This document shows positions 1 through 64,000 of a stretch of 64,000 nt of DNA, piece after piece; the stretch's first letter is position 1, and each line of letters begins with the position of its first letter. Location: positions 62,001-126,000 of the forward strand of contig CAMDWJ010000003.1 of NCBI GenBank assembly GCA_945877815.1, written 5' to 3'. The notes beneath the pieces were generated by a model, which worked only from the letters and a program-made list of their open reading frames with translations, made no database searches and was not told the origin of the DNA. The position numbers were made by a program, and so were the translations under genes. This DNA comes from Caenispirillum bisanense. Its GTDB lineage: Bacteria > Pseudomonadota > Alphaproteobacteria > Rhodospirillales > UBA2165.

Positions 1-255
1 CGCATCATGCTCCAATACCGATACTCCTCTTATAGCGCCATAATATGAATATTGGAGGACGCATCGTTCCGTGCAATTAACTTGCACAAGAAATCTACTT
101 GCTCCGGTACGCCTCCCCGGTACAAATCATCTAATGCGTTGTTAGCTCGATCTCTCAGAGTCCTGGGATTTCAAGGGTTAGCGCCGGGGCGGCGTTCTCT
201 TGGATGGTTTCTAACTCTACCCATAATCCTACCCATTTCGATTCGTGAGAACAGG
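1..255. other. Left-edge stretch without a convincing gene
   Basis: Nothing here is supported as an intact gene. The forward frame at 52-303 has no ribosome-binding site and an atypical composition, and it runs into the esterase stop. On the minus strand a frame from 170 down to a TAA at 30-32 reads as plausible protein (46 codons, with YRGGVPEQVDFL and LIARNDASS) but has no normal start codon and a TGA just upstream. It may be the tail of a decayed gene. Confidence 0.4.
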
Positions 256-1125
256 CTAGGGTCTAAGCTTATTTTTCATGAACGTTGCGAGCGGTTCATA
301 TAGCAACGGCGATTGGGCTTCCTCAGTTTCTATCCAGACCAATTCGATCTCCCCGCCTCGCCTGCGGTAGTTTCGCACGAACCGGTCGGGTTCAAGCTCG
401 TCACCGCCGCGATCGGGATCGACATAAATGTGCGCGAAATCCGGCCGGCCTTGAACATAGATCGCCGGCAAAAGTTCGGCCTCGTCATTGCGTTCAAGGA
501 TCAACAAGGGATTTCCTTCCTCCATGCGCGCCGTATCGGTCCAATAAACATGATGCTTTTCGAGCATGGAGATGGCCCATTCAGGTGGGTTGGGGCCCTG
601 CGCCGCCTCATAGGCACGACGATAACGCGATAGCGGATTGATGACCGGGGCCACCATTCCGACGCAGCGCACGCGCGCATCGAAGGCCGGATCCAAGTCC
701 GAACTTTTGAGCGCCGAGTAGCGCCCATCCTCGGGACGCATTGCCGCCAACATGGCCAAATGCCCGCCGCTCGAGGCGCCGACGAGCCCAACGCGATTGG
801 GATCGAGACGTAGTTTCTGGGCGTTCGATTTGAGCCAACGGATCGCATAATTGACGTCCTGCAACGACGTTGGATAGCCGTGGGGCCCTTGACGAAAGTC
901 GAGCGACGCTGAAGCTACTCCCTCAGGAATAAGGGATTCAGCACGCATCGTGCCGGACATACGGTCGCTTAGGTTCCAAGCACCTCCATGCAGATCGACG
1001 ACGAAGGGAAAAGGCCCATTGCCTTCGGGACGAAATAATCGAAGTTGGTAGCTTTCAGGTCCGTGTATTACGTAAGTCAGGTCCTCATACGCCAGATTAG
1101 TCTGGATCCGAGCGATCCGAGCCAT
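256..1125 (-). CDS. Alpha/beta-hydrolase (carboxylesterase/lipase-like)
   Basis: 289 residues with the esterase/lipase fold: oxyanion HGG at residues 46-48, nucleophile elbow GASSG at 116-120 (Ser118), and a late YVQGRPD that fits the acid-residue strand. The expected catalytic His before the last helix is not visible; the segment reads IETEEAQSPLL where families have a GxxH stretch, so activity is doubtful. I chose the ATG at 1125 because GGGGGAGAAAGAGG lies directly upstream; an ATG 18 bp earlier would place that purine tract inside the gene. No signal peptide, so cytoplasmic. The substrate cannot be read from the sequence. It is divergent from SelO and appears to be single. Confidence 0.8.
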   Translation of the reverse strand: MARIARIQTNLAYEDLTYVIHGPESYQLRLFRPEGNGPFPFVVDLHGGAWNLSDRMSGTMRAESLIPEGVASASLDFRQGPHGYPTSLQDVNYAIRWLKSNAQKLRLDPNRVGLVGASSGGHLAMLAAMRPEDGRYSALKSSDLDPAFDARVRCVGMVAPVINPLSRYRRAYEAAQGPNPPEWAISMLEKHHVYWTDTARMEEGNPLLILERNDEAELLPAIYVQGRPDFAHIYVDPDRGGDELEPDRFVRNYRRRGGEIELVWIETEEAQSPLLYEPLATFMKNKLRP

Positions 1126-1361
1126 CCTCTTTCTCCCCCTCAACTCTGTCTCAGTTACTCAGCATTCGCGCCCGGGCAGCAACGACGACTACCCTACTGC
1201 TCTTCAGATCGTACCTCCGTCTGCACGGGTTAGGAAGCAGAGCGACTAAACCATATCAGCAATCACAGCGATCTCCGGCTCGGATCGCACGCTAAGATGC
1301 GGTGGACAAATCTGCGCACTTTGCCCATATCCTTAACTGCACAATCGCATTGAGCAAAAAC

Positions 1362-2852
1362 ATGGATGCGCACAACGTCACCTTTCCGCGATTCAATTTC
1401 GACAATAGCTTTGCCCGCAGCCTGGATGGCTTTTTCACGCCCTGGCAGGCCGCGCCGGCAACGTCGCCGCGACTCCTGAAATTGAACCACGCGCTCGCCG
1501 CGGAACTGGGGCTCGACGCGGATGCGCTCGATTCGGAAATCGGAGCCGCGATTTTCTCAGGCAATCTGATGCCCGACGGCGCGTCGCCACTCGCGCAAGC
1601 CTATGCCGGTCATCAGTTCGGCGGATTTTCGCCCAAGCTCGGCGACGGTCGCGCCCTCCTGCTCGGCGAAGTGATCGACACCAACCAGCGCCGTCGCGAT
1701 ATCCAACTTAAGGGATCAGGTCGAACGCCGTTCTCGCGGGGTGGCGACGGGAAAGCCGCCTTGGGCCCTGTATTGCGTGAATATCTGATGGGCGAAGCGA
1801 TGCATGCGCTTGGAATCCCGACGACACGGGCCTTGGCCGCCGTCACGACGGGTGACGTCGTGCATCGAGAAACCCCGTTGCCGGGCGCGGTGCTGACACG
1901 AATTGCCGCGAGCCATATTCGAGTGGGAACCTTCGAATACTTCGCCGCACGTGACGAAACCGACAAGATCAGACAATTGGCCGACTATGCGATTGCACGC
2001 CACTATCCGGAAGTTCGAGGGGCGCAGAATCCATATTTGGCGTTCTTCCTAGCCGTCGCCAACGCCCAGGCCGCCTTGATCGCGCACTGGATGAATGTCG
2101 GGTTCATTCACGGCGTGATGAACACCGACAATATGACGATCTCAGGCGAAACCATCGATTATGGACCGTGCGCCTTCATGGATGCCCATGCGCCGGGCAC
2201 GGTCTTCAGTTCGATCGATACGCAAGGACGTTATGCCTATGCAAACCAGCCGCCGATCGCGAACTGGAATCTGGCTCGGCTCGCGGAAACGCTGATCCCG
2301 CTTGTGGATGACAACGCCGAACAATCGGTCCGGCTCCTAACCGATACGCTCACTTCTTTTTCTTCCATGTACGAGACTTATTGGCTGAGCGAGACAAGAG
2401 CCAAAATCGGGCTGGCCACGGCAGAGGGGGGCGATCTCGATCTCGTAAATGGACTCCTCGCCACGATGGAGCAGGCCGGCGCCGATCACACGTTGGTCTT
2501 TCGGCGCCTATCGCTCGCGGCGCTGGGCGACTCGGCCGCCGCACAGATCCTGTTCGGCGAGCCGACGGCCTTCAATGCCTGGGCCGGCCGTTGGCATGCG
2601 CGGCTCGAACGAGAGAGCGTTGCGCCGAACGAGCGAGCGCAACGGATGGATCGGATCAATCCGATCTATATTGCGCGCAATCACAAGGTCGAGGAGGCGC
2701 TTGCCGCCGCGGTCGAGCGAGACGACCTAACCCCCTTCACCGCCCTGCTCGAACTCGTCAGCAATCCTTATGACGAAATCGAAGGCAAGGAAGATTTCTC
2801 GAGCCCGGCTCCCATGAGCCCGGTCCCATACCAGACTTTTTGCGGAACGTAA
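1362..2852 (+). CDS. selO: Protein adenylyltransferase SelO (YdiU/UPF0061 family)
   Basis: A pseudokinase-fold enzyme; the family transfers AMP from ATP to Ser/Thr/Tyr of protein targets and is linked to redox stress. Visible: FDNSFARSLDGFF near the N-terminus, DIQLKGSGRTPFSRGGDG (Lys117 region), FIHGVMNTDN (Asp256/Asn257) and the DFG-like DYGP at 266-269, in family order. The C-terminus FCGT carries the conserved Cys that is selenocysteine in some eukaryotic homologues. Length of 496 residues is normal. The ATG at 1362 fits homologue N-termini better than an in-frame GTG at 1302; neither has a strong ribosome-binding site. Convergent with the cytochrome gene. Confidence 0.93.
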   Translation: MDAHNVTFPRFNFDNSFARSLDGFFTPWQAAPATSPRLLKLNHALAAELGLDADALDSEIGAAIFSGNLMPDGASPLAQAYAGHQFGGFSPKLGDGRALLLGEVIDTNQRRRDIQLKGSGRTPFSRGGDGKAALGPVLREYLMGEAMHALGIPTTRALAAVTTGDVVHRETPLPGAVLTRIAASHIRVGTFEYFAARDETDKIRQLADYAIARHYPEVRGAQNPYLAFFLAVANAQAALIAHWMNVGFIHGVMNTDNMTISGETIDYGPCAFMDAHAPGTVFSSIDTQGRYAYANQPPIANWNLARLAETLIPLVDDNAEQSVRLLTDTLTSFSSMYETYWLSETRAKIGLATAEGGDLDLVNGLLATMEQAGADHTLVFRRLSLAALGDSAAAQILFGEPTAFNAWAGRWHARLERESVAPNERAQRMDRINPIYIARNHKVEEALAAAVERDDLTPFTALLELVSNPYDEIEGKEDFSSPAPMSPVPYQTFCGT

Positions 2853-2885
2853 GCGGGGCGGCCCGCGAGACCGACCCCGCTGGCG

Positions 2886-4172
2886 TCAGCCGCCCTTGCG
2901 CGCGTCCCGTACGGCTGACTCGACGCCGGACCAAGGCGCGCGGCTCGTAAACCGAGCCCGCAGAAATTTCACCAGCGCAATCATCTCCGCCTCCGACATC
3001 TGCGAACCGAGCGCCGGCATGGAACGGCCGAGCGCGCCGGTCGGAGGACGGATGCCGCCCCAAATCGCATGCACGACACTATCGGGCACCGGCGCGTGGA
3101 TCGATGTTTGGAGCGCAAGCGCTACGGTACCGCCGTTGCTACGATGACATTGCGCACAACGCGCCTCGAACACCTTGGCGCCTTCGGCGAACTCTTTCGC
3201 CACCGGCGGCGCTTCCAGATGACCCCAATCGAGCCTGAGCGCGGCATTTCGCACCGCGTCTTCGTTGATCGGCTTCTCGCCCTCGCGGAGCGTGGCGACA
3301 TAGGCCGCGATCGCGAAGACATCGATCTCGTTCTGCTTGTGCAGGGCATCGACCACCGGCGTCATCGGCCCGGCCGCCATGCCATGTTTCGCGTGCCAAC
3401 CGTCCATCAAATAGACGACCAGTTCATTCTTGGTCCACGGCTGCTGCGAAAGGTTGTCCTTATTGAGCGGCGGTGCATACCAGCCTTCCGCGAACCCGCC
3501 GCCATATGCGGGCGTGGTGCGCGCACCCATCATGTTGCGGGGCGTGTGGCAGGCTGCGCAATGACCCAAGCCTTCGGCAAGATAAGCGCCTTCGTTCCAT
3601 TCCGCGTCCTTCGACGGATTGGGCTTGAACGGGGTTTTGTCGAGGAACAAGGCTTTCCAGACCGACAGCGTCGCACGGATATTGAGCGGGAACGGGAAAT
3701 CGTTGCCCTTCGTCGTTTCCTTCACCGGCACCTGGGTCATCAGATAGGCATAAATCGCGTCGATATCCTCGTCTTTGACCTTCGTGAAGTGGTCATAGGG
3801 AAAAGCGGGGTAGAGATGATTACCCTTGCGATCGACGCCGTCCTTCATGGCGCGGCGGAAGGCCACCTTGGACCAGCCGCCGATGCCGGTATCCGCGTCC
3901 GGCGTAATATTGGTCGTATAAATAGTCCCGAAAGGGGTTTTGAGGGGCAGATTGCCGGCAAACGGAAGCCCGTCCTCCCTCGTATGGCAGGCAGTACAAT
4001 CGCCGAAATTGGCCAAAACCCGGCCGCGTTCGACCGTGGCCTTATCGAAAGACCCAGGAGCGGGCACGGCGATCGGGGCTAGCTCGGATTGGTGCGCAAA
4101 AAGGGCAAAACCGGCGGCCCCGGCCAAAACCAAGCCCACGGCCGTCCATAAAACAGTTCGGCTGCTTCCCAT
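2886..4172 (-). CDS. Triheme cytochrome c, electron-accepting subunit
   Basis: 428 residues: an N-terminal membrane/signal segment (about 8-27), then three c-type haem sites, CTACH (59-63), CAACH (205-209) and CAQCH (339-343). This is the architecture of the cytochrome subunit of membrane-bound alcohol/gluconate dehydrogenases and of IorAB/nicotinate-dehydrogenase-type molybdoenzymes. It is divergent from the 2Fe-2S and molybdopterin subunits starting at 4342, so the likely role is to carry electrons from that periplasmic hydroxylase to the respiratory chain. AGGGGAGAG precedes the ATG. An exact partner and substrate are inferences; a free-standing alcohol dehydrogenase cytochrome is the alternative. 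Confidence 0.88.
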   Translation of the reverse strand: MGSSRTVLWTAVGLVLAGAAGFALFAHQSELAPIAVPAPGSFDKATVERGRVLANFGDCTACHTREDGLPFAGNLPLKTPFGTIYTTNITPDADTGIGGWSKVAFRRAMKDGVDRKGNHLYPAFPYDHFTKVKDEDIDAIYAYLMTQVPVKETTKGNDFPFPLNIRATLSVWKALFLDKTPFKPNPSKDAEWNEGAYLAEGLGHCAACHTPRNMMGARTTPAYGGGFAEGWYAPPLNKDNLSQQPWTKNELVVYLMDGWHAKHGMAAGPMTPVVDALHKQNEIDVFAIAAYVATLREGEKPINEDAVRNAALRLDWGHLEAPPVAKEFAEGAKVFEARCAQCHRSNGGTVALALQTSIHAPVPDSVVHAIWGGIRPPTGALGRSMPALGSQMSEAEMIALVKFLRARFTSRAPWSGVESAVRDARKGG

Positions 4173-4341
4173 CGTTTCTCTCCCCTGCCGGCATACCGCA
4201 ATCTTTAAAAAAACGGTTTAGACCGGTCCCTTGACCTGTTTCACATGCAAGACTAGCGTTATTATATGCGAGACCAGTATCCAACTGGCAAGCGCTACGC
4301 GGTTTACAGGGCCGCGCTGCTTGGTGAAAGGAACCCCACCG

Positions 4342-4806
4342 ATGAAATTTAATCTAACGATCAACGGCAAGCCGCAAGATGTGGATGTCGAGCCCGAGAC
4401 GCCGCTGCTTTGGGTGTTGCGCGACGAGATCGGACTGACGGGCACCAAGTACGGCTGCGGCATAGCGCGCTGCGGTGCCTGCACCATCCATGTCGACGGA
4501 CAGGCCGCGAAAGCGTGCCAGATTCAGGCCTCGGCCGCGGTCGGCAAGAAAATCACCACGATCGAAGGGCTGTCCGCCGACAGTTCGCATCCGGTGCAGC
4601 AAGCCTGGGTCGAGATCGGCGTTCCTCAATGCGGCTACTGCCAAAGCGGCCAGATCATGTCGGCCTCCGCGTTGCTCGCCAAGCGCAAGAATCCGACCGA
4701 CGCCGAGATCGAGGCGGCCATGGCCGACAATCTGTGTCGCTGCGGCACCTATCAGCGAATCATGCAGGCGATCCGTCTCGCCTCCTCCAAGATTCAACAG
4801 GCTTAA
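4342..4806 (+). CDS. (2Fe-2S) subunit of molybdenum hydroxylase (IorA-like)
   Basis: 154 residues holding both clusters: an N-terminal ferredoxin-type domain with [10 protein letters not shown] and a downstream KAC, and a helical C-terminal domain with CGYCQSG and CRCGTYQRI. The Q-S-G and G-T-Y variants are those of isoquinoline 1-oxidoreductase/nicotinate-dehydrogenase-type small subunits rather than CoxS. GAAAGGA lies just upstream of the ATG at 4342; longer in-frame extensions lack such a site. Eleven bases separate it from the large subunit, so the two are co-transcribed. It relays electrons from the Mo centre to an acceptor, here plausibly the divergent triheme cytochrome. Confidence 0.93.
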
Positions 4807-4817
4807 GGGAGGCTGAC

Positions 4818-7025
4818 ATGAACGAGATCATCTCCAAGAAAAACCTTTCCCGCCGCTCCTTCATCCAAGCCTCCGCTGCCGTCGGCGGCGGATTGATGCT
4901 CGGCTTCCATATGCCCGACGCATTGGCCGCGACCATCAGTCCCAAGGCGCAGTCGACGACGACCGCCCCCGGCACCGAGATCAATGCCTGGCTCGTGATC
5001 GATAAGGACAACACCGTCACGATCCGCATCCCGCATACGGAAATGGGCCAGGGCGGTCTGACCTCGGTTGCGATGCTGGTTGCCGAAGAACTGAACGTCG
5101 ATTGGTCGAAGATCAGGACCGAGTGGGCCGATGCCAACCGGCATCTGCGCAACAACAAAGAATATAAGGTGATGAGCACGCACGGCTCGCAGCTCGTGCG
5201 TCTTCAGCATCCTCACTTGATGGGCGCCGGCGCCGGCGCGCGCGAACGCCTAAAGCAGGCGGCTGCCACGGCATGGGGCGTCGATCGCGCCCAGGTCGAG
5301 GCGAAGCTGGGCGTCCTGACGGCAGGCAATCGCACTGCCACCTACGGCGAATTCGCCGAAGCCGCCGCCAAGGTGACGCTCGACAAGGAACCGGAAATCT
5401 CGATCGATCCGGCCAAATGGTGGCTGCTCGGCAAGCCGACGCAGCGCCTCGACATCCCCAACAAGGTCAATGGCAGCGCGCAATACGCCATGGATACGCG
5501 CGTACCCGGCATGGTCTATGCGGCCGTGAAGGCGAGCCCCGTTCCGTGGGGAACGCTGAAGAGCTATAATTTCGATGCGATCAAGAGCCTTCCGGGCATC
5601 ATCGCCGCAGTGCCCTTGAAAGCGGTGCCCGGCAAGCGCGGGCAGCCCGATCTTCAAGACGCCGTCGCGGTGGTCGCAACGTCGTGGTATCGAGCCAAGA
5701 CCGCGTTGGATCTTCTGCCTATCGAATGGGATTTCGGCGACAGCGCCAAGACAAGCTCGGCCCAATATTACGAAGAAGGCCGCAAGCTGATGGACCAGAA
5801 GGGCCTCGTAAGCGGCAAGGAAGATCCGCAAACGGCAGAGATCATCGCGACCTCGAAAAAAGTCGTCACCGCCACCTATGAGCGTCCGTTCGAGGCCCAT
5901 GCCCGCATGGAGCCAGTCAACGCGACCGTTTGGGTTCAAGACGATCGGGTCGATGTCTGGTCGCCGACGCAGGATCAATCGGCTCCGATCACCATCGTGG
6001 CCGATCAACTCGGCGTCGATCCGAAGAATGTTTACGTCCACACGATATTCCTGGGCGGTGGCTTTGGCGGCAACGGCGGTGGCGGCACGGGTGTCACCCG
6101 TCAGGCAGCCGAAATCTCCAAGCAGCTCAAGAAGCCGGTCAAGGTGGTCTGGACCCGCGAAGAAGATCTCGCGCAAACCAAGCAGCGTCCGCTCTCGGTC
6201 GCCAAACTCACCGCGTCGATCGGTGACGACGGCCTGCCGACGGCATTGTTCACGCGCGCTATGTGGGCCTCGCTGGACGGCATGAACCAGATCGGCGGCG
6301 CCACCTCCGACTACGGCATCTACAACATTCCGTACAAGGTTCCGCACCGGCAACACGAGCGCCATAACTTCAAAACACACATCCCAAGTTCGACGCATCG
6401 TGCGCCGGGCGCAAATCAAATGGGCTTCATGGCCGAATCGTTCGTCGACGAGATGGCCATCGCGGGCGGATGGAATCCGCTCGATTGGCGCCTCAAGATG
6501 ACCGAGGGATTGGACGATTTCCAACTCGTGTTCCAGACCCTGAAGGACAAGGCGGGCTTCCGCACCGATCTTCCGAAGGGCCAGGGCATGGGCATCGCCA
6601 TGGTCGAATCGCACGGCACCATCGCGGCGGCTTGCGCCACCGTGAATGTCAGCCGCCGCGGCCGCCTAGAGATCGAAAAAATCCTGGTGGTTCTGGATGC
6701 AGGGCGCGTCATCAACCCGCTTGCCGCCACCGAACAATGCGAAGGCTCCGTCTGCTGGGAGCTCTCACACGCTTGGACGGGCGGGCTCGATCTCGAGAAT
6801 GGCCGTTTCGTGAATACCAACTTCGACAGCTACAACCTGCTGCGGATCGATCAGAACCCGCACGTCGAGACGATCTTCGCGTCGTCGGGCGGCAAGAAGT
6901 TCGGTGGCTTGGGCGAGCCCGCCGGCCCGCCGGCTCCCCCGGCTGTCGCCAACGCGATCTTCTATGCGACGGGCAAACGCATCCGATCAACCCCGTTCCG
7001 CCAGCACGATCTGAGCTGGACGTAA
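4818..7025 (+). CDS. Molybdopterin-binding subunit, xanthine dehydrogenase family (IorB-like)
   Basis: 735 residues. A twin-arginine signal (LSRRSFIQAS) followed by a hydrophobic stretch and ALAA predicts export of the folded holoenzyme to the periplasm. Cofactor motifs include GGGFGGNGGGG, the substrate/cofactor loop THRAPGANQMGF, and the C-terminal GLGEPAGPPAPP, whose Glu is the family catalytic base. AGGGAGG precedes the ATG at 4818. With the 2Fe-2S subunit it forms a two-subunit hydroxylase that lacks an FAD protein, which agrees with cytochrome as acceptor. The substrate is unknown; aldehydes and N-heterocycles are typical. Confidence 0.92.
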   Translation: MNEIISKKNLSRRSFIQASAAVGGGLMLGFHMPDALAATISPKAQSTTTAPGTEINAWLVIDKDNTVTIRIPHTEMGQGGLTSVAMLVAEELNVDWSKIRTEWADANRHLRNNKEYKVMSTHGSQLVRLQHPHLMGAGAGARERLKQAAATAWGVDRAQVEAKLGVLTAGNRTATYGEFAEAAAKVTLDKEPEISIDPAKWWLLGKPTQRLDIPNKVNGSAQYAMDTRVPGMVYAAVKASPVPWGTLKSYNFDAIKSLPGIIAAVPLKAVPGKRGQPDLQDAVAVVATSWYRAKTALDLLPIEWDFGDSAKTSSAQYYEEGRKLMDQKGLVSGKEDPQTAEIIATSKKVVTATYERPFEAHARMEPVNATVWVQDDRVDVWSPTQDQSAPITIVADQLGVDPKNVYVHTIFLGGGFGGNGGGGTGVTRQAAEISKQLKKPVKVVWTREEDLAQTKQRPLSVAKLTASIGDDGLPTALFTRAMWASLDGMNQIGGATSDYGIYNIPYKVPHRQHERHNFKTHIPSSTHRAPGANQMGFMAESFVDEMAIAGGWNPLDWRLKMTEGLDDFQLVFQTLKDKAGFRTDLPKGQGMGIAMVESHGTIAAACATVNVSRRGRLEIEKILVVLDAGRVINPLAATEQCEGSVCWELSHAWTGGLDLENGRFVNTNFDSYNLLRIDQNPHVETIFASSGGKKFGGLGEPAGPPAPPAVANAIFYATGKRIRSTPFRQHDLSWT

Positions 7026-7047
7026 ACGCACCTTACATCGCGAACCG

Positions 7048-7079
7048 AAAGGGCGGGTCCAAAAGACCCGCCCTTTTTT
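7048..7079 (+). terminator. Rho-independent terminator after the molybdoenzyme operon
   Basis: A perfect 12-bp stem AAAGGGCGGGTC / GACCCGCCCTTT with a five-base loop (CAAAA) and a T-run, located 22 bp after the stop of the molybdopterin subunit. It separates that operon from the next gene. Confidence 0.92.
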
Positions 7080-7161
7080 GCGTCAATTATCGGCTGTTTT
7101 CCCGGCCCTGAAGGCGCTAACTTCGGCGCATAGGGATGCTCACAAAATTGAAAAGGATCGC

Positions 7162-7869
7162 ATGATGAAGATCGGACTCGTTGTTCCCACCGCTCATGAC
7201 GCCGTTCCGGCGGAAGGCCCCGTCATGTATCCAAACATGACCTTTGTGCCGCACGGGACGGGTGTGGGATCTCTGACCCCCGAAGGATACGACAAGGCCG
7301 TAGACAAGATTATTCCGGCCGCCGATGCGCTCGCGGCCAAGGGAGTCGACGCGATCATGTTGATGGGCACGTCTTTGACTTTTTATCGCGGCCCCGAGTT
7401 CAACGAAGAACTCCAGAACGAAGTTCGCAAGCGCACGGGACTGCCGGTCAGCTCGATGAGCACTGCGATCGTAGAAGGTTTGCGCGAAGTGGGGGCAACG
7501 AAAGTCGCGGTCGCGACCGCCTATACCGATGTCGTGAACCAGAAGCTGAAAGAATTGATCGAATTTCACGGCTTTGAAGTGGGCTCTCTGGAATCCTTCG
7601 GCATCACTGAGTTCGGCGGCGCCTCCGGAAAAAAAACGGAGAGCGAGATTATCGAGCTCGCCGAGAAGGCGCGCGAAAACACACCCAGCGCCGATGCCAT
7701 TCTGATTTCGTGCGGCGGCTTGCGCACTTTGGGAGTCGCCAAACCGCTGGAGCAGCGCCTCGGCCTGCCGGTCGTCTCCAGCACGCCGGCCTCATTTTGG
7801 GCGGCGATGCGCCTCGTCGGCGAAAACAGCAAGGTCAGTGGCTACGGCCAATTGCTTGAAAAGGCCTAA
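7162..7869 (+). CDS. Arylmalonate decarboxylase-like protein (Asp/Glu racemase superfamily)
   Basis: 235 residues closely following the known arylmalonate decarboxylase layout: VVPTAHDAVPAEG, TPEGYD, the dioxyanion-hole loop MGTSLTFYRG (Gly69-Thr70-Ser71), SSMSTA, ATAYTD (Tyr121) and the catalytic SCGGL (Cys184). In the characterised enzyme the matching residues are G74/T75/S76, Y126 and C188/G189, all present here. The family decarboxylates alpha-disubstituted malonates without a cofactor; maleate isomerase and malonate-type racemases are related alternatives, but these have a second Cys where this protein keeps Gly69. AAAAGGA sits before the ATG at 7162. It follows a terminator, so it is probably transcribed on its own. 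Confidence 0.85.
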   Translation: MMKIGLVVPTAHDAVPAEGPVMYPNMTFVPHGTGVGSLTPEGYDKAVDKIIPAADALAAKGVDAIMLMGTSLTFYRGPEFNEELQNEVRKRTGLPVSSMSTAIVEGLREVGATKVAVATAYTDVVNQKLKELIEFHGFEVGSLESFGITEFGGASGKKTESEIIELAEKARENTPSADAILISCGGLRTLGVAKPLEQRLGLPVVSSTPASFWAAMRLVGENSKVSGYGQLLEKA

Positions 7870-7890
7870 GCAGCAATCTCCGGTATCGAG

Positions 7891-8604
7891 ATGGGAAATC
7901 GCGTGCGAGGGCGGCGCGGCCATCCGGAAAGTCATCTCGTCTCGCGGATCGGATGGTTGCGGGCGGCCGTCTTGGGCGCCAACGATGGGATCGTTTCAAC
8001 CGCGAGCCTGATCGTTGGTGTCGCGGCCGCCGCCGCAACACCCGGCGACATCCTGATCGCGGGCGTCGCTGGACTAGTGGCCGGTGCAATGTCCATGGCC
8101 GCCGGCGAATATGTGTCGGTCAGCTCGCAATCCGATACCGAGCAGGCAGATATCGCGAAAGAGCGACGCGAACTCAAGGAAGATATCGGTTTCGAACGCG
8201 AGGAACTTGCCGGCATCTATATCGAGCGCGGCCTCGATCCGAAACTGGCCCGCGAGGTCGCCGAACAATTGATGGCCAAGGATGCGTTGGGAGCCCATGC
8301 GCGCGACGAATTGGGCATATCGGAATTCACAACGGCGCGTCCGATCCAAGCGGCGTTGACCTCGGCGGCGACGTTTGCGGTCGGGGCGACCCTGCCGTTG
8401 CTGACCGCCGCCATTTCACCGGCCGCATGGCTTATCCCTGCCGTTTCGGCCGCTTCATTGATCTTCCTGGCCTTCCTCGGTGCGATCGGAGCAAAAGTGG
8501 GCGGCGCAAATGTTCTTCGAGCGACGGCGCGCGTCACGTTTTGGGGTGCCTTGGCCATGGCGCTGACTGCGGGCATCGGCCGTCTCGTCGGAACAGCCGT
8601 CTAA
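7891..8604 (+). CDS. VIT1/CCC1 family Fe2+/Mn2+ transporter
   Basis: 237 residues. N-terminal GANDGIVSTASLIVGV and MSMAAGEYVSV are family signatures; a charged cytoplasmic segment (about 85-140, ERRELKEDIGFEREELAGIY) gives the Glu-rich metal-binding domain, followed by three more membrane helices. The family exports or sequesters ferrous iron and manganese across a membrane using a proton gradient. It lies 21 bp after the decarboxylase-like gene, which could allow cotranscription although the functions are unrelated. The ATG at 7891 has only a weak GAG upstream. Confidence 0.93.
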   Translation: MGNRVRGRRGHPESHLVSRIGWLRAAVLGANDGIVSTASLIVGVAAAAATPGDILIAGVAGLVAGAMSMAAGEYVSVSSQSDTEQADIAKERRELKEDIGFEREELAGIYIERGLDPKLAREVAEQLMAKDALGAHARDELGISEFTTARPIQAALTSAATFAVGATLPLLTAAISPAAWLIPAVSAASLIFLAFLGAIGAKVGGANVLRATARVTFWGALAMALTAGIGRLVGTAV

Positions 8605-8657
8605 GACTGCGCCGAATTGATACTTGGCTACGAAACACTGGTTCCCAACGAAGCACT

Positions 8658-9449
8658 TTAGATCAGCCGCGAGAAGCCGCCGTCGAGCACGATCGAGGCG
8701 CCGCGAATGTGATGCGCCTTGTCCGAGGTCAGAAAGGCAACCAGTTCGGCGATGTCGTCGGGGCGCGCCAGCCGATCAATCCCGAACCGTTCGGCATGGC
8801 CCTTGAACAAAGCCGCGTCGTCTTGACCGGCCGCACCCGGCCGCGCCCGCAGATTCTCACTCTGGCGGCGGCCGTCGGTCGGTCCGGGCAGAACGGAATT
8901 CACCGATACACCGTCGCGCAGGCCGATCTCCGCCGTCGTCTTGGTGAAATTGAGTAAGGCCCCGGCGATCGCGCTCGGCAAGGCGCCGCGCGCCGACGGC
9001 TGCACCGCAAACAGGCCGGTGACCGTTACGAGATGGCCTTGATGCTTCTTAAGCTGCGGCCAGCAGGCGGTCACGACACGCACCGTCCCGAAGAACATCG
9101 CCTCGAACCCTTCGGTCCAATCGCGCGACGACAGGGATAAGAAGTCGCCATGTTTGATGGTGCCGGCAGCGGCGATCACCATATCGAGCCGGCCGAAGGC
9201 AGCAACGACCTCGCCAACCAGCGTGTCCGCGGCCGAAGGTTGGGCGAGATCATTCGCGCAAACCAGGGTGCGGCATTCGGGAAACCTTTCGCGGAGCGCA
9301 GCCGCGACATCGTCCAGACGCGCGGCCGAGCGTCCGGCTAGCGCGATATCGGCCCCCTCGGCCGCGAGCTTATCGGCAATCGCGCCACCAATATCGCCGC
9401 TGCCGCCCAGCACGAGCGCCACACGCCGTCCGCCTGCTCGAATGTTCAT
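8658..9449 (-). CDS. SDR-family protein lacking the YxxxK active site
   Basis: 263 residues with a clear Rossmann fold: LVLGGSGDIGGAIA at the N-terminus, AGRSAARL, a central AAAGTI and a C-terminal IRGASIVLDGG typical of FabG-like reductases. The active-site segment reads LPSAIAGALLNFTK, where classical enzymes have YxxSK; both the Tyr and the Lys are absent, and the catalytic Ser position is Thr (VTVTG). Some FabG-like families share this loss. NAD(P) binding is likely, but chemistry is uncertain. GGAG precedes the ATG. Tail-to-tail with the VIT gene. Confidence 0.8.
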   Translation of the reverse strand: MNIRAGGRRVALVLGGSGDIGGAIADKLAAEGADIALAGRSAARLDDVAAALRERFPECRTLVCANDLAQPSAADTLVGEVVAAFGRLDMVIAAAGTIKHGDFLSLSSRDWTEGFEAMFFGTVRVVTACWPQLKKHQGHLVTVTGLFAVQPSARGALPSAIAGALLNFTKTTAEIGLRDGVSVNSVLPGPTDGRRQSENLRARPGAAGQDDAALFKGHAERFGIDRLARPDDIAELVAFLTSDKAHHIRGASIVLDGGFSRLI

Positions 9450-9685
9450 TCCGTCGTCTCCACCGCATCACGCGAGGCCGGAGCTTAATGGGACCTCCCA
9501 GACCGGAAAAGCAGCGCGGCATAATATTAACGGGACACTTTCGCGTCACTTTCGCCACACCGATCAAAAAACATATTGTTTTCAGTTAGATACGTGCCAG
9601 TAAGGTGACTGGGGATCGCCCAAACCCACGGTTTCGGTAGCCGACTCCTCGTGTTAAAATAAAAAATGCCAAAAAAGGTGCACAC
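9450..9685 (+). promoter_or_regulatory. Upstream/leader region of the cold-shock operon
   Basis: 236 bp between divergent genes, with A-rich segments just ahead of the 52-residue ORF (GTTAAAATAAAAAATGCC). A GC-rich stretch at about 9600-9650 could form weak hairpins. A long 5' leader is common for cold-shock genes, so this may be a thermoresponsive untranslated region, but no known riboswitch was recognised. Confidence 0.3.
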
Positions 9686-9844
9686 ATGGGATTTAAACCA
9701 AACTACAATCAACAGCGTGCAGAACGCGACCGCGCGAAGCGTGGAAAGCACGAGGAAAAGCTCCTTCAGAAGAAGGAGCGGACCGAACAGCGCAAAGCCG
9801 AACGCGAGAAACCAACGATTGAAAGCCAAGACGAGCAGAATTGA
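9686..9844 (+). CDS. Small highly charged conserved protein (MGFKPNYNQQR type)
   Basis: 52 residues beginning MGFKPNYNQQRAERDRAKR, then almost all Lys, Arg, Glu and Gln, predicting one helix or coiled coil. Similar short proteins with this N-terminus occur across alphaproteobacteria without a known function. AAAAAAGG precedes the ATG. Its TGA overlaps the ATG of the cold-shock gene by one base (TGATG), so the two are translationally coupled, suggesting an RNA- or ribosome-associated role. That role is an inference. Confidence 0.75.
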   Translation: MGFKPNYNQQRAERDRAKRGKHEEKLLQKKERTEQRKAEREKPTIESQDEQN

Positions 9845-10542
9845 TGGGTAGTAAGGGACGAGGTTACCGCGAGCCGAGACGCCGCGGGTTTGACGACGAT
9901 ATGTTTTCACCTCACGAGACGCGTGAACCGCGCGGCGGTGGGGGGGGCAATAGTGGCGGTGGACGCCCGAACAGATCTTTCAGTGGGCCGCCGCCATCGC
10001 GCGACATGCCCGCGATGGATGGTCCGGCGATCGATGCCACGGTCAAGTGGTTCAATGGCGAGAAAGGCTTCGGCTTCGTCGAATTGTCGGACGGCACCGG
10101 CGACGCCTTCCTGCATATCGGGGCGCTCCAAGCCGCCGGTCATGAATCGGTCGAACCTGGCACGACGATGCGCGTTCAGGTTGGACAAGGACAAAAGGGC
10201 CGTCAGGTCACGGCCGTCCAGGAAATTACCGGCGCCGTTGCGGTCGCTCCGCGTCCGCCGAAACGTCCGATGGGTGGCGCCGATCGCGGCCCATCATCCA
10301 CGAGCCGCAGCCGCACCGATCCATCCACCGCGACCGAAGTCAACGGCACGGTGAAATGGTTCAATCCGGAAAAAGGCTTCGGCTTCGTCGTCGCCGATGA
10401 CGGCGGCAAGGATGTCTTCATCCATATCTCGGTTCTCGAAAGAGCCGGACTACGCGAACTTGCCGATGGTCAGAAGGTTTCGATGACCGTCGAGATGGGT
10501 CAGAAGGGCCGCGAGGCCACTACGATCACGCCGCTTTCTTAA
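9844..10542 (+). CDS. Cold-shock protein with two CSD domains
   Basis: 232 residues: an Arg/Gly-rich N-terminus (1-55, with a GGGGGNSGGG stretch), a first cold-shock domain (about 60-125, VKWFNGEKGFGFVEL), a Pro/Arg/Ser linker and a second domain (about 165-230, VKWFNPEKGFGFVV, DVFIHIS). Both retain the RNP1 KGFGF motif and the second keeps a clear RNP2, so single-stranded nucleic acid binding is expected. Double-domain Csp proteins are known in alphaproteobacteria, often linked to stationary phase. It starts at the ATG overlapping the upstream stop codon. The Gly-rich tail is a possible extra RNA-binding or phase-separating segment. Confidence 0.92.
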   Translation: MGSKGRGYREPRRRGFDDDMFSPHETREPRGGGGGNSGGGRPNRSFSGPPPSRDMPAMDGPAIDATVKWFNGEKGFGFVELSDGTGDAFLHIGALQAAGHESVEPGTTMRVQVGQGQKGRQVTAVQEITGAVAVAPRPPKRPMGGADRGPSSTSRSRTDPSTATEVNGTVKWFNPEKGFGFVVADDGGKDVFIHISVLERAGLRELADGQKVSMTVEMGQKGREATTITPLS

Positions 10543-10573
10543 GCGACAGTTTGATCCCTGCGCGGTGTGCCGG

Positions 10574-10804
10574 CTAACGCCGGCCGCCGACGCGGGAGAT
10601 CGATTGGATGGGCGCCAAAGGCTGACCCGACATTTCCGCGATCTTGCGATCCTGTTCCTCGATAACGCGCTGGATATCGGTTTCGTCGTCAAAGCCGGTA
10701 AGTTCGCTGGCTGGGACTTTACGGTTGGAGCGCTGGGATCCGTCTTCGTAAAGAACATTCACGAGGACGAACTCGGCCGAGGTATTCGGTTTTTTCTTTG
10801 CCAT
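10574..10804 (-). CDS. Conserved small protein of unknown function
   Basis: 76 residues, MAKKKPNTSAEFVLVNVLYEDGS at the start (shown only for orientation as MAKKKPNTSAEF...), then an Arg/Lys-rich strand, a helix (TDIQRVIEEQDRKIAEMSG) and a Pro-rich tail. It looks like a single compact domain; short proteins of this type recur in Rhizobiales-like genomes. It is convergent with the cold-shock operon and lies 57 bp upstream of the minus-strand reading direction from RF3. No function can be assigned. Confidence 0.65.
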   Translation of the reverse strand: MAKKKPNTSAEFVLVNVLYEDGSQRSNRKVPASELTGFDDETDIQRVIEEQDRKIAEMSGQPLAPIQSISRVGGRR

Positions 10805-10861
10805 TATCTGTTTCCCATTCGATCCGATTTATTTAGTCGGCTTTCGCTGTTCGGCCAATAT

Positions 10862-12481
10862 TCAGGCCAGTTCGCGCGCCTTGTCGAAACGGATCGCGGG
10901 CCAATCCTTGGCCACGTAATCCAACTCCCAACTGTTGCGCGCGAGGAAGACCGGTGCACCGTCGCGATCCTCGGCCATGCTGCCGCGATGGCGTTCGATG
11001 AATTGCTTCATGGTGGCGGGATCCGTTGCAAAGACCCAGCGCGCCGTCTCGTAGGGCGCCGCTTCGAAGCCTGCCGCGATTTTGTATTCAGTCGCCATGC
11101 GCGAGGTCAGTACGTCGAGCTGCAATTGCCCGACGACGCCGACGATCCATTGCGAACCCAAGAGCGGGCGGAAGACTTGGGTCACACCTTCCTCGGCGAG
11201 ATCTTCCAGCGCCTTGCGCAATTGCTTGGTCCGCATCGGATCGTCGAGTCGTACGCGGCGCAGGATTTCCGGCGCGAAATTCGGAATGCCAGTGAAGCGC
11301 AGCGTCTCTCCCTCGGTTAAGGTATCGCCGACACGCAGTACGCCGTGATTGGGAATGCCAATGATATCGCCCGCCACCGCTTCGTCGGCTAGCTCGCGTT
11401 CGCGCGCGAAGAACAGGATCGGATTCTGCACCGTCAGAATTTTGTCGGTACGCGGCTGGCGCAGCTTCATGCCGCGACGGAAACGCCCCGAACACAGGCG
11501 CACGAAGGCAACGCGGTCGCGATGGTTCGGATCCATATTGGCCTGGATCTTGAACACGAAGCCCGCCACGCGGTCCTCGTCGGGCGAAACATTGCGCGGT
11601 TCGGCCGGCTGAATGCGCGGGCTGGGCGCCATGACGGTCAAGGCCTCCAACAGTTCGGGCACGCCGTAACCCTTGAGGCCGCTGCCGAAGAACACCGGCG
11701 TGAGATGCCCGGCGCGATAGGAATCGATATCGAGTTCCGCATAGGCGGACCCGGCCAGCTCGGCCGCATCGCGCGCGGGGTTCAGAATATAGTCCGGGAC
11801 GCGCGCGGTAATCACCGGATCGCCGAGCGACACATCGGCGATCACGCGATCGAAAGAGCCGCCGCGCCCGCCGTCGGAGGTCAGGAACCGCCGGCCGCGC
11901 AAATCGTAACAGCCCTGGAAATCGACCCCCATACCGATCGGCCAAGTCATCGGGCAGACATCGAGCTGCAGCGTGCTCTCGATCTCATCGAGCAGCTCGA
12001 ATGCGTCGCGCCCTTCCTGATCGACCTTGTTGATGAAGGTGATGATCGGGATATCGCGCAGGCGGCACACCTCGAACAACTTGCGGGTCTGGCTCTCGAT
12101 TCCCTTGGCGGCGTCGATCACCATGATCGCGGAATCGACGGCCGTCAGCGTACGATAGGTATCCTCGCTGAAATCTTGGTGGCCCGGCGTGTCGAGCAGA
12201 TTGTAGGTGATGCCCTCGCGCTCGAAGGTCATTACTGAGCTTGAAATCGAGATGCCGCGATTGCGCTCGATCTCCATCCAGTCGGACTGGGTGCGGCGTC
12301 GATCGCCCCGCGCCTTGACGTGGCCAGCCAGATGGATGGCGCCGGCGAACAGCAAAAGCCGCTCGGTCAGGGTGGTTTTGCCCGCGTCGGGATGTGAAAT
12401 GATCGCAAACGTCCGGCGCGAGGCCGCAGACGAAGGGTCCCGGGTCCCGTCCAATGAGCGATCTTCCGTCGTTACCGACAC
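10862..12481 (-). CDS. prfC: Peptide chain release factor 3
   Basis: 539 residues. GTPase motifs G1 SHPDAGKTTL, RGISISSS (switch I), DTPGHQDF (G3) and NKVD (G4) are intact, followed by translation-factor domains II and III characteristic of RF3. RF3 releases RF1/RF2 from the ribosome after termination. I chose the GTG at 12481, preceded by AAAGGTGAT; the frame runs 23 codons further upstream, but those are not conserved-looking and the resulting length matches the E. coli protein (529). Transcribed divergently from the secreted protein at 12658. Confidence 0.95.
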   Translation of the reverse strand: MSVTTEDRSLDGTRDPSSAASRRTFAIISHPDAGKTTLTERLLLFAGAIHLAGHVKARGDRRRTQSDWMEIERNRGISISSSVMTFEREGITYNLLDTPGHQDFSEDTYRTLTAVDSAIMVIDAAKGIESQTRKLFEVCRLRDIPIITFINKVDQEGRDAFELLDEIESTLQLDVCPMTWPIGMGVDFQGCYDLRGRRFLTSDGGRGGSFDRVIADVSLGDPVITARVPDYILNPARDAAELAGSAYAELDIDSYRAGHLTPVFFGSGLKGYGVPELLEALTVMAPSPRIQPAEPRNVSPDEDRVAGFVFKIQANMDPNHRDRVAFVRLCSGRFRRGMKLRQPRTDKILTVQNPILFFARERELADEAVAGDIIGIPNHGVLRVGDTLTEGETLRFTGIPNFAPEILRRVRLDDPMRTKQLRKALEDLAEEGVTQVFRPLLGSQWIVGVVGQLQLDVLTSRMATEYKIAAGFEAAPYETARWVFATDPATMKQFIERHRGSMAEDRDGAPVFLARNSWELDYVAKDWPAIRFDKARELA

Positions 12482-12657
12482 GCTATCACCTTTGTTTGAA
12501 CAACCGCCGGAACGACAAATAATATTTGCGTCCCTGGCTTTTCGACCCAAATGAGATTCGGGCCGCGATGTCTCGCGGCCCTAGGAATGCCCTGTGGCGA
12601 GGCCGGTTTGTAACCGTGGCAGGGTACAAATGCCAGCAGCAAATAGCGAGTGCCCCT

Positions 12658-13137
12658 ATGCCCACATTGCCTATGAAGCCATTCTTCGCCCTCTTCGGTG
12701 CCTTGTTTTTCTTGGGCTTAGCGGCCCCCGCTCAGGCGCAAATCCAAGTCCAAACCACCGGCGCGCTGTGCACAAAAATCTGCGCGGCACTCATCCAATC
12801 CGTCGGCGACGACGTTAAGGAACAGATCGCGCTCAGTTGCGTCCAAACCACCGGAATATGCTCTGCCGAAGGCTATTTCCAGACTGGCGAGGAACGAGTT
12901 CCCGTCACCATCGAGGGTGGCCTCGTCGGCACGATCCTGACACTGAGAATCCGCGCCGCCGACCGGAGCTTCGTGCCGGAAGGCCAAGACGCCATCGTCA
13001 TGCCGATCGATCCGGGTTTGGTCCAGCAGGCGGCGCAATTCATCGTCGTCAACGGACTCGTCGAAGGAACCCCCTTCGCGCGATCGGGAACACCGGTCGC
13101 CGTCACGGTGATGGTCCAGCGGCTTGCGGATCGATGA
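12658..13137 (+). CDS. Secreted protein of unknown function
   Basis: 159 residues: a signal peptide (MKPFFALFGALFFLGLAA... ending AQA near residue 26) and a mature beta-rich domain with four Cys close to its N-terminus (LCTKIC, LSCVQTTGIC), suggesting two disulphides. No family is recognised; it resembles small periplasmic invasion-associated-type proteins only in size and secretion. An alternative ATG five codons downstream is possible; neither has a good ribosome-binding site. It lies 50 bp upstream of msrA, a periplasmic-oxidation-related gene by theme but encoding a cytoplasmic enzyme. Confidence 0.6.
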   Translation: MPTLPMKPFFALFGALFFLGLAAPAQAQIQVQTTGALCTKICAALIQSVGDDVKEQIALSCVQTTGICSAEGYFQTGEERVPVTIEGGLVGTILTLRIRAADRSFVPEGQDAIVMPIDPGLVQQAAQFIVVNGLVEGTPFARSGTPVAVTVMVQRLADR

Positions 13138-13187
13138 TCGGATCGTCGATATTCAGATTGATCATCAAGATTGTCAGGAGAGCACCC

Positions 13188-13787
<600 letters not shown>

Positions 13788-14051
13788 CGCCTAATCTTCA
13801 GCCGATTGCGCGGGTTCGCCCCTCCCAAAAGGACGGAGGCGACAGTGCAGGCGCGATGTCGTGGTTCACCCAATTGTGAAACGTGCCGCGTCCAACTCCA
13901 TATCGATCCCACATAACAGAACGACGGCATAATCAACGGTGCCGGCGCGACGCATGCGCGGCACGATGTCGAGTAACTGCTCGCCAACGGCCTTGGCCAA
14001 ACTCGGACCATTGCTTAACTTGTCCAACAACGTAACTCGCAGGAGCAGCAA

Positions 14052-14996
14052 GTGGCACTCTATCTATCGCGCGTGGATATTCAAAAATTCGTCGGCATGG
14101 CGGATGCCATGGAAGTATTGGAAACGGCCTTCGGGCGCTGGGACGATCCGCTAGCCTTCAATCTCGAACGACGCCGCATGCCGCGCAAGGGTGACAAGGA
14201 ATTGAATATTCTCGCAGGCGTAGCACCTGGCGGCGAGATCATGGGCGTGCGTGCCTCGGGCGTGCGGTTCAACAACATCATGATGCTGTTCTCCGAAAGC
14301 GAGAACGGACTGGCCTGCGTCATGGAATGCGGCCCGATCAGCGAGATGCGCACGGGCGCCGCATCCGGCGTGGCCACGAAATTTCTTGCGCGCGCGAACG
14401 CGCGTAAGCTCGGCGTCATCGGTGCAGGGCGCACCGCCTTTCCGCAGATCGAAGCGGTTTGCGTGGCGCGCAAGATCGATCACATCAAGATCTTTGCCCG
14501 CCGCGAAGACAGCCGCACCGCCTTCGCCAAGGAAGTTGCCGAGCGGCTCGGCGTCAAAACCGAAGCGGTCGACAGTGCGGAAAGTGCCGTGGCGGATGTC
14601 GATATCGCGATCACCTCGACCAGCTCAGCCGATCCGGTATTCTTCGGCCGCTGGATCAAGCCCGGCCTGCATATCAACGCCATCGGCGCCAACAATCTGG
14701 AACGGCGCGAGGTCGACGACGAGACCGTGCTCCGTGCCGATATCGTCGCCATCGATCATCGCGGGCAGGGTCATATCGAAGCCGGCGCCATCGTGCCCCT
14801 GGTTGCCGCCGGAAAGATGACATGGGATCAGGTGAGCGAGCTGGGCGAGATCGTGCAGAAAAAGCGGCCTGCCCGCACGCGCGACGATCAGGTGACCCTG
14901 TTTCATTCCCTCGGCCTCGGCTTCGAGGACGTGGTTTACGGCGAAGCCATCTATGCCCGCGCCAAGGCGGCCGGGCTCGGCAAACAGCTGGGCTAG
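14052..14996 (+). CDS. Ornithine cyclodeaminase / mu-crystallin family dehydrogenase
   Basis: 314 residues from a GTG preceded by AGGAG. Family features: an N-terminal dimerisation domain (LSRVDIQKFVGMADAMEVLE), MRTGAASGVATKFLAR just before the Rossmann domain, and the nucleotide loop KLGVIGAGRTAFPQ. Members act as ornithine cyclodeaminase, alanine dehydrogenase, ketimine reductase or related NAD(P)-dependent imine/amine enzymes, so the substrate cannot be named. It begins a three-gene run with the MoaD-like and propeller genes (gaps of 15 and 3 bp). Confidence 0.87.
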   Translation: MALYLSRVDIQKFVGMADAMEVLETAFGRWDDPLAFNLERRRMPRKGDKELNILAGVAPGGEIMGVRASGVRFNNIMMLFSESENGLACVMECGPISEMRTGAASGVATKFLARANARKLGVIGAGRTAFPQIEAVCVARKIDHIKIFARREDSRTAFAKEVAERLGVKTEAVDSAESAVADVDIAITSTSSADPVFFGRWIKPGLHINAIGANNLERREVDDETVLRADIVAIDHRGQGHIEAGAIVPLVAAGKMTWDQVSELGEIVQKKRPARTRDDQVTLFHSLGLGFEDVVYGEAIYARAKAAGLGKQLG

Positions 14997-15011
14997 CCGA
15001 GGGTCGATACG

Positions 15012-15281
15012 ATGGCGCGCATCGTCTTCACGCCCAATCTGCAACGGCATGTCGACTGCCCGCCATCGAACGCGCCCGCTGCCACCGTGCGCGAAGCGCT
15101 CGATCATGTCTTTGCCGGCAATCCTCAGCTGCGCTCCTATGTGATCGACAAGCAGGGACGGCTGCGCAAGCACATCAACGTGTATATCAACGACCGCACG
15201 GTGTCCGACCGGATTGCGCTCAGCGACACGGTCGGAGCCGACGACGAGATTTACGTGTTCCAGGCATTGACCGGAGGCTGA
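15012..15281 (+). CDS. MoaD/ThiS-family ubiquitin-like protein
   Basis: 89 residues with the beta-grasp pattern and a C-terminal Gly-Gly (QALTGG), the site that is adenylated and thiocarboxylated by E1-like proteins. Visible core: VREALDHVFAGNPQL helix, INVYINDRTV strand, DEIYVFQALTGG tail. This form is not next to moaE, thiG or a cysteine-synthase-like gene, but is 3 bp ahead of a BNR propeller gene, an association I regard as conserved but cannot check. It may donate sulphur to a cofactor or tag a protein; the partner E1 is not in the window. Confidence 0.85.
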   Translation: MARIVFTPNLQRHVDCPPSNAPAATVREALDHVFAGNPQLRSYVIDKQGRLRKHINVYINDRTVSDRIALSDTVGADDEIYVFQALTGG

Positions 15282-15284
15282 GCC

Positions 15285-16364
15285 ATGTCCGACATCCTTC
15301 ATGTTGCGACCCGCAAGGGATTGGTTTCATTCAAGCGCGCGGGCAACGAATGGCGCGCGAACGCGCCCGCCTTCATCGGCCAGCCGGTGAGCGCCGTGCT
15401 GGCCGACGCGCGCGACGGCACCCTCTATGCCGCATTGCGGCTCGGCCATTTCGGCGTGAAGCTCCATCGCTCCGACGATGCGGGGGCCAGCTGGAGCGAA
15501 ATCGCCGCACCCGCCTTCCCCACGGTCGAGACTCCGGACGATAATGCCCCCGCGGTCGATATGATCTGGACCCTCGTGGCGGGCGGCGCGGACGAGCCCG
15601 GCGTCTTGTGGGCCGGCACGACGCCAGGCGGTTTGTTCAAGAGCAGCGATTGCGGCGCCACCTGGTCCTTGAACGACAGCCTGTGGAATCTGCCTGAGCG
15701 CAAGGATTGGGCAGGCGGCGGCTACGACCTACCGGGCATCCATTCCGTCCTGGTGGACCCCCGCGACGCCAAATCGCTCACCGTTGGAGTTTCGACCGGC
15801 GGCGTGTGGCCCAGCGCGGATGGGGGGGGAAGCTGGCGGCTGACCGGCACGGGATTGCGCGCCGAATATATGCCGCCGGACTTGGTGTTCGACTTGAAGA
15901 TGCAGGACGTCCACCGCCTATCGGCCTGTGCAGCCGCACCCGATATCGTCTGGTGCCAGCATCACAACGGGATGTTCCGTTCGATCGACGGCGGTGAGAC
16001 CTATTCCGAAATCACCGGGGTGAAGCCATCCGTCTTCGGCTTCGCGGTCGCCGCACACCCGAGCGATCCGAACACCGCGTGGTTCGTGCCCGCCATCAAG
16101 GACGAGTTGCGCATTCCAGTGGATGCCGAGCTGGTGGTCACGCAGACCAGTGACGGCGGAAAAACCTTTGCGAGCCAAAGCGACGGATTGCCTGCGGTCA
16201 GCTACGACCTCGTCTACCGTCACGGCCTTGCCGTCGATCGCACCGGCTCGCGACTGGCGATGGGCTCTACAACCGGAAATCTGTGGACCAGCGACGATAG
16301 CGGCCGCCGCTGGACCCAGATTCACGGACATCTGCCGCCGATCGCCGAAGTCGCCTTCGGCTGA
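15285..16364 (+). CDS. BNR/Asp-box beta-propeller protein (sialidase-like fold)
   Basis: 359 residues with no signal peptide. Six Asp-box motifs of the SxDxGxxW type are visible in order: SDDAGASW, SSDCGATW, SADGGGSW, SIDGGETY, TSDGGKTF and SDDSGRRW, which predict a six-bladed propeller. The catalytic Arg triad and Tyr/Glu pair of true sialidases cannot be recognised, so this is more likely a scaffold or sensor. Three base pairs after the MoaD-like gene, it is surely in the same operon. The N-terminus MSDILHVATRKG is typical of this cytoplasmic subgroup. Confidence 0.82.
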   Translation: MSDILHVATRKGLVSFKRAGNEWRANAPAFIGQPVSAVLADARDGTLYAALRLGHFGVKLHRSDDAGASWSEIAAPAFPTVETPDDNAPAVDMIWTLVAGGADEPGVLWAGTTPGGLFKSSDCGATWSLNDSLWNLPERKDWAGGGYDLPGIHSVLVDPRDAKSLTVGVSTGGVWPSADGGGSWRLTGTGLRAEYMPPDLVFDLKMQDVHRLSACAAAPDIVWCQHHNGMFRSIDGGETYSEITGVKPSVFGFAVAAHPSDPNTAWFVPAIKDELRIPVDAELVVTQTSDGGKTFASQSDGLPAVSYDLVYRHGLAVDRTGSRLAMGSTTGNLWTSDDSGRRWTQIHGHLPPIAEVAFG

Positions 16365-16391
16365 CCGGCGCCAGCGCCCGGGAGCCGACGT

Positions 16392-18683
16392 CTAGGAGAA
16401 CGCGGCCTTCACCCGATCGGGCGAGAAGGGCACGCGGCGGATACGCACGCCGGTCGCATCGAAGATCGCGTTGGCGATCGCCGCCGCGACAGCACGGATC
16501 GATGGTTCGCCCGCACCCGTGGGCGCCAGTTCCGGCCGATTGATCAATACGCACTCGATGCTTTGCGGCGCCTCGGTGATATCCAGAATCGGATAGGTCG
16601 CCCAATCGACGCTGGTGACACCCTTGGCGTTGAAGGTGACTTCCTCCCACAAGGTGCGCGAGGTGCCCTGCACGATATTGCCCTCGATCGTGTGCTTAAG
16701 CCCGTCGGGATTGATGATCTGGCCGCAATCGTGTGCGACCGTAAACTTGCGCGCCCAGATCTTGCCGCTGATGCGATCGACATCGACTTCGGCAACGATG
16801 GCGACGGTGGTGCCGCCGCGCTGCGAATAGGCGATGCCGCGACCCGACACCGTTCCCGTGGACGGATTGTCCTTGCGGGGCGAGGGCCGCGTTTGCCAAC
16901 CAGCTTTTTCGGCAGCCGCCTTCACGACCGCGATGTCGCGCGGATCCTTCAGATACTTGAGGCGGAACTCGACCGGATCGGCACCAACCGCGGCGGCCAC
17001 TTCGTCCATGAAAGATTCCGAGGCGAAGTGGATTTGCGGGCCGACCGGATCGCGTAAGTGTGCGCCGCGCAAGGGCGAGCCGCGATCCAGCAAGGGTGCC
17101 ACCGTTTCCCACGCCGTCAGCTTGTTTTCGAAAACGTAGGATTCGGCCGGCACACCAAACCCGTCGACATAACCGAGCGGCACGCCGCGCAACTGGCCGG
17201 CCAGGGTCGCGGCCGGCTTGCTGCCGTTGGTATCGACATCGACGCGGCTGAAGCCCTTGCTGACGAACTCATAGGCGATGACATTGCCCGCCGCATCCAG
17301 CGCCGCACGCGCGCGATGAATCGAGGCCGGGCCTTTCGGATCCCACCCCGTTCCCTGATCGCGCATATATTGCACGCGCACCGGTTTGCCGGTCGCCTTG
17401 GCCAGAACCGCCGCATCCATGGCGGCATCGTCGGCATCGTTGCGCCCGTACGAGCCCGGACCCGGCACCCAGATGGCGCGCACTGTGGCCACCGGAACGC
17501 CGATGGTTTCGGCCACGCCGTTGGCGACGAAGTGCGGCTTCTGCGAACCGGTCCAGACGGTGACCTGGCCGTTCTTGATTTCGACCAGCGCGCAGGCCGG
17601 CCCCATGCAGGCATGGGACTGGAACGGCCATTCATATTCCGCCTCGATCACCCGTGTGGCGGTCTTGAAGGCGCTCGCGACATCACCGACCGGCTTGCCG
17701 TCGTCGCGCTTGCGAACCGGGGCCTTGCGGATGTGATCGTAGAGCTGCGTGTTGTCGAAAAACGGCGGTGTGACCTGCGACCATTCGACCTTGAGCTGTT
17801 GCGCCGCTTTGATCGCATCCCATTCGCGATCCGCGACGACGCCGAGGAAACCGTTCTCGTGAACGACGCGGGCACCCTTGATTCCCTTGATCGAGCTTTC
17901 GTCGATCTTGACCGGGACCGACCCCGCGATCTCGGGACGGATCATCCGTCCGTGGATCATGCCCGTTACCTTCACGTCTGTGTTGAAATCCTCCTGGGCA
18001 TAGACCTTGGGCGCAATGTCCTCGCGCTTGATGGGCTGGCCGACGATCTTGTACTCGGACGGTTTCTTCGGCTGCGCCTTGCCGGGGGCATAGAGCGCGT
18101 TGCCCGTCTGCTTGTTCCAGTCGAGCGGCACGTTGAAATATCTGCCGCCGATGAGTTCGCCGTAGGACACCTTCTTGGCCGCATTGCCCTTGAGCGAGAC
18201 CACGCCGTCGACGACGGCGAGCTGGTCGGCGGGGGCGCCCAGTTTTTCCGCAGCCATATCGACCAGCACGCGGCGCGCCTCGGCCGCCGCCATACGCATC
18301 TGTTTGCCGCCGAGCTGGATGCCGGTCGAGCCCGAGGCGCCGCCCTGGTTTACGCTGGTCCCGGTATCGCCCATGATGACCTTGACGCGCTTGAAGGCGA
18401 CGTCGAGTTCCTCGGCCACCATCTGGCCAATCGAGACGAACAGGCCCTGGCCCATATCCATCTTGCCGAAATAGGCCGACACCGAGCCATCTTTATTGAC
18501 CGCGATGTAGGACGACAATTGATCGGGCGCCAGCGGCGGGCGCACGCCTTGCGCAAGGGCCGCATTAATGCCGAGCATGGTGTCGAGCGCCACCGGCATG
18601 CCGACGGAGACGACGAGCGCGCCGCCAACTTTAAGGAAATTGCGGCGCGAGACCGACGAGGAGCGCTTATCCATTTTGGTCAT
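16392..18683 (-). CDS. Molybdopterin-binding subunit, xanthine dehydrogenase family (second set, IorB-like)
   Basis: 763 residues. Tat signal SVSRRNFLKVGG with a hydrophobic core ending AALAQG, then the two-half molybdenum hydroxylase fold: KMDMGQG near the N-terminus, SGSTGIQ-type loops, PGPGSYGRNDADDA, RGAHLRDPVGPQIHF, and the C-terminal TGAGEPSIRAVAAAIANA that carries the catalytic Glu. GGGAGGGG lies upstream of the ATG at 18683. The 2Fe-2S subunit ends 11 bp upstream. Periplasmic, FAD-independent type; an electron acceptor is not encoded next to it. Aldehyde or N-heterocycle oxidation is inferred from the family. Confidence 0.92.
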   Translation of the reverse strand: MTKMDKRSSSVSRRNFLKVGGALVVSVGMPVALDTMLGINAALAQGVRPPLAPDQLSSYIAVNKDGSVSAYFGKMDMGQGLFVSIGQMVAEELDVAFKRVKVIMGDTGTSVNQGGASGSTGIQLGGKQMRMAAAEARRVLVDMAAEKLGAPADQLAVVDGVVSLKGNAAKKVSYGELIGGRYFNVPLDWNKQTGNALYAPGKAQPKKPSEYKIVGQPIKREDIAPKVYAQEDFNTDVKVTGMIHGRMIRPEIAGSVPVKIDESSIKGIKGARVVHENGFLGVVADREWDAIKAAQQLKVEWSQVTPPFFDNTQLYDHIRKAPVRKRDDGKPVGDVASAFKTATRVIEAEYEWPFQSHACMGPACALVEIKNGQVTVWTGSQKPHFVANGVAETIGVPVATVRAIWVPGPGSYGRNDADDAAMDAAVLAKATGKPVRVQYMRDQGTGWDPKGPASIHRARAALDAAGNVIAYEFVSKGFSRVDVDTNGSKPAATLAGQLRGVPLGYVDGFGVPAESYVFENKLTAWETVAPLLDRGSPLRGAHLRDPVGPQIHFASESFMDEVAAAVGADPVEFRLKYLKDPRDIAVVKAAAEKAGWQTRPSPRKDNPSTGTVSGRGIAYSQRGGTTVAIVAEVDVDRISGKIWARKFTVAHDCGQIINPDGLKHTIEGNIVQGTSRTLWEEVTFNAKGVTSVDWATYPILDITEAPQSIECVLINRPELAPTGAGEPSIRAVAAAIANAIFDATGVRIRRVPFSPDRVKAAFS

Positions 18684-18694
18684 GATCCCCTCCC

Positions 18695-19156
18695 TCACGC
18701 CATCTCGGCGGCGCGTTTGACCGCCCGCAGAATGCTCATGTGAGTGCCGCAGCGGCATTTGAGCCCAGAGAGCGCGTCCTTGATCTGAGCCTCGTTCGGC
18801 TTCTTGTTTTCATTGAGAAACGCCGCCGCGGTCATGATCCAGCCGTTGATGCAGTAGCCACATTGGGGCACCTGCTCCTCCACATAGGCCTTCTGTACGG
18901 GATGCGGCTTTTGCGGTGTGCCAAGTCCGGCGAGAGTCACGACCTTGCCCTTGCCGACATCGGAGACCGCCGTTACGCACGAGCGGATGGCCTGGCCGTC
19001 GATATGCACGGTGCAGGCGCCGCATTGGGCGAGGCCGCATCCGAAGTGCGGATTGTTGAGACCGAAGTCGTTGCGCAGCGCGTAGAGCAGCGGCATGTCC
19101 GCATCGGCGTCGAGCGTGCGGGCCTTACCATTGACGTTGAGCGTGTATTTAGGCAT
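18695..19156 (-). CDS. (2Fe-2S) subunit of second molybdenum hydroxylase (IorA-like)
   Basis: 153 residues with GCGLAQCGAC, a following SC, and in the helical domain CGYCINGWI and CRCGTHMSI, giving two 2Fe-2S clusters. The first-cluster spacing and the ING/GTH variants match isoquinoline-oxidoreductase-type small subunits. GGGAGGACACGCCG precedes the ATG at 19156; the longer frame to 19438 overlaps the upstream promoter region and is unlikely. It carries no Tat signal and would be co-exported with the large subunit. Confidence 0.93.
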   Translation of the reverse strand: MPKYTLNVNGKARTLDADADMPLLYALRNDFGLNNPHFGCGLAQCGACTVHIDGQAIRSCVTAVSDVGKGKVVTLAGLGTPQKPHPVQKAYVEEQVPQCGYCINGWIMTAAAFLNENKKPNEAQIKDALSGLKCRCGTHMSILRAVKRAAEMA

Positions 19157-19324
19157 CGGCGTGTCCTCCCTGTTCGTTTCGTTATTGTCCTCAGGATAAC
19201 CCTCCAGCTGCCTCAAGGGAACGCGGATGAATCCTTTGCTTTCAAGGATTTCGCTGTCCGTCCGCGCGGCCGTGGCCCATAAACGACACAGCTTCGGGAA
19301 TGCGCGCCGCGATAGTATCCCCTC

Positions 19325-20722
19325 ATGACGAAAACGAAGCTGGCGCTGTTCGCGGCGTTGGTCGCGACGGGATTTCTTGCCATCTGCTCGAGGGTTCCCG
19401 AGTTCGAGGAGGTGCGCGACGGGGCCGATAGCGTGCACATGCGCGGCCCGTTAACCCCGTACCAAAGCTCCGACATCCTCGACCGCTTGAAACGGGAAAA
19501 TCCGGATTCCGATATTCTCACCCGTCATCTGGTGATCGAAGAAGCGGTGGCCGGCAATCCGCTGTCGCCAGGCAACAAGATCACGCTGCTGCAGGACGGA
19601 GAGGCGACCTTCAATGCGATCTTCCGCGCTGTGCGCGAAGCACGAGATCATATCAATCTCGAATTCTTCATCTTCGAGGCTATCGAGCATCGCGGCGAAA
19701 AGATCGTCGACCAGCTTGTCGCCAAACAGGGTTCCGGCGTCCAGGTCAATGTGATCTACGATTCGATCGGATCGGAAGCGACACTCGGCGAGGTGTTCGA
19801 CCGGCTGCGCGACGCCGGCGCCAAGGTTCATGAGTTTAATCCGGTCATCCCGTTCACCAACGCGAAACCGAAGTTCAATAACCCGAACTTGCGCGATCAC
19901 CGCAAAATCCTCGTCGTCGACGGCAGGCTGGCGATCACCGGCGGCATCAACATCAGTTCGGTCTATTCTGCGAGCGGCGGCGGCAGTTCGCCGGGGCGCA
20001 ACAAGGACAAGACGAAAAGCGACAAGCCGCCCGCGAAATGGCGCGACACCGACCTGCTGGTCGAGGGTCCGGCGGTCGCCGACTTTCAGGGCGTGTTTTT
20101 GGAGGTATGGCAGACGGAAACCGGCGAGGCGGCGCCCGAACGCAACTATTTCCCGAAGCTCGCGCCCAAGGGCGACGAGGTGATCCGCATCATCGCAAGC
20201 GGGCCGGATACCAAGCCGCCGCCCTTCTATATCACGCTGCTGTCGGCCATCCGCACCGCCGAGGAGCGCATCTGGATCGCCAATGCCTATTTCGCGCAGA
20301 CCGATCAGGAGGTCGAGGATTTGACCGCGGCGGCAAAGCGCGGGGTCGATGTGCGCCTCATCTTGCAGGGCGATAGCGATTCGCCGATCGTGCGCCACAT
20401 CGCGCACTCCCACTATACGACCCTCCTGGAGGCGGGCATCAGAATCTACGAACTCCAGGACGCGATCCTTCATTCCAAGACGATCGTGATCGACAATGTC
20501 TGGTCGGTGGTCGGATCGTCCAACATCGACACGCGCAGCGTGCTGTTCAATACCGAGGTCGATACCGTTATCCTGGGGCGCGACACCGCGCGCCAGATGG
20601 AGGAGAACTTCACGACCGATATGGCGCAGTCCACCGAGATCGTTCTGGCGGAATGGCGCAATAGGCCGTTCGCCGACAAACTGAAGGAATTCTTCTCGCG
20701 CTTCACCTCCCGTTGGATGTAA
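19325..20722 (+). CDS. Phospholipase D-family protein (cardiolipin synthase-like)
   Basis: 465 residues with two HKD motifs: DHRKILVVDGRLAITGG and LHSKTIVIDNVWSVVGSSN. An N-terminal hydrophobic segment (LALFAALVATGFLAIC) can act as a membrane anchor; the following Cys does not make a canonical lipobox. The layout fits cardiolipin synthase ClsB/ClsA-like enzymes that condense phospholipids, but transphosphatidylation versus hydrolysis cannot be settled from sequence. A basic, Gly/Ser/Lys-rich insert (GGGSSPGRNKDKTKSDKPP) follows the first motif. Divergent from the molybdoenzyme operon. Confidence 0.87.
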   Translation: MTKTKLALFAALVATGFLAICSRVPEFEEVRDGADSVHMRGPLTPYQSSDILDRLKRENPDSDILTRHLVIEEAVAGNPLSPGNKITLLQDGEATFNAIFRAVREARDHINLEFFIFEAIEHRGEKIVDQLVAKQGSGVQVNVIYDSIGSEATLGEVFDRLRDAGAKVHEFNPVIPFTNAKPKFNNPNLRDHRKILVVDGRLAITGGINISSVYSASGGGSSPGRNKDKTKSDKPPAKWRDTDLLVEGPAVADFQGVFLEVWQTETGEAAPERNYFPKLAPKGDEVIRIIASGPDTKPPPFYITLLSAIRTAEERIWIANAYFAQTDQEVEDLTAAAKRGVDVRLILQGDSDSPIVRHIAHSHYTTLLEAGIRIYELQDAILHSKTIVIDNVWSVVGSSNIDTRSVLFNTEVDTVILGRDTARQMEENFTTDMAQSTEIVLAEWRNRPFADKLKEFFSRFTSRWM

Positions 20723-20788
20723 TCGCTTTTGGCTTGAACCCGCCCGCGATTTCGGGCGTGAATGGCGCCCAACAGTGGAGGAGTTTCC

Positions 20789-21727
20789 ATGAAGCTTTGT
20801 TATTTCAACGATTTCGTACTGGGCGTGGTCAAGGGCGATACGGTCGTCGATGTGTCGGCCGCCGTGAAGGACATCCCGCATGTCGGGCCCGGCGATCTGA
20901 TGAACAGCCTGATCGCCAATTTCGGTTCCTACCGCAAAAAGATCGAGGACGCGGCCGCCGCCGGCAAGGGTGTCGCACTCGCGAGCGTGCGTCTGCGCCC
21001 GCCGGTCCCGAGACCCATCAACATCGATTGCATGGCCGTCAACTACATGGAGGACGGCACGCGCACGGAGCCCGCGCCGATCAACGCCTTCATGAAATCG
21101 GCCTCGGCCATCATCGGCCACGATGACACGATGGTCTGCTCCGACGTGCCCGCGACGATCTTCGAGGGCGAAGCGGAACTGGCGCTCATCATCGGCAAGC
21201 GCGCGAGCAACGTCAAAGAATCCGAGGCGATGGGTTACGTCTTCGGCTATATGAACTTCATCGACGGTTCGGCCCGCGGCCTGCCGCCCTTGGCGAACTC
21301 CTTCTACCAGATGAAGGGACGCGAGACCTTCGCGCCGATCGGACCGTGGATCGTCACCAAGGACGAAATCCCCAACCCACAGAAGCTGCAGGTCAAACTC
21401 TGGAACAACGGCGTGCTGAAGCAGAACTTCAACACCGACGACATGGCCCACAATATCGCCAAGTCGATCGCCTGGGTCAGCTCGATCCATACGCTCGAGC
21501 CCGGCGACATCCTCGCCACCGGCACCAACCATCGCGGCCTCAATCCCTTCATGGACGGCGACGTGGTCGAGTTGGAAGTCGAAGGCTGCGGCAAGCTGCG
21601 CATCAAGGTGAAGGACGAGTTGAAGCGCACCTGGGCACGCGTCACGCGGCTCGAACATACGCAACAAGGCGCCGAGGGTTTTGCGACCCCACAGCTCACC
21701 GGCAAATACGCGCCGGCGCAAAAGTAG
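20789..21727 (+). CDS. Fumarylacetoacetate hydrolase family protein
   Basis: 312 residues. The FAH C-terminal domain is clear: IFEGEAELALIIGKRA (metal-binding Glu pair), YMNFIDGSAR (metal-binding Asp) and IWTGTNHRG-like ATGTNHRGLNPFMDGD near the end. Family reactions include fumarylacetoacetate or acylpyruvate hydrolysis and 2-hydroxyhepta-2,4-diene-1,7-dioate isomerisation in aromatic-ring catabolism; which applies is unknown. GGAGGAG precedes the ATG at 20789. A strong terminator follows 17 bp after the stop. Confidence 0.88.
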   Translation: MKLCYFNDFVLGVVKGDTVVDVSAAVKDIPHVGPGDLMNSLIANFGSYRKKIEDAAAAGKGVALASVRLRPPVPRPINIDCMAVNYMEDGTRTEPAPINAFMKSASAIIGHDDTMVCSDVPATIFEGEAELALIIGKRASNVKESEAMGYVFGYMNFIDGSARGLPPLANSFYQMKGRETFAPIGPWIVTKDEIPNPQKLQVKLWNNGVLKQNFNTDDMAHNIAKSIAWVSSIHTLEPGDILATGTNHRGLNPFMDGDVVELEVEGCGKLRIKVKDELKRTWARVTRLEHTQQGAEGFATPQLTGKYAPAQK

Positions 21728-21743
21728 GGCGCGGCTAACACCG

Positions 21744-21775
21744 AAACCCTCTCCGCCGAATGGCGGAGAGGGTTT
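21744..21775. terminator. Bidirectional terminator between convergent genes
   Basis: A perfect 14-bp stem AAACCCTCTCCGCC / GGCGGAGAGGGTTT with loop GAAT. T-rich flank follows on the plus strand (TGTTTTATT). It lies between the convergent FAH gene and the ABC permease gene and can serve both. Its GGCGGAGAGGGTT arm recurs at 52651-52663, so it may belong to a dispersed repeat family. Confidence 0.85.
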
Positions 21776-21783
21776 TGTTTTAT

Positions 21784-22578
21784 TCAGCGGCCGTCGCTTA
21801 CCGCGCTCTCGTGCCAGCCGCGCAAAATGCGCCGCGTAATGAAGCCGAGGACCGCATGGATGAGAATGCCGGCGAGCGACAACAACAAGAGCGCCGCGAA
21901 CAGGCGCGGGATCTGAAGCCGGTAGCCGGCCTCCAATATCCGGAACGCCAAGCCGCTTTCCGCCCCGCCTGAGCCCGCAACGAACTCCGCCACCACCGCG
22001 CCGATGAGTGCCAAACCGCCGCTGATGCGCACGCCCGCCAGGAAATAGGGCAAAGCCGTCGGCAGGCGCAGATGCATCAGCCTTTGCCAGCGGCTCGCGC
22101 GGTACAGGCGGAACAGATCGCCGTGCCCTCGGTCGATGCTGTTGAGCCCGAGCGTGGTATTGGCAACGATCGGAAAAAACGCGACCAACCAGGCGCAGAC
22201 CAGCAAGGATAAAAAGACGTCGTTCACCCAGATGATGATGAGCGGCGCGATGGAGACGATGGGTGTGACCTGCAGGATCACCAGATAGGGATAGAGGCTG
22301 CGTTCGATCAGCCGCGATTGCGCGAGTGCTACGGCGAGCGCCAGACCGAGCACGGTAGCCGAGGCGAGCGCCGCCAAAGTCGTGCGCAAGGTGACCCAAA
22401 GGGAATTCATCAGGCTCGGCCCGTCGGTCCACAGGGTTTGGGCGATCAGGATCGGGCCCGGCAGGATGTAAGGGGGAATATTTTGCGCGCGCACGATCCA
22501 TTCCCATCCCGTCAGGAACAGCAGCGCCACCACGCAAGGTGCCGCGACATCGACGAACATTTCGCGCGCGCGATTCAT
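21784..22578 (-). CDS. ABC transporter permease (NMT1/SsuC type)
   Basis: 264 residues with six predicted membrane segments and the permease coupling loop around RASRWQRLMHLRLPTALPYFLAG. The start is the ATG at 22578, whose ATGA overlaps the stop of the ATPase gene; the longer frame to 22620 would cut into it. It is the third gene of a run ATPase-permease with the binding protein upstream, all on the minus strand, and works as the homodimeric membrane channel. Substrate unknown, see the binding protein. Confidence 0.92.
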   Translation of the reverse strand: MNRAREMFVDVAAPCVVALLFLTGWEWIVRAQNIPPYILPGPILIAQTLWTDGPSLMNSLWVTLRTTLAALASATVLGLALAVALAQSRLIERSLYPYLVILQVTPIVSIAPLIIIWVNDVFLSLLVCAWLVAFFPIVANTTLGLNSIDRGHGDLFRLYRASRWQRLMHLRLPTALPYFLAGVRISGGLALIGAVVAEFVAGSGGAESGLAFRILEAGYRLQIPRLFAALLLLSLAGILIHAVLGFITRRILRGWHESAVSDGR

Positions 22579-23327
22579 GCCGCCATAGCCCGGGCGAGAT
22601 GCGCGCTCACCTCGCGGCATAATGTGGCGAAATCCGAACTGGTGCGCAGATCGGCGTTGCGCGGATCCATGAAGCGGATCGGCGCATCGGCGGTGATGCG
22701 GCCCGGCCCCGGCGACATGACGACGACGCGAGTGGAAAGGTACACCGATTCAAAAACGCTGTGGGTGACGAATAGCACCGTCCAATTCTGGTCGCGCCAC
22801 AGACGCAGAAGATCGTCGTTGAGCTTGAAGCGCGTGATTTCGTCCAACGCGGCGAAGGGCTCATCGAGCAATAGAATCTTCGGCCGCGTGACAAGTGCGC
22901 GCGCAATCGACACACGCATGCGCATGCCGCCCGACGCCTCGCGCGGCAACAGCTTCGCCGCATCGGCGAGGCCGACCAGCACCAAGGCTTCTTCGATACG
23001 CGGGCGCGCGGCGGCGCGCGATACACCGCCAAGCTTCAGCGGCAGATAGACATTGTCGAACAGCGTGGCCCAAGGCAGCAGCGTGGCGTCTTGAAACACG
23101 AAGCCGATGTCGGATTGGCCGGGTTCGCCGCCGTCCCATGCGATGGTTCCGGTGCTTGGGTTATCGAGGCCGGAGACAAGACGCAGCAGGGTCGATTTTC
23201 CGCAGCCGGACGGACCGACGAGGCTTACGAATTCACCGGGCGCCACCGCGAGATCGATGCCGTCGAGGGCCTGGGTTCCGTTCGCGAAACGTTTGCCGAC
23301 GCCGTCCAGTCGCAGGAGCGTGCTCAC
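22575..23327 (-). CDS. ABC transporter ATP-binding protein (NMT1/SsuB type)
   Basis: 250 residues. Walker A GPSGCGKST, Q-loop VFQDATLLPW, signature SGGMRMRVSIARAL and Walker B ILLLDEPFAALDE are intact, the pattern of nitrate/sulfonate/thiamine-precursor importers. It overlaps the permease start by four bases (ATGA), indicating translational coupling. It lies 182 bp downstream of the binding-protein gene, across a repeat element. Confidence 0.94.
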   Translation of the reverse strand: MSTLLRLDGVGKRFANGTQALDGIDLAVAPGEFVSLVGPSGCGKSTLLRLVSGLDNPSTGTIAWDGGEPGQSDIGFVFQDATLLPWATLFDNVYLPLKLGGVSRAAARPRIEEALVLVGLADAAKLLPREASGGMRMRVSIARALVTRPKILLLDEPFAALDEITRFKLNDDLLRLWRDQNWTVLFVTHSVFESVYLSTRVVVMSPGPGRITADAPIRFMDPRNADLRTSSDFATLCREVSAHLARAMAA

Positions 23328-23386
23328 GCTCCATCCTTCGACAAGGTCGCGATGAGGGCAGATGCATGGATCACGATTTCCACTCC

Positions 23387-23499
23387 GCCGTCATCCGGCC
23401 GAGCGAAGCGAAGAGCCGGAATCCAGGGATGCCAAGCACTTCTGGATTCCCATTGCGCGGTCGGCCGCGCATAAGCGCGGAGGCGCGGGAATGATGGTG
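23387..23499. repeat. Dispersed palindromic repeat, CGTCAT...GGAATGATG type
   Basis: Non-coding stretch between the ATPase and binding-protein genes. A 9-bp inverted repeat GGAATCCAG (23418-23426) / CTGGATTCC (23442-23450) is flanked by CCGTCATCCGG-like and GGGAATGATGG-like ends, and has a GC-rich core. Such interspersed palindromic units are common in alphaproteobacterial intergenic regions. It could affect mRNA stability within the operon. Confidence 0.55.
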
Positions 23500-23509
23500 G
23501 AGCATGGCC

Positions 23510-24508
23510 CTACTTCTTCAGCCCAATGCCGGTTTTCTTGTTCACGAAGGCAAGCGTATAGGCTTTGCGATAATCCATATCCTTCGGATAGAGCCCTTGC
23601 TCCGACATCACGGCGTGGAATTCCTTCCAGCGCGCCTCGCTCATCGCACCGACGCCGTTCGCCGACGCATCGCCCGAATCGACGATGCCGTATTGCTTCA
23701 TCTTGGCAATGCCGTAGGCGATTAGAGGATCGGTCATTTCGGGATTGTCTTTTTTGATGAGCGCATTGCCGGACGCCGGATCGCCATAGAGATAGCTATA
23801 CCAGCCTTCGATCGAGGCATCGACGAAGCGCTGCACGAGCGCCGGATTTTCGGCCACCAGTTTTTGCGATGTCTGAATCAGCGCGCCATAGGAGGCGTAT
23901 CCCGCATCGGCGATCAGCATGATGACCGGCTTCACGCCCTGACCCTCGATCACGAAGGGCTCTGAGCCGAGATAACCTTGCTGGATCGCCGAAGTGCTGG
24001 CGAGGAAGGGGGCCGCGCTGAAGGTATAGGGGCGAATCTGTTCGTCGTTATAGCCGAACTTCGAGCGCAGGAAGAGCCACCAGCCGACCCGCGTATCGGC
24101 GCCGATCATGATCGGCTTGCCCTTCAACTGTGCCAACGAATCGTTGCCCTGGCCGGGATGGGCGATGAGGACCGAGGGGTCCTTCTGATACATCGCCGCG
24201 ACCGCGACCATCGGAATATTTTCCTTCACGTAATTGAGTGATATGAAGGAATTCGACGACATGTTGAAATCGAGCCGGCCGGCGGCGAGCAGCTGGGCGT
24301 GATTGACCTGCGGCCCGCCCGGGCGAAGCGTGACTTCGAGCCCGTGCTTCGCATAGATGCCGGCGCCGATCGCCTGATAGAAGCCGCCATGTTCGGCCTG
24401 CGCCTTCCAGTCGGTGCCGAAGGTGACCTTGTCGGCGGCGTGGGCGGAAACTGTGGCGGAAAGCGCGACCATGAGAGCCGCAGCAAGAACGGAAAGTCGA
24501 AGGATCAT
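23510..24508 (-). CDS. NMT1/THI5-like ABC substrate-binding protein
   Basis: 332 residues: signal peptide (LSVLAAALMVALSATVSAHA), then the NMT1 domain with KVTFGTDWKAQAEHGGFYQA, GLEVTLRPGGPQV and the pattern of hydroxymethylpyrimidine/riboflavin/nitrate-type binders. The start at 24508 is chosen because the longer frame reads MLSLSKHG, which comes from the upstream palindromic repeat rather than from protein sequence. Upstream lies ribA, downstream the ATPase and permease. The ligand is unknown; a flavin or pyrimidine-related molecule is suggested only by the ribA neighbourhood. Confidence 0.88.
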   Translation of the reverse strand: MILRLSVLAAALMVALSATVSAHAADKVTFGTDWKAQAEHGGFYQAIGAGIYAKHGLEVTLRPGGPQVNHAQLLAAGRLDFNMSSNSFISLNYVKENIPMVAVAAMYQKDPSVLIAHPGQGNDSLAQLKGKPIMIGADTRVGWWLFLRSKFGYNDEQIRPYTFSAAPFLASTSAIQQGYLGSEPFVIEGQGVKPVIMLIADAGYASYGALIQTSQKLVAENPALVQRFVDASIEGWYSYLYGDPASGNALIKKDNPEMTDPLIAYGIAKMKQYGIVDSGDASANGVGAMSEARWKEFHAVMSEQGLYPKDMDYRKAYTLAFVNKKTGIGLKK

Positions 24509-24524
24509 CACGTCGGCCCCATGT

Positions 24525-24567
24525 TTCGACAGGCTCAACATGAGGGCCTCATCCTGAGCCTGTCGAA
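24525..24567. repeat. Inverted repeat of the TTCGACAGGCTCA family
   Basis: Perfect 13-bp arms TTCGACAGGCTCA (24525-24537) and TGAGCCTGTCGAA (24555-24567) with a 17-bp centre. This sequence type is a frequent dispersed bacterial intergenic repeat. It lies between ribA and the binding-protein gene in the same transcription direction and could form a hairpin in the mRNA. Confidence 0.8.
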
Positions 24568-24596
24568 GGATGAGACCGCCGAGGAGTCCCCGCCCC

Positions 24597-25220
24597 TCAG
24601 AACAAATGCGCCATGCGCTCTTTTTTCGCCTTCAGATAGCCGCGGTTGTGGCGGTTCGACGGCACGATGATCGGCACCTGTTCGGCGATGGTTATGCCGA
24701 GACCCTTGAGCGCCTCGACCTTGGCCGGATTGTTGGTGAGCAGCTTGATGTTGGTCTGTCCCAGATCGGCGAGAATGCGCGCCGCGAGATCGTAGTCGCG
24801 GGCGTCGATCGGCTCGCCGATGGAGACATTGGCATCGACGGTATCGAGCCCCTGATCCTGCAACGCATAGGCGCGGATCTTGTTGACCAATCCGATGCCG
24901 CGCCCTTCCTGATAGGGCAGATAAATGAGGATGCCGTGATCGGACGCCACGATGCGGTCGAGTGCCGCCTGAAGCTGGCCGTAGCAATCGCAGCGCAGCG
25001 AATGGAAAATATCGCCGGTCACACATCCCGAATGCACGCGCACGATGGGAACCGCCTGCCCGCCGCCATGGATCAGCACAAAGGCCTGCGAGCTGGGATC
25101 GGTGCCCTGATAGGCGCGCGCGCGCAGCATCAGTTCCTGGCCGTGAAACTCGATCGGCAGAATCGTGCCGACCGACCAGGCAAAGCCGAGATCGACCGAT
25201 TCCAAACCTTCCGTACCCAT
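24597..25220 (-). CDS. ribA: GTP cyclohydrolase II
   Basis: 207 residues, stand-alone enzyme without the DHBP synthase domain. The zinc site HSGCVTGDIFHSLRCDC, the GTP-binding EGRGIGLVNKIRAYALQDQG and DTVDAN, and the C-terminal LLTNNPAKVEAL and SNRHNRGYLKAK are all in place. It opens the imidazole ring of GTP in the first step of riboflavin synthesis. It is the first gene of a same-strand run with an NMT1-type ABC importer. Riboflavin genes other than this one are absent from the window. Confidence 0.95.
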   Translation of the reverse strand: MGTEGLESVDLGFAWSVGTILPIEFHGQELMLRARAYQGTDPSSQAFVLIHGGGQAVPIVRVHSGCVTGDIFHSLRCDCYGQLQAALDRIVASDHGILIYLPYQEGRGIGLVNKIRAYALQDQGLDTVDANVSIGEPIDARDYDLAARILADLGQTNIKLLTNNPAKVEALKGLGITIAEQVPIIVPSNRHNRGYLKAKKERMAHLF

Positions 25221-25365
25221 GACCTACTCCAACGACTTAACTTACGACTTACTTAGGCGCGGTTCCCACGGTAGGCCATGCCCGGAGTCACCGCAAGATT
25301 CTCGCTCGGCAACGCTGTGTTGCCGGGGCGACATGAGTTCGTGTCGGCTTTGTCGTCTTTTGTCA

Positions 25366-25992
25366 TCATCTGTCGGCATTTGACGGCGGCCACGCGGCAG
25401 CGTCATCGCTGCCGGCCGCCCCCAACTCGGTTTCGTCCAGGGTTTCGCCATGGACGTCGGCTTTAGCGTCGTCCATGGCCGGATGCGCGCTCAGAAACTC
25501 CGCGTCTTCGTCGTCCTGGATATAGGCGATGCCCTCCTCATCGAGCCGGTCGTCCGCGTAGCGGAAATTCTCCGGGAACAGGTGCTGATTGAAGACGCGG
25601 AAGATGGCCCGGTCGATCATCTCCTGGATACGCTCCACCGAGGTGCCCTCGGGACGCGGCTGGATGGTGGAACCGCCGGGCAGAACGCCGGCGATGCGCG
25701 CCTGCAATTCGACCGTCTGAAGCACCCGTTCATGGCGCCCCGCGCGCAAATTGGCGCGATAGACGGGGTCGAGCTTGGCCAGCAGGGCGGCGACCGCATC
25801 GTCTCGCCGCGCGCCGAGATCGGCGCCCAATTCGGTGAGCCGTTCGACGATGTCGGGGCGTTGCAACAGCCGAAAAGCCTGTTGGCGCGCATTGAGGAGG
25901 CTGTAGCCCGCCGCCCGCGCCGCCTCGGCCCCGCTGGGCGCGACGGCATAAGCCCGGCAGAAAGCTTCGTGCTGGGGTTTGAGGGGTTCCAT
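25366..25992 (-). CDS. Terminase-small-subunit-like protein (orphan)
   Basis: 208 residues. The N-terminus LKPQHEAFCRAYAVAPSG, AEAARAAGYS and ARQQAFRLLQRPDIVERL is the Terminase_2 helical DNA-binding module found in phage packaging small subunits. The C-terminus (from about 145) is acidic and low in homology (DDEDAEFLSAHPAMDD). No large terminase, portal or capsid gene is nearby, so it is an orphan or a domesticated/stranded fragment. The start at 25992 gives AAGG at a proper distance; an ATG 9 bp earlier leaves no room for it. Confidence 0.7.
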   Translation of the reverse strand: MEPLKPQHEAFCRAYAVAPSGAEAARAAGYSLLNARQQAFRLLQRPDIVERLTELGADLGARRDDAVAALLAKLDPVYRANLRAGRHERVLQTVELQARIAGVLPGGSTIQPRPEGTSVERIQEMIDRAIFRVFNQHLFPENFRYADDRLDEEGIAYIQDDEDAEFLSAHPAMDDAKADVHGETLDETELGAAGSDDAAAWPPSNADR

Positions 25993-26008
25993 TGGGATCA
26001 TCCTTAAA

Positions 26009-26034
26009 ATAATATAAAAATGGAATTATATTAT
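26009..26034. promoter_or_regulatory. AT-rich palindrome upstream of the terminase-like gene
   Basis: Inverted repeat ATAATATAA (26009-26017) / TTATATTAT (26026-26034), 8-bp centre, starting 17 bp upstream of the chosen start codon in an otherwise GC-rich region. It could be a promoter and operator for the terminase-like gene; it is among the most AT-rich sequence of the window. Confidence 0.4.
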
Positions 26035-26113
26035 AATATGAGGGCGAAAGTCAAGGAAAATGGCGCCCGCCCCCCATGAGGGTGTCCGCGTCCCGGGACT
26101 TAATAAAGGACTC

Positions 26114-26252
26114 GTCATGCCCGTACTTCTTACGGCCATCCACGGACGAAAGCGCAATAGCGCGAAAAGGCCGTAGGAGCGCGGATACGCGGTTTTGCCC
26201 TGCATGATCCGATCGCCGATTCGTGGATGGCCGTAACAAGTACGGCCATGAC
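26114..26252. repeat. Palindromic element with 31-bp inverted repeats
   Basis: Left arm 26114-26144 and right arm 26222-26252 are inverted copies with 29 of 31 positions matching; each arm contains the semi-palindrome GGCCGTA...TACGGCC. The 77-bp centre has no ORF. The arms read GTCATG-CCGTACTT-TTACGGCCATCCACG, a form of the GTCATGCCC...GGGCATCCA repeats of alphaproteobacteria. With the AT-rich palindrome this is all that is seen in the gene-free stretch 25993-26385. A second copy of the repeat type is at 52087-52119. Confidence 0.75.
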
Positions 26253-26385
26253 AAACCTTTTTTTAGAATTCGAGGAAGACTTTGTGCCGGTTCGAAACAT
26301 TTTAAACCGGACAGTCGTGCGACAAGTGTGGCGATGACGGCATTTCGGCATCGCCCCGCCGCCATTGATCCACTAAGACTCCCTC

Positions 26386-27351
26386 ATGGATGAAATCGTT
26401 GTCGAGAATCTGAGCAAGACCTTCGCGGGCGGAGTGACCGCCGTGGACGGGCTCTCCTTCTCCGTCGCGCGCGGCGAGGTGTTCGGCCTGCTGGGCCCGA
26501 ACGGCGCCGGCAAAAGCACGACGGTGCGTATTCTCGCCACACTCACCCAACCTACCGGCGGGCGCGCGAGCGTCGCCAGCCACGATGTCGCCGCCGATCC
26601 GGCGCGGGTGCGCTCGCGCCTCGGCTATATCGCACAAGCCTCAGGCGTCGATCGCTGGGCCACGGGCCACGAAAACCTGACGCTGCAAGCGCAGTTGCAG
26701 CGCGTCTCGCCCGCCCTCGTCGGGGCCCGCGTGCGCGCGCTGCTCGATCGCGTGAGTTTGAGCGAAGCGGCACCCCGCCTGGTCAACACCTATTCGGGCG
26801 GCATGAAACGCCGGCTCGATATCGCCATGGGCCTGGTGCACGAACCCTCCGTACTTTTCCTCGACGAGCCGACCACAGGACTCGATCCCGAAACGCGGCG
26901 CGCCTTGTGGGACGATCTCGCGCGCCTGCGGGCCGAACGCGGGCTGACCGTTTTGCTGACCACGCATTATCTGGAGGAAGCCGATCAGTTGTGTGACCGC
27001 ATCGCCATCGTCGATCGGGGGCGCGTGGTTGCGACCGGAACGCCGTCCGATCTTAAGACCGGCATCGGCGGCGATATCGTCACACTTGAGCTTGCCGCCG
27101 CGCAGCCTTATGCGGCGGCAACGTTACGCGCCCTCGATGGCGTCACCGAAGTGAACGGCGAAGGCGCCAAGCTCACGCTGCGCGTCGCCGATGGAGCACA
27201 TATGTTGCCCGTCGCCATTTCCGCATTGGCGCAATCGGGCATTTCGGTGCGCACCGCATCGGCGAGCCGCCCGTCGCTCGACGACGTTTATCTGCATCAC
27301 ACCGGCCATCGTTTCGATTCCACCGACGTCGCGCACCGGGCCGCGCGATGA
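26386..27351 (+). CDS. ABC-2 exporter ATP-binding protein (DrrA-like)
   Basis: 321 residues. Walker A GPNGAGKST, signature YSGGMKRRLDIAMGL, Walker B LFLDEPTTGLDP and the switch His in TTHYLEEADQL place it with daunorubicin-resistance-type and other ABC-2 exporter ATPases. A C-terminal domain of about 90 residues follows. The last codon overlaps the start of the membrane partner (ATGA). Exports an unknown lipophilic compound or polymer precursor. Confidence 0.93.
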   Translation: MDEIVVENLSKTFAGGVTAVDGLSFSVARGEVFGLLGPNGAGKSTTVRILATLTQPTGGRASVASHDVAADPARVRSRLGYIAQASGVDRWATGHENLTLQAQLQRVSPALVGARVRALLDRVSLSEAAPRLVNTYSGGMKRRLDIAMGLVHEPSVLFLDEPTTGLDPETRRALWDDLARLRAERGLTVLLTTHYLEEADQLCDRIAIVDRGRVVATGTPSDLKTGIGGDIVTLELAAAQPYAAATLRALDGVTEVNGEGAKLTLRVADGAHMLPVAISALAQSGISVRTASASRPSLDDVYLHHTGHRFDSTDVAHRAAR

Positions 27352-28121
27352 AACATTTCATCGCAGATACGCTGCATCTGCTGCTGCGCCATATCCGCGC
27401 GACCTTGCGCCTGCCGATTTGGATCGCGGTGTCGCTGGTCCAGCCGGTCATCTGGCTCACCCTGTTCGGGCAATTGTTCGGGCGCGTCGCCGATCTGCCG
27501 GGTTTCGGCGGCGGCTCCTACATCGCGTTCCTCACACCCGGCGTCGTCGCCATGACCGCCTTGTTCGGCTCGGCCTGGTCGGGCATCGGCATCGTCGAGG
27601 ATATCAATAACGGCGTGATGGATCGATTGCTCGCCACCCCCGTTCATCGCGGCGCGCTGATCGCCGCGCGCGTCCTGCACGCGGCGCTGACCGTCGCCAT
27701 CCAGACCGTGATCGTGCTGGCATTGGGCATCGCGCTCGGCTCCGGTCTACCCGGCGGTGCGCTTGGCTTCGTCGCCGTGCTGCTGCCGGCCGTTTTGATT
27801 GCGGCCGGATTTTCAGCTTTGTCCAATGGTGTGGCGCTGCTGACCCGGCGCGAGGAAACGCTGATCGCGGTGATCAATTTCTTCGGCATGCCGCTGACGT
27901 TCCTCTCGGCCTCCTTCATGTCGCGCGATCTGATGCCGGGCTGGATGCAGGTGCTGTCGATGGGCAATCCGGTCAATTGGGCGGTGGTCGCGGCGCGCGA
28001 GGCCATGCTCGGGCGCGACTGGACGAGCGTATGGTTCAATTCCGCCCTGCTCGCGGGCTTCACATTGGCGGCCTGCATTCTGGCGACGCTGGCCTTCCGG
28101 GGGTATCGGCGCGCGGGGTGA
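27348..28121 (+). CDS. ABC-2 exporter permease (DrrB-like)
   Basis: 257 residues with six predicted membrane helices and the ABC-2 signature SLVQPVIWLTLFGQLFG, GGGSYIAFLTPGVVAMTALFG and a characteristic GMPLTFLSASFMSRDLMPGWMQ. Four-base overlap with the ATPase gene shows coupling. It forms the homodimeric export channel; the cargo is not deducible. Confidence 0.93.
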   Translation: MKHFIADTLHLLLRHIRATLRLPIWIAVSLVQPVIWLTLFGQLFGRVADLPGFGGGSYIAFLTPGVVAMTALFGSAWSGIGIVEDINNGVMDRLLATPVHRGALIAARVLHAALTVAIQTVIVLALGIALGSGLPGGALGFVAVLLPAVLIAAGFSALSNGVALLTRREETLIAVINFFGMPLTFLSASFMSRDLMPGWMQVLSMGNPVNWAVVAAREAMLGRDWTSVWFNSALLAGFTLAACILATLAFRGYRRAG

Positions 28122-28128
28122 AGTTTTA

Positions 28129-28195
28129 CCCCCACCGCAACCCTCCCCCCTCAATGGGGAGGGAGTTTTTTGGAGAAGGGGGAGAGGGTGGAGAA
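28129..28195. repeat. GC-rich palindromic repeat (CCCTCCCCC...GGGGAGGG)
   Basis: Imperfect palindrome AACCCTCCCCCCTCAATGGGG (first 20 only) followed by GAGGGAGTTTTTTGGAGAAG. Nearly the same unit lies at 30163-30210, and related ones at 52553-52581 and 52634-52661. It is a dispersed repeat of GC-rich alphaproteobacteria and may act as a bidirectional terminator between the permease and the convergent hydrolase. Confidence 0.6.
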
Positions 28196-28197
28196 AT

Positions 28198-28902
28198 TTA
28201 CCGATCTGAAACCTTAGGGCCAGCCGTCCGCGCGTCGATCCGCGCGATCAGAGCCTCCACCAGCGAGATTGTACGCTCGACAGCCAACACGTTCCCCTTC
28301 TCGTTCAGGTGCCACGCCGTCGCATTCTTATCCACGGGCCCCGTTGGCGATGGGTTCGGCTTAATCTTTTCCGAATGCAGGGCCAGATCGTCGGTAAGTC
28401 CATCCTGAAGATGTCGATAGAATAACGCGCCGGCTTCCTCGGCCATCACCCGCCCATAACAACAACCCTCGTTGTTCAGATTCCCGATCCCGAAGAGCAG
28501 CACCTCGATCCCGCGTGCCCGCAATCGTTTCACGATTGTCGTCAAGTTCGCCGTCCAGGTCTCCCTCGATATTTTGAAGACAGCCGAATCGTTCGCGCCG
28601 ACACCGACGAGCGCGATGTCCGTCCCCGCCGGCACATGGCGGTCGAGCCGATCCAACACGCCTTGCGTGGTATCGCCGCGCCGCCCGGCGTTGGTTACGC
28701 TCACCTTGTGCCCGCGCTCGCGCAGCGCGCGCTCCAATTGCGCCGGATACATATCGCTCTTCGAAATGTGCGGCACATCGAGATTGCTGTCCCCGATCGC
28801 CACGATCTTGACCTCGGCCCGCGCCGCCGCCGCACAGGCGAGGATCGCGCCGGCCAGCGCCAGCCGCACCATGAAGCGGCCCAACGAAATACCCTCAAGC
28901 AT
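28198..28902 (-). CDS. Secreted SGNH/GDSL-family hydrolase
   Basis: 234 residues with a signal peptide (FMVRLALAGAILACAAAARA), block I IGDSN, block III GVGANDS and a C-terminal WHLNEKGN. The family hydrolyses esters, thioesters or acetyl groups. The DxxH of block V is incomplete: the position three before His is Thr (TAWH), so the usual catalytic Asp is missing or supplied elsewhere. GAGGGGGC precedes the ATG at 28902; the track frame upstream is not needed. Periplasmic or exported. Confidence 0.8.
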   Translation of the reverse strand: MLEGISLGRFMVRLALAGAILACAAAARAEVKIVAIGDSNLDVPHISKSDMYPAQLERALRERGHKVSVTNAGRRGDTTQGVLDRLDRHVPAGTDIALVGVGANDSAVFKISRETWTANLTTIVKRLRARGIEVLLFGIGNLNNEGCCYGRVMAEEAGALFYRHLQDGLTDDLALHSEKIKPNPSPTGPVDKNATAWHLNEKGNVLAVERTISLVEALIARIDARTAGPKVSDR

Positions 28903-29149
28903 CGTGCCCCCTCGGCTCAACCGCGTAAGGGTGCGAAAATTCGCACCCCGATGTGGACCCCGGCCCCGCACCGTGCGGAACGAATGTTAGTCCAAGGCCG
29001 TGTTTGGCTACAGCGCAATTGTCGCGACGGGCGAGGAATTCCCCTCGCCCGTCGCGCGCCGGATCAAGATTGTCCGGGGCGACTTTATGCTACACTTTTG
29101 ACGGAAACCGAGATTCGATACCGCTCGACATCGACCGCAGGGGGACAGC

Positions 29150-30103
29150 ATGCGCGTTCGAATCTTCGCCTTCCTCGCGGCAGCGGCCGCGGGACTCGTC
29201 GGATCGCCGGCCCTGGCCGTCGATCAGATTGAACCCACGCCCGAGCAAAAGACGCGCTGCGAGCGGGCGCTGAATGAATCGGGCAAACGCTTCTGTCTCG
29301 CCGGCTATAGCGTGCGCGGGCTCGACTTTCCCGTGACCGCTCAGGACGTCGTGCCGAACAGCGTACGGGCCATGGCCATCTACAAACCGCCCGGTTCGGG
29401 ACCGTTTCCCGCAATCATTTTGTTGCACACCTGCGCGACGCTCGACCTCAACGACCAACTCGCCTATTGGGCCCGCGCCGCGCTCGCAAACGGGTATGTT
29501 GCTTTCGTCCTCGATCAATTTACGCAGCGCGGAATTCACGGCAACGAAGGGGGGTGTGGGGCGGCCTGGCCAGGCTGGCGTAACAGAGATGCGGGTAGGG
29601 CCCGCGATGCCTTCGATGCCCTCGCCCATCTCGGCCGCTTCGACTTTGTCGACACCAAACGCATCGCGGCGATGGGTTTCTCGGAAGGAGCGCGAGCCGC
29701 CTATTATCTATCGTGTCGCGGGGTCGGCAATTTATTTGCGACCGGCGGCCGATTTGCCGCGGTCGTTGCACTTTATGGGCAGTGCTACGTTGCAGCCTCG
29801 GGGCTCAACCGTATCGCTTCGGACATCGCGACGCCGTTGCTGGCGCTTCTCGGCGAGGTCGACGTCGACGGCGATCCCAAGCACTGCGTGCCGCGTTTGC
29901 AGGCGGCCAAGGATAGCGGCGCACCGGTCGAGTGGACCGTCTTCCCAAAGACCGGCCACGTCTGGGATCAGCCGAGCCGAATTCCGGGCAAGCGAATGTC
30001 CTGGCACGAACCGCCCTACACCGTTCTGTTCGAATACAATCGCGGCGTGACCGAGCAGTCGCGCGACCTCGCCTTCGCGTTCCTGCAACGCGTCGCGAAA
30101 TGA
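29150..30103 (+). CDS. Secreted dienelactone-hydrolase-family protein
   Basis: 317 residues: signal peptide (IFAFLAAAAAGLVGSPALA) and an alpha/beta-hydrolase with HTCATL oxyanion region, Ser nucleophile in GFSEGA, an acid in LLGEVDVDGD and His in KTGHVWD, so the triad can be traced. Unlike true dienelactone hydrolases the nucleophile is Ser rather than Cys, and the protein is exported, which makes esterase-type activity likely. Four Cys could form disulphides. GGGGGACAGC precedes the ATG. Confidence 0.85.
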   Translation: MRVRIFAFLAAAAAGLVGSPALAVDQIEPTPEQKTRCERALNESGKRFCLAGYSVRGLDFPVTAQDVVPNSVRAMAIYKPPGSGPFPAIILLHTCATLDLNDQLAYWARAALANGYVAFVLDQFTQRGIHGNEGGCGAAWPGWRNRDAGRARDAFDALAHLGRFDFVDTKRIAAMGFSEGARAAYYLSCRGVGNLFATGGRFAAVVALYGQCYVAASGLNRIASDIATPLLALLGEVDVDGDPKHCVPRLQAAKDSGAPVEWTVFPKTGHVWDQPSRIPGKRMSWHEPPYTVLFEYNRGVTEQSRDLAFAFLQRVAK

Positions 30104-30107
30104 CGCC

Positions 30108-30300
30108 GCGCGGGGTGAAGCGATCAGCATTCACCCCCACCCTTAAGCATTCACCCCCACCCCAACCCTCCCCCATCAAGGGGGAGGGAGGTTTTTGGAG
30201 ATTTTTTGAGAAGTGCGTTCCCTCCCCCCTTGAGGGGGAGGGACAGGGGGGGGGGGGCGCGGCGCGAGCGGCTGAAATGGCGACTTCCGTGCCCCACCCC
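30108..30300. repeat. GC-rich repeat cluster with G12 tract
   Basis: Holds two direct copies of GCATTCACCCCCACCC (30127-30142 and 30147-30162), a CCCTCCCCCATCAAGGGGGAG-type palindrome, a second CCCTCCCCCCTTGAGGGGGAG-type palindrome and a run of 12 G at about 30246-30257. Similar units lie near 28.1 kb and 52.6 kb. No gene is seen between 30104 and 30399. Confidence 0.6.
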
Positions 30301-30399
30301 CCAACCCGCCGCTTTCCTTAGGCACCCATCTTTTCTATGGTAGCGGCAACGCCCACGCATGGGGCGAATTCAAACACCAATGGGAGGGCCAAGGCCCAG

Positions 30400-31269
30400 A
30401 TGGACGAGATGAGATACGAGACGCCGACCTCGGTGAACGCGGCCGTCAAACTGCTGGCCGGCGAAAAAGGTCTGGCCAAGGTCCTGGCGGGCGGAACCGA
30501 CCTGCTGGTCCAGATGCGGGGCGAAACGGTCGTGCCCAACCTGATCGTCGATATCAAGAAGATCGCCGACATGAAGGCGATCAAGAAGGAAAAGGGCGGA
30601 TTTCGCGTCGGCGCAGCCGTCAGCGGCGCCGAATTGGGCGAACATCCGGAACTGTCCAAGATGTGGCCGGGTGTCGTCGAAGCCACCGAATTGATCGGCT
30701 CCACCCAGGTGCAGGGCCGCGCCACCATGACCGGCAATCTTTGCAATGCCAGCCCGGGTGCCGACAGCGTGCCGGCCCTGATCGCGGCCGGGGCGCTCGC
30801 CGCCATCGCGGGGCCCAACGGCAAGCGCGAAGTGCCGGTCGAACAGATCCCGGTCTCGCCCGGCAAGACCTCGCTCGCCAAGGGCGAATTCGTTACCTCT
30901 CTCTTCCTGCCCAAACGCCCCAAGAAATCGGGCGATGCCTATCTGCGCTTCATTCCGCGCACGGAGATGGACATCGCAGTGGTCGGCTGCGGCATTTCGC
31001 TGACGCTCGACAAAGCGGGCACGGTACTTGCCGCGCGCGTCGCCTTGGGCGCGGTCGCACCCACGGCACTTCTGGTCGATGCAGCTGCCAACGCGATCAT
31101 CGGAACGAAGCTCGAAGATGCAGCGCTCGATGCATTGGCCGCCGCCTGCTCGGCCGCCTGCCGTCCGATCGACGACAAGCGCGGCACCAAGGAGTTCCGC
31201 ATCCAGATTGCCGGCGTGCTGGCGCGCCGCGTCGCCCTGATCGCGCGCGCCAGAGCCTTGAAGAAATAG
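30400..31269 (+). CDS. FAD-binding subunit of CoxMSL-type molybdenum hydroxylase
   Basis: 289 residues. FAD-binding motifs AGGTDLL (residues about 30-36) and the second loop TMTGNLCNASPGADSVPAL are those of the medium subunit of CO dehydrogenase-like enzymes and 4-hydroxybenzoyl-CoA reductases; a C-terminal CO_deh_flav_C domain follows. It is first of an M-S-L operon (28 and 11 bp gaps). It passes electrons to a quinone or NAD partner. No Tat signal, so cytoplasmic. An ATG nine bases downstream is also possible as start. Confidence 0.92.
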   Translation: MDEMRYETPTSVNAAVKLLAGEKGLAKVLAGGTDLLVQMRGETVVPNLIVDIKKIADMKAIKKEKGGFRVGAAVSGAELGEHPELSKMWPGVVEATELIGSTQVQGRATMTGNLCNASPGADSVPALIAAGALAAIAGPNGKREVPVEQIPVSPGKTSLAKGEFVTSLFLPKRPKKSGDAYLRFIPRTEMDIAVVGCGISLTLDKAGTVLAARVALGAVAPTALLVDAAANAIIGTKLEDAALDALAAACSAACRPIDDKRGTKEFRIQIAGVLARRVALIARARALKK

Positions 31270-31297
31270 GCCATGAAGAAAAAGTGAGGATCGCCTA

Positions 31298-31771
31298 ATG
31301 TCACGACATCACATCAGCACGACGATCAACGGCGATTCCGCCGAGTTCCTGTGCGATACCGACGAATCGCTGCTCGATTGCATCCGCAACGAGCTGCATA
31401 TGACCGGCACCAAGGAAGGCTGCGGCACCGGCGATTGCGGCGCCTGCTCCGTGCTCCTCGACGGCCGACTGGTCTGCTCGTGTCTCGTGCTCGGCGTCGA
31501 AGCGGCCGGCAAGAAGATCGATACCATCGAGGGCATGGCCCAAGGCGACAAGCTGCATCCGCTGCAGCGCAATTTCCTGGAACATGCGGCGCTGCAATGC
31601 GGCATCTGCACGCCCGGCTTCTTAATCGCGGCGCGCGCACTCCTCGAAAAAAATCCCAATCCGACGGAGACGGAAGTGCGCTTCTGGCTCGCCGGAAATC
31701 TGTGCCGCTGCACGGGTTATGATAAGATCGTCCGTGCCGTCATGGCCACGGCTGCTGAACTTCGCGGTTAA
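31298..31771 (+). CDS. (2Fe-2S) subunit of CoxMSL-type hydroxylase
   Basis: 157 residues with GCGTGDCGAC, SC, then CGICTPGF and CRCTGYDKI, the canonical two-cluster CoxS/XdhC pattern (TPG and TGY variants differ from the two IorA-like proteins of this window). GAGGATC precedes the ATG. It lies between the FAD and molybdopterin subunits and links them electronically. Confidence 0.95.
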   Translation: MSRHHISTTINGDSAEFLCDTDESLLDCIRNELHMTGTKEGCGTGDCGACSVLLDGRLVCSCLVLGVEAAGKKIDTIEGMAQGDKLHPLQRNFLEHAALQCGICTPGFLIAARALLEKNPNPTETEVRFWLAGNLCRCTGYDKIVRAVMATAAELRG

Positions 31772-31782
31772 GGAGACACCTC

Positions 31783-34071
31783 ATGCCTGATGACATCAAG
31801 CTGGATAAGGAACTCAAGGTCGTCGGCCATCGCAATGTGCGTCCCGACGGCATGGACAAGGTGACCGGGCGCGCGAAATACGGCGCCGATCTGATCCTGC
31901 CCGGCATGCTGTACGGCCGTGTTCTGCGCAGCCCGCATGCCCATGCCAAGATCAAATCGATCGATACCTCGGCCGCCGAGGCGCTGCCCGGCGTCAAAGC
32001 CGTCGTCACCGGCAAGGATTTTCCCGACCAGCCGAAATCCAAGCCGCCCTATGGCCCGATGATCCAGGATGCGTGGGATGCCACGCGCAACATCATCGCG
32101 CGCGAGAAGGTCTTCTACGACGGCCATTGCGTCGCCGCCGTCGCCGCCACCAGCGATTCCATCGCCAAGCAGGCGCTCAAGCTGATCAAGGTGGATTACC
32201 AGATTCTGCCGCATGTCATCGACCCGATTGAGGCGATGCAGCCCGATGCACCCATCCTGCACGAAGACCAGTTCACGCTCGGCGTCGAGGGTGCGACCAA
32301 GCCGTCCAACGTCTTCCGCATCATGAAGGCGGCTAAGGGCGATGTGGACAAAGGCTTCGCCGAGGCCGACCTGATTATCGAGCGCGACTTCAAGACCAAG
32401 GCCGTGCACCAGGGCTATATCGAGCCCCACGCCTGCGTCGGCAATGCGTCGGAAGACGGCAATGTCGAGGTCTGGACCTCGACGCAGGGCCATTTCGTCT
32501 CGCGCAACCAGCTGGCCAATCTGCTCGGCCTGCCGGTCGGCAAGATCCGCCTGACCTCGTCGGAGATTGGCGGCGGCTTCGGCGGCAAGATCCCGATGTA
32601 TGGCGAGCCGCTCGCGGTACGCCTGTCGCAGAAAGCCAATCGTCCGGTGAAGATCGTCATGACGCGCGACGAAACCTTCCGCTCGACCGGCCCGACCTCG
32701 GGCTCGCATGTGTGGATGAAGATCGGCGTGAAGAATGACGGACGCATCGTCGCGGCCGACGCGAAGCTCTATTACGAAGCCGGCGCCTTCAAGGGTGCAG
32801 GCATTGCTGCGGCCATCGGCTGCATGTTCTCCGAATACGATCTCGAGAATATTCGCATCGAAGGCTACGACATCGTTTCAAACCGCCCCAAGGTCGCGGC
32901 CTATCGCGCACCTGGCGTGCCGATGGCGGCATTCGCCGTCGAAGGCGTAATCAACCAGATCGCCAAGAAACTGAAAATCGATCCGGTCGACATCCGCCTG
33001 AAGAACGCGGCCAAGCAGGGCACGGTGAATGTCAGCGGCATCAAATACGGTCCGATCGGCTTCATTGAGCTGCTCGAAAAGGTGAAGGCGCATCCGCATT
33101 ACAACACCAAGCTGGAAAAGAACCAGGGCCGCGGTTTCGCCGCCGGCTATTGGATGCATGCGGGCGGCATGAGCTGCGCGTCGGTCAATATCCAGGACGA
33201 CGGCACGGTCACGCTAATCGAAGGCAATCCCGACATCGGCGGATCGCGCGCCTCGATGGCCGCGATGGCCGCCGAGGAATTGGGCATCCCCTTCGAGAAG
33301 GTGCGCCCGATCATCGCCGATACCTCATCGCTCGGCTTCACCTTCCTCACCGCCGGCAGCCGCACGACCTACGCGACGGGCATGGCGGTCGTCGAGGCCA
33401 CGCGCCACGCGATCAAGATCTGCTGCGAACGCGCCGCCGCCGTCTGGGGTGTCACGCCCGAGCAAGTGAAGTGGGAAGACGGCCACGCGAAACCGGCGAG
33501 CGCCAATGTCGGCGATTTCGCGCCGCTCTCGCTGTCCGAACTCGCCAAGAAAGCGCCGATGATGGGCGGGCCCATCGCCGGCCACTCCGAGATCAACGCG
33601 ACCGGCCAGGGCCCCGCCATCGGCGGGCATCTCGTCGATGTCGAGGTCGATCCCGAGACCGGCTTCGTGAAGCTCTTGCGCTTCACCGTGTTCCAGGACG
33701 TCGGCCGCGCGATTTCCCCCGATTATGTCGAGGGCCAGTTGCAGGGCGGCGCGATCCAGGGCCTCGGCTGGGCGCTGAACGAGGAATATATCTATAACGA
33801 CAAGGGTCAGCTCGTGAATGCGGGCTTCCTCGATTACCGCATGCCGGTCGCCTCCGACGTGCCGATGATCGGGACCGTGCTCATCGAGGAGCCGAACCCC
33901 AATCACCCGTACGGTGTGCGCGGCGTCGGCGAAACCCCGATCGTGCCGCCGCAAGCGGCCGTCGCCAATGCGGTCGAAAACGCCATCGGCATCCAAATGA
34001 GCGAGTTGCCGATGTCGCCGCCGAAGATCTTGCGCGCGATCGCAGCCGATCGCCTCAAGGCGGCCGAATAA
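31783..34071 (+). CDS. Molybdopterin-binding large subunit (CoxL/HcrA-like)
   Basis: 762 residues, no Tat signal. Features: VTGRAKYGAD, GGGFGGKIPMYGEP (cofactor loop), AYRAPGVPMAAFAVE and the C-terminal GVGETPIVPPQAAVANAV with the catalytic Glu. The active-site loop lacks both AYRCSFR (CO dehydrogenase form I) and AYRGAGR (form II), so CO oxidation is unlikely; 4-hydroxybenzoyl-CoA reductase, nicotinate/aldehyde or similar hydroxylation is more plausible. GGAGACACC precedes the ATG. Followed directly by a MoaD-like gene. Confidence 0.92.
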   Translation: MPDDIKLDKELKVVGHRNVRPDGMDKVTGRAKYGADLILPGMLYGRVLRSPHAHAKIKSIDTSAAEALPGVKAVVTGKDFPDQPKSKPPYGPMIQDAWDATRNIIAREKVFYDGHCVAAVAATSDSIAKQALKLIKVDYQILPHVIDPIEAMQPDAPILHEDQFTLGVEGATKPSNVFRIMKAAKGDVDKGFAEADLIIERDFKTKAVHQGYIEPHACVGNASEDGNVEVWTSTQGHFVSRNQLANLLGLPVGKIRLTSSEIGGGFGGKIPMYGEPLAVRLSQKANRPVKIVMTRDETFRSTGPTSGSHVWMKIGVKNDGRIVAADAKLYYEAGAFKGAGIAAAIGCMFSEYDLENIRIEGYDIVSNRPKVAAYRAPGVPMAAFAVEGVINQIAKKLKIDPVDIRLKNAAKQGTVNVSGIKYGPIGFIELLEKVKAHPHYNTKLEKNQGRGFAAGYWMHAGGMSCASVNIQDDGTVTLIEGNPDIGGSRASMAAMAAEELGIPFEKVRPIIADTSSLGFTFLTAGSRTTYATGMAVVEATRHAIKICCERAAAVWGVTPEQVKWEDGHAKPASANVGDFAPLSLSELAKKAPMMGGPIAGHSEINATGQGPAIGGHLVDVEVDPETGFVKLLRFTVFQDVGRAISPDYVEGQLQGGAIQGLGWALNEEYIYNDKGQLVNAGFLDYRMPVASDVPMIGTVLIEEPNPNHPYGVRGVGETPIVPPQAAVANAVENAIGIQMSELPMSPPKILRAIAADRLKAAE

Positions 34072-34085
34072 AGCGGGCGCAGATT

Positions 34086-34331
34086 TTGCCCCGCGTTGTG
34101 TTCATGGGCGAGGCGCGTCGCTTTACCGGCGACGTCGCCGAGCTTGAGATCGAGGCCGGCAACGTGATGCAGCTCTTCCGCAAATTGGGAGAGCGCTTCC
34201 CCGAACTGGCGCCGGTGCTGGAAGACGGCTTCGCCGTCGCCATCGACGGCGAGATGTTCGAGGATTCTCTGTTGCAGCCGATCAAGCCGGACGCCGAGGT
34301 GATCCTGGTTCCGAAGATCGCTGGCGGCTGA
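34086..34331 (+). CDS. MoaD/ThiS-family small protein tied to the CoxMSL operon
   Basis: 81 residues ending KIAGG, the Gly-Gly tail that is thiocarboxylated in MoaD and ThiS. A helix (NVMQLFRKLGERFPEL) and the strand DAEVILVPKIAGG complete the beta-grasp. A TTG at 34086 is the likely start because the first strand (RVVFMGEARR) is needed for the fold; the in-frame ATG at 34104 would remove half of it. Fourteen bp after the large subunit, and ten before the TRAP DctQ gene. It could supply sulphur or a molybdopterin precursor for the neighbouring enzyme. Confidence 0.8.
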   Translation: MPRVVFMGEARRFTGDVAELEIEAGNVMQLFRKLGERFPELAPVLEDGFAVAIDGEMFEDSLLQPIKPDAEVILVPKIAGG

Positions 34332-34340
34332 GCCGAATGG

Positions 34341-34916
34341 GTGGCGGCGAGGATCGATAAACCGGGGGCTCGGGTCTTGCATCTCCTCTTGCGCGTGAGC
34401 GGCGCCATCGACGCGCTCAATGCGGCCGCCGGGCGGATCGCCACCTGGGCGGTTCTGATCGCCAGCGTCATCAGCGCCGGCAATGCCCTGTTCCGCTACG
34501 GCTTCTCGCTCAGTTCAAACGGCTGGCTCGAGATTCAATGGTACCTGTTCGGCGTCATGGTAATGCTGGGCGCGTCCTACACACTCAACAAAAACGAGCA
34601 CGTTCGCATCGATATCGTCTACGGCAACGTCTCGATGCGCACACAACTCTGGATCGACATCCTGGGCACACTGATCTTCCTGCTGCCCACCGCGGCGATC
34701 ATCGGCTGGGTGTCGTGGCCGCTGTTCTACAATTCCTTCGCCATTCACGAAATGTCGAGCAACGCAGGGGGCCTGTTGCGCTGGCCCATAAAGCTGATGC
34801 TGCCGCTGGGCTTCGCCCTGCTGTTCCTGCAGGGGTTGTCGGAGATCATCAAGCGTATCGGCGCGTTGATGGGCATGCCCCAGCTTGTCACCCAATACGA
34901 GAAGCCGTTGCAGTGA
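34341..34916 (+). CDS. TRAP transporter small membrane subunit (DctQ)
   Basis: 191 residues from a GTG, four predicted membrane helices and the DctQ signature LSSNGWLEIQWYLFGVMVMLGASYTLNKNEHVRID (described here by its WLEIQWYLFG and KNEHVRID portions). DctQ joins DctM in importing carboxylic acids with Na+ or H+ coupling and an extracytoplasmic binding protein. An out-of-frame ATG at 34337 is not a start. Twenty-five bases before DctM; the matching binding protein is probably the convergent DctP at 36369. Confidence 0.9.
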   Translation: MAARIDKPGARVLHLLLRVSGAIDALNAAAGRIATWAVLIASVISAGNALFRYGFSLSSNGWLEIQWYLFGVMVMLGASYTLNKNEHVRIDIVYGNVSMRTQLWIDILGTLIFLLPTAAIIGWVSWPLFYNSFAIHEMSSNAGGLLRWPIKLMLPLGFALLFLQGLSEIIKRIGALMGMPQLVTQYEKPLQ

Positions 34917-34941
34917 GTGCTTTTTCCAAGATGGATCGCGC

Positions 34942-36351
34942 ATGAGCGCGCCGGGCCTCATCCCGCCGATCATGTTTTTCGCCATGATCGCGTTTTTGCT
35001 GATCGGGTTTCCGGTCGCCTTTACGCTGTCGGCCGTCGGATTGTTGTTCGCTTTCATCGCCATCGAACTCGGCCATTTCCAACCGGTCTTCCTGCAGGCA
35101 TTGGGCGATCGCGTGTTCGGCATCGTCGCCAACGACTTGCTGCTCGCAATTCCCTTCTTCACCTTCATGGGCGCGATCCTGGAGCGTGGCGGTTTGGCCG
35201 AGGACCTACTCGAAGGGATGGGGCAATTGTTCGGGCCGGTGCGCGGCGGATTGGCCTATGCCGTCATCATCGTCGGTGCGATCCTGGGCGCGATCACCGG
35301 CACGGTCGCGGCTTCGGTCATCGCGATGGGATTGATCTCGCTACCCATCATGATGCGCTACGGCTACGATATGAAACTGGCGACCGGCGTGATCGCGGCA
35401 TCCGGCACCATCACCCAACTCATTCCGCCCTCGCTCGTCCTCGTTGTGCTGGCCGACCAATTGGGCCGCTCGGTCGGCGACCTTTACGCCGGCGCACTGG
35501 GACCCAGCATCGTGCAGGTCGGGCTGTTCTGTATCTATATCGCCATCGTCAGCATCGTGAAGCCGAACTGGGTGCCGGCCCTGCCGGCTGAGGCGCGCAC
35601 GCTGCAGGGCTGGCCGCTCTATTCCAAAATTCTGTGGGGCATGGTGCCCTCGCTCATCCTGATCTTCCTGGTGCTCGGCACCATCTTCATGGGCCTGGCG
35701 ACGCCGACGGAAGCCGGCGCCATGGGTGCGGTCGGTGCACTGCTGCTGTCGATGGCGCACGGCCGCTTGAGTTACACGATCCTCGTGCAAAGCATGGATT
35801 CGACCATGCGCATCACCGCGATGGTGATTTTCATTCTGGTCGGCTCGACGGTATTCACGCTGGTCTTCCGCGGGCTCGATGGCGACCTGTGGATCGAAGG
35901 ATTACTGACCGCGCTGCCGGGCGGCGCCACCGGCTTCTTGGTCTTCGTCTGCATCTTCGTCTTCTTCCTGGCATTCTTTCTCGATTTCTTCGAGATCGCC
36001 TTCATCATCGTTCCGCTGTTGGCACCCGTCGCCCACAAGCTCGGCATCGATCTGGTGTGGTTCGGCGTCCTGCTCTGCGTGGTGATGCAGACATCCTTTA
36101 TGCATCCGCCTTTCGGCTTCGCGCTCTTTTATTTGCGCGGCATCGCGCCGCCGTCAGTGAAGAGTTCCGATATCTATTGGGGCGCGATGCCGTGGGTGGT
36201 GCTGCAGCTGATTATGGCCGCGATCGTGATCGCCTGGCCCGAGCTTGTCACCTTTCCGCTCGACAAGGTCAGCGGCGTCGATCCGGACACGATACGTTTC
36301 GACGTACCGCTGCCGGAATTCTCAATGCCGCCGCCCGTCGATTTCAAATAG
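34942..36351 (+). CDS. TRAP transporter large membrane subunit (DctM)
   Basis: 469 residues with about 12 helices and DctM family features: ANDLLLAIPFFTFMGAILERG, GAITGTVAASVIAMG, GTITQLIPPSLVLV, and MHPPFGFALFYLRGIAP. Provides the ion-driven transport channel. The ATG at 34942 is supported by placement after a DctQ stop and by MSAPGL N-terminus. A periplasmic-binding-protein gene is not downstream on this strand; it lies on the opposite strand, with 17 bp between the two stop codons. Confidence 0.93.
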   Translation: MSAPGLIPPIMFFAMIAFLLIGFPVAFTLSAVGLLFAFIAIELGHFQPVFLQALGDRVFGIVANDLLLAIPFFTFMGAILERGGLAEDLLEGMGQLFGPVRGGLAYAVIIVGAILGAITGTVAASVIAMGLISLPIMMRYGYDMKLATGVIAASGTITQLIPPSLVLVVLADQLGRSVGDLYAGALGPSIVQVGLFCIYIAIVSIVKPNWVPALPAEARTLQGWPLYSKILWGMVPSLILIFLVLGTIFMGLATPTEAGAMGAVGALLLSMAHGRLSYTILVQSMDSTMRITAMVIFILVGSTVFTLVFRGLDGDLWIEGLLTALPGGATGFLVFVCIFVFFLAFFLDFFEIAFIIVPLLAPVAHKLGIDLVWFGVLLCVVMQTSFMHPPFGFALFYLRGIAPPSVKSSDIYWGAMPWVVLQLIMAAIVIAWPELVTFPLDKVSGVDPDTIRFDVPLPEFSMPPPVDFK

Positions 36352-36368
36352 ACGGATTCAAATAACGC

Positions 36369-37625
36369 TCAGGCGTCCTTCTTACCGCCCGTCGCCTTCC
36401 CCGCACCGAACCCCACCGCGAGTCCGGCAACGCCGGCCACCGCGGCCGCGGTCCATTTCTCGTTGCCGGACGCAGGCATCGCGGTTGCGGGTTGCGGTGC
36501 AGGCGCCGCCGTCGCAGCAGGCACGGCCTGGGCCAAGGAGGCAGCAGCGGTAAAGGTGAAGTTATCGTAGGAATTCTCGGCGACCCGGAACCATTGGAAC
36601 TGGTCGTCGCGGAACGCCTTCCATGCGTCATACACTTTCTTGAATTTTGGATTCGCCGCCGAGGTTTCGGCATAGAGTTCTTCGGCCGCCTTGTAGCAGG
36701 CCAGCATCAGCTCGCGCGGGAACGGACGAAGCTGCGCACCGCCCGCGATCAGGCGACGCAGCGCCGCCGGATTCTGCGCATCGTACTTGCTCTGCATCAC
36801 ATTGTGCGCATCGCCGCATGCCGCATCGACCATCGCGCGGTATTCGGGAGGCAAGCCTTCCCACTGCGCGATATTCACGTACACCGAGAGTTGCGGGCCA
36901 CCTTCCCACCATCCGGGGTAATAATAATATTGCGCGACCTTGTTGAAGCCGAGTTTCTCGTCATCGTACGGTCCAACCCATTCGGCGGCGTCGATGGTGC
37001 CCTTCTCCAAGGACGGATAGATGTCGCCGCCCGGAATCTGCTGCGGCACGACGCCCAGCTTCTGCAAAACGTTCCCGGCGAAACCGCCGATGCGGAACTT
37101 CAGGCCCTTCAGATCCTCGACCGATTTGATCTCCTTGCGGAACCAGCCGCCCATCTGCACGCCGGTATTGCCGCACGGGATCGCGTGGATGTTGTAGTCC
37201 TTGAAGAACTCGGCCATCAGCTCGCGCCCGCCGCCGGCATAAAACCACGCAGACTGCTGGCGCGAATTCAATCCGAACGGCATGGCCGTGTCGAAGGCGA
37301 AGGTCGGATCCTTGCCGATGAAATAATAGCTTGCGGTATGCGCCATCTCGACGGTGCCGGCCTGCACGGCATCCGCCACACCGAACGGAGGGATCAATTC
37401 GCCACCTGCAAACACGCGGATTTGGAACTTGCCTGCGCTCGCGTCATGCACGCGTTTGGCCATGTGCTCGGCCGCGCCGTAGATCGTATCCAGGCTTTTC
37501 GGGAAACTGGAGGCGAGACGCCAGCGGATCTCTGCCGTTTGCGCGATGGCGGGTGCGGCGAGCGTCGCGGCCGCGGCGCCGATACCGGCGGTCCCCGCCG
37601 ATTTGAGAAATTTACGTCGATCCAT
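36369..37625 (-). CDS. TRAP substrate-binding protein, TakP-like, with C-terminal membrane tail
   Basis: 418 residues. Tat signal MDRRKFLKSAGTAG, then a DctP fold containing GGDIYPSLEKGTIDAAEWVG and PGWWEGGP, the signature of the alpha-keto-acid-binding TakP group. After about residue 370 comes an Ala/Pro linker (ATAAPAPQPATAMPAS) and a hydrophobic segment (WTAAAVAGVAGLAVGFGAG) with a basic end GKKDA, so it is predicted to be anchored in the membrane, unusual for a soluble binding protein. Follows the ThDP gene by 26 bp. Confidence 0.88.
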   Translation of the reverse strand: MDRRKFLKSAGTAGIGAAAATLAAPAIAQTAEIRWRLASSFPKSLDTIYGAAEHMAKRVHDASAGKFQIRVFAGGELIPPFGVADAVQAGTVEMAHTASYYFIGKDPTFAFDTAMPFGLNSRQQSAWFYAGGGRELMAEFFKDYNIHAIPCGNTGVQMGGWFRKEIKSVEDLKGLKFRIGGFAGNVLQKLGVVPQQIPGGDIYPSLEKGTIDAAEWVGPYDDEKLGFNKVAQYYYYPGWWEGGPQLSVYVNIAQWEGLPPEYRAMVDAACGDAHNVMQSKYDAQNPAALRRLIAGGAQLRPFPRELMLACYKAAEELYAETSAANPKFKKVYDAWKAFRDDQFQWFRVAENSYDNFTFTAAASLAQAVPAATAAPAPQPATAMPASGNEKWTAAAVAGVAGLAVGFGAGKATGGKKDA

Positions 37626-37651
37626 GGAAGTCTCTCCCCTGAAAAAAAATC

Positions 37652-39442
37652 TTAATCGTTCGCTTCGAGCCGTTTCATCCACACCGAGATGACCGCCGGC
37701 TTGCCGGCCCGCACCTGGGCGAGGCCGCGTTGAAGTGCTGCGGCCAGATCGTCCGGATCGCGCACGGTTTCGCCGTAACCGCCCGCCGCCTCGGCCTCTT
37801 TCGCGAAATCGATCGGCGGATCGATATAGCCGCCCTCGTAGCCGCCCTTGGCCGCGAAGCCTTCGCGCCCATAGGCATTGCCGACGCGAGTCGTGCCGGT
37901 CGAATAGCTGCGGTTGGTATAAACGATCGTGAGGAACGGCGCACCGTGATGCGCCGCGGCCCAAATCGCGGGCGCCGGCGTGCCGAACATGTAGAAACCG
38001 TCGCCGGTGACCGCGATGACGTCTCGTTCGGGGGCGGCGAATTTCGCGCCAAGTGCGGCACCCGGCGCGAAGCCGCCGCTCGATCCCGGATTGCCGATAT
38101 AGGAGCCCGGCCGTTCCATCGGCAGGAAATCGCGCAGGCGCGGACTGGGCAAAGTATCGTCGACGATCAGCGTATTGTCGGTGACGATCTGACCAACGCA
38201 ATAGCTGAGCCAGAGCGGATCGATGGGATCCTTCTTGGCGACGTCGGTCGCCTGCTTGTCGGTCGCGGCGTACCGCGCGACCGAGGACTTATGTAACGTT
38301 TGCGCACGTTCGGCGATGCGCGAACGGTCGGCATCCGTCAGCACACCTTTGGCGGCCGCGAGCAGCGCCAGGATCGATTGGGTCGGATCGGCGGCGACGC
38401 GGATGTCGGCGGTGAACTCGAACGTGGGAATGCGCATCTGCACCGGATCATGGCCCATATAGGCGATGTAGGCATCAGCGGACGGCGCATTGCGGTTGGG
38501 CACCCACGGCACTTCGCATTCCAGGATCAGCACGGCGTCGGCGTCCGACAAAGCCGATTGCGGCTGATAGAGCGGATGACGGAACGGGAAGCTCATATAG
38601 CCGCGCTGCACCGAATCGACGACGGCGAGACCGAGCAGTTCGCACAACTCGATCAGGGGGGCGACGCTGGCGGGGTCTCTCCCCGAATTGGCGACGACGG
38701 CGACCGGCTTTTGCGCGCGCACCAGCCGTTCGACGATTTCGGTTACCGCGTGCGGATCGGGTGCGACGGCGCGCGGGATGCCCAATTGATCGGCGCTCGG
38801 AAACTTGGCGCCGTTCATCGGCAACATCACCAGTTCCTTCGGGAACGAGAGATACACCGGACCGGCGGGGGCCGAACGCGCCACCTGCACGGCACGGCTC
38901 ATCACCAGGCCGGCATTGTCCTGCCAGGCGAGCTTGTGGTCCCACTTGGTGTAATTGCGCACGATGCCGTTCTGGTCGTAGGTCTCCTGCATCCATAGAT
39001 GGCCGCCCTCGTCGCGCCCGCCCTTGAGTTCGCCGGCATAGGAGGTCGGCGGGAAACCGGCCGTCATGATCACCGGCAGGCCGCTGCGCCACGCCGTGTG
39101 AATGGCGCCGCCATAATGGAGCGTGCCGCAATCGACATGCGCCGCGGTGACGGCCGGACGGCCCGTAACGGCGGCAAAACCGAGTGCGGCGTTCAGGCTG
39201 ATATGTTCGAGCGGCACGGTGATCAGGCGCAGCGTTTTATTGTGGCCGCGCGCACGGGCCTTGGCGGTCGCCTCCTGGAAAAATCCGATCTCGGAGCCCG
39301 AGGTAAAAAACAGATGATCGACGCCGGCCGCAGCCAGGGAGGCCACGATCGCATCGCCGACATCGTCGGCCGGAACCTCGAGCCAATTGGCCTTCGAAGG
39401 CCCCTGTTGTCCGCCCCCTTTGCCGTCCGCGCCGTCCGCCAT
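37652..39442 (-). CDS. Thiamine diphosphate-dependent enzyme (acetolactate synthase/2-oxo-acid decarboxylase type)
   Basis: 596 residues with the three-domain ThDP fold: N-terminal pyrimidine domain containing the catalytic Glu in VPLEHIS, a central DHS-like domain, and the PP domain TGDGFYMFGTP...YTNRSY (GDG to N spacing present). The ATG at 39442 is chosen because the N-terminal 18 residues of the longer frame look untranslated. The product cannot be named; sulfopyruvate decarboxylase, benzoylformate decarboxylase and acetolactate synthase homologues are all close. Cotranscribed with a keto-acid-type TRAP binding protein, which suggests a 2-oxo acid substrate. Confidence 0.85.
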   Translation of the reverse strand: MADGADGKGGGQQGPSKANWLEVPADDVGDAIVASLAAAGVDHLFFTSGSEIGFFQEATAKARARGHNKTLRLITVPLEHISLNAALGFAAVTGRPAVTAAHVDCGTLHYGGAIHTAWRSGLPVIMTAGFPPTSYAGELKGGRDEGGHLWMQETYDQNGIVRNYTKWDHKLAWQDNAGLVMSRAVQVARSAPAGPVYLSFPKELVMLPMNGAKFPSADQLGIPRAVAPDPHAVTEIVERLVRAQKPVAVVANSGRDPASVAPLIELCELLGLAVVDSVQRGYMSFPFRHPLYQPQSALSDADAVLILECEVPWVPNRNAPSADAYIAYMGHDPVQMRIPTFEFTADIRVAADPTQSILALLAAAKGVLTDADRSRIAERAQTLHKSSVARYAATDKQATDVAKKDPIDPLWLSYCVGQIVTDNTLIVDDTLPSPRLRDFLPMERPGSYIGNPGSSGGFAPGAALGAKFAAPERDVIAVTGDGFYMFGTPAPAIWAAAHHGAPFLTIVYTNRSYSTGTTRVGNAYGREGFAAKGGYEGGYIDPPIDFAKEAEAAGGYGETVRDPDDLAAALQRGLAQVRAGKPAVISVWMKRLEAND

Positions 39443-39576
39443 AGTCGCCTCCCGTTTTTGTGGCAACAGTGTGTTCGATGCGAGGGGTCGGTGCAATATC
39501 GCCCAAACGGAACCATTGGGGCGTTCACGCGTTGATCAGCTGCGCATTCCCTCCCCCAAACCCAAGGAGAAAGATA

Positions 39577-39828
39577 ATGGCAAATGAACCGAAAAATCCG
39601 GGCGGCCAGAAAAACGAGGGCGAAGGCAACAAGACTGCGGCCCGTCACAATAACGAGGACCAGCAAAAATTCGTGAAAAGCGGCAAGGTCGGACACGCAG
39701 CCGAGGAGGCCGAACAGGCGATCGCAGGTGCAGACGGCGACGAATTGCGCAAAGCCGAGGAAAAGGGCCGCGCCAAATCGAAGGGCGAAAACCCCGGCGA
39801 CTACGCGACGATGGGAAAGAAGCACTAA
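39577..39828 (+). CDS. Small hydrophilic protein of unknown function
   Basis: 83 residues from an ATG with AAGGAGAA. Composition is dominated by Lys, Glu, Gly, Asn and Ala, with no hydrophobic core (KNEGEGNKTAARHNNEDQQK), so it is probably intrinsically disordered. Small, strongly hydrophilic proteins of this kind are often stress-related, but that is only a resemblance. It stands alone between divergent-looking and convergent genes and has its own terminator. Confidence 0.7.
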   Translation: MANEPKNPGGQKNEGEGNKTAARHNNEDQQKFVKSGKVGHAAEEAEQAIAGADGDELRKAEEKGRAKSKGENPGDYATMGKKH

Positions 39829-39870
39829 CCCTTTCGCGCCGATCCTGCTCGGCCTATTTATAATACGAAT

Positions 39871-39907
39871 GACCCCGCCCCGGTTTCCCGGGACGGGGTC
39901 ATGTTTT
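39871..39907. terminator. Terminator after the small hydrophilic protein
   Basis: GACCCCGCCCCGG (39871-39883) and CCGGGACGGGGTC (39888-39900) form a 13-bp stem with one mismatch, loop TTTC, followed by ATGTTTTG. It sits between the small protein gene and the convergent methyltransferase-like gene and may stop transcription from both sides. Confidence 0.8.
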
Positions 39908-39929
39908 GTCCGCGCTGGAAGAGGCGCGC

Positions 39930-41105
39930 TTATTTCTTCTTCTTAGGTTTGCTCCAAAGCTGCTTGGAGGCGCGCTTCGCCCCCTCTGCCATCGCCTCGA
40001 ACTTCGCCCAGCAGATTTCCGGATGGCCGACGCGCGGGCCGATGCCGCAATCGGTGCCGGCCAGCACGTTCTCGCGCCCGACCAGCTTGGCATAGCGCAC
40101 GAGGCGCTGGGCGACCAGATCGGGATGCTCGATGAAATCGGTGCAGTGACCGATCACACCCGGCACCAGGGTCGAATCCTTGGGCAGCTTCACATTCTCG
40201 AAGACCTGCCATTCATGCTCGTGTACCGGATTGGCGGCCTCAATCGAATAGCTCGACGCCTTCACGCGGAAGATGATGTCGATGATGTCCTTGAGCGCGA
40301 TGTCGTCGCTGTGCGGGCCGTGGAACGAACCCCAGCAGACGTGCAGGCGGATCTGCTCGCGCGGAATATTGCGTAGGGCATGGTTGAGCGCGTCGACGCG
40401 GATGGTCGCATACTTGCGATATTGCGGCACCGTCAGCTTGGGCAGGCAGGCCCAGCCGTCCGGCAAGTCTGGATCGTCGATCTGCAGAATGAAGCCGGCT
40501 TTTGCGATGGCTTCGTATTCGACTCGCATCGCCTCGGCGATGGCATAGACGAATTCTTCCTCGGTCTTGTAGTAATCGTTGCGCATCCAATGTTCGATGG
40601 TGCCCGGCGTATTGGCCGGCAGGAAGGCCTCCTTCACCTTGGAGCCCTTGAGCGAGGCCTTGAAGGTTTCGACATCGGCCTTGATGAAGTCCTGGCCGAT
40701 ATAGCGCAGCGGCTCGACGCAGATAGGCGTGCCCGCAGGCGCCGGGAAACGACGGCCTTCGAAATACTTGCCGAAGCGCCGTTCGTCGCGCGCAATCATG
40801 TTGAGAGGCGCAAACTTCTTGCCCGGATTTACGCGAAGCTCGAACCCCGCCAACCGCTCGCGCCCGTAGTTGGTGAAGTTCACCTTGTTGAATTCGCCGT
40901 CGTTGACGCTGTCGAGACCGCAATCGATCTGTTTCTTCACGACGTCCGTAATCGACCGGTTCAGAATCTTGTCGAGCTTCTTCTTGTCGATTTTCTTGCC
41001 TGCCATGCGTTCGGCGATCAGCGGTTTCAGATCGTCCGGGCGCGGCAACGCGCCGGCATGTGTCGTGAGAATGCGATTCTCACTGAATTGTGTTGTATAC
41101 GCCAT
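39930..41105 (-). CDS. MetE C-domain-like protein (cobalamin-independent methyltransferase superfamily)
   Basis: 391 residues, lacking the MetE N-terminal domain. Metal ligands of the MetE catalytic domain are visible: HVCWGS (His and Cys), IEAAN (Glu) and GTDCGIG (Cys). The methionine-synthase name is therefore not justified; related single-domain proteins act in other pathways. A Lys-rich C-terminus (KPKKKK) follows. The start is the ATG at 41105. It is one of three such proteins in the window, each in a different context. Substrate unknown. Confidence 0.85.
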   Translation of the reverse strand: MAYTTQFSENRILTTHAGALPRPDDLKPLIAERMAGKKIDKKKLDKILNRSITDVVKKQIDCGLDSVNDGEFNKVNFTNYGRERLAGFELRVNPGKKFAPLNMIARDERRFGKYFEGRRFPAPAGTPICVEPLRYIGQDFIKADVETFKASLKGSKVKEAFLPANTPGTIEHWMRNDYYKTEEEFVYAIAEAMRVEYEAIAKAGFILQIDDPDLPDGWACLPKLTVPQYRKYATIRVDALNHALRNIPREQIRLHVCWGSFHGPHSDDIALKDIIDIIFRVKASSYSIEAANPVHEHEWQVFENVKLPKDSTLVPGVIGHCTDFIEHPDLVAQRLVRYAKLVGRENVLAGTDCGIGPRVGHPEICWAKFEAMAEGAKRASKQLWSKPKKKK

Positions 41106-41270
41106 TGAGTCTTCTCCCCGATGAAAATCGCGCGGCCAGTTGACGATCGCGCCTGAAGCGTGACGCAACTGTCAGGCCGGTCGGGGATAATGTCAACGAC
41201 CTCGACGACGCGGACGCGGTGGGACGTTGGTCAATCGCCGTAAGGAAATTTCCCACACGCGTGGGCGTCG

Positions 41271-42086
41271 TCACGCTCCGGCATTTGCGATCAATTGATC
41301 GACGAAGGTTTCCAGTTCGGGTTTGCGGCTCGTATCCATCTGCACCTCGGCGAAGACGGCGCGCCCCGAGAGCCATTCGGCCTCGGCATCCGGATATGCG
41401 ACGGCGACCCGTACGGCGTGATGCAGATCGTAGCTCGCATAGGACAGACCCAAACTTTTCAGCGCCGCCCACAGCGCCATCGCGCTTTGGGTCCGGTAAT
41501 GGATGCGGTGGCGCGTATTGGGAATGGCGACCGACGCATCGTCGAGAGAACGGATGCAGGCATCGAGAGAGACCGAGGCGAAGCCCCGGCAGACCAAAGG
41601 CCGCGCCGCGTAGGCGCTGCAAGCTCCACCTTCCAGAATCGGACAGGGGAGCGTCAGACCGGTACGGTCGGCCGCCGCAAAGTCGCGAGCGGAGACCGAA
41701 TCGATGCGCACGCGGATCGGCGCCTCCGCCGAAGGCCACAGCGCGCGCACGACGTGCGCGAGGGCCAGGATCTCGGGTACCGAAGCAGAGACGAAATTGT
41801 TGCAGCAATGGGCGCAGCCCTTTTGACAGGCGACGGCGTGCGGCCCCGGATGGCGGCGCAGCGAAATCTCGAACACGCTCTGCGCGATCCCCGCCGAGGC
41901 ACTCGCGCGATGCGGATCGTCCGTGCGCGACAATATCTCGATCAGGTGACGCGTTAGAGCGACGGTCGGCGCTATATCCTGCGTGGCGGGAATGCCGAAT
42001 TGCAACACGGCCTCGATCTCGCGGCGGCGAACGCGGTTGGCAGCGCGGCGTAGCTGGCGGCTGGCCCCAGACGCGGGCTCGGCCAC
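41271..42086 (-). CDS. YkgJ-family cysteine-cluster protein
   Basis: 271 residues. A central cysteine cluster ACQKGCAHCCNNFVSASVPE, plus later Cys in LPCPILEGGACSAYAARPLVCRG, matches the YkgJ family, proposed to bind zinc or an iron-sulphur cluster. The rest is helical with no further motif. It begins 6 bp after the ABC permease gene and is likely cotranscribed. Function unknown. Confidence 0.85.
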   Translation of the reverse strand: MAEPASGASRQLRRAANRVRRREIEAVLQFGIPATQDIAPTVALTRHLIEILSRTDDPHRASASAGIAQSVFEISLRRHPGPHAVACQKGCAHCCNNFVSASVPEILALAHVVRALWPSAEAPIRVRIDSVSARDFAAADRTGLTLPCPILEGGACSAYAARPLVCRGFASVSLDACIRSLDDASVAIPNTRHRIHYRTQSAMALWAALKSLGLSYASYDLHHAVRVAVAYPDAEAEWLSGRAVFAEVQMDTSRKPELETFVDQLIANAGA

Positions 42087-42092
42087 GGCCGG

Positions 42093-42911
42093 CTAAAGTT
42101 CCATGTGGCGGTCGGTCGGACGCCAGGCGCTAAACTTGCGATCGATATAGACGAGGGCCGAATTGACGATCAGCACCAGGGCGGTCGCCACGATGATGCC
42201 GGTAAAGGCGCCGGTCACATCCATCTGCTGGCGCGAATGTTCGATGTAATAGCCGATGCCTTCGTTGCCCACGAGAAATTCGCCGATGATCGCGGCACTC
42301 ACCGCGCGCGGCAGGGCGATCTTGAGGCCTGAGAAGAAAAACGGCAGCAGCGCGTTCCAGATGACTTCACGGCTGATGCGCGATTCCGAGGCACCCACCA
42401 CGCGCGCCATATTGATGAGGCGCGAATCCACGCCCCGAATGCCGGCAAAGATGGCAATGAAGACGGGATAGAAGACCAGGAGGCCGATCAGCCACAGCTT
42501 GGGTGCGTCGTTGATGCCGAACCACAAGATGAACAGTGGGATCAGCGCGTATTTGGGCACGCCGACCGAGGCCATGATGAAGGGTTCTATCGCATCGGTG
42601 AAACGCGGCAGGCGGCGCAGCACGAAGGGGAGTCCCACGCCGAAGAAACAGCCGATGGCGAAGCCGATCGCCGATATCTTGAGCGTGACATAGGTGTGAT
42701 GCCCCAATTCGCCCGAAGCCGCGATCTTGAGCAGGCGGTCCCACACTTTGAAGGGATCGGCGACGAACATCTCGCCCGCACTTTGCGAGCCGGCCTTCCA
42801 CACCCAGATCAAGAAGACGGCGAACGCAATCTGGCCGGCCCGTACGATATAGGGCCGCCAATTGAATCCGTTGGGCGCGGCGAGGTCCATTGTCTGTTCG
42901 GCGTTGCTCAT
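42093..42911 (-). CDS. ABC transporter permease (NMT1/SsuC type, second permease)
   Basis: 272 residues with six membrane segments and the coupling motif around GASESRISREVIWNALLPFFFSG. Its ATG overlaps the ATPase stop by four bases. With the permease at 43708 it forms a presumably heterodimeric channel, because two distinct permeases flank one ATPase. Probably imports the ligand of the binding protein at 44671. Confidence 0.92.
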   Translation of the reverse strand: MSNAEQTMDLAAPNGFNWRPYIVRAGQIAFAVFLIWVWKAGSQSAGEMFVADPFKVWDRLLKIAASGELGHHTYVTLKISAIGFAIGCFFGVGLPFVLRRLPRFTDAIEPFIMASVGVPKYALIPLFILWFGINDAPKLWLIGLLVFYPVFIAIFAGIRGVDSRLINMARVVGASESRISREVIWNALLPFFFSGLKIALPRAVSAAIIGEFLVGNEGIGYYIEHSRQQMDVTGAFTGIIVATALVLIVNSALVYIDRKFSAWRPTDRHMEL

Positions 42912-43699
42912 TGCACTTGTGCCCGGATGCGCTGATAGAGTTCGATGAATTCGGGATGGGTAAGGATGCCGCGTATATCGCGAGGACGCGGGATCGTGAT
43001 GCGATGTTCACCCGCCACGCTGGAAGGCTGGCGGGTCAGCACAAGCGTGCGGTCACCGAGCGCGATGGCTTCGGAGATATCGTGGGTGACGAAGACGATG
43101 GTTTTTTTGCCAAGGTTCCATAGGCGCATCAGATCGTCTTGCAACTGCAGACGCGTCTGCGCATCGAGCGCGCCGAACGGCTCGTCCATCAAGATGACGG
43201 GCGGATCGTAGACCAGCGTGCGAATCAACGAGGTACGCTTGCGCATGCCGCCCGACAATTCGTGCGGGTAGTGATCCTCCCAGCCGGCGAGGCCGACCGC
43301 GCGGATCAGCGTTTGCGCACGCGCGCGCGTCTCGTCATTCAGTTTCCCTTGGACCAGGAGGGGGAATAACACGTTTTCGAGACAGGTGCGCCACGGCAAT
43401 AGATTGTCTTCTTGCGTCACGTAGCCGATCTGGCAATTGAGGCCGGGCTTCAGCGACTTCATGTCGTTGATGGGCGCAAGTTGCGACTGGAAGCGAATTT
43501 CGCCGCCGCTCGCCGCGTCGATCTGCGCGATCATGTTGAGCAACGTCGTCTTGCCGCCGCCCGACGGGCCGATGATGGTGAGAAACTCACCCTCGTTGAC
43601 CGAGAAACTAAGACCTTGAATGATCCACGGCGAGGGTTCGCGGCCGGCACGCGTGGCGAAACGCTTGGCAAGATCGCGGACTTCGAGAAGAACGGACAT
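42908..43699 (-). CDS. ABC transporter ATP-binding protein (NMT1/SsuB type)
   Basis: 263 residues. Walker A GPSGGGKTT, Q-loop YVTQEDNLLPW, signature SGGMRKRTSLIRTL, Walker B VILMDEPFGALDA and the switch His in VFVTHDI are complete. The ATG at 43699 follows an 8-bp gap after the first permease. Located between two permease genes in one minus-strand operon. Confidence 0.94.
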   Translation of the reverse strand: MSVLLEVRDLAKRFATRAGREPSPWIIQGLSFSVNEGEFLTIIGPSGGGKTTLLNMIAQIDAASGGEIRFQSQLAPINDMKSLKPGLNCQIGYVTQEDNLLPWRTCLENVLFPLLVQGKLNDETRARAQTLIRAVGLAGWEDHYPHELSGGMRKRTSLIRTLVYDPPVILMDEPFGALDAQTRLQLQDDLMRLWNLGKKTIVFVTHDISEAIALGDRTLVLTRQPSSVAGEHRITIPRPRDIRGILTHPEFIELYQRIRAQVQ

Positions 43700-43707
43700 G
43701 CGACGAG

Positions 43708-44541
43708 TTACTCCTTTTGCGCCGTGACGTCGGACGGCGGGCGCCAGCGCAGCAGGCGCTTCTCGACGAAATTCACGATCCAGTTGGTGATGAACACGAT
43801 GATGCACACTGCGGTCAGCGCCACGAAAACACCTGTCGTATCGAAATTCATGGACCGAAGCTGGATCATGTATCCCAGACCGCGGTTGGCGGAAATCAGT
43901 TCGGCCACCACCGCGCCGCCGATCGAATAGGGCATGGCGATGCGAAAGCCGGTGAAGATATGCGGTACAGCGCCCGGAAAGATGATGTGGCGCGCGACAT
44001 AGGATTCGGATGCACCCGCCACCTGTGCCATCTGCACCAGCTTGGGGTCCAGCGTGCGCACGCCGGTCTGGGTCGCGAAATAGACGATGAAGAAAACCGT
44101 GAAGGCGACAAGCGCGATCTTGGATTCAATGCCGATTCCGAACCACAAGATGAAGAGTGGCGCCAAGGCCAATTTGGGCGAGCCGTAGCCGCCGACCATG
44201 AAGGGGTCGAGGATGGCGGTGAGGATCGGTTGGCGGCGCAACAAAAAGGGCAGGATCGCCGCCGGGATGCCGCCGATCACGAAACCGATCATGGCTTCAG
44301 AAAATGTATAGGAGGCATGGCGTAGTAGCTCGCCGCTGAGCAGCCCGCTATAAAGCCGCACCGCGACGCCCCACGGCGTTCCGACCCAATAGACCCCAAG
44401 CAAAAGACTGAGCCCGTGCCAGATCGCCAACAACGCGATCAAAACCAAAATATGGTCGCGGTGACTGTAGAGCTTGGCGGTGAACCTGCCCGCGTCGAAG
44501 ACGCCGACGCTGGGTCCGCCGGCCGATTTCAGTGTCGCCAT
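43708..44541 (-). CDS. ABC transporter permease (NMT1/SsuC type, first permease)
   Basis: 277 residues, six predicted helices and the loop GASESYVARHIIFPGAVPHIFTG. GGGAGAAGTC precedes the ATG at 44541, which is why I prefer it over the ATG 12 bases upstream. First gene of the ABC operon and divergent from the binding protein, so the promoters lie in the 129-bp gap 44542-44670. Confidence 0.92.
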   Translation of the reverse strand: MATLKSAGGPSVGVFDAGRFTAKLYSHRDHILVLIALLAIWHGLSLLLGVYWVGTPWGVAVRLYSGLLSGELLRHASYTFSEAMIGFVIGGIPAAILPFLLRRQPILTAILDPFMVGGYGSPKLALAPLFILWFGIGIESKIALVAFTVFFIVYFATQTGVRTLDPKLVQMAQVAGASESYVARHIIFPGAVPHIFTGFRIAMPYSIGGAVVAELISANRGLGYMIQLRSMNFDTTGVFVALTAVCIIVFITNWIVNFVEKRLLRWRPPSDVTAQKE

Positions 44542-44670
44542 GACTTCTCCCATCGCGCGGTTTTCGACGCGGATCGGCGCCGTTCGACGGCGCTTCGCCT
44601 GTTGCGGCTGTTGGCCGCTTGGAGCATTGTAGCCAAGAATTAGCGCTAAAAATAGCCAAGGGAGGCTTAA

Positions 44671-45684
44671 ATGTTCGATCAGACTCTCCGCGCTGCGGCA
44701 ATTGCCGGCGCCTTTTTTGCCGGGCTGTTGCCCACTCCATCCCGCGCCGCCGATATCGACGTCATTCTCGCCCTACCCACGAATACCCTCACCTTCACCG
44801 CGGCCTTCCTGGCCGAGGACGCGGGGTTCTTCAAAAAGAACGGATTGAACGTCACCCAGCGCCAATTGGCCGGCGTCGCTTCCAACAATGCCGTCATCAA
44901 CGGCAGCGTCGATTTCCTGTTGGGCACCATCGCCACCATGCTGAACGGCGCGTCAATGGGCCAGCCGATGCTGATGATCGCCAATATGGTGGATCGCCCG
45001 CTGGTCGAGATCGTGATCCGCAAAGATATCGCGGATGCCGCCGGCATCACCGCCACTTCACCCCTGGCCGATCGTATCAAACTTCTGAAGGGCAAAACCA
45101 TCGCCATCCAGGGTATCGGCTCCATGACCCATTCGCTGCCGCGCCTCGCCGCGCGTCGCGGTGGGTTCGATCCCGAGACCGATATCCGCGTCACACCGAT
45201 GGACCCGGCGACCATGCTGGCCGCGCTCACCGCCAAGCAGATCGAGGGTTATTCGACCTCGCTGCCCTTTACCACCGAAGCCGTCGTCAAAGGGGCGGGC
45301 ATCATCTTGGTCAGCGGTCCGCAAGGCGACATGGATGAATATACGCCGTTGGGCTACACGACGCTCGGCGCGCGCCCCGACAAATGCGTGAAGGAACGCG
45401 AGAAGTGCCTGCGCATGGTCGCCGCCTTTGCCGATACCGCGAAATTCATCAAGGAAAAGCCGGCCGAGACCTTTGCGCTCATCCAAAAACGGTTTCCACA
45501 GATGGACCCCAAGGTGCTCGAAATGGCCTGGGCGGTCGTGGGCAAGGCCCATACGACCGATGTCGCCGTCAAAGAGAATACATTGAACAACTCGCAGAAA
45601 TGGACTTTGGATGCGGGCCTGCTCGATCCCAAGAACGAGGTGAAGAATTACAACGGTCTGTGGACGACCGAGTTCGTCAAATAG
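44671..45684 (+). CDS. NMT1-like ABC substrate-binding protein
   Basis: 337 residues with a signal peptide (AAAIAGAFFAGLLPTPSRA) and the NMT1/SsuA-type fold (LPTNTLTFTAAFLAEDAGFF, ATMLNGASMGQPMLMI, GKTIAIQGIGSMT). AAGGGAGGC lies upstream of the ATG. Divergent from the two-permease ABC operon, which supplies its transporter. An interrupted relative of its 3' end lies directly downstream. Ligand unknown; sulfonates, aromatic acids and nitrate-like anions are common for this class. Confidence 0.9.
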   Translation: MFDQTLRAAAIAGAFFAGLLPTPSRAADIDVILALPTNTLTFTAAFLAEDAGFFKKNGLNVTQRQLAGVASNNAVINGSVDFLLGTIATMLNGASMGQPMLMIANMVDRPLVEIVIRKDIADAAGITATSPLADRIKLLKGKTIAIQGIGSMTHSLPRLAARRGGFDPETDIRVTPMDPATMLAALTAKQIEGYSTSLPFTTEAVVKGAGIILVSGPQGDMDEYTPLGYTTLGARPDKCVKEREKCLRMVAAFADTAKFIKEKPAETFALIQKRFPQMDPKVLEMAWAVVGKAHTTDVAVKENTLNNSQKWTLDAGLLDPKNEVKNYNGLWTTEFVK

Positions 45685-45712
45685 ATCGCGAGTGACGCTT
45701 CAGGGGCTAGGA

Positions 45713-45809
45713 AAATCGCGGAAATTCAGTCTGGTCGCCGGCGCGATCGAGCCCAACGACAGTACTCAAGGATTTCAAAGGCCTTTACACCGACGAATTC
45801 ATGAAGTGA
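45713..45809 (+). pseudogene. Remnant 3' end of a second NMT1-like binding protein
   Basis: Starting 28 bp after the intact binding-protein gene, the sequence reads KSRKFSLVAGAIEPNDS and, after a +1 shift near 45761, VLKDFKGLYTDEFMK then stop. It aligns with the intact protein's end (NSQKWTLDAGLLDPKNE, VKNYNGLWTTEFVK). So this is the leftover end of a duplicated or replaced binding-protein gene. No start codon or promoter is present. Confidence 0.8.
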
Positions 45810-45884
45810 ATTCATAACGTCATGTTGTAAAATCCTACCCCCGCATGACATCCGTGCGGGGCTTTTTCTTCGAGGAGCACCGTC

Positions 45885-47054
45885 ATGCCCGCCGCCCGCA
45901 AAACCAAATCGAAAGCCACGGCCAAGAAAGCCAAATCGGCGCGCAAACCGGCGGTGAAGACAAAGGCAAAGACGGCCGTCAAAAAGGCCACGAAAAAAGT
46001 CGCAAAAAAGGTCGCGGCGAAAAGAAAAGCCACGCCGAAGAAGATCGCCCAGCGCCGCAGCCAGCGCATCGTTTCGCTCGACATCCACACCCACATTTCG
46101 ATCCCCGAGGCCGCACAACTGCAACGCGCGGTGCAAAGCGAGGAGGAAACGCAAAAGGCGGCGCGTTACGCCCAGGCCACGGCGCGCGACAAGGGAGTCA
46201 TCAATCCGTCGGCGCGCGAGGATACCAACGATCCCAAGCTGCGCCTTGCAAAAATGGACGAGGCCGGCATCGACATCCAGCTGGTCAGCATGAACACCAA
46301 TCCGCCCTATTACTCGCTTTCGGGCGAGGACGGATTGAAGGTCGCCAAACTCGCCAATCAGGGCATCCTCGACTATACCCGCAACGCACCGGATCGCTTC
46401 GTCGGGCTCGGTATGGCGCCGATGCAGTCGGCGAGCCACGCCGTCGAGGCGCTGGAACATGCCATGAGCCTCGGGCTCAAGGGCATCAATATCCTCACCA
46501 ATATCGGCGGGCACGACCTCGGCGAAGAAATGTTCTGGCCGGTGTGGAAGCGGGCCGAAGAACTAGGTGCCGCGGTGTTGCTGCATCCGCTGGGCTTCAC
46601 CAATCAGGACCGCTTCATGAAATTCCGGCTCGCCAACACGGTCGGCCAGCCCCTTGAAGAGACCCTGGCGATGTTGTCGCTGATCCACGAGGGCGTGATG
46701 GCGCGCCATCCGAAGCTGAAGATCCTCATGTCGCACGGTGGTGGATACCTGCCCTTCTATTATGGGCGCTCCGATTCCACCTTTTTCCGCGATCCGCACC
46801 TGCGCGGCGCCATCGACAAGAAACCCAGCACCTATATCCGCCAATTCTATCTCGATACCTGCGTGTTCGACCTACACATGATCGAGTTTCTCGCCGACAC
46901 CTACGATATGGACCACGTCGTGCTCGGCACCGACTTCCCGTACCGCGACTGGGGCGCGGTCCAGATGATCAACAGCTCCAAGAAGTTGGGCAGGGCGCAC
47001 AAGGAAGGCATCCTTGGCCGCAATGCCGCCAAAGTCCTGGGCATGACGATCTGA
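45885..47054 (+). CDS. Amidohydrolase-2 (ACMSD-type) with histone-H1-like N-terminal tail
   Basis: 389 residues. Residues 61-389 are a TIM-barrel metal enzyme: DIHTH (66-70), LHPLG, MSHGGG and GTDFPY provide the usual His/His/His/Asp ligands of decarboxylating amidohydrolases. Residues 1-60 are a Lys/Ala/Thr tail with 25 Lys or Arg and no acidic residue, which resembles bacterial histone-H1-like proteins. The tail is in the same frame, with GAGGAG before its ATG, so it appears to be genuinely translated. The substrate is unknown; ACMSD, resorcylate decarboxylase and 4-oxalomesaconate hydratase are relatives. Confidence 0.88.
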   Translation: MPAARKTKSKATAKKAKSARKPAVKTKAKTAVKKATKKVAKKVAAKRKATPKKIAQRRSQRIVSLDIHTHISIPEAAQLQRAVQSEEETQKAARYAQATARDKGVINPSAREDTNDPKLRLAKMDEAGIDIQLVSMNTNPPYYSLSGEDGLKVAKLANQGILDYTRNAPDRFVGLGMAPMQSASHAVEALEHAMSLGLKGINILTNIGGHDLGEEMFWPVWKRAEELGAAVLLHPLGFTNQDRFMKFRLANTVGQPLEETLAMLSLIHEGVMARHPKLKILMSHGGGYLPFYYGRSDSTFFRDPHLRGAIDKKPSTYIRQFYLDTCVFDLHMIEFLADTYDMDHVVLGTDFPYRDWGAVQMINSSKKLGRAHKEGILGRNAAKVLGMTI

Positions 47055-47185
47055 GAAGGCGCCGCCAACGCATCTTGGGCAGATAGGACGAGTCGCATTC
47101 CGTCAATAAAACGCCCCTTTGACGGATAAGCAGGATCGCATATTGTTCGGACGAGATTGAGCCATTCGTTAACAGGGATACGCAA

Positions 47186-48718
47186 ATGATCAAGAGATCG
47201 ATCGGCGCCGGCATCGCCGCCGTCTTGCTTTTCGTCTCGCCTGTGGCGGCGCAAAAGTCGAAGGACACGATCCGTTTTTCGACGTCCGAATCGATCAAGC
47301 TGCTCGATCCGTTCTTCTTCACCCATTTCGAGGCCGCGCCGATCTATCGCACCATTTACGAGAATTTGGTCGGCTACGACGCCCGCAATCACAAATTCGT
47401 CGGCATCATGGCGAAATCCTGGACCTCGCCGAGCCCTGGCGTCTACGACTTCGACTTGCGCGAAGACGTCGTCTTCAGCAACGGCGACAAGTTCGACGCC
47501 GACGACGTCGTCTATTTCATCAACTTCGCTATCGATCCCAAAACGCGCATTCACAACAAGCCGCGTTATCTGTGGGCCAAGAGCGCCGAGAAGCTCGGAC
47601 AATACAAGGTGCGCATCACGGTGGCGAAGCCCACGCCCAAGGATCTGCTCGATGTCGCCTCCTATACTTGGAGCGAAAATTCCAAGGTCCACAAGGCGCT
47701 CGGCGAGAACAACGAAAGCTACGGACGCAATCCGATCGGCACCGGCCCCTACAAGGTGATCGAGATGGAATCGAACAAGGCCATCGTCATGGTCCCTAAC
47801 GAGAAATTCAAACCCGGCGGGGATGGCGTCGGTGCTCGCGTCAAACGTCTCGAAGCAGTCTTCATCGCCGACCAACAGGTGCAGATGGCGCAGATCATGA
47901 CCGGCGGCATCGATATGATGCGCGATCCGACACCCGACCAGGTGACCGAGCTATCCAAGAATCCGAACCTCGCCGTCACCTCGGTCGGTTCGCACAACAT
48001 GATCTATCTGCAATACGACGCGGCGAACCGCGCGGGCAACAAGGCCTTTAGCGACGTACGAGTGCGCAGAGCGCTGACCATGGCGATCAACCGCGACGAG
48101 ATGATCAAGCATATCGCCGCCGGCGGTTCGTCCGCCAAGCGTCTCGATTCCATGTGTTACCAAGACATGCTCGCCTGCGATGCCGCACCAACGCCGCCCC
48201 CGAGTTTCGATCCCGTGACGGCGAAGAAACTTTTGGCCGAAGCAGGCTACGCCAGCGGGCTCGAAATCGAACTCGCCTCGCGCCAGCCGTCCAAGGACGC
48301 CGCCGTCGCAATGGCGGGCTATTGGAACGCGGTCGGCGTGAAGACCAACGTGCAGCTCATGACCATCGTTACGTTGGACAAGGCACGCGCCGACGGCAAG
48401 TTACAGACCTACATCGGCGAGCGCCCCCTGACCACGTCGGACGCCAGCCACGTGATGGAGATTTTCTTCCTCGATCCGCGCCGCGACTATTGGCAGGACA
48501 AGGCGATCGTCGATCTCGCCAACGAGGGCTACACGATCTTCGATGCGCCCAAGCGGACCGCACATTACAAAAAAATCTTCGACCGCATCAACGACGAGTC
48601 TTTGATGTTGCCGATCCATACATTGCCGTCGGTTTATATCCACACCAAGGACGTCAAGATCTTTCCGAATCAACTGGTGGATTACGACACTTTGATCTCC
48701 GACTTCGGCTGGAAATAA
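47186..48718 (+). CDS. Peptide/nickel-type ABC substrate-binding protein, first copy
   Basis: 510 residues, signal peptide (GIAAVLLFVSPVAAQ), family 5 extracellular solute-binding fold. N-terminal KSKDTIRFSTSESIKLLDPFFFTHFEA and downstream NPIGTGPYKV, DIMRDPTPDQV are shared with the next gene in tandem. No permease or ATPase gene is nearby. Ligands for this family include peptides, nickel chelates and opines; here unknown. Confidence 0.9.
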   Translation: MIKRSIGAGIAAVLLFVSPVAAQKSKDTIRFSTSESIKLLDPFFFTHFEAAPIYRTIYENLVGYDARNHKFVGIMAKSWTSPSPGVYDFDLREDVVFSNGDKFDADDVVYFINFAIDPKTRIHNKPRYLWAKSAEKLGQYKVRITVAKPTPKDLLDVASYTWSENSKVHKALGENNESYGRNPIGTGPYKVIEMESNKAIVMVPNEKFKPGGDGVGARVKRLEAVFIADQQVQMAQIMTGGIDMMRDPTPDQVTELSKNPNLAVTSVGSHNMIYLQYDAANRAGNKAFSDVRVRRALTMAINRDEMIKHIAAGGSSAKRLDSMCYQDMLACDAAPTPPPSFDPVTAKKLLAEAGYASGLEIELASRQPSKDAAVAMAGYWNAVGVKTNVQLMTIVTLDKARADGKLQTYIGERPLTTSDASHVMEIFFLDPRRDYWQDKAIVDLANEGYTIFDAPKRTAHYKKIFDRINDESLMLPIHTLPSVYIHTKDVKIFPNQLVDYDTLISDFGWK

Positions 48719-48744
48719 TCGAGAAAATTGCAGGGAGTAACGCT

Positions 48745-50289
48745 ATGAAAATTTCCGCTAAACTAGTCGCGTTCGGTATGGCCGCCGGGCTATCGCTTAC
48801 GCTCCAGGCCTCGCAGGCCGCGGCGCAGAAATCGAAAGATACGATCCGCTATGCGACCACCGAGTCCATCAAGCTGCTCGATCCCTATTTCTTCACGCAT
48901 TTCGAAGCCTCGCCGCTCTACGAGACGATCTACGACACGCTGGTCGCCTACGATTCGCGCAGCCACAAGGTCGTGCCCATGCTGGCCAAGGCATGGACCG
49001 AAGTGGAACCCGGCGTTTACGACATCGAACTGCGCGACGACATCGCGTTCAGCAACGGCGACAAGTACGACGCCGACGATGCGGTCTATTTCATCAATTG
49101 GATGATCTCGCCCGAAGCACGCATCCACAACAAGCCGCGTTACATGTGGACCAAGGGCGCCGAGAAGCTCGGACAGTACAAATTCCGCCTGCGCATGGTG
49201 AAGCATACGCCGAAGGACCTGCTCGATATGGGCGGCTACACTTGGCAGGAGAATTCCAAGGTCCATTCCAAGCTGGAGGACAAGGGATCCTACGGCCGCA
49301 ACCCCATCGGCACCGGCCCCTACAGGGTCGCGCAGTTCGAATCCAACAAGGCGCTCGTGATGGTGCCGAACGAGAAATTTACCCCGACACCCTATCGTCA
49401 GAAGGCGCGCGTCAGCCGCATCGAGGCGATGTTCATCCCCGACCAGGACACGCAGATCGCCCAAATCATGACCGGCGGCGTCGATATCATGCGCGACCCC
49501 TCGCCCGACCACATGGCCGAGATGGCGAAGAACAAAAACCTCGAAATCTCCGCCTTCGACAGCGACAATATGATCTATCTGCAGTTCGACGCCATGGGCC
49601 GTTCGGGCCATAAACCGGTGCAGGACGCGCGCGTGCGCCGGGCGCTGATCATGGCGATCAATCAGGACGAGTTGATCAAGCATTTGGCTGCCGGCGGACA
49701 CGCCGCCAAGAAACTCGGCTCCATGTGCCGTCCCTTCATGCAGGGCTGCGAAAGCCCGGCGGTGCTGCCGCCCGCGTACAATCCGGGGGAAGCAAAGAAG
49801 CTGCTCGCCGAAGCCGGCTATCCCAACGGCTTCGAATTGGAACTGATTTCGCGCAACCCGTCCAAGGATGCTGCGATCGGCCTGTCCGGCTATTGGAACG
49901 AGATCGGCGTGAAGACCAACGTGCAGCTTTTGCAGATCAGCGCGCTCGACAAGATGCGCGCCGACGGCAAACTGCAGGCCTATATCGGCGAACGGCCCTA
50001 TACCACGCCGGACGCCTCGCATCCGATGGACATCTTCTTTTTCGACAAGCGGCGCGATTATTGGGACGATGCGCAAATCCGCACCTGGGCCGAGGAGGGG
50101 CTGAGCATCTTCGATCCAAAGAAGCGCGCCGACCACTACAAGCAGATCTTCGACAAGATCAATACTCAGGCGTACATGATGGCGATCCACACGCTGCCGT
50201 CGGTCTTCATCCATTCCAAGGACGTGAAGATCCACGACAACCCGCTGGTCGACACCAACACCAATATCGGCGACTTCACCTGGAAGTAA
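48745..50289 (+). CDS. Peptide/nickel-type ABC substrate-binding protein, second copy
   Basis: 514 residues, signal peptide ending QAAAQ, with the same domain order as the previous gene (KSKDTIRYATTESIKLL, NPIGTGPYRV, DIMRDPSPDHM). The pair is about half identical by eye over long stretches, suggesting an old tandem duplication and ligand divergence. AGGGAG precedes the ATG. A terminator follows the stop. No transporter partners are present locally. Confidence 0.9.
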   Translation: MKISAKLVAFGMAAGLSLTLQASQAAAQKSKDTIRYATTESIKLLDPYFFTHFEASPLYETIYDTLVAYDSRSHKVVPMLAKAWTEVEPGVYDIELRDDIAFSNGDKYDADDAVYFINWMISPEARIHNKPRYMWTKGAEKLGQYKFRLRMVKHTPKDLLDMGGYTWQENSKVHSKLEDKGSYGRNPIGTGPYRVAQFESNKALVMVPNEKFTPTPYRQKARVSRIEAMFIPDQDTQIAQIMTGGVDIMRDPSPDHMAEMAKNKNLEISAFDSDNMIYLQFDAMGRSGHKPVQDARVRRALIMAINQDELIKHLAAGGHAAKKLGSMCRPFMQGCESPAVLPPAYNPGEAKKLLAEAGYPNGFELELISRNPSKDAAIGLSGYWNEIGVKTNVQLLQISALDKMRADGKLQAYIGERPYTTPDASHPMDIFFFDKRRDYWDDAQIRTWAEEGLSIFDPKKRADHYKQIFDKINTQAYMMAIHTLPSVFIHSKDVKIHDNPLVDTNTNIGDFTWK

Positions 50290-50311
50290 GCCGATCGGCA
50301 GACTCGCGGCG

Positions 50312-50341
50312 AGGCCGGACCAAGTGTCCGGCCTTTTTTTT
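50312..50341 (+). terminator. Terminator after the tandem binding proteins
   Basis: AGGCCGGAC / GTCCGGCCT, a 9-bp perfect stem with loop CAAGT and at least eight T after it. Placed 23 bp after the stop of the second binding protein. Confidence 0.93.
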
Positions 50342-50403
50342 GACCACTTGAAACCGGCCCGCCAAAGCACGATCCTCGGTTCATAAATATAAAGGGAGTT
50401 TCC

Positions 50404-51585
50404 ATGTTCCGCGCGACCGACGGCATCGTTCTGCCCACCACCATCATCGGCTCGCTGCCGCGCCCGAGCTGGTACAGCGAAAGCCTGGGGTCGCGCAGCT
50501 TCCGCGAGGCGATGGTCAATGCCCGCTACCGCGAACAATATATCGATGCGGTGTCGTCCTTTCTGCGCGACCAGGAAACCGCCGGGCTCGACATCGTCAC
50601 CGACGGCGATGCGCGCTTCGATGCAGATGTCGGCGGGCATAGCTGGTTTTCCTATGCGCCGCTGCATATGGACGGCTTCTCCGGCAATTTCGCTTATAAG
50701 CTCAAAGGCGGGCGCGCCGGCATTTCGACCCCGCGCGGCCATATCCTGCACGATGTGCTGGAGGCACGCCTGATGCCGGACCTCACCGGACCGGTCGGGC
50801 GCGGCACGCTCGATTACGCCGCCTTGTGGAAAACCGCGAGCCGCTTGACCACCAAGCCGGTCAAGTTCGGCACCATCACGCCCGAGCTGATCGCCATGGG
50901 TGTGCGCGATTTCCACTACAAGGATTTGCGCGGCGCCATGAACGCCATCGCCGACGCGCTGAACGAGGAATTGAACGAGCTGGCCGATGCCGGCTGCCCG
51001 GTGATCCAGATGGAGGAGCCGCAGATCCATCTGCTCGCCGCCAAGGGCCTGACCGACGCGGTGCTCAACCCCGATACCATGGTCGATCTGTTCAACCGCA
51101 CGGTCAAAGGCCTCGGCATAAAGACCGAGGTGTGGTGCCACACCTGCTGGGGCAACCCGGCGCAGCAGCGCATCTTCGACAAGGTGCAGAGCTACGCCCC
51201 GGCGCTCGAAGCGCTCAACCGCGTCGAGGCCGACGTCATCACCTTCGAATGCTGCTCGTCGGGCGGGCTCGATCTCGACGCGATCGGCAAGCGCATCAAG
51301 ACCAAGAAAATCGCCATCGGCGTCGTCGATCACCACACCTTGCAGGTCGAAACGCCGAAGGAAGTCGCGACCTTGATCCGCAAGGCGCTCGAACATATCC
51401 CGGCCGAACGGTTGGTGATCGCCTCCGATTGCGGCATGGGACGCGAGGGCATGAGCCGTCGGCACGCCTTCCACAAGATGGTCTCGATTGTGCAAGGCAC
51501 CAATATCGTACGCCGCGAATTGGGCGCGCCCGAGGCGGTGTGTCTTGCCGCCGACGATCGCTATTCGCTGGTGGAGAACGGCTGA
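50404..51585 (+). CDS. MetE C-domain-like methyltransferase-superfamily protein
   Basis: 393 residues. Catalytic-domain metal ligands HTCWG (His, Cys), TFECC (Glu) and SDCGMG (Cys) are present; the N-terminal MetE domain is absent. It starts with GSLPRPSWY, typical of single-domain relatives. AAAGGGAG precedes the ATG. Its TGA overlaps the ATG of the following membrane protein by one base. Methyl transfer to a thiol is the family chemistry; the substrate is not known. Confidence 0.86.
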   Translation: MFRATDGIVLPTTIIGSLPRPSWYSESLGSRSFREAMVNARYREQYIDAVSSFLRDQETAGLDIVTDGDARFDADVGGHSWFSYAPLHMDGFSGNFAYKLKGGRAGISTPRGHILHDVLEARLMPDLTGPVGRGTLDYAALWKTASRLTTKPVKFGTITPELIAMGVRDFHYKDLRGAMNAIADALNEELNELADAGCPVIQMEEPQIHLLAAKGLTDAVLNPDTMVDLFNRTVKGLGIKTEVWCHTCWGNPAQQRIFDKVQSYAPALEALNRVEADVITFECCSSGGLDLDAIGKRIKTKKIAIGVVDHHTLQVETPKEVATLIRKALEHIPAERLVIASDCGMGREGMSRRHAFHKMVSIVQGTNIVRRELGAPEAVCLAADDRYSLVENG

Positions 51586-52043
51586 TGGATATCGGTTTCT
51601 ACGGTATGGTCGTGATCGCGGGCGTGGTTGCCACCCACTGCACGTTGATGATGGCCCTGTGGGCGGACAAGCTCGGGTTACCACGCGCCGATTTTCCCTT
51701 CGCGATGGCCGATCTCTCCTTCGCGCTCGCTTTCAACGGCAAGGCGCCCTATTGGTCGGGCATCTTCGTCATCCATCTCAATGGGCTGTTTTTCGCCTTT
51801 CTTTATTCGACCGTAGTCGCACCCTGGCTCAACGCGACGCTCGCCGCCGACACCTCGCCGATGTTGAATGGCGCGATCTACGGCGTGATGCTGTTCCTGG
51901 CGTCCGGCTTTTTCTTCCAGCCCGTCTTCCTCCGCCTCGGCCTGTTCTTGTTCAAGGCAGACAAGCGCGGCTGGATCACCAGCCTGATGGTACACGGCAT
52001 CTTCGGATTGGTGTGCGGTTGGCTGGCGCCGGTGATGGGGTAG
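51585..52043 (+). CDS. Small integral membrane protein of unknown function
   Basis: 152 residues, about four membrane helices, with no Cys-rich, charged or catalytic motif. One-base TGATG overlap with the MetE-like gene points to coupled translation and perhaps a shared job. The sequence NATLAADTSPMLNG between helices is likely a loop. No family is recognised. A REP hairpin follows. Confidence 0.72.
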   Translation: MDIGFYGMVVIAGVVATHCTLMMALWADKLGLPRADFPFAMADLSFALAFNGKAPYWSGIFVIHLNGLFFAFLYSTVVAPWLNATLAADTSPMLNGAIYGVMLFLASGFFFQPVFLRLGLFLFKADKRGWITSLMVHGIFGLVCGWLAPVMG

Positions 52044-52086
52044 GGGGGATAGGCCTACACGGAAACCAGGTCAAATTTTCAGAAAT

Positions 52087-52119
52087 CGTCATGCCCCGCT
52101 TTATGCGGGGCATCCATCG
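52087..52119. repeat. REP-type hairpin (GTCATGCCCC...GGGGCATCC)
   Basis: ATGCCCCGC (52091-52099), loop TTTAT, GCGGGGCAT (52105-52113): a perfect 9-bp stem. Its flanks CGTCATG and CATCCATCG match the arms of the 26114-26252 element. It could terminate transcription from the membrane-protein gene. Confidence 0.75.
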
Positions 52120-52124
52120 TAAGG

Positions 52125-52295
52125 CTAGATCATTGTCTCGGAGATATCCTCCCAATGGGGATTTTCACCGACGATCAGATTGATTTTCCAATCGCGCGGC
52201 CAATGTTTGATACGTTTCTCACGTTGAATGGCATCCGTAATGTCGTCGTGCCATTCGGCATAAACCAATAGCTTGAGACCGTATCGTTTCGAGAA
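52125..52295 (-). pseudogene. GIY-YIG nuclease C-terminal fragment
   Basis: The minus-strand stretch FSKRYGLKLLVYAEWHDD, TDAIQREKRIKHWPRDWKI, then NLIVGENPHWEDISE matches the C-terminal half of YhbQ-type GIY-YIG endonuclease-domain proteins. The GIY-YIG motif half is missing. Homology stops at about 52295, where the E1-beta fragment of the opposite strand begins. Not expected to be functional. Confidence 0.78.
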
Positions 52296-52515
52296 GACCG
52301 CGCGCCTCGTCACGGTCGAGGAAAATCCACGCCTGTGCGGCTGGGGTGCGGAGATCGCCTCGCTGGTTGCCGAGGAATTGTTCTACGATCTCGATGGGCC
52401 GATCGTGCGCATCACCACGCCGCATATCCCGCTGCCGTCCGCCGACGCGCTCGAGGATGCGACCGTGCCGAGCGTCGCGCGCATCGTCGAGACCATCCGC
52501 ACGAAGATAGATTGA
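52294..52515 (+). pseudogene. C-terminal fragment of a 2-oxo-acid dehydrogenase E1-beta subunit
   Basis: Residues KTARLVTVEENPRLCGWGAE, SLVAEELFYDLDGP and ITTPHIPLPSADALEDATVPS match the C-terminal domain of the E1 beta subunit of pyruvate or branched-chain dehydrogenases. The rest of the gene, including the ThDP-binding region, is absent. It lies 163 bp before the E2 gene, the order E1 to E2 as expected in an operon, so E1-alpha and most of E1-beta were lost here. Confidence 0.8.
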
Positions 52516-52552
52516 TCGTGTTCAAGAACAATTTGCGATTGAACAAATTCCT

Positions 52553-52661
52553 TCCCTCTCCGCCCCTTGGGGGGGAGAGGGTCAGGGTGAGGTGGGGGAC
52601 TCCGGGCCCCGCCCGGCTCGCCGACGCTCGCCACCCTCTCCTCCCTGAAGGGCGGAGAGGG
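52553..52661. repeat. Two GC-rich palindromic repeat units before the E2 gene
   Basis: Unit one (52554-52581) and unit two (52634-52661) both have the form CCCTCTC...GAGAGGG with inner GGCGGAGAGGG or CTCTCCGCC. Same family as the terminator at 21744-21775 and the units near 28.1 and 30.2 kb. They may terminate upstream transcription. Confidence 0.6.
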
Positions 52662-52678
52662 TTCGGGACTTAACGTCC

Positions 52679-53848
52679 ATGGATATCGTGATGCCGCAGC
52701 TGGGCGAAACCGTGTCGGAAGGCACGGTGACGCAATGGCTAAAGAAGGCCGGCGATGCAGTGAGGCGCGACGAATTGCTGTTCGTCGTCGGCACCGACAA
52801 GGTCGAGATGGAAATCCCGGCCCCCGCCGACGGTACGCTCGCCGAGATCCTCGTCGAAGCGGGCCAAACGGTCGATGTCGGAACCCGCCTCTGTGTGATC
52901 GACGATGGCAAGGGGACCGTAGCCCTCGCAGCAAAACCGGCCGCCGCGCCCATGGTCGCGACTGCGACCGCGCCAACAACCGCGACGGTCGCGCGCGGCG
53001 ATACACAAAAACTATCGCCCGTCGTGCGCAAGCTGCTGGCCGAACATAACCTCACCCCCGAGGATGTGACCGACAGCGGCGGCGACGGGCGTATCACGCG
53101 CGAAGACGTGTTGGCTTTCGTCGCGGCCAACAAAGACAGCGTTTCGGCGAAAGGCCCGGCGATCGCCGAAACCATCCCGTTCAGTTATCGCCGCAAGATG
53201 ATCGCTGCGCATATGACCCGCTCGCTCCAAACCAGCGCGCATGTCGTCCAGGCGATGGAAGTGGATTTCGGCGCCGTCGAACCGGTGCGCAAGGCCAACA
53301 AGCTCACCTATCTGCCCTTTATCGCGCACGCGCTCTGCGCCGCGATCAAGGATTTCCCGCGCGTCAATGCGACCATCGAGAAGGAGACCCTCGTCGTCTA
53401 TCGCGACATCAATCTCGCCGTCGCCATCGATCTCGACTTCGAAGGGCTGATGACCCCGGTGATCAAAGGTGCGGACAAGCTGTCGGTCGCCGAAATCGCC
53501 CGCGCCATCTACGATCTTGCGACGCGCGCGCGTGCCGGGCAATTGAGGCCGGACGAGATGACGCAAGCGACCTACACGATCTCGAATTCGGGATCCTACG
53601 GCACGTTGTTCACCGCCTCGATCATCAATCCGCCGCAAGTCGCGATCCTGTCGACCGACGGCGTAAAACGAAAACCGGCGGTGGTCGACACCGACGGCGC
53701 CGAGGAGATCGCGATACGCCCCATCGGCGTGCTCGCCCAAAGTTTCGATCACCGCGCCTTCGACGGCGCCTATTCTGCGGCGTTCCTGAAGCGGCTGAAG
53801 GAGATCATCGAGAAGCGCGATTGGGCAGAAACCCTGGACAGAAATTAA
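52679..53848 (+). CDS. Dihydrolipoamide acyltransferase (E2), now without E1 partner
   Basis: 389 residues: lipoyl domain with the lipoylated Lys in GTDKVEME (Lys41), a peripheral-subunit-binding domain (SPVVRKLLAEHNLTPEDV) and the catalytic domain with HRAFDG near 358-363. All key residues are intact, so it could be functional, but the E1-beta gene upstream is truncated, and no E1-alpha or E3 gene is nearby. It ends with a TAA that shares its TTAA with the stop codon of the convergent kinase locus. Confidence 0.9.
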   Translation: MDIVMPQLGETVSEGTVTQWLKKAGDAVRRDELLFVVGTDKVEMEIPAPADGTLAEILVEAGQTVDVGTRLCVIDDGKGTVALAAKPAAAPMVATATAPTTATVARGDTQKLSPVVRKLLAEHNLTPEDVTDSGGDGRITREDVLAFVAANKDSVSAKGPAIAETIPFSYRRKMIAAHMTRSLQTSAHVVQAMEVDFGAVEPVRKANKLTYLPFIAHALCAAIKDFPRVNATIEKETLVVYRDINLAVAIDLDFEGLMTPVIKGADKLSVAEIARAIYDLATRARAGQLRPDEMTQATYTISNSGSYGTLFTASIINPPQVAILSTDGVKRKPAVVDTDGAEEIAIRPIGVLAQSFDHRAFDGAYSAAFLKRLKEIIEKRDWAETLDRN

Positions 53849-55279
53849 ACCGGCGCGACCGCGTCGACCGGAATATTCATACGGCAGCGGAAACCCGCCG
53901 GCTCAAAGTGGGTTTCGACCGCACCTTTGAGCTGTTGAGCTATCCCCAATTCGAGCAGCCGGCTGCCGAAGCCCCGTTGGGACGGCGGCACCACCTCGGG
54001 ACCGTTCGATTCCGTCCAATCGACGATCAGAACGGCCTCGCCGCCCATCCCTTCGATGCGCCAAAACACGTCAAGCACACCGCCCGGCACCGACATCGCG
54101 CCGTATTTCGCGGCATTCGTCGCAAGCTCATGCAGCACCAGCGCAAGCGTAACGGCGGCCTGCGGCTGGATGCGAAGCGGACGGCCGGCGAGCCGTATCT
54201 CGCTCATCGCGCCGCGATAGGGAGCGAAAATATCTTCGATCATCACGCCAAGATCGGCCGATTGCCAATCCGATCCCGTCAATTGTTCGTGGACGCGCGC
54301 CAACGCGATAAGCCGCGCGTCGAAACTCCTGCGTACCGGCGCCGGCACGTCGCCCTCGCGCAAGGTGTGTACCGCCAGCGATTGAACCGTGCCAATGATG
54401 TTCTTGACCCGATGATTGAGTTCCTCGATCAAGGTTCGTTGGCGTTCGTCGGCAAGCTGGCGTTCGGTCACGTCCTGAAGGACGCGCAATCCGTATTTGA
54501 AATTGCCCGCCTCGTCGCACACCGACGAGGACAGCACCGATATCCAGATCACGGTGCCGTCTTTTTTTGACGAAGCGCTTTTCAATCGCATAACGATCGT
54601 AACCGCCGGTCACCTGCTGACGATAATTGAGGCGATCGCGCGCGATGTCATCGGGATGGGTGCGGTAATACATCGTGTGGCCAAGCAATTCCTCGCGCGA
54701 GAAACCGGAGATCCGGCAAACCGCCTCGTTCACGCACAGAATCTTGCCGGTCTCATCGGCTTCGGCGATGCCGACATCCACGTGATCGTAGGTCACCGAC
54801 AAGCGTTGATCGCGTTCCCGCAACTCGTCTTCCATCCGCCGGTATTCGCTCAGATCTTGGAAGCAATTGATCGTACCGACGGCAACGCCGTCGTCATCGA
54901 GGACGGGATCGACATTTGCCAAAACCGCAATGCGGGTCCCATCGGGCCGTTCCAAGACCAGGTACCGATCGCGCATCGGCCTGCCGCTGCGCAGAACCTC
55001 GATCATCGGCAATTCGTCTTGGCGGAGCGCACGCCCATCTTCCTGGAACAAGTGGCAGGAAGTCCCGTAGCGGGTTACATCAGATGTCAAATCCGGCGTG
55101 CAGCCCCACATTTCGGTCGCGCGGCGGTTAAATCGTACCATCCCGCCGTCGCCATCGCAGATGCAGATCGCAACCGGCAACCCATCCCACAGGGAGGAAG
55201 ACGGCCCACGAAACGAGTCCTGCAAAATCTGAAGCACCTTCGGTACGCGCTGGGCGTAACGGGCATCCACGACATTCAT
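53845..55279 (-). pseudogene. PAS-PAS-HWE sensor histidine kinase, frameshifted at an A7 run
   Basis: Reading from an ATG at 55279: two PAS domains (LPVAICICDGDGGMVRFNRR; DVGIAEADETGKILCVNEAV). At the 7-T run 54562-54568 (A7 on the coding strand) the frame changes: EKRFVKK then RRHRD in frame one versus KKDGTVIWISVLSSS in frame two. Removing one A restores a continuous kinase whose HWE domain has ELNHRVKNIIGTVQSL (His), HELATNAAKYGA and the VDWTESNGPEV box. So either an assembly indel, a recent inactivation or a slippage site. Full length would be about 477 residues. Confidence 0.85.
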
Positions 55280-55527
55280 ATGATAATCGCCCCTTTGCGA
55301 GCGCCGGAGTTTTTTCCTATCGCACAACCGAGAGTATTTCAAATAAATAATACGTATAATCCACAGGTCTTTTAACGGCGAGCCACAAGCTCGATAAACG
55401 TGTTTTTATTCAAATTGCATACAATCTTCGGAAGCATAATGACTCCAATAGCTTATCCTGCAACGTTCAGATTCCGGTGCCACGGAGGCGCTTGTTTGAA
55501 ACTTGCGCCTTAGTATCGTGGGGCCGC
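55280..55527. promoter_or_regulatory. AT-rich intergenic region between kinase and MetE-like gene
   Basis: 248 bp with an AT-rich block AAATAAATAATACGTATAAT and a CAAATTGCATACAATC segment further right. It should contain the promoters of the divergent kinase and methyltransferase-like genes. No ORF. Confidence 0.4.
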
Positions 55528-55585
55528 ATGACAGTCGCCTCCCCGTCCACGCCCCCCCCCCCTCGTCGCGCATCTCGTCGGCAGT

Positions 55586-56587
55586 GTGCCTCTGGCGGAC
55601 GCGGCGGCCGTGTTCCGCAAACTCGGTCCGGAGCTCGGGCCATACCTCCGCCGCCTGCCCGATGGCGAGACCGGGCGGCGTGCCGACTGGATCGGGTTCG
55701 TGCGCCGCAATCTCGGCCGCAACCCCGCCTTCGAAAAAGACACCGACGTTGCGAACTTTCAATTCAAGCAATGGGACGGCAAGGTCGTCATGGAATGGCC
55801 GCTACTGCGCTTCGCGTCCGGCGCGGATCGCAAGGCAGTTTCCTTCACGACCGGATATGCATCGGATGCGATCGCATCCCACGCGGTTTACGCCCGCGCA
55901 CGCGCCGACGGCATCATTCCTGCGCATATCAAATTCCAGATCTGCGCGGCCACACCGCATGCCATTTCCTATATGTACGTGACACCTCGCGACCAGGCCG
56001 ATTTCACGCGCGCCTATAGCAAACATCTGATCGGCGAAGTCGCCGCCATCGCCGATGCCCTGCCGCATGCGGAGCTCGCCCTGCAATGGGACGTCTGCCA
56101 GGAAGTCCTGATGTGGGAGGGGTGTTTCGAACAGCCGCCGGGCTATAAGGACGAGATCATTGCCTCGCTCGCCGCCACTGGCGACGCCGTCCCGGCCGAC
56201 ATCGAACTCGGCTACCATTTGTGTTACGGCAGCCCGCTGGATGAGCATTGCGTGCAGCCCAAGGATCTCGGGGTCTGTGTCGAAATGACGACGGCCATCC
56301 TCGGTGCCGTTCGACGCAGGGTCCAATATGTGCATCTACCTGTGCCGCACGACCGCCGCGACGAGGATTACGTCCGCCCGCTCGGCGCCCTGATGCTGCC
56401 CGCCGGAACCGATCTCTATATCGGCTGTGTCCATGCCGACAATGCGACCGGCAATGTCAGCCGATTGGCTGCGGCACAGCGTTTTGCCCGGATCGCGGGC
56501 GTAGGCACCGAATGCGGCTGGGGGCGGGGCGATCCGCAGCGCTTAGACGCTATTCTGGCGGCTCATCGCGCCTTGATCGTGTCCTAA
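55586..56587 (+). CDS. MetE-like/UROD-like superfamily protein with C11 tract at the 5' end
   Basis: 333 residues from GTG 55586. Family traits: LPDGETGRRADWIGF, HLCYGSP (His and Cys ligands), VPHDRRDEDYV and GTECGWGRG (Cys). The N-terminal beta-strand HLVGSVPLADA continues upstream in the same frame as LVAHLVGS, and a plausible ATG with MTVASPSTPPP lies at 55528, but an 11-C run (55552-55562) puts it one base out of frame. With ten C the protein would be continuous from 55528. Third such gene in the window; substrate unknown. Confidence 0.82.
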   Translation: MPLADAAAVFRKLGPELGPYLRRLPDGETGRRADWIGFVRRNLGRNPAFEKDTDVANFQFKQWDGKVVMEWPLLRFASGADRKAVSFTTGYASDAIASHAVYARARADGIIPAHIKFQICAATPHAISYMYVTPRDQADFTRAYSKHLIGEVAAIADALPHAELALQWDVCQEVLMWEGCFEQPPGYKDEIIASLAATGDAVPADIELGYHLCYGSPLDEHCVQPKDLGVCVEMTTAILGAVRRRVQYVHLPVPHDRRDEDYVRPLGALMLPAGTDLYIGCVHADNATGNVSRLAAAQRFARIAGVGTECGWGRGDPQRLDAILAAHRALIVS

Positions 56588-56725
56588 AACGGTTACAGCC
56601 AATCGGCCTTAAAAAAGCCACTCTGGGACATGAATCTGTTAAGAATCAATTTTATATACTGAGGGCGCCGGACATCGAGCGTCCGTGCGTGCACACGAAC
56701 CCTGAGCAGATTTCAGAAGCCCGAG

Positions 56726-57940
56726 ATGCCCGCAGATAAAAAACCGCAAAGAACCGAACCCAGTTTTGGACCCTCTGCAGACCCGGGGGCGGATACCGGC
56801 GGCGGCGGCGCGCCGCATGCGGCGAAACCCAAGCGGACCTTATCGTCGGAGTTCAAGGCGATTCCTGCCGACCGAGCCGGCGGGGCGCCCATCGATCCGG
56901 CGGCGTTGCGCGCCGCCTTTCGGACCGAGCGCGCCGAGCCGTCGCTCCATTCTCATCGCGCGTCCGCTGGCGCCGGCGACGAACGCTCGCGCGCACCGTT
57001 GTCCACCGATCCCGAAGCTCAGCGCGCCGCACAGCGCGCGCAAACCGCCACGACGCGCGGCGGCATGCTCGGCACGGTCGTAACACTGGCGTCGATCGCC
57101 GTGCTCGCGGGCGTCCTCGCGATCAGGTTTCCCGAATATCTTCCGGCCAGCGTGACATCGCTGTGGCGTTCGCCTGCCCCTCCCGTACGCGAGGTTGCTT
57201 CGACGGCATCGACCCCGTCCGTGACGCCGTTCAGTCCGCCCCCGCAAACGCCGCTGCTTGGCACGACGCCCACCGGGCCGGCCTCCGCCTCTCCGCCAAA
57301 GATCGATCCCATGGCGCAAGAGATCGGTACCGCACGCCTAGCGACGCCGCCTGTATCGAATACGAAAAACGCGCCCGCCATAGCTCCCTCACCCGAGAAA
57401 GAAACCAATCTCGCGCTTGCGACCCAAGGCATGAAGGCCGTTGAGCCGCCGCCACAACAAGCACTGCCGCAAGTGCAACCGCCGGCGAACCAATCGCCCA
57501 AGAGCCAAACCCAGCCGGCGCCCGTCGCACCTAAAGCCACGGCGACGGCTACGCCGAAAGCCGCCTCGGCGCCCGTTCCCGCACAACCCGTTGCCCAACC
57601 TAAGCAGCAGACGCAACCCCAGGCGCAAACCAAGGCACCGCAGGAAGATTTTCTGGCGATGGTCAATGGGGCCTTGAAGAACGGAACGCCGGTTGGCGCA
57701 TCGACCAACAATGCCGACGAGGCCAGCGCCGCCGGAGAACTCGTGCAGTCCGTCCAACTTAAGCTTCGCGACCGCGGCTACGATCCGGGCAGCGTCGATG
57801 GGCGCGCCGGAACCAAGACGACCGAAGCCATTCGCTCCTTCCAGCGCAGCGTCGGCATGAATCCCGACGGACAGATCGATATGGCTCTCATGGAAAAATT
57901 GGGCGTTGTCGGGAAACGGCTCCAGTTCCCCACCCGCTAA
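56726..57940 (+). CDS. Peptidoglycan-binding-domain membrane protein
   Basis: 404 residues: charged N-terminus (1-110), one membrane helix (GGMLGTVVTLASIAVLAGVL, about 113-134), a long Pro/Ala/Gln-rich periplasmic stalk, and a C-terminal PG_binding_1 domain (ELVQSVQLKLRDRGYDPGSV, KTTEAIRSFQRSVGMNPDG). Predicted topology is N-in with the domain on cell-wall glycan. Ten base pairs before the mechanosensitive-channel gene, suggesting envelope-stress cooperation. It is not obviously an enzyme. Confidence 0.85.
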   Translation: MPADKKPQRTEPSFGPSADPGADTGGGGAPHAAKPKRTLSSEFKAIPADRAGGAPIDPAALRAAFRTERAEPSLHSHRASAGAGDERSRAPLSTDPEAQRAAQRAQTATTRGGMLGTVVTLASIAVLAGVLAIRFPEYLPASVTSLWRSPAPPVREVASTASTPSVTPFSPPPQTPLLGTTPTGPASASPPKIDPMAQEIGTARLATPPVSNTKNAPAIAPSPEKETNLALATQGMKAVEPPPQQALPQVQPPANQSPKSQTQPAPVAPKATATATPKAASAPVPAQPVAQPKQQTQPQAQTKAPQEDFLAMVNGALKNGTPVGASTNNADEASAAGELVQSVQLKLRDRGYDPGSVDGRAGTKTTEAIRSFQRSVGMNPDGQIDMALMEKLGVVGKRLQFPTR

Positions 57941-57950
57941 GCGGGTGCGT

Positions 57951-60194
57951 ATGTCCTCCTTCGCGGCCCGCCTTCGCACCGGATCGGCTGCACTCCTTGT
58001 CGCACTGCTGGTCGCCGTCGCCTCGGTGATGCCCGCACCCGCGACGGCGCAGGTTGCGGGCACGGTCAGCGCCCAGGAACTCGACTCGCTCATCCAAACC
58101 CTGGAGAACGACAAAAGCCGCGCCGATTTCGTTCGCAACCTGAAGACATTGCAGGAGGCGCAACGCGCCGCCGCGAAAGGCACCGAAATCGCCCCCGACA
58201 ACTGGCTCGCGCAATTTTCGGGTCAATTGCGCAACGCGGTCGGCAACGTCGCAGCGCTGGGCGGCGGCATCGACGTGCGGCGCTTCACGACCTGGCTGCA
58301 AGACCGCATCACCGATCCGGGCTCGCGCCAACGCGGCTTCGAAGATTTCCTCAAGATCGTCGCGATCATCGCCAGCGGCATCATGACCTTCCTGGTCATA
58401 AACTTTTTGCTCAAGCGCCCGCGCGCGGCCATCGAAAACCGCACGCATGCGTCGATCTTCTCGCAGCTGCTCTTTGCCTTTCTGCGTCTCATGCTGGATT
58501 TCATCCCGCTGGCAGCCGGCGCCGGGCTGTCGCTTGCCATCGCAGGCCTGATCGAACCCCGCCAATTGACCCGGCTGATCGCGCTCGCCTTCGTCAACGC
58601 GCTGGTGGCCAGCGAGTTACTCACCATGCTCGCGCGCTTCGCGCTGGCACCACGCGTGTCCAACCTGCGCGTCCTGCCCTTTGCCGACGAGACCGCCTAT
58701 TATTTGTATATCTGGATCTGCCGGCTCGGCTATGTGGCGCTCTACGGCTATTTCGCCCTCGAAGCCTGCCTGCTGATGGGATTGTCGAAGCCCGCCTATA
58801 GCGTGCTGATCAATCTTCTCGGCCTTGTCATCGCGCTGCTGGTCATCATTTTCGTCCTGCAAAACCGCGAGACGGTGGCGACCAATATCCGCCGCGCCCG
58901 CGAGAGCGAAAGCCAATGGGTCGCATTCCGTCGCCCGCTCGCCGCGGTTTGGCATCTGCTAGCGATCTTTTATGTCGTCGCCCTTTATCTCGTTCTGTCG
59001 TTGCGCGGGAATGATGGCACGGCCTTCATCATCCGCGGCAGCCTACTGACGGCCGCAGTCCTATTCGTCGTCTGGCTGTTGGACGGTGCGGTCCGTTCGA
59101 TCACGCTACGCGGCTTCAAGATCGCCGAAGATGTGCAAGGCCGCTTCCCGGGCCTGCAGACCAAGGTCAACCGTTATACAGTCGCCATCAACGTCGTCTT
59201 GCGATCCTTCATCGCGGCGCTTGCCGCCGCGACAATCCTCGAAGCCTGGGGTGTGGGGGTTTTCAATTGGATCGGAAGTCCGCTCGGCCAACGCATGGCC
59301 TCGGCCACGATCAGCATCGTCGTCATCTTGGCCTTGGCTCTAACGACCTGGGAGTTGGTCAGTTCGTTGATCGAGCGGCGCCTGACCGGTTCGGCCAATG
59401 GGCGCAGCATCAGCACGCGCGCGCTCACACTTCTGCCGCTCGCGCGCACCGTGCTGCGGCTCATTCTGATCGTGCTGGTGACGATGGTGGTGCTGGCCGA
59501 AATCGGCATGAACATCACGCCGCTGCTGGCCGGCGCCGGCGTCATCGGTCTCGCCGTCGGGTTCGGCGCACAGAAACTCGTGCAGGATGTCATCACCGGC
59601 TGGTTCATCTTGATGGAGGATACGATCTCGGTCGGCGACAATGTCGATCTCGGCAGCCACGCAGGCTTGGTCGAACGCATCAATATCCGCACCATCCAAT
59701 TGCGCGACGGCGAGGGCGCCATCCACACGATCCCCTTCAGCGCGGTCAATGCCATCACCAACAAGACGCGCGATTTCTCGTTCTATCAGGTCGATGTGCG
59801 GGTTTCCTTCAACGAGGATACGGACCGCGTGGTTACAATCCTAAAATCGGTCGGCGAAGAGATGCGCGAGGACAAGGTCCTCGGACGCGACATTCTTGCC
59901 CCCGTCGATATCGACGGTGTGGAGCGCTTCGACGAATTCGCCGTGATCCTGCGCCCGCGCATCCGCACCCGCGTCGGTCAACAAGGCAAGATCGGGCACG
60001 AGTTCAATCGCCGGCTCAAGAAGGCCTTCGATGCGAACGGCATCGAAATGCCCTATCCACACCGCACGATCTATACCGGGACCCCACGGAAAGCCGCAAC
60101 GACGCAGACCGATGAGTCGGATCGCACGCGGGGCGATGAAATTCGGAGCGATGAGCCGCACATCGACAAGAATGTTCCCCGCTCCACGGATTGA
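57951..60194 (+). CDS. Large MscS-family mechanosensitive channel
   Basis: 747 residues: signal peptide (GSAALLVALLVAVASVMPAPATA), then a periplasmic helical region, about ten transmembrane segments and the MscS core near 530-700 with the pore/gate GLAVGFGAQKLVQDVITGWF and VGDNVDLG. A charged, disordered tail ends the protein. It resembles the larger MscS relatives (YbdG/MscK-like). I chose the ATG at 57951; the track frame starts from a TTG inside the previous gene. Neighbours: PG-binding protein upstream. Confidence 0.9.
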   Translation: MSSFAARLRTGSAALLVALLVAVASVMPAPATAQVAGTVSAQELDSLIQTLENDKSRADFVRNLKTLQEAQRAAAKGTEIAPDNWLAQFSGQLRNAVGNVAALGGGIDVRRFTTWLQDRITDPGSRQRGFEDFLKIVAIIASGIMTFLVINFLLKRPRAAIENRTHASIFSQLLFAFLRLMLDFIPLAAGAGLSLAIAGLIEPRQLTRLIALAFVNALVASELLTMLARFALAPRVSNLRVLPFADETAYYLYIWICRLGYVALYGYFALEACLLMGLSKPAYSVLINLLGLVIALLVIIFVLQNRETVATNIRRARESESQWVAFRRPLAAVWHLLAIFYVVALYLVLSLRGNDGTAFIIRGSLLTAAVLFVVWLLDGAVRSITLRGFKIAEDVQGRFPGLQTKVNRYTVAINVVLRSFIAALAAATILEAWGVGVFNWIGSPLGQRMASATISIVVILALALTTWELVSSLIERRLTGSANGRSISTRALTLLPLARTVLRLILIVLVTMVVLAEIGMNITPLLAGAGVIGLAVGFGAQKLVQDVITGWFILMEDTISVGDNVDLGSHAGLVERINIRTIQLRDGEGAIHTIPFSAVNAITNKTRDFSFYQVDVRVSFNEDTDRVVTILKSVGEEMREDKVLGRDILAPVDIDGVERFDEFAVILRPRIRTRVGQQGKIGHEFNRRLKKAFDANGIEMPYPHRTIYTGTPRKAATTQTDESDRTRGDEIRSDEPHIDKNVPRSTD

Positions 60195-60212
60195 AGAGCC
60201 GGGGCCTGAAGA

Positions 60213-60932
60213 TCAGGCCGCTTCGATCGTCTCAACCCAGGGTTCGATCGTCCCCACCAAGGGAACATGATCGGACGCGATGCGCGTCAACGGCGTGCGG
60301 TGGGCAGCTAGACGTACAAGACGATTGTTCGGGATCGTCCAGATGCGGTCCAGCGATACCATCGGACGGCGCGCCGGAAAGCTGCGCACCTTGGGCATCG
60401 GCATGGGCGCGCCGATCCGCTGCAGATGCCGCCGCTCCGGCCCGAAGATGTTGAAATCGCCGAGCAGAACGGTCAGCGGCTGAGGGTTTTCGGCGAGACG
60501 CGACGCGATCAGCGCGATCTGCTTGCGCCGTTCGGGCGCGAACAATCCGAGATGGGCGGCCAGGATGCGCACCGGGCCGAGGCGCGTTTCGGCCAGGCAA
60601 TCGATGGCGCCCCGCTCGGCGAAGGCCATGACAGTCAGATCGACCAGCGTGATATCGATGATCTCACCCCGCACCAAAAGGGCGTTCCCGAACGGCAGTT
60701 TGCGGCGGTGCAGGCTGGGGCCGGCGACCACGCTCATACCGAGCCGATCTGCGAAGAAGCTCGCCTGTTCCTGCTCGCCTGCCATCAAGCCGCCGACTTC
60801 CTGCAGGGCGATGATATCGGCATCGATTTCGCGCAGAACCTTGAGGATTCGTTCGGGATCATAGCGACGATCGCCGCCCACACAGGAATGCACATTATAA
60901 GTCATGACACGCAACGGCGACGACGACGTCAT
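60213..60932 (-). CDS. Endonuclease/exonuclease/phosphatase family protein
   Basis: 239 residues with the family core: MTYNVHSC (Asn), ALQEVG (Glu), GDFNI (Asp/Asn) and the final SDHVP. These metal-dependent phosphodiesterases include AP endonucleases, sphingomyelinases and inositol phosphatases; no feature here decides which. It has no signal peptide. Tail-to-tail with the channel gene (18 bp) and divergent from the antiporter. Confidence 0.88.
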   Translation of the reverse strand: MTSSSPLRVMTYNVHSCVGGDRRYDPERILKVLREIDADIIALQEVGGLMAGEQEQASFFADRLGMSVVAGPSLHRRKLPFGNALLVRGEIIDITLVDLTVMAFAERGAIDCLAETRLGPVRILAAHLGLFAPERRKQIALIASRLAENPQPLTVLLGDFNIFGPERRHLQRIGAPMPMPKVRSFPARRPMVSLDRIWTIPNNRLVRLAAHRTPLTRIASDHVPLVGTIEPWVETIEAA

Positions 60933-61109
60933 ACAACTTTTCCCCGGGAAAAAGGCGGCGAACAGTCGAACGCCGATACCGACGGGCGATAATCTAGCCG
61001 ACTTCGCGGCAAAAAGAGAGTGTTGGGAACCGAGGGTACGCGATAAGTGATCGACGCCGTCTTGCCAAGAGCCGTTGTGCGGCGGCGGAACGCGGGCTAA
61101 ACATCCTTC

Positions 61110-62765
61110 GTGCCCGATACGCGCTATCTCGTCGATGTTCTCCTGCTGCTTGCGGCGGCGGTCATCTGCGTGCCCATTTTCCAGCGCCTGCGCCTCGGAC
61201 CCGTGCTCGGATACCTCGCGGCCGGCATCCTCGTCGGCCCATCGGGCCTCGGGCTGATCGGCGAAATCGAAGCGCTCCGCGCGCTCGCCGAACTCGGCGT
61301 CGTTTTCTTGCTGTTCACCATCGGGCTCGAACTCACCTTCGAGAAACTGCGCGGTTTCGGCTCGGCGAAGTTCCTGCTGGGCGGCGCCCAGGTCGCCGTG
61401 ACGGCGGCTGCGGCCGGCGCGATCACCCTAGCGCTCGGCCACAGCTACGCCGCCGCCGCCGTGGTCGGCGGCGCGGTCGCGATGTCGTCCACCGCCATCG
61501 TCGTGCCGCTGCTGGCGAGCCAAGCGCGGCTTGCCACGGAATTCGGCCAGGCGGCGCTGGCTGTTTTGCTGGTCCAGGATCTCGTGATGGCGCCGCTGCT
61601 GGTGCTGATCGAGACGCTGCGCGGCAGTGCCGATGCGAGCGGTCCCGAGCTGGTCACGGCCTTGGGCCTTGCAGGCTTGAAGGCGATCGCCGCGGTCGGC
61701 GTCATTGTCATTGTTGGGCGCTTCGTGCTGCAGCCTTTGTTCCGCATGGTGGCCGAGGCGAAAAGCCCAGAATTGTTCGTCGGCATGGCGCTGCTGGCCG
61801 CGCTGGGCACCAGCTGGCTGACCGAACATGTCGGCCTGTCGCTTGCCTTCGGCGCCTTTCTCGCCGGCATCTTGTTGGCCGAAACCGAATTCCGCCATCA
61901 GGTCGCCGCCGATATCGAACCCTTCCGCGGCATTCTGCTCGGACTGTTCTTCATCACCGTCGGCATGGCCATCGATCTTCCGACGGCCGCCAGCCATCCC
62001 GGCGCCGTGCTCGCCGTGACCGCAGGGTTGCTGCTCGGCAAATCCGCGATCATCGCGGTGCTGGCGCGCATCTTCGGCCACGGCGGATGGGATTCGGTCC
62101 GGCTGGGCCTGTTGCTCGGGCAAGGCGGCGAGTTCGCCTTCGTGTTGATCGGCCTCGCGGCGGCAACGCAATTGCTGCCCGAAACATTCGCGCAGATTTT
62201 ACTGGCCGCGGTCGGCGTCACGCTGGTCGCCATGCCGTTCCTGGCGATCCTCGAGGAACGATTGGGTCGCTGGCTCGATCTAAGCTATGTGCGCCTCGAC
62301 GGCGCCGACGTGCGCCTCGCCGCGGGCGACCATGTCATCGTCATCGGCCAGGGTGAGGTCGGCCGCATCGTCACACGCATTCTCAAAGCCTCCGACATCC
62401 CCTATCTGTCGCTCGATCAATCCGCAGGCGTGGTAAAGGCGTTGCGGCGCGCGGGCGAGCCCATCTATTTCGGCGATGCGACGGACATGCACATCCTGCA
62501 CGGACTGCGCGCCCATCATGCGCGCGCCATTATCGTCGCGGCCTCGACACCCGGCACCGCCGAAGGGGTCGCCGCGATCTGCCGCCACACCTTCCCCGAC
62601 CAAAAGCTGATCGTGCGCGGCCCGACCGAGCAGGCGGTGCTCGATCTGCGCAAGCTCGGCGTAACGGCGGCCGTGCAGGAATCGACCGAGATCGGCTTGC
62701 GCCTGGTGGGCGCACTCCTCGAAGATCAGGAAAACGACGCGCCGCGAGTAGGAGAGATTTCATGA
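61110..62765 (+). CDS. CPA2 cation/proton antiporter with TrkA-N domain (KefB-like)
   Basis: 551 residues: about 12 helices with the CPA2 features ILVGPSGLGLIGEIEALRAL, ELGVVFLLFTIGLEL and SSTAIVVPLL, then a C-terminal Rossmann TrkA-N domain DHVIVIGQGEVGR with YFGDATD. Such proteins export K+ or Na+ in exchange for H+ and are gated by nucleotide. GTG start. Overlaps the following gene by four bases (ATGA). Confidence 0.92.
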   Translation: MPDTRYLVDVLLLLAAAVICVPIFQRLRLGPVLGYLAAGILVGPSGLGLIGEIEALRALAELGVVFLLFTIGLELTFEKLRGFGSAKFLLGGAQVAVTAAAAGAITLALGHSYAAAAVVGGAVAMSSTAIVVPLLASQARLATEFGQAALAVLLVQDLVMAPLLVLIETLRGSADASGPELVTALGLAGLKAIAAVGVIVIVGRFVLQPLFRMVAEAKSPELFVGMALLAALGTSWLTEHVGLSLAFGAFLAGILLAETEFRHQVAADIEPFRGILLGLFFITVGMAIDLPTAASHPGAVLAVTAGLLLGKSAIIAVLARIFGHGGWDSVRLGLLLGQGGEFAFVLIGLAAATQLLPETFAQILLAAVGVTLVAMPFLAILEERLGRWLDLSYVRLDGADVRLAAGDHVIVIGQGEVGRIVTRILKASDIPYLSLDQSAGVVKALRRAGEPIYFGDATDMHILHGLRAHHARAIIVAASTPGTAEGVAAICRHTFPDQKLIVRGPTEQAVLDLRKLGVTAAVQESTEIGLRLVGALLEDQENDAPRVGEIS

Positions 62766-63892
62766 AAATCACCCGCGTGACCGCGACCAATCTAAGCTTC
62801 GAAGCGCGCGCCGCCGCCGGCGGATTGGGCGGCGAAGGAGCCGAGGCGACCTGCTTCGTCGCGGTCGAGACCGACGAAGGCATCACCGGCTACGGGCAGA
62901 CCGGCATCACCCAAACCGAGATCGTCGCGGCCTGCGTGAACCATGTGCTGTCTCATGTGGTGGTCGGCCAGAACCCGCTTGATGTCGAAAACATCGGCCA
63001 TCTCATGTATTGGGCGGCGAACCCGTGGGGCCAGACCGGCTATGCGAGCCATGCTGCCGCCGCCATCGATGTGGCGCTGTGGGACATCAAGGGCAAGATG
63101 TTCGGCCAGCCGGTATGGCGGCTGTTGGGGGGGGCGCGCAATCGTCTGCCAATTTACATCACCTTCGGCGCCGAGCGGCTCGATCTCAAAGGCGCCGTCG
63201 ATGTCGCGAAAGAAATCGTCGCCAAGGGATTTTCGCGCCTGAAGATGCGCGTCGGACGGCCGGGCCTGTCGCGCCGCACCACGCGCCCCGCCATGGACGA
63301 TATCGTTAGTGCCGATATTGCGCGCATTGCGGCGGTGCGCGAGGCCATCGGCCCCGATGTGGGATTTGCGCTCGATGCCGGCAACCGTTTGGATTATCCC
63401 AATGCCATCCGTCTGGCCAAGGAAGCCGAACATTACAACATCGCGTTTTTCGAGGAACCCATCACCCAGAACGATCCGGCCCTGATGGCGCAGATGCGGC
63501 GGATGTGCCGCGTGCCGCTCGCGGCGGGGCAGAACGAAGGCCTGCCCTTCCGCTTCAAGCAATTGCTGGTCGCCGAGGCGGTCGATTACGCGCAGCCCAA
63601 TATCGCGATCTGTTCGGGGCTCACGAGTGCGCTCAAGGTTGCCGGCATGGCGGCCGCCTTCAATGTGCCCATCTCCAACGGCGGCGGCCACGCACCGCAC
63701 AACGCACACCTGCAAGCGGGCGTAATTAACGGCACGATGGTGGAATCCCACGTCGGCGGCTTCGGCGCCTATGAGCATCTTTATGAAGGCTTGCCCATCG
63801 TGAAAGACGGCTGGCTCGAACTCAGCGAGCGGCCGGGGTTTGGATTGACGCCGGATTTGGAGAGGGTGAAGGCGGCGGCTGGCAAATATTGA
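62762..63892 (+). CDS. Mandelate racemase/muconate lactonizing-type enolase-superfamily enzyme
   Basis: 376 residues. Barrel motifs: FSRLKMRVG (Lys region), FALDAGNRL (Asp), FEEPI (Glu), AAGQNEG (Glu) and SNGGGHAPHNAHLQ (His near the last strands). These support a mandelate-racemase-subgroup abstraction of an alpha proton from a carboxylate. The exact acid-sugar or other substrate is unknown. It overlaps the antiporter stop by four bases, with AGGAGAG before the ATG. Confidence 0.9.
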   Translation: MKITRVTATNLSFEARAAAGGLGGEGAEATCFVAVETDEGITGYGQTGITQTEIVAACVNHVLSHVVVGQNPLDVENIGHLMYWAANPWGQTGYASHAAAAIDVALWDIKGKMFGQPVWRLLGGARNRLPIYITFGAERLDLKGAVDVAKEIVAKGFSRLKMRVGRPGLSRRTTRPAMDDIVSADIARIAAVREAIGPDVGFALDAGNRLDYPNAIRLAKEAEHYNIAFFEEPITQNDPALMAQMRRMCRVPLAAGQNEGLPFRFKQLLVAEAVDYAQPNIAICSGLTSALKVAGMAAAFNVPISNGGGHAPHNAHLQAGVINGTMVESHVGGFGAYEHLYEGLPIVKDGWLELSERPGFGLTPDLERVKAAAGKY

Positions 63893-63952
63893 CAATTCAG
63901 CCCGCTCAGACCTAAGTATTACTCATATATTTTCGGTAATACCGGAGACGAT

Positions 63953-64000
63953 ATGAGCACCACCGTCACCAGCAAGGGCCAGGTTACCATTCCCAAAAAG
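63953..64000 (+). CDS. AbrB/SpoVT-type DNA-binding protein, partial
   Basis: The window ends inside this gene after 16 codons, MSTTVTSKGQVTIPKK, the start of the SpoVT-AbrB swapped-hairpin domain seen in antitoxins and transition regulators. GGAGACGAT precedes the ATG. A toxin gene such as a PIN-domain protein may follow beyond the edge. Confidence 0.85.
   Translation, partial: MSTTVTSKGQVTIPKK

Follow-up and report, generated by a model that had tools for sequence, protein, structure and literature searches.

What is a strongly cationic, Lys/Ala-rich tail doing on an amidohydrolase? Disordered tails with many positive charges are familiar chiefly from proteins that pack DNA or sit on granules, and a sequence-only reading of this locus had reported 25 Lys/Arg and no Asp/Glu in residues 1-60 of such an enzyme, in frame with a complete metal-dependent barrel. 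Our recount gave the same figures (25 Lys/Arg, no Asp/Glu, net charge +25), and over residues 1-62 the composition is 20 Lys, 6 Arg, 15 Ala and no acidic residue. The open reading frame lies at 45885-47054 on the forward strand of the window (the whole 64,000-nucleotide stretch analysed here), starts with ATG and encodes 389 amino acids, with the following elements:

45839..45861, + strand: terminator-like hairpin then CTTTTTCTTC, immediately 5' of the amidohydrolase ribosome-binding site; a matching hairpin lies 5' of the congener's gene (L014 alignment)
45872..45877, + strand: Shine-Dalgarno-like GAGGAG, 7 nt 5' of the amidohydrolase ATG, read from the sequence
45885..46070, + strand: Lys/Ala-rich tail, residues 1-62, net charge +26, no Asp/Glu
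46071..47054, + strand: Amidohydro_2 (PF04909) ACMSD-like barrel, residues 63-389 and the stop codon, assigned from Pfam, phmmer, Foldseek and the metal-site residues

The tail is part of the reading frame. Ahead of the barrel, the only in-frame ATG, GTG or TTG codons are the ATG at codon 1 and a GTG at codon 24; since none lies between codon 24 and the barrel, translation from a normal start cannot begin downstream of the tail, and a wrongly assigned start codon was rejected. The single congener that turned up is G002 (contig CANIGJ010000002.1). Its gene has an ATG directly ahead of the barrel, but no Shine-Dalgarno sequence is visible 5' of that ATG; its upstream start is ambiguous by three residues. 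An AlphaFold model computed with 31 sequences as input predicts the tail to be disordered, with pLDDT below 50 over residues 1-58 and no secondary structure assigned in residues 1-60. The window tail contains a weak 12-bp tandem repeat (score 42), and a tandem repeat search of the G002 tail reported none. The hairpin at 45839-45861 could be the terminator of the upstream gene or an attenuator; the scanned stretch holds 7 terminator-like sites, against 2.6 expected.

Within its genome the tail is an outlier. We compared it with 542 open reading frames kept by our own codon-usage ORF picker from 864 kb (the window and 40 stretches of 20 kb), or 22% of the 3.98-Mb genome. The first 60 residues of these ORFs have a mean net charge of 0.53 (sd 3.82); at +25 the window protein has the most positive N-terminus of all, the next standing at +14, and several of the runners-up look, to the eye, like wrong reading frames. 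Its 20 Lys in the first 60 residues are likewise the highest count, followed by 9. From the pooled ORF composition, the binomial probability of 25 or more Lys/Arg in 60 residues is 7e-10, a single-gene value uncorrected for gene number.

Analysis of the domain behind the tail bore out the complete barrel. Residues 66-386 matched PF04909 at E 1.2e-34, with 120.9 bits against a Pfam gathering cut-off of 26.4, and the metal site is intact. In the phmmer alignment H68, H70, H234, H284 and D350 are all identical to the human ACMSD metal-site residues given in the excerpt of PMC9021598 (His6, His8, His174, His224 and Asp291), and all five are invariant across the 31 aligned rows described below. The nearest solved relatives are ACMSD structures, both by sequence (human ACMSD, phmmer E 1.4e-44) and by fold (2wm1, Foldseek 1.7e-23), and several solved-structure relatives carry the names of decarboxylases acting on carboxylated compounds; no NCBIfam model matched the amidohydrolase at E 1 or better. 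R295 occupies the place of the cross-subunit Arg235 of ACMSD. Of the ACMSD residues said to bind carboxylate in the excerpt of PMC11650718, Arg47 is replaced by Pro108 and Trp191 by Asn251 in the same alignment (human numbering), which is less certain at these two positions because residues 106-108 and 251-253 were modelled with pLDDT below 50; Trp188 corresponds to Arg248. Because Arg47 and Trp191 are not kept, the substrate of this ACMSD-like enzyme probably differs from that of ACMSD. The barrel domain has a net charge of −4, so the basicity of the protein belongs to its tail.

The gene sits among transport genes:

39930..41168, − strand: Meth_synt_2 (MetE C-domain-like) protein, ending SKPKKKK in both congeners
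42093..44553, − strand: ABC transporter, permease, ATPase, permease (BPD_transp_1, ABC_tran), same order in G002
44671..45684, + strand: NMT1-type solute-binding protein
45699..45806, + strand: relic of one more NMT1-type binding-protein gene, its C-terminal part in a broken frame; intact in G002 (L014:4690-5691)
47186..50289, + strand: two SBP_bac_5 solute-binding proteins, the start of the second approximate (48760 used); both present in G002

The order Meth_synt_2, permease, ATPase, permease, NMT1-type, amidohydrolase and two SBP_bac_5 is kept in G002, which has three intact NMT1-type genes versus one intact gene and one relic in the window. The relic was recognized by tblastn at E 7e-6 (another frame, 45674-45775, at 1.5e-5) and by blastn against G002 at 74.9% over 171 columns (2.6e-21). 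Apart from distant ATPase matches (27-29% identity), this neighbourhood was not found at 11 non-congeneric loci, two of which span less than 4 kb, or at the locus of the genome's own paralogue. The presence of transporter genes on both sides suggests catabolism of an imported compound; the enzyme would most likely act in the cytosol, as a decarboxylase or hydrolase, on a carboxylated small molecule taken up by the cell.

Close homologues are few. At E 1e-80 they occur in 6 of 24 genomes of the family and at E 1e-90 in 3 of 317 of the order, while at E 1e-75 only the genome itself was recovered among 385 genomes of the class and 398 of the phylum, sets that are samples and in which scoring covers the top few candidates per genome. 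Plasmid records matching the amidohydrolase numbered 412, all below 60% identity, and a pattern scan of genome contigs yielded one relative out of 184 pattern matches. Searched alone against its own genome, the 63-residue window tail found itself and one match at E 0.073 that contains three stops. The G002 tail, searched against the 24 family genomes, found only itself and missed even the window tail, so tail-only searches are blind to such tails and their silence is uninformative.

For an alignment and a tree we used 31 rows: 30 of the 32 genomes matching at 1e-55, one row each, and the paralogue L002. G044 and G111, which have no locus, and further paralogues stand outside this set, and the leader columns were left out of the tree. 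Here the window protein falls in a 12-row clade (support 100/100), with L010 as its nearest non-congener. With start codons that we chose for the relatives, leader length in the ten non-congeners of this clade is 10-24 residues and net charge +1 to +7; in the remaining 19 rows the leader measures 28-39 residues and its net charge is −1 to +4. The short leaders of the non-congeners indicate that the long tail is an expansion in this genus; the stem branch that carries it has 0.88 changes per column, and a short basic leader resembling those of the nearest relatives is the probable starting point of the tail. The sequence-only reading had named relatives lacking the tail, with no conservation, as the finding that would count against it. 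Half of this holds, in that the aligned relatives outside the genus lack the long tail, while the congener keeps it. From its absence in these relatives it follows that the core reaction does not need the tail. The tree positions of L027, L037 and L002, which lie on long branches, are uncertain according to a warning of the tree program. Elsewhere in the alignment, 16 of the 31 rows (L028, L029, L031-L033, L035, L036, L038-L045 and L002), all among the 19 outside the clade, share a conserved N-terminal Cys/His leader, for example MFFKCANHAPA; such leaders of the paralogue clade might bind metal.

The congener allows the tail to be followed through divergence. Counting as leader all residues before the invariant Asp66, the window protein has 65 residues with a net charge of +26 and G002 has 79 with +29. 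Identity is 89% between the domains and 47% between the tails, with 33 of 62 aligned tail codons differing in amino acid. Both tails start MxAARKTK. Nowhere in the aligned tails does a Lys stand opposite an acid; one Val stands opposite an Asp. An assembly artefact is unlikely, as the second genome has the same type of tail and the same gene order.

At four-fold sites of the domain 32% differ, which by our own conversion corresponds to 0.4 substitutions per site. We simulated neutral drift over this distance with stops forbidden and with substitutions only, whereas the real tails also differ by indels, and scored runs that jointly kept at most 1 acid and a net charge of at least +26 or, in the other direction, no acid and a net charge of at least +24. 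The mean net charge dropped to values near +10 to +13, and none of the 3000 runs at each of three base compositions passed the joint test in either direction. Over the shorter distances of 0.1 and 0.2 substitutions per site, the share of passing runs was 0.03% to 2.7%. Taken by itself, the acid count at 0.4 substitutions per site was only weakly unusual in the G000-to-G002 direction, with P 0.09 to 0.10. A first simulation with stops allowed, at 0.3 substitutions per site, gave P 0.045 and 0.0015 for open frame and acid count. Leaving indels aside is the chief weakness of all these simulations. Because neutral drift fails to reproduce the retained charge, the composition of the tail looks selected, as judged from the sequences of two species. 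Internal duplication could preserve the charge without selection. In addition, the tail encodes Lys by AAA in 12 of 20 cases and the domain by AAG in 12 of 17, a lean towards AAA that may reflect a local A-rich bias and counts against selection; the difference in GC3 is small (0.74 in the tail versus 0.81 in the domain).

Based on these data, we give about an even chance to the reading that this ACMSD-type amidohydrolase is held to a polyanion inside the cell by its disordered, polycationic N-terminus, with selection acting on charge and disorder and not on sequence. Tethering to DNA, RNA, polyphosphate or membrane, as the sequence-only reading proposed, is plausible; our reading draws on a composition kept under sequence turnover, the predicted disorder and the analogy with AlgP, PhaF and Dps. 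The attachment would be electrostatic and non-specific, with nucleoid DNA, RNA or polyphosphate as the partner. The genome encodes PPK1 and PhaC, which makes polyphosphate and PHA granules possible partners, as is the nucleoid. Should the enzyme dimerise as ACMSD does, its paired tails with about +52 between them would make the binding multivalent and salt-sensitive. The analysis shows the tail itself, its position in frame, its predicted disorder and a composition that the congener retains; from these we infer binding, the kind of polyanion, dimerisation, the cellular location and any benefit. If the tail is indeed kept for its composition, it would illustrate a way for bacteria to anchor metabolism to the nucleoid or to polyphosphate by bulk charge.

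A tolerated, functionless low-complexity extension that arose from a short basic leader, and is basic by chance or mutational habit, is possible if somewhat unlikely. The long tail is missing from the aligned relatives outside the genus, its sequence and length are poorly conserved, its weak tandem repeat hints at growth by duplication, and its Lys codons favour AAA, unlike those of the domain. However, the charge survived a turnover of sequence that neutral simulation does not reproduce, no repeat was reported for the G002 tail, and the GC3 gap between tail and domain is small. We think it unlikely that the tail instead serves the enzyme itself by guiding an anionic substrate, helping it stay soluble or binding an acidic partner protein, with no polyanion involved: a TIM barrel begins on the face opposite its active site, and leaders of 10-24 residues suffice in the nearest relatives. 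Compatible with such a role are the decarboxylase names of several solved-structure relatives, the replacement of the carboxylate-binding Arg47 and Trp191 by Pro108 and Asn251, and the slightly acidic domain.

That the tail delivers the enzyme to carboxylated pyrimidines of DNA or RNA, or to some other nucleic-acid substrate, seems very improbable. The fold family includes iso-orotate decarboxylase (4hk7_C, Foldseek 3.6e-17), which is said in the excerpt of PMC6305744 to decarboxylate 5-carboxycytosine; yet ACMSD is far closer (1.4e-44 versus 8.8e-14), and the transporter-gene setting points to an imported small molecule.

Two other enzymes of the genus with Lys-rich termini also speak for the tether reading. 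At least 4 Lys in the last 10 residues were found in 4 of the 542 ORFs: window 39930-41168 and L063:1788-2753, which were compared with homologues, window 23510-24541 and L081:2210-3571. The first is the Meth_synt_2 protein, whose SKPKKKK terminus is common to both congeners. In ten homologues, drawn from nine other genera and including one with 63% identity, the chain stops at the Leu-Trp that precedes the tail or roughly one residue beyond it (best match per genome with a locus given; G023 and paralogues left out). The second, a VOC/glyoxalase-type protein (G000:C19), ends KKDMGKKPKAKKAA, nearly the same in G002, and its best homologues in G013 (ending SRRQKV) and G005 are without a Lys-rich tail. 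As both proteins were chosen for their high rank in terminal Lys, their number is no estimate of frequency. The L081 protein (− strand) is of the nucleotidyltransferase/hexapeptide-repeat type and has the C-terminus RAKQKKKT. A polysaccharide deacetylase (PF04748; L094:16614-17729, − strand) has a short Lys/Ala leader followed by a hydrophobic stretch and was for that reason left out of the enzyme-tail count. It is distinctly doubtful that the genus tags selected metabolic enzymes with Lys-rich tails, long in the amidohydrolase and short in the Meth_synt_2 and VOC proteins, for one polyanionic scaffold in a loose, charge-addressed metabolon; if so, the nucleoid or a polyphosphate granule would be that scaffold.

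Among known systems, the enzyme resembles ACMSD in its fold, its metal site and the Arg (R295) that stands where ACMSD has the cross-subunit Arg235, and differs from it in the 62-residue cationic tail and in Pro108, Asn251 and Arg248 replacing Arg47, Trp191 and Trp188. The tail shares with those of AlgP and PhaF a Lys/Ala-rich composition with few acids, strong positive charge and predicted disorder. However, the excerpt of PMC9239181 describes AlgP and PhaF tails as C-terminal and on polyphosphate- or PHA-granule proteins, whereas the window tail is N-terminal and on an enzyme; it is also short beside the 195-residue disordered domain of AlgP (PMC9239181). In place of the 25 perfect KPAA repeats given there for AlgP, the window tail has no KPAA, one KPAV and the one weak 12-bp repeat. 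Among the matches listed from the open-licence PMC literature, none described an amidohydrolase with a histone-H1-like tail. The Dps fold is ferritin-like and unrelated to that of the amidohydrolase. According to the excerpt of PMC7023142, Dps pairs ferroxidase activity with a lysine-rich disordered DNA-binding N-terminus, much as an enzyme and a lysine-rich N-terminus predicted to be disordered are paired here, although the Dps tail is much shorter, with three Lys and one Arg. Given Dps as described in that excerpt, and the two further enzymes of the genus that have shorter Lys-rich tails, the initial statement that metabolic enzymes are not known to carry such tails is too strong. By analogy, our best reading is that the window tail works like those of AlgP, PhaF and Dps while belonging to none of these families.
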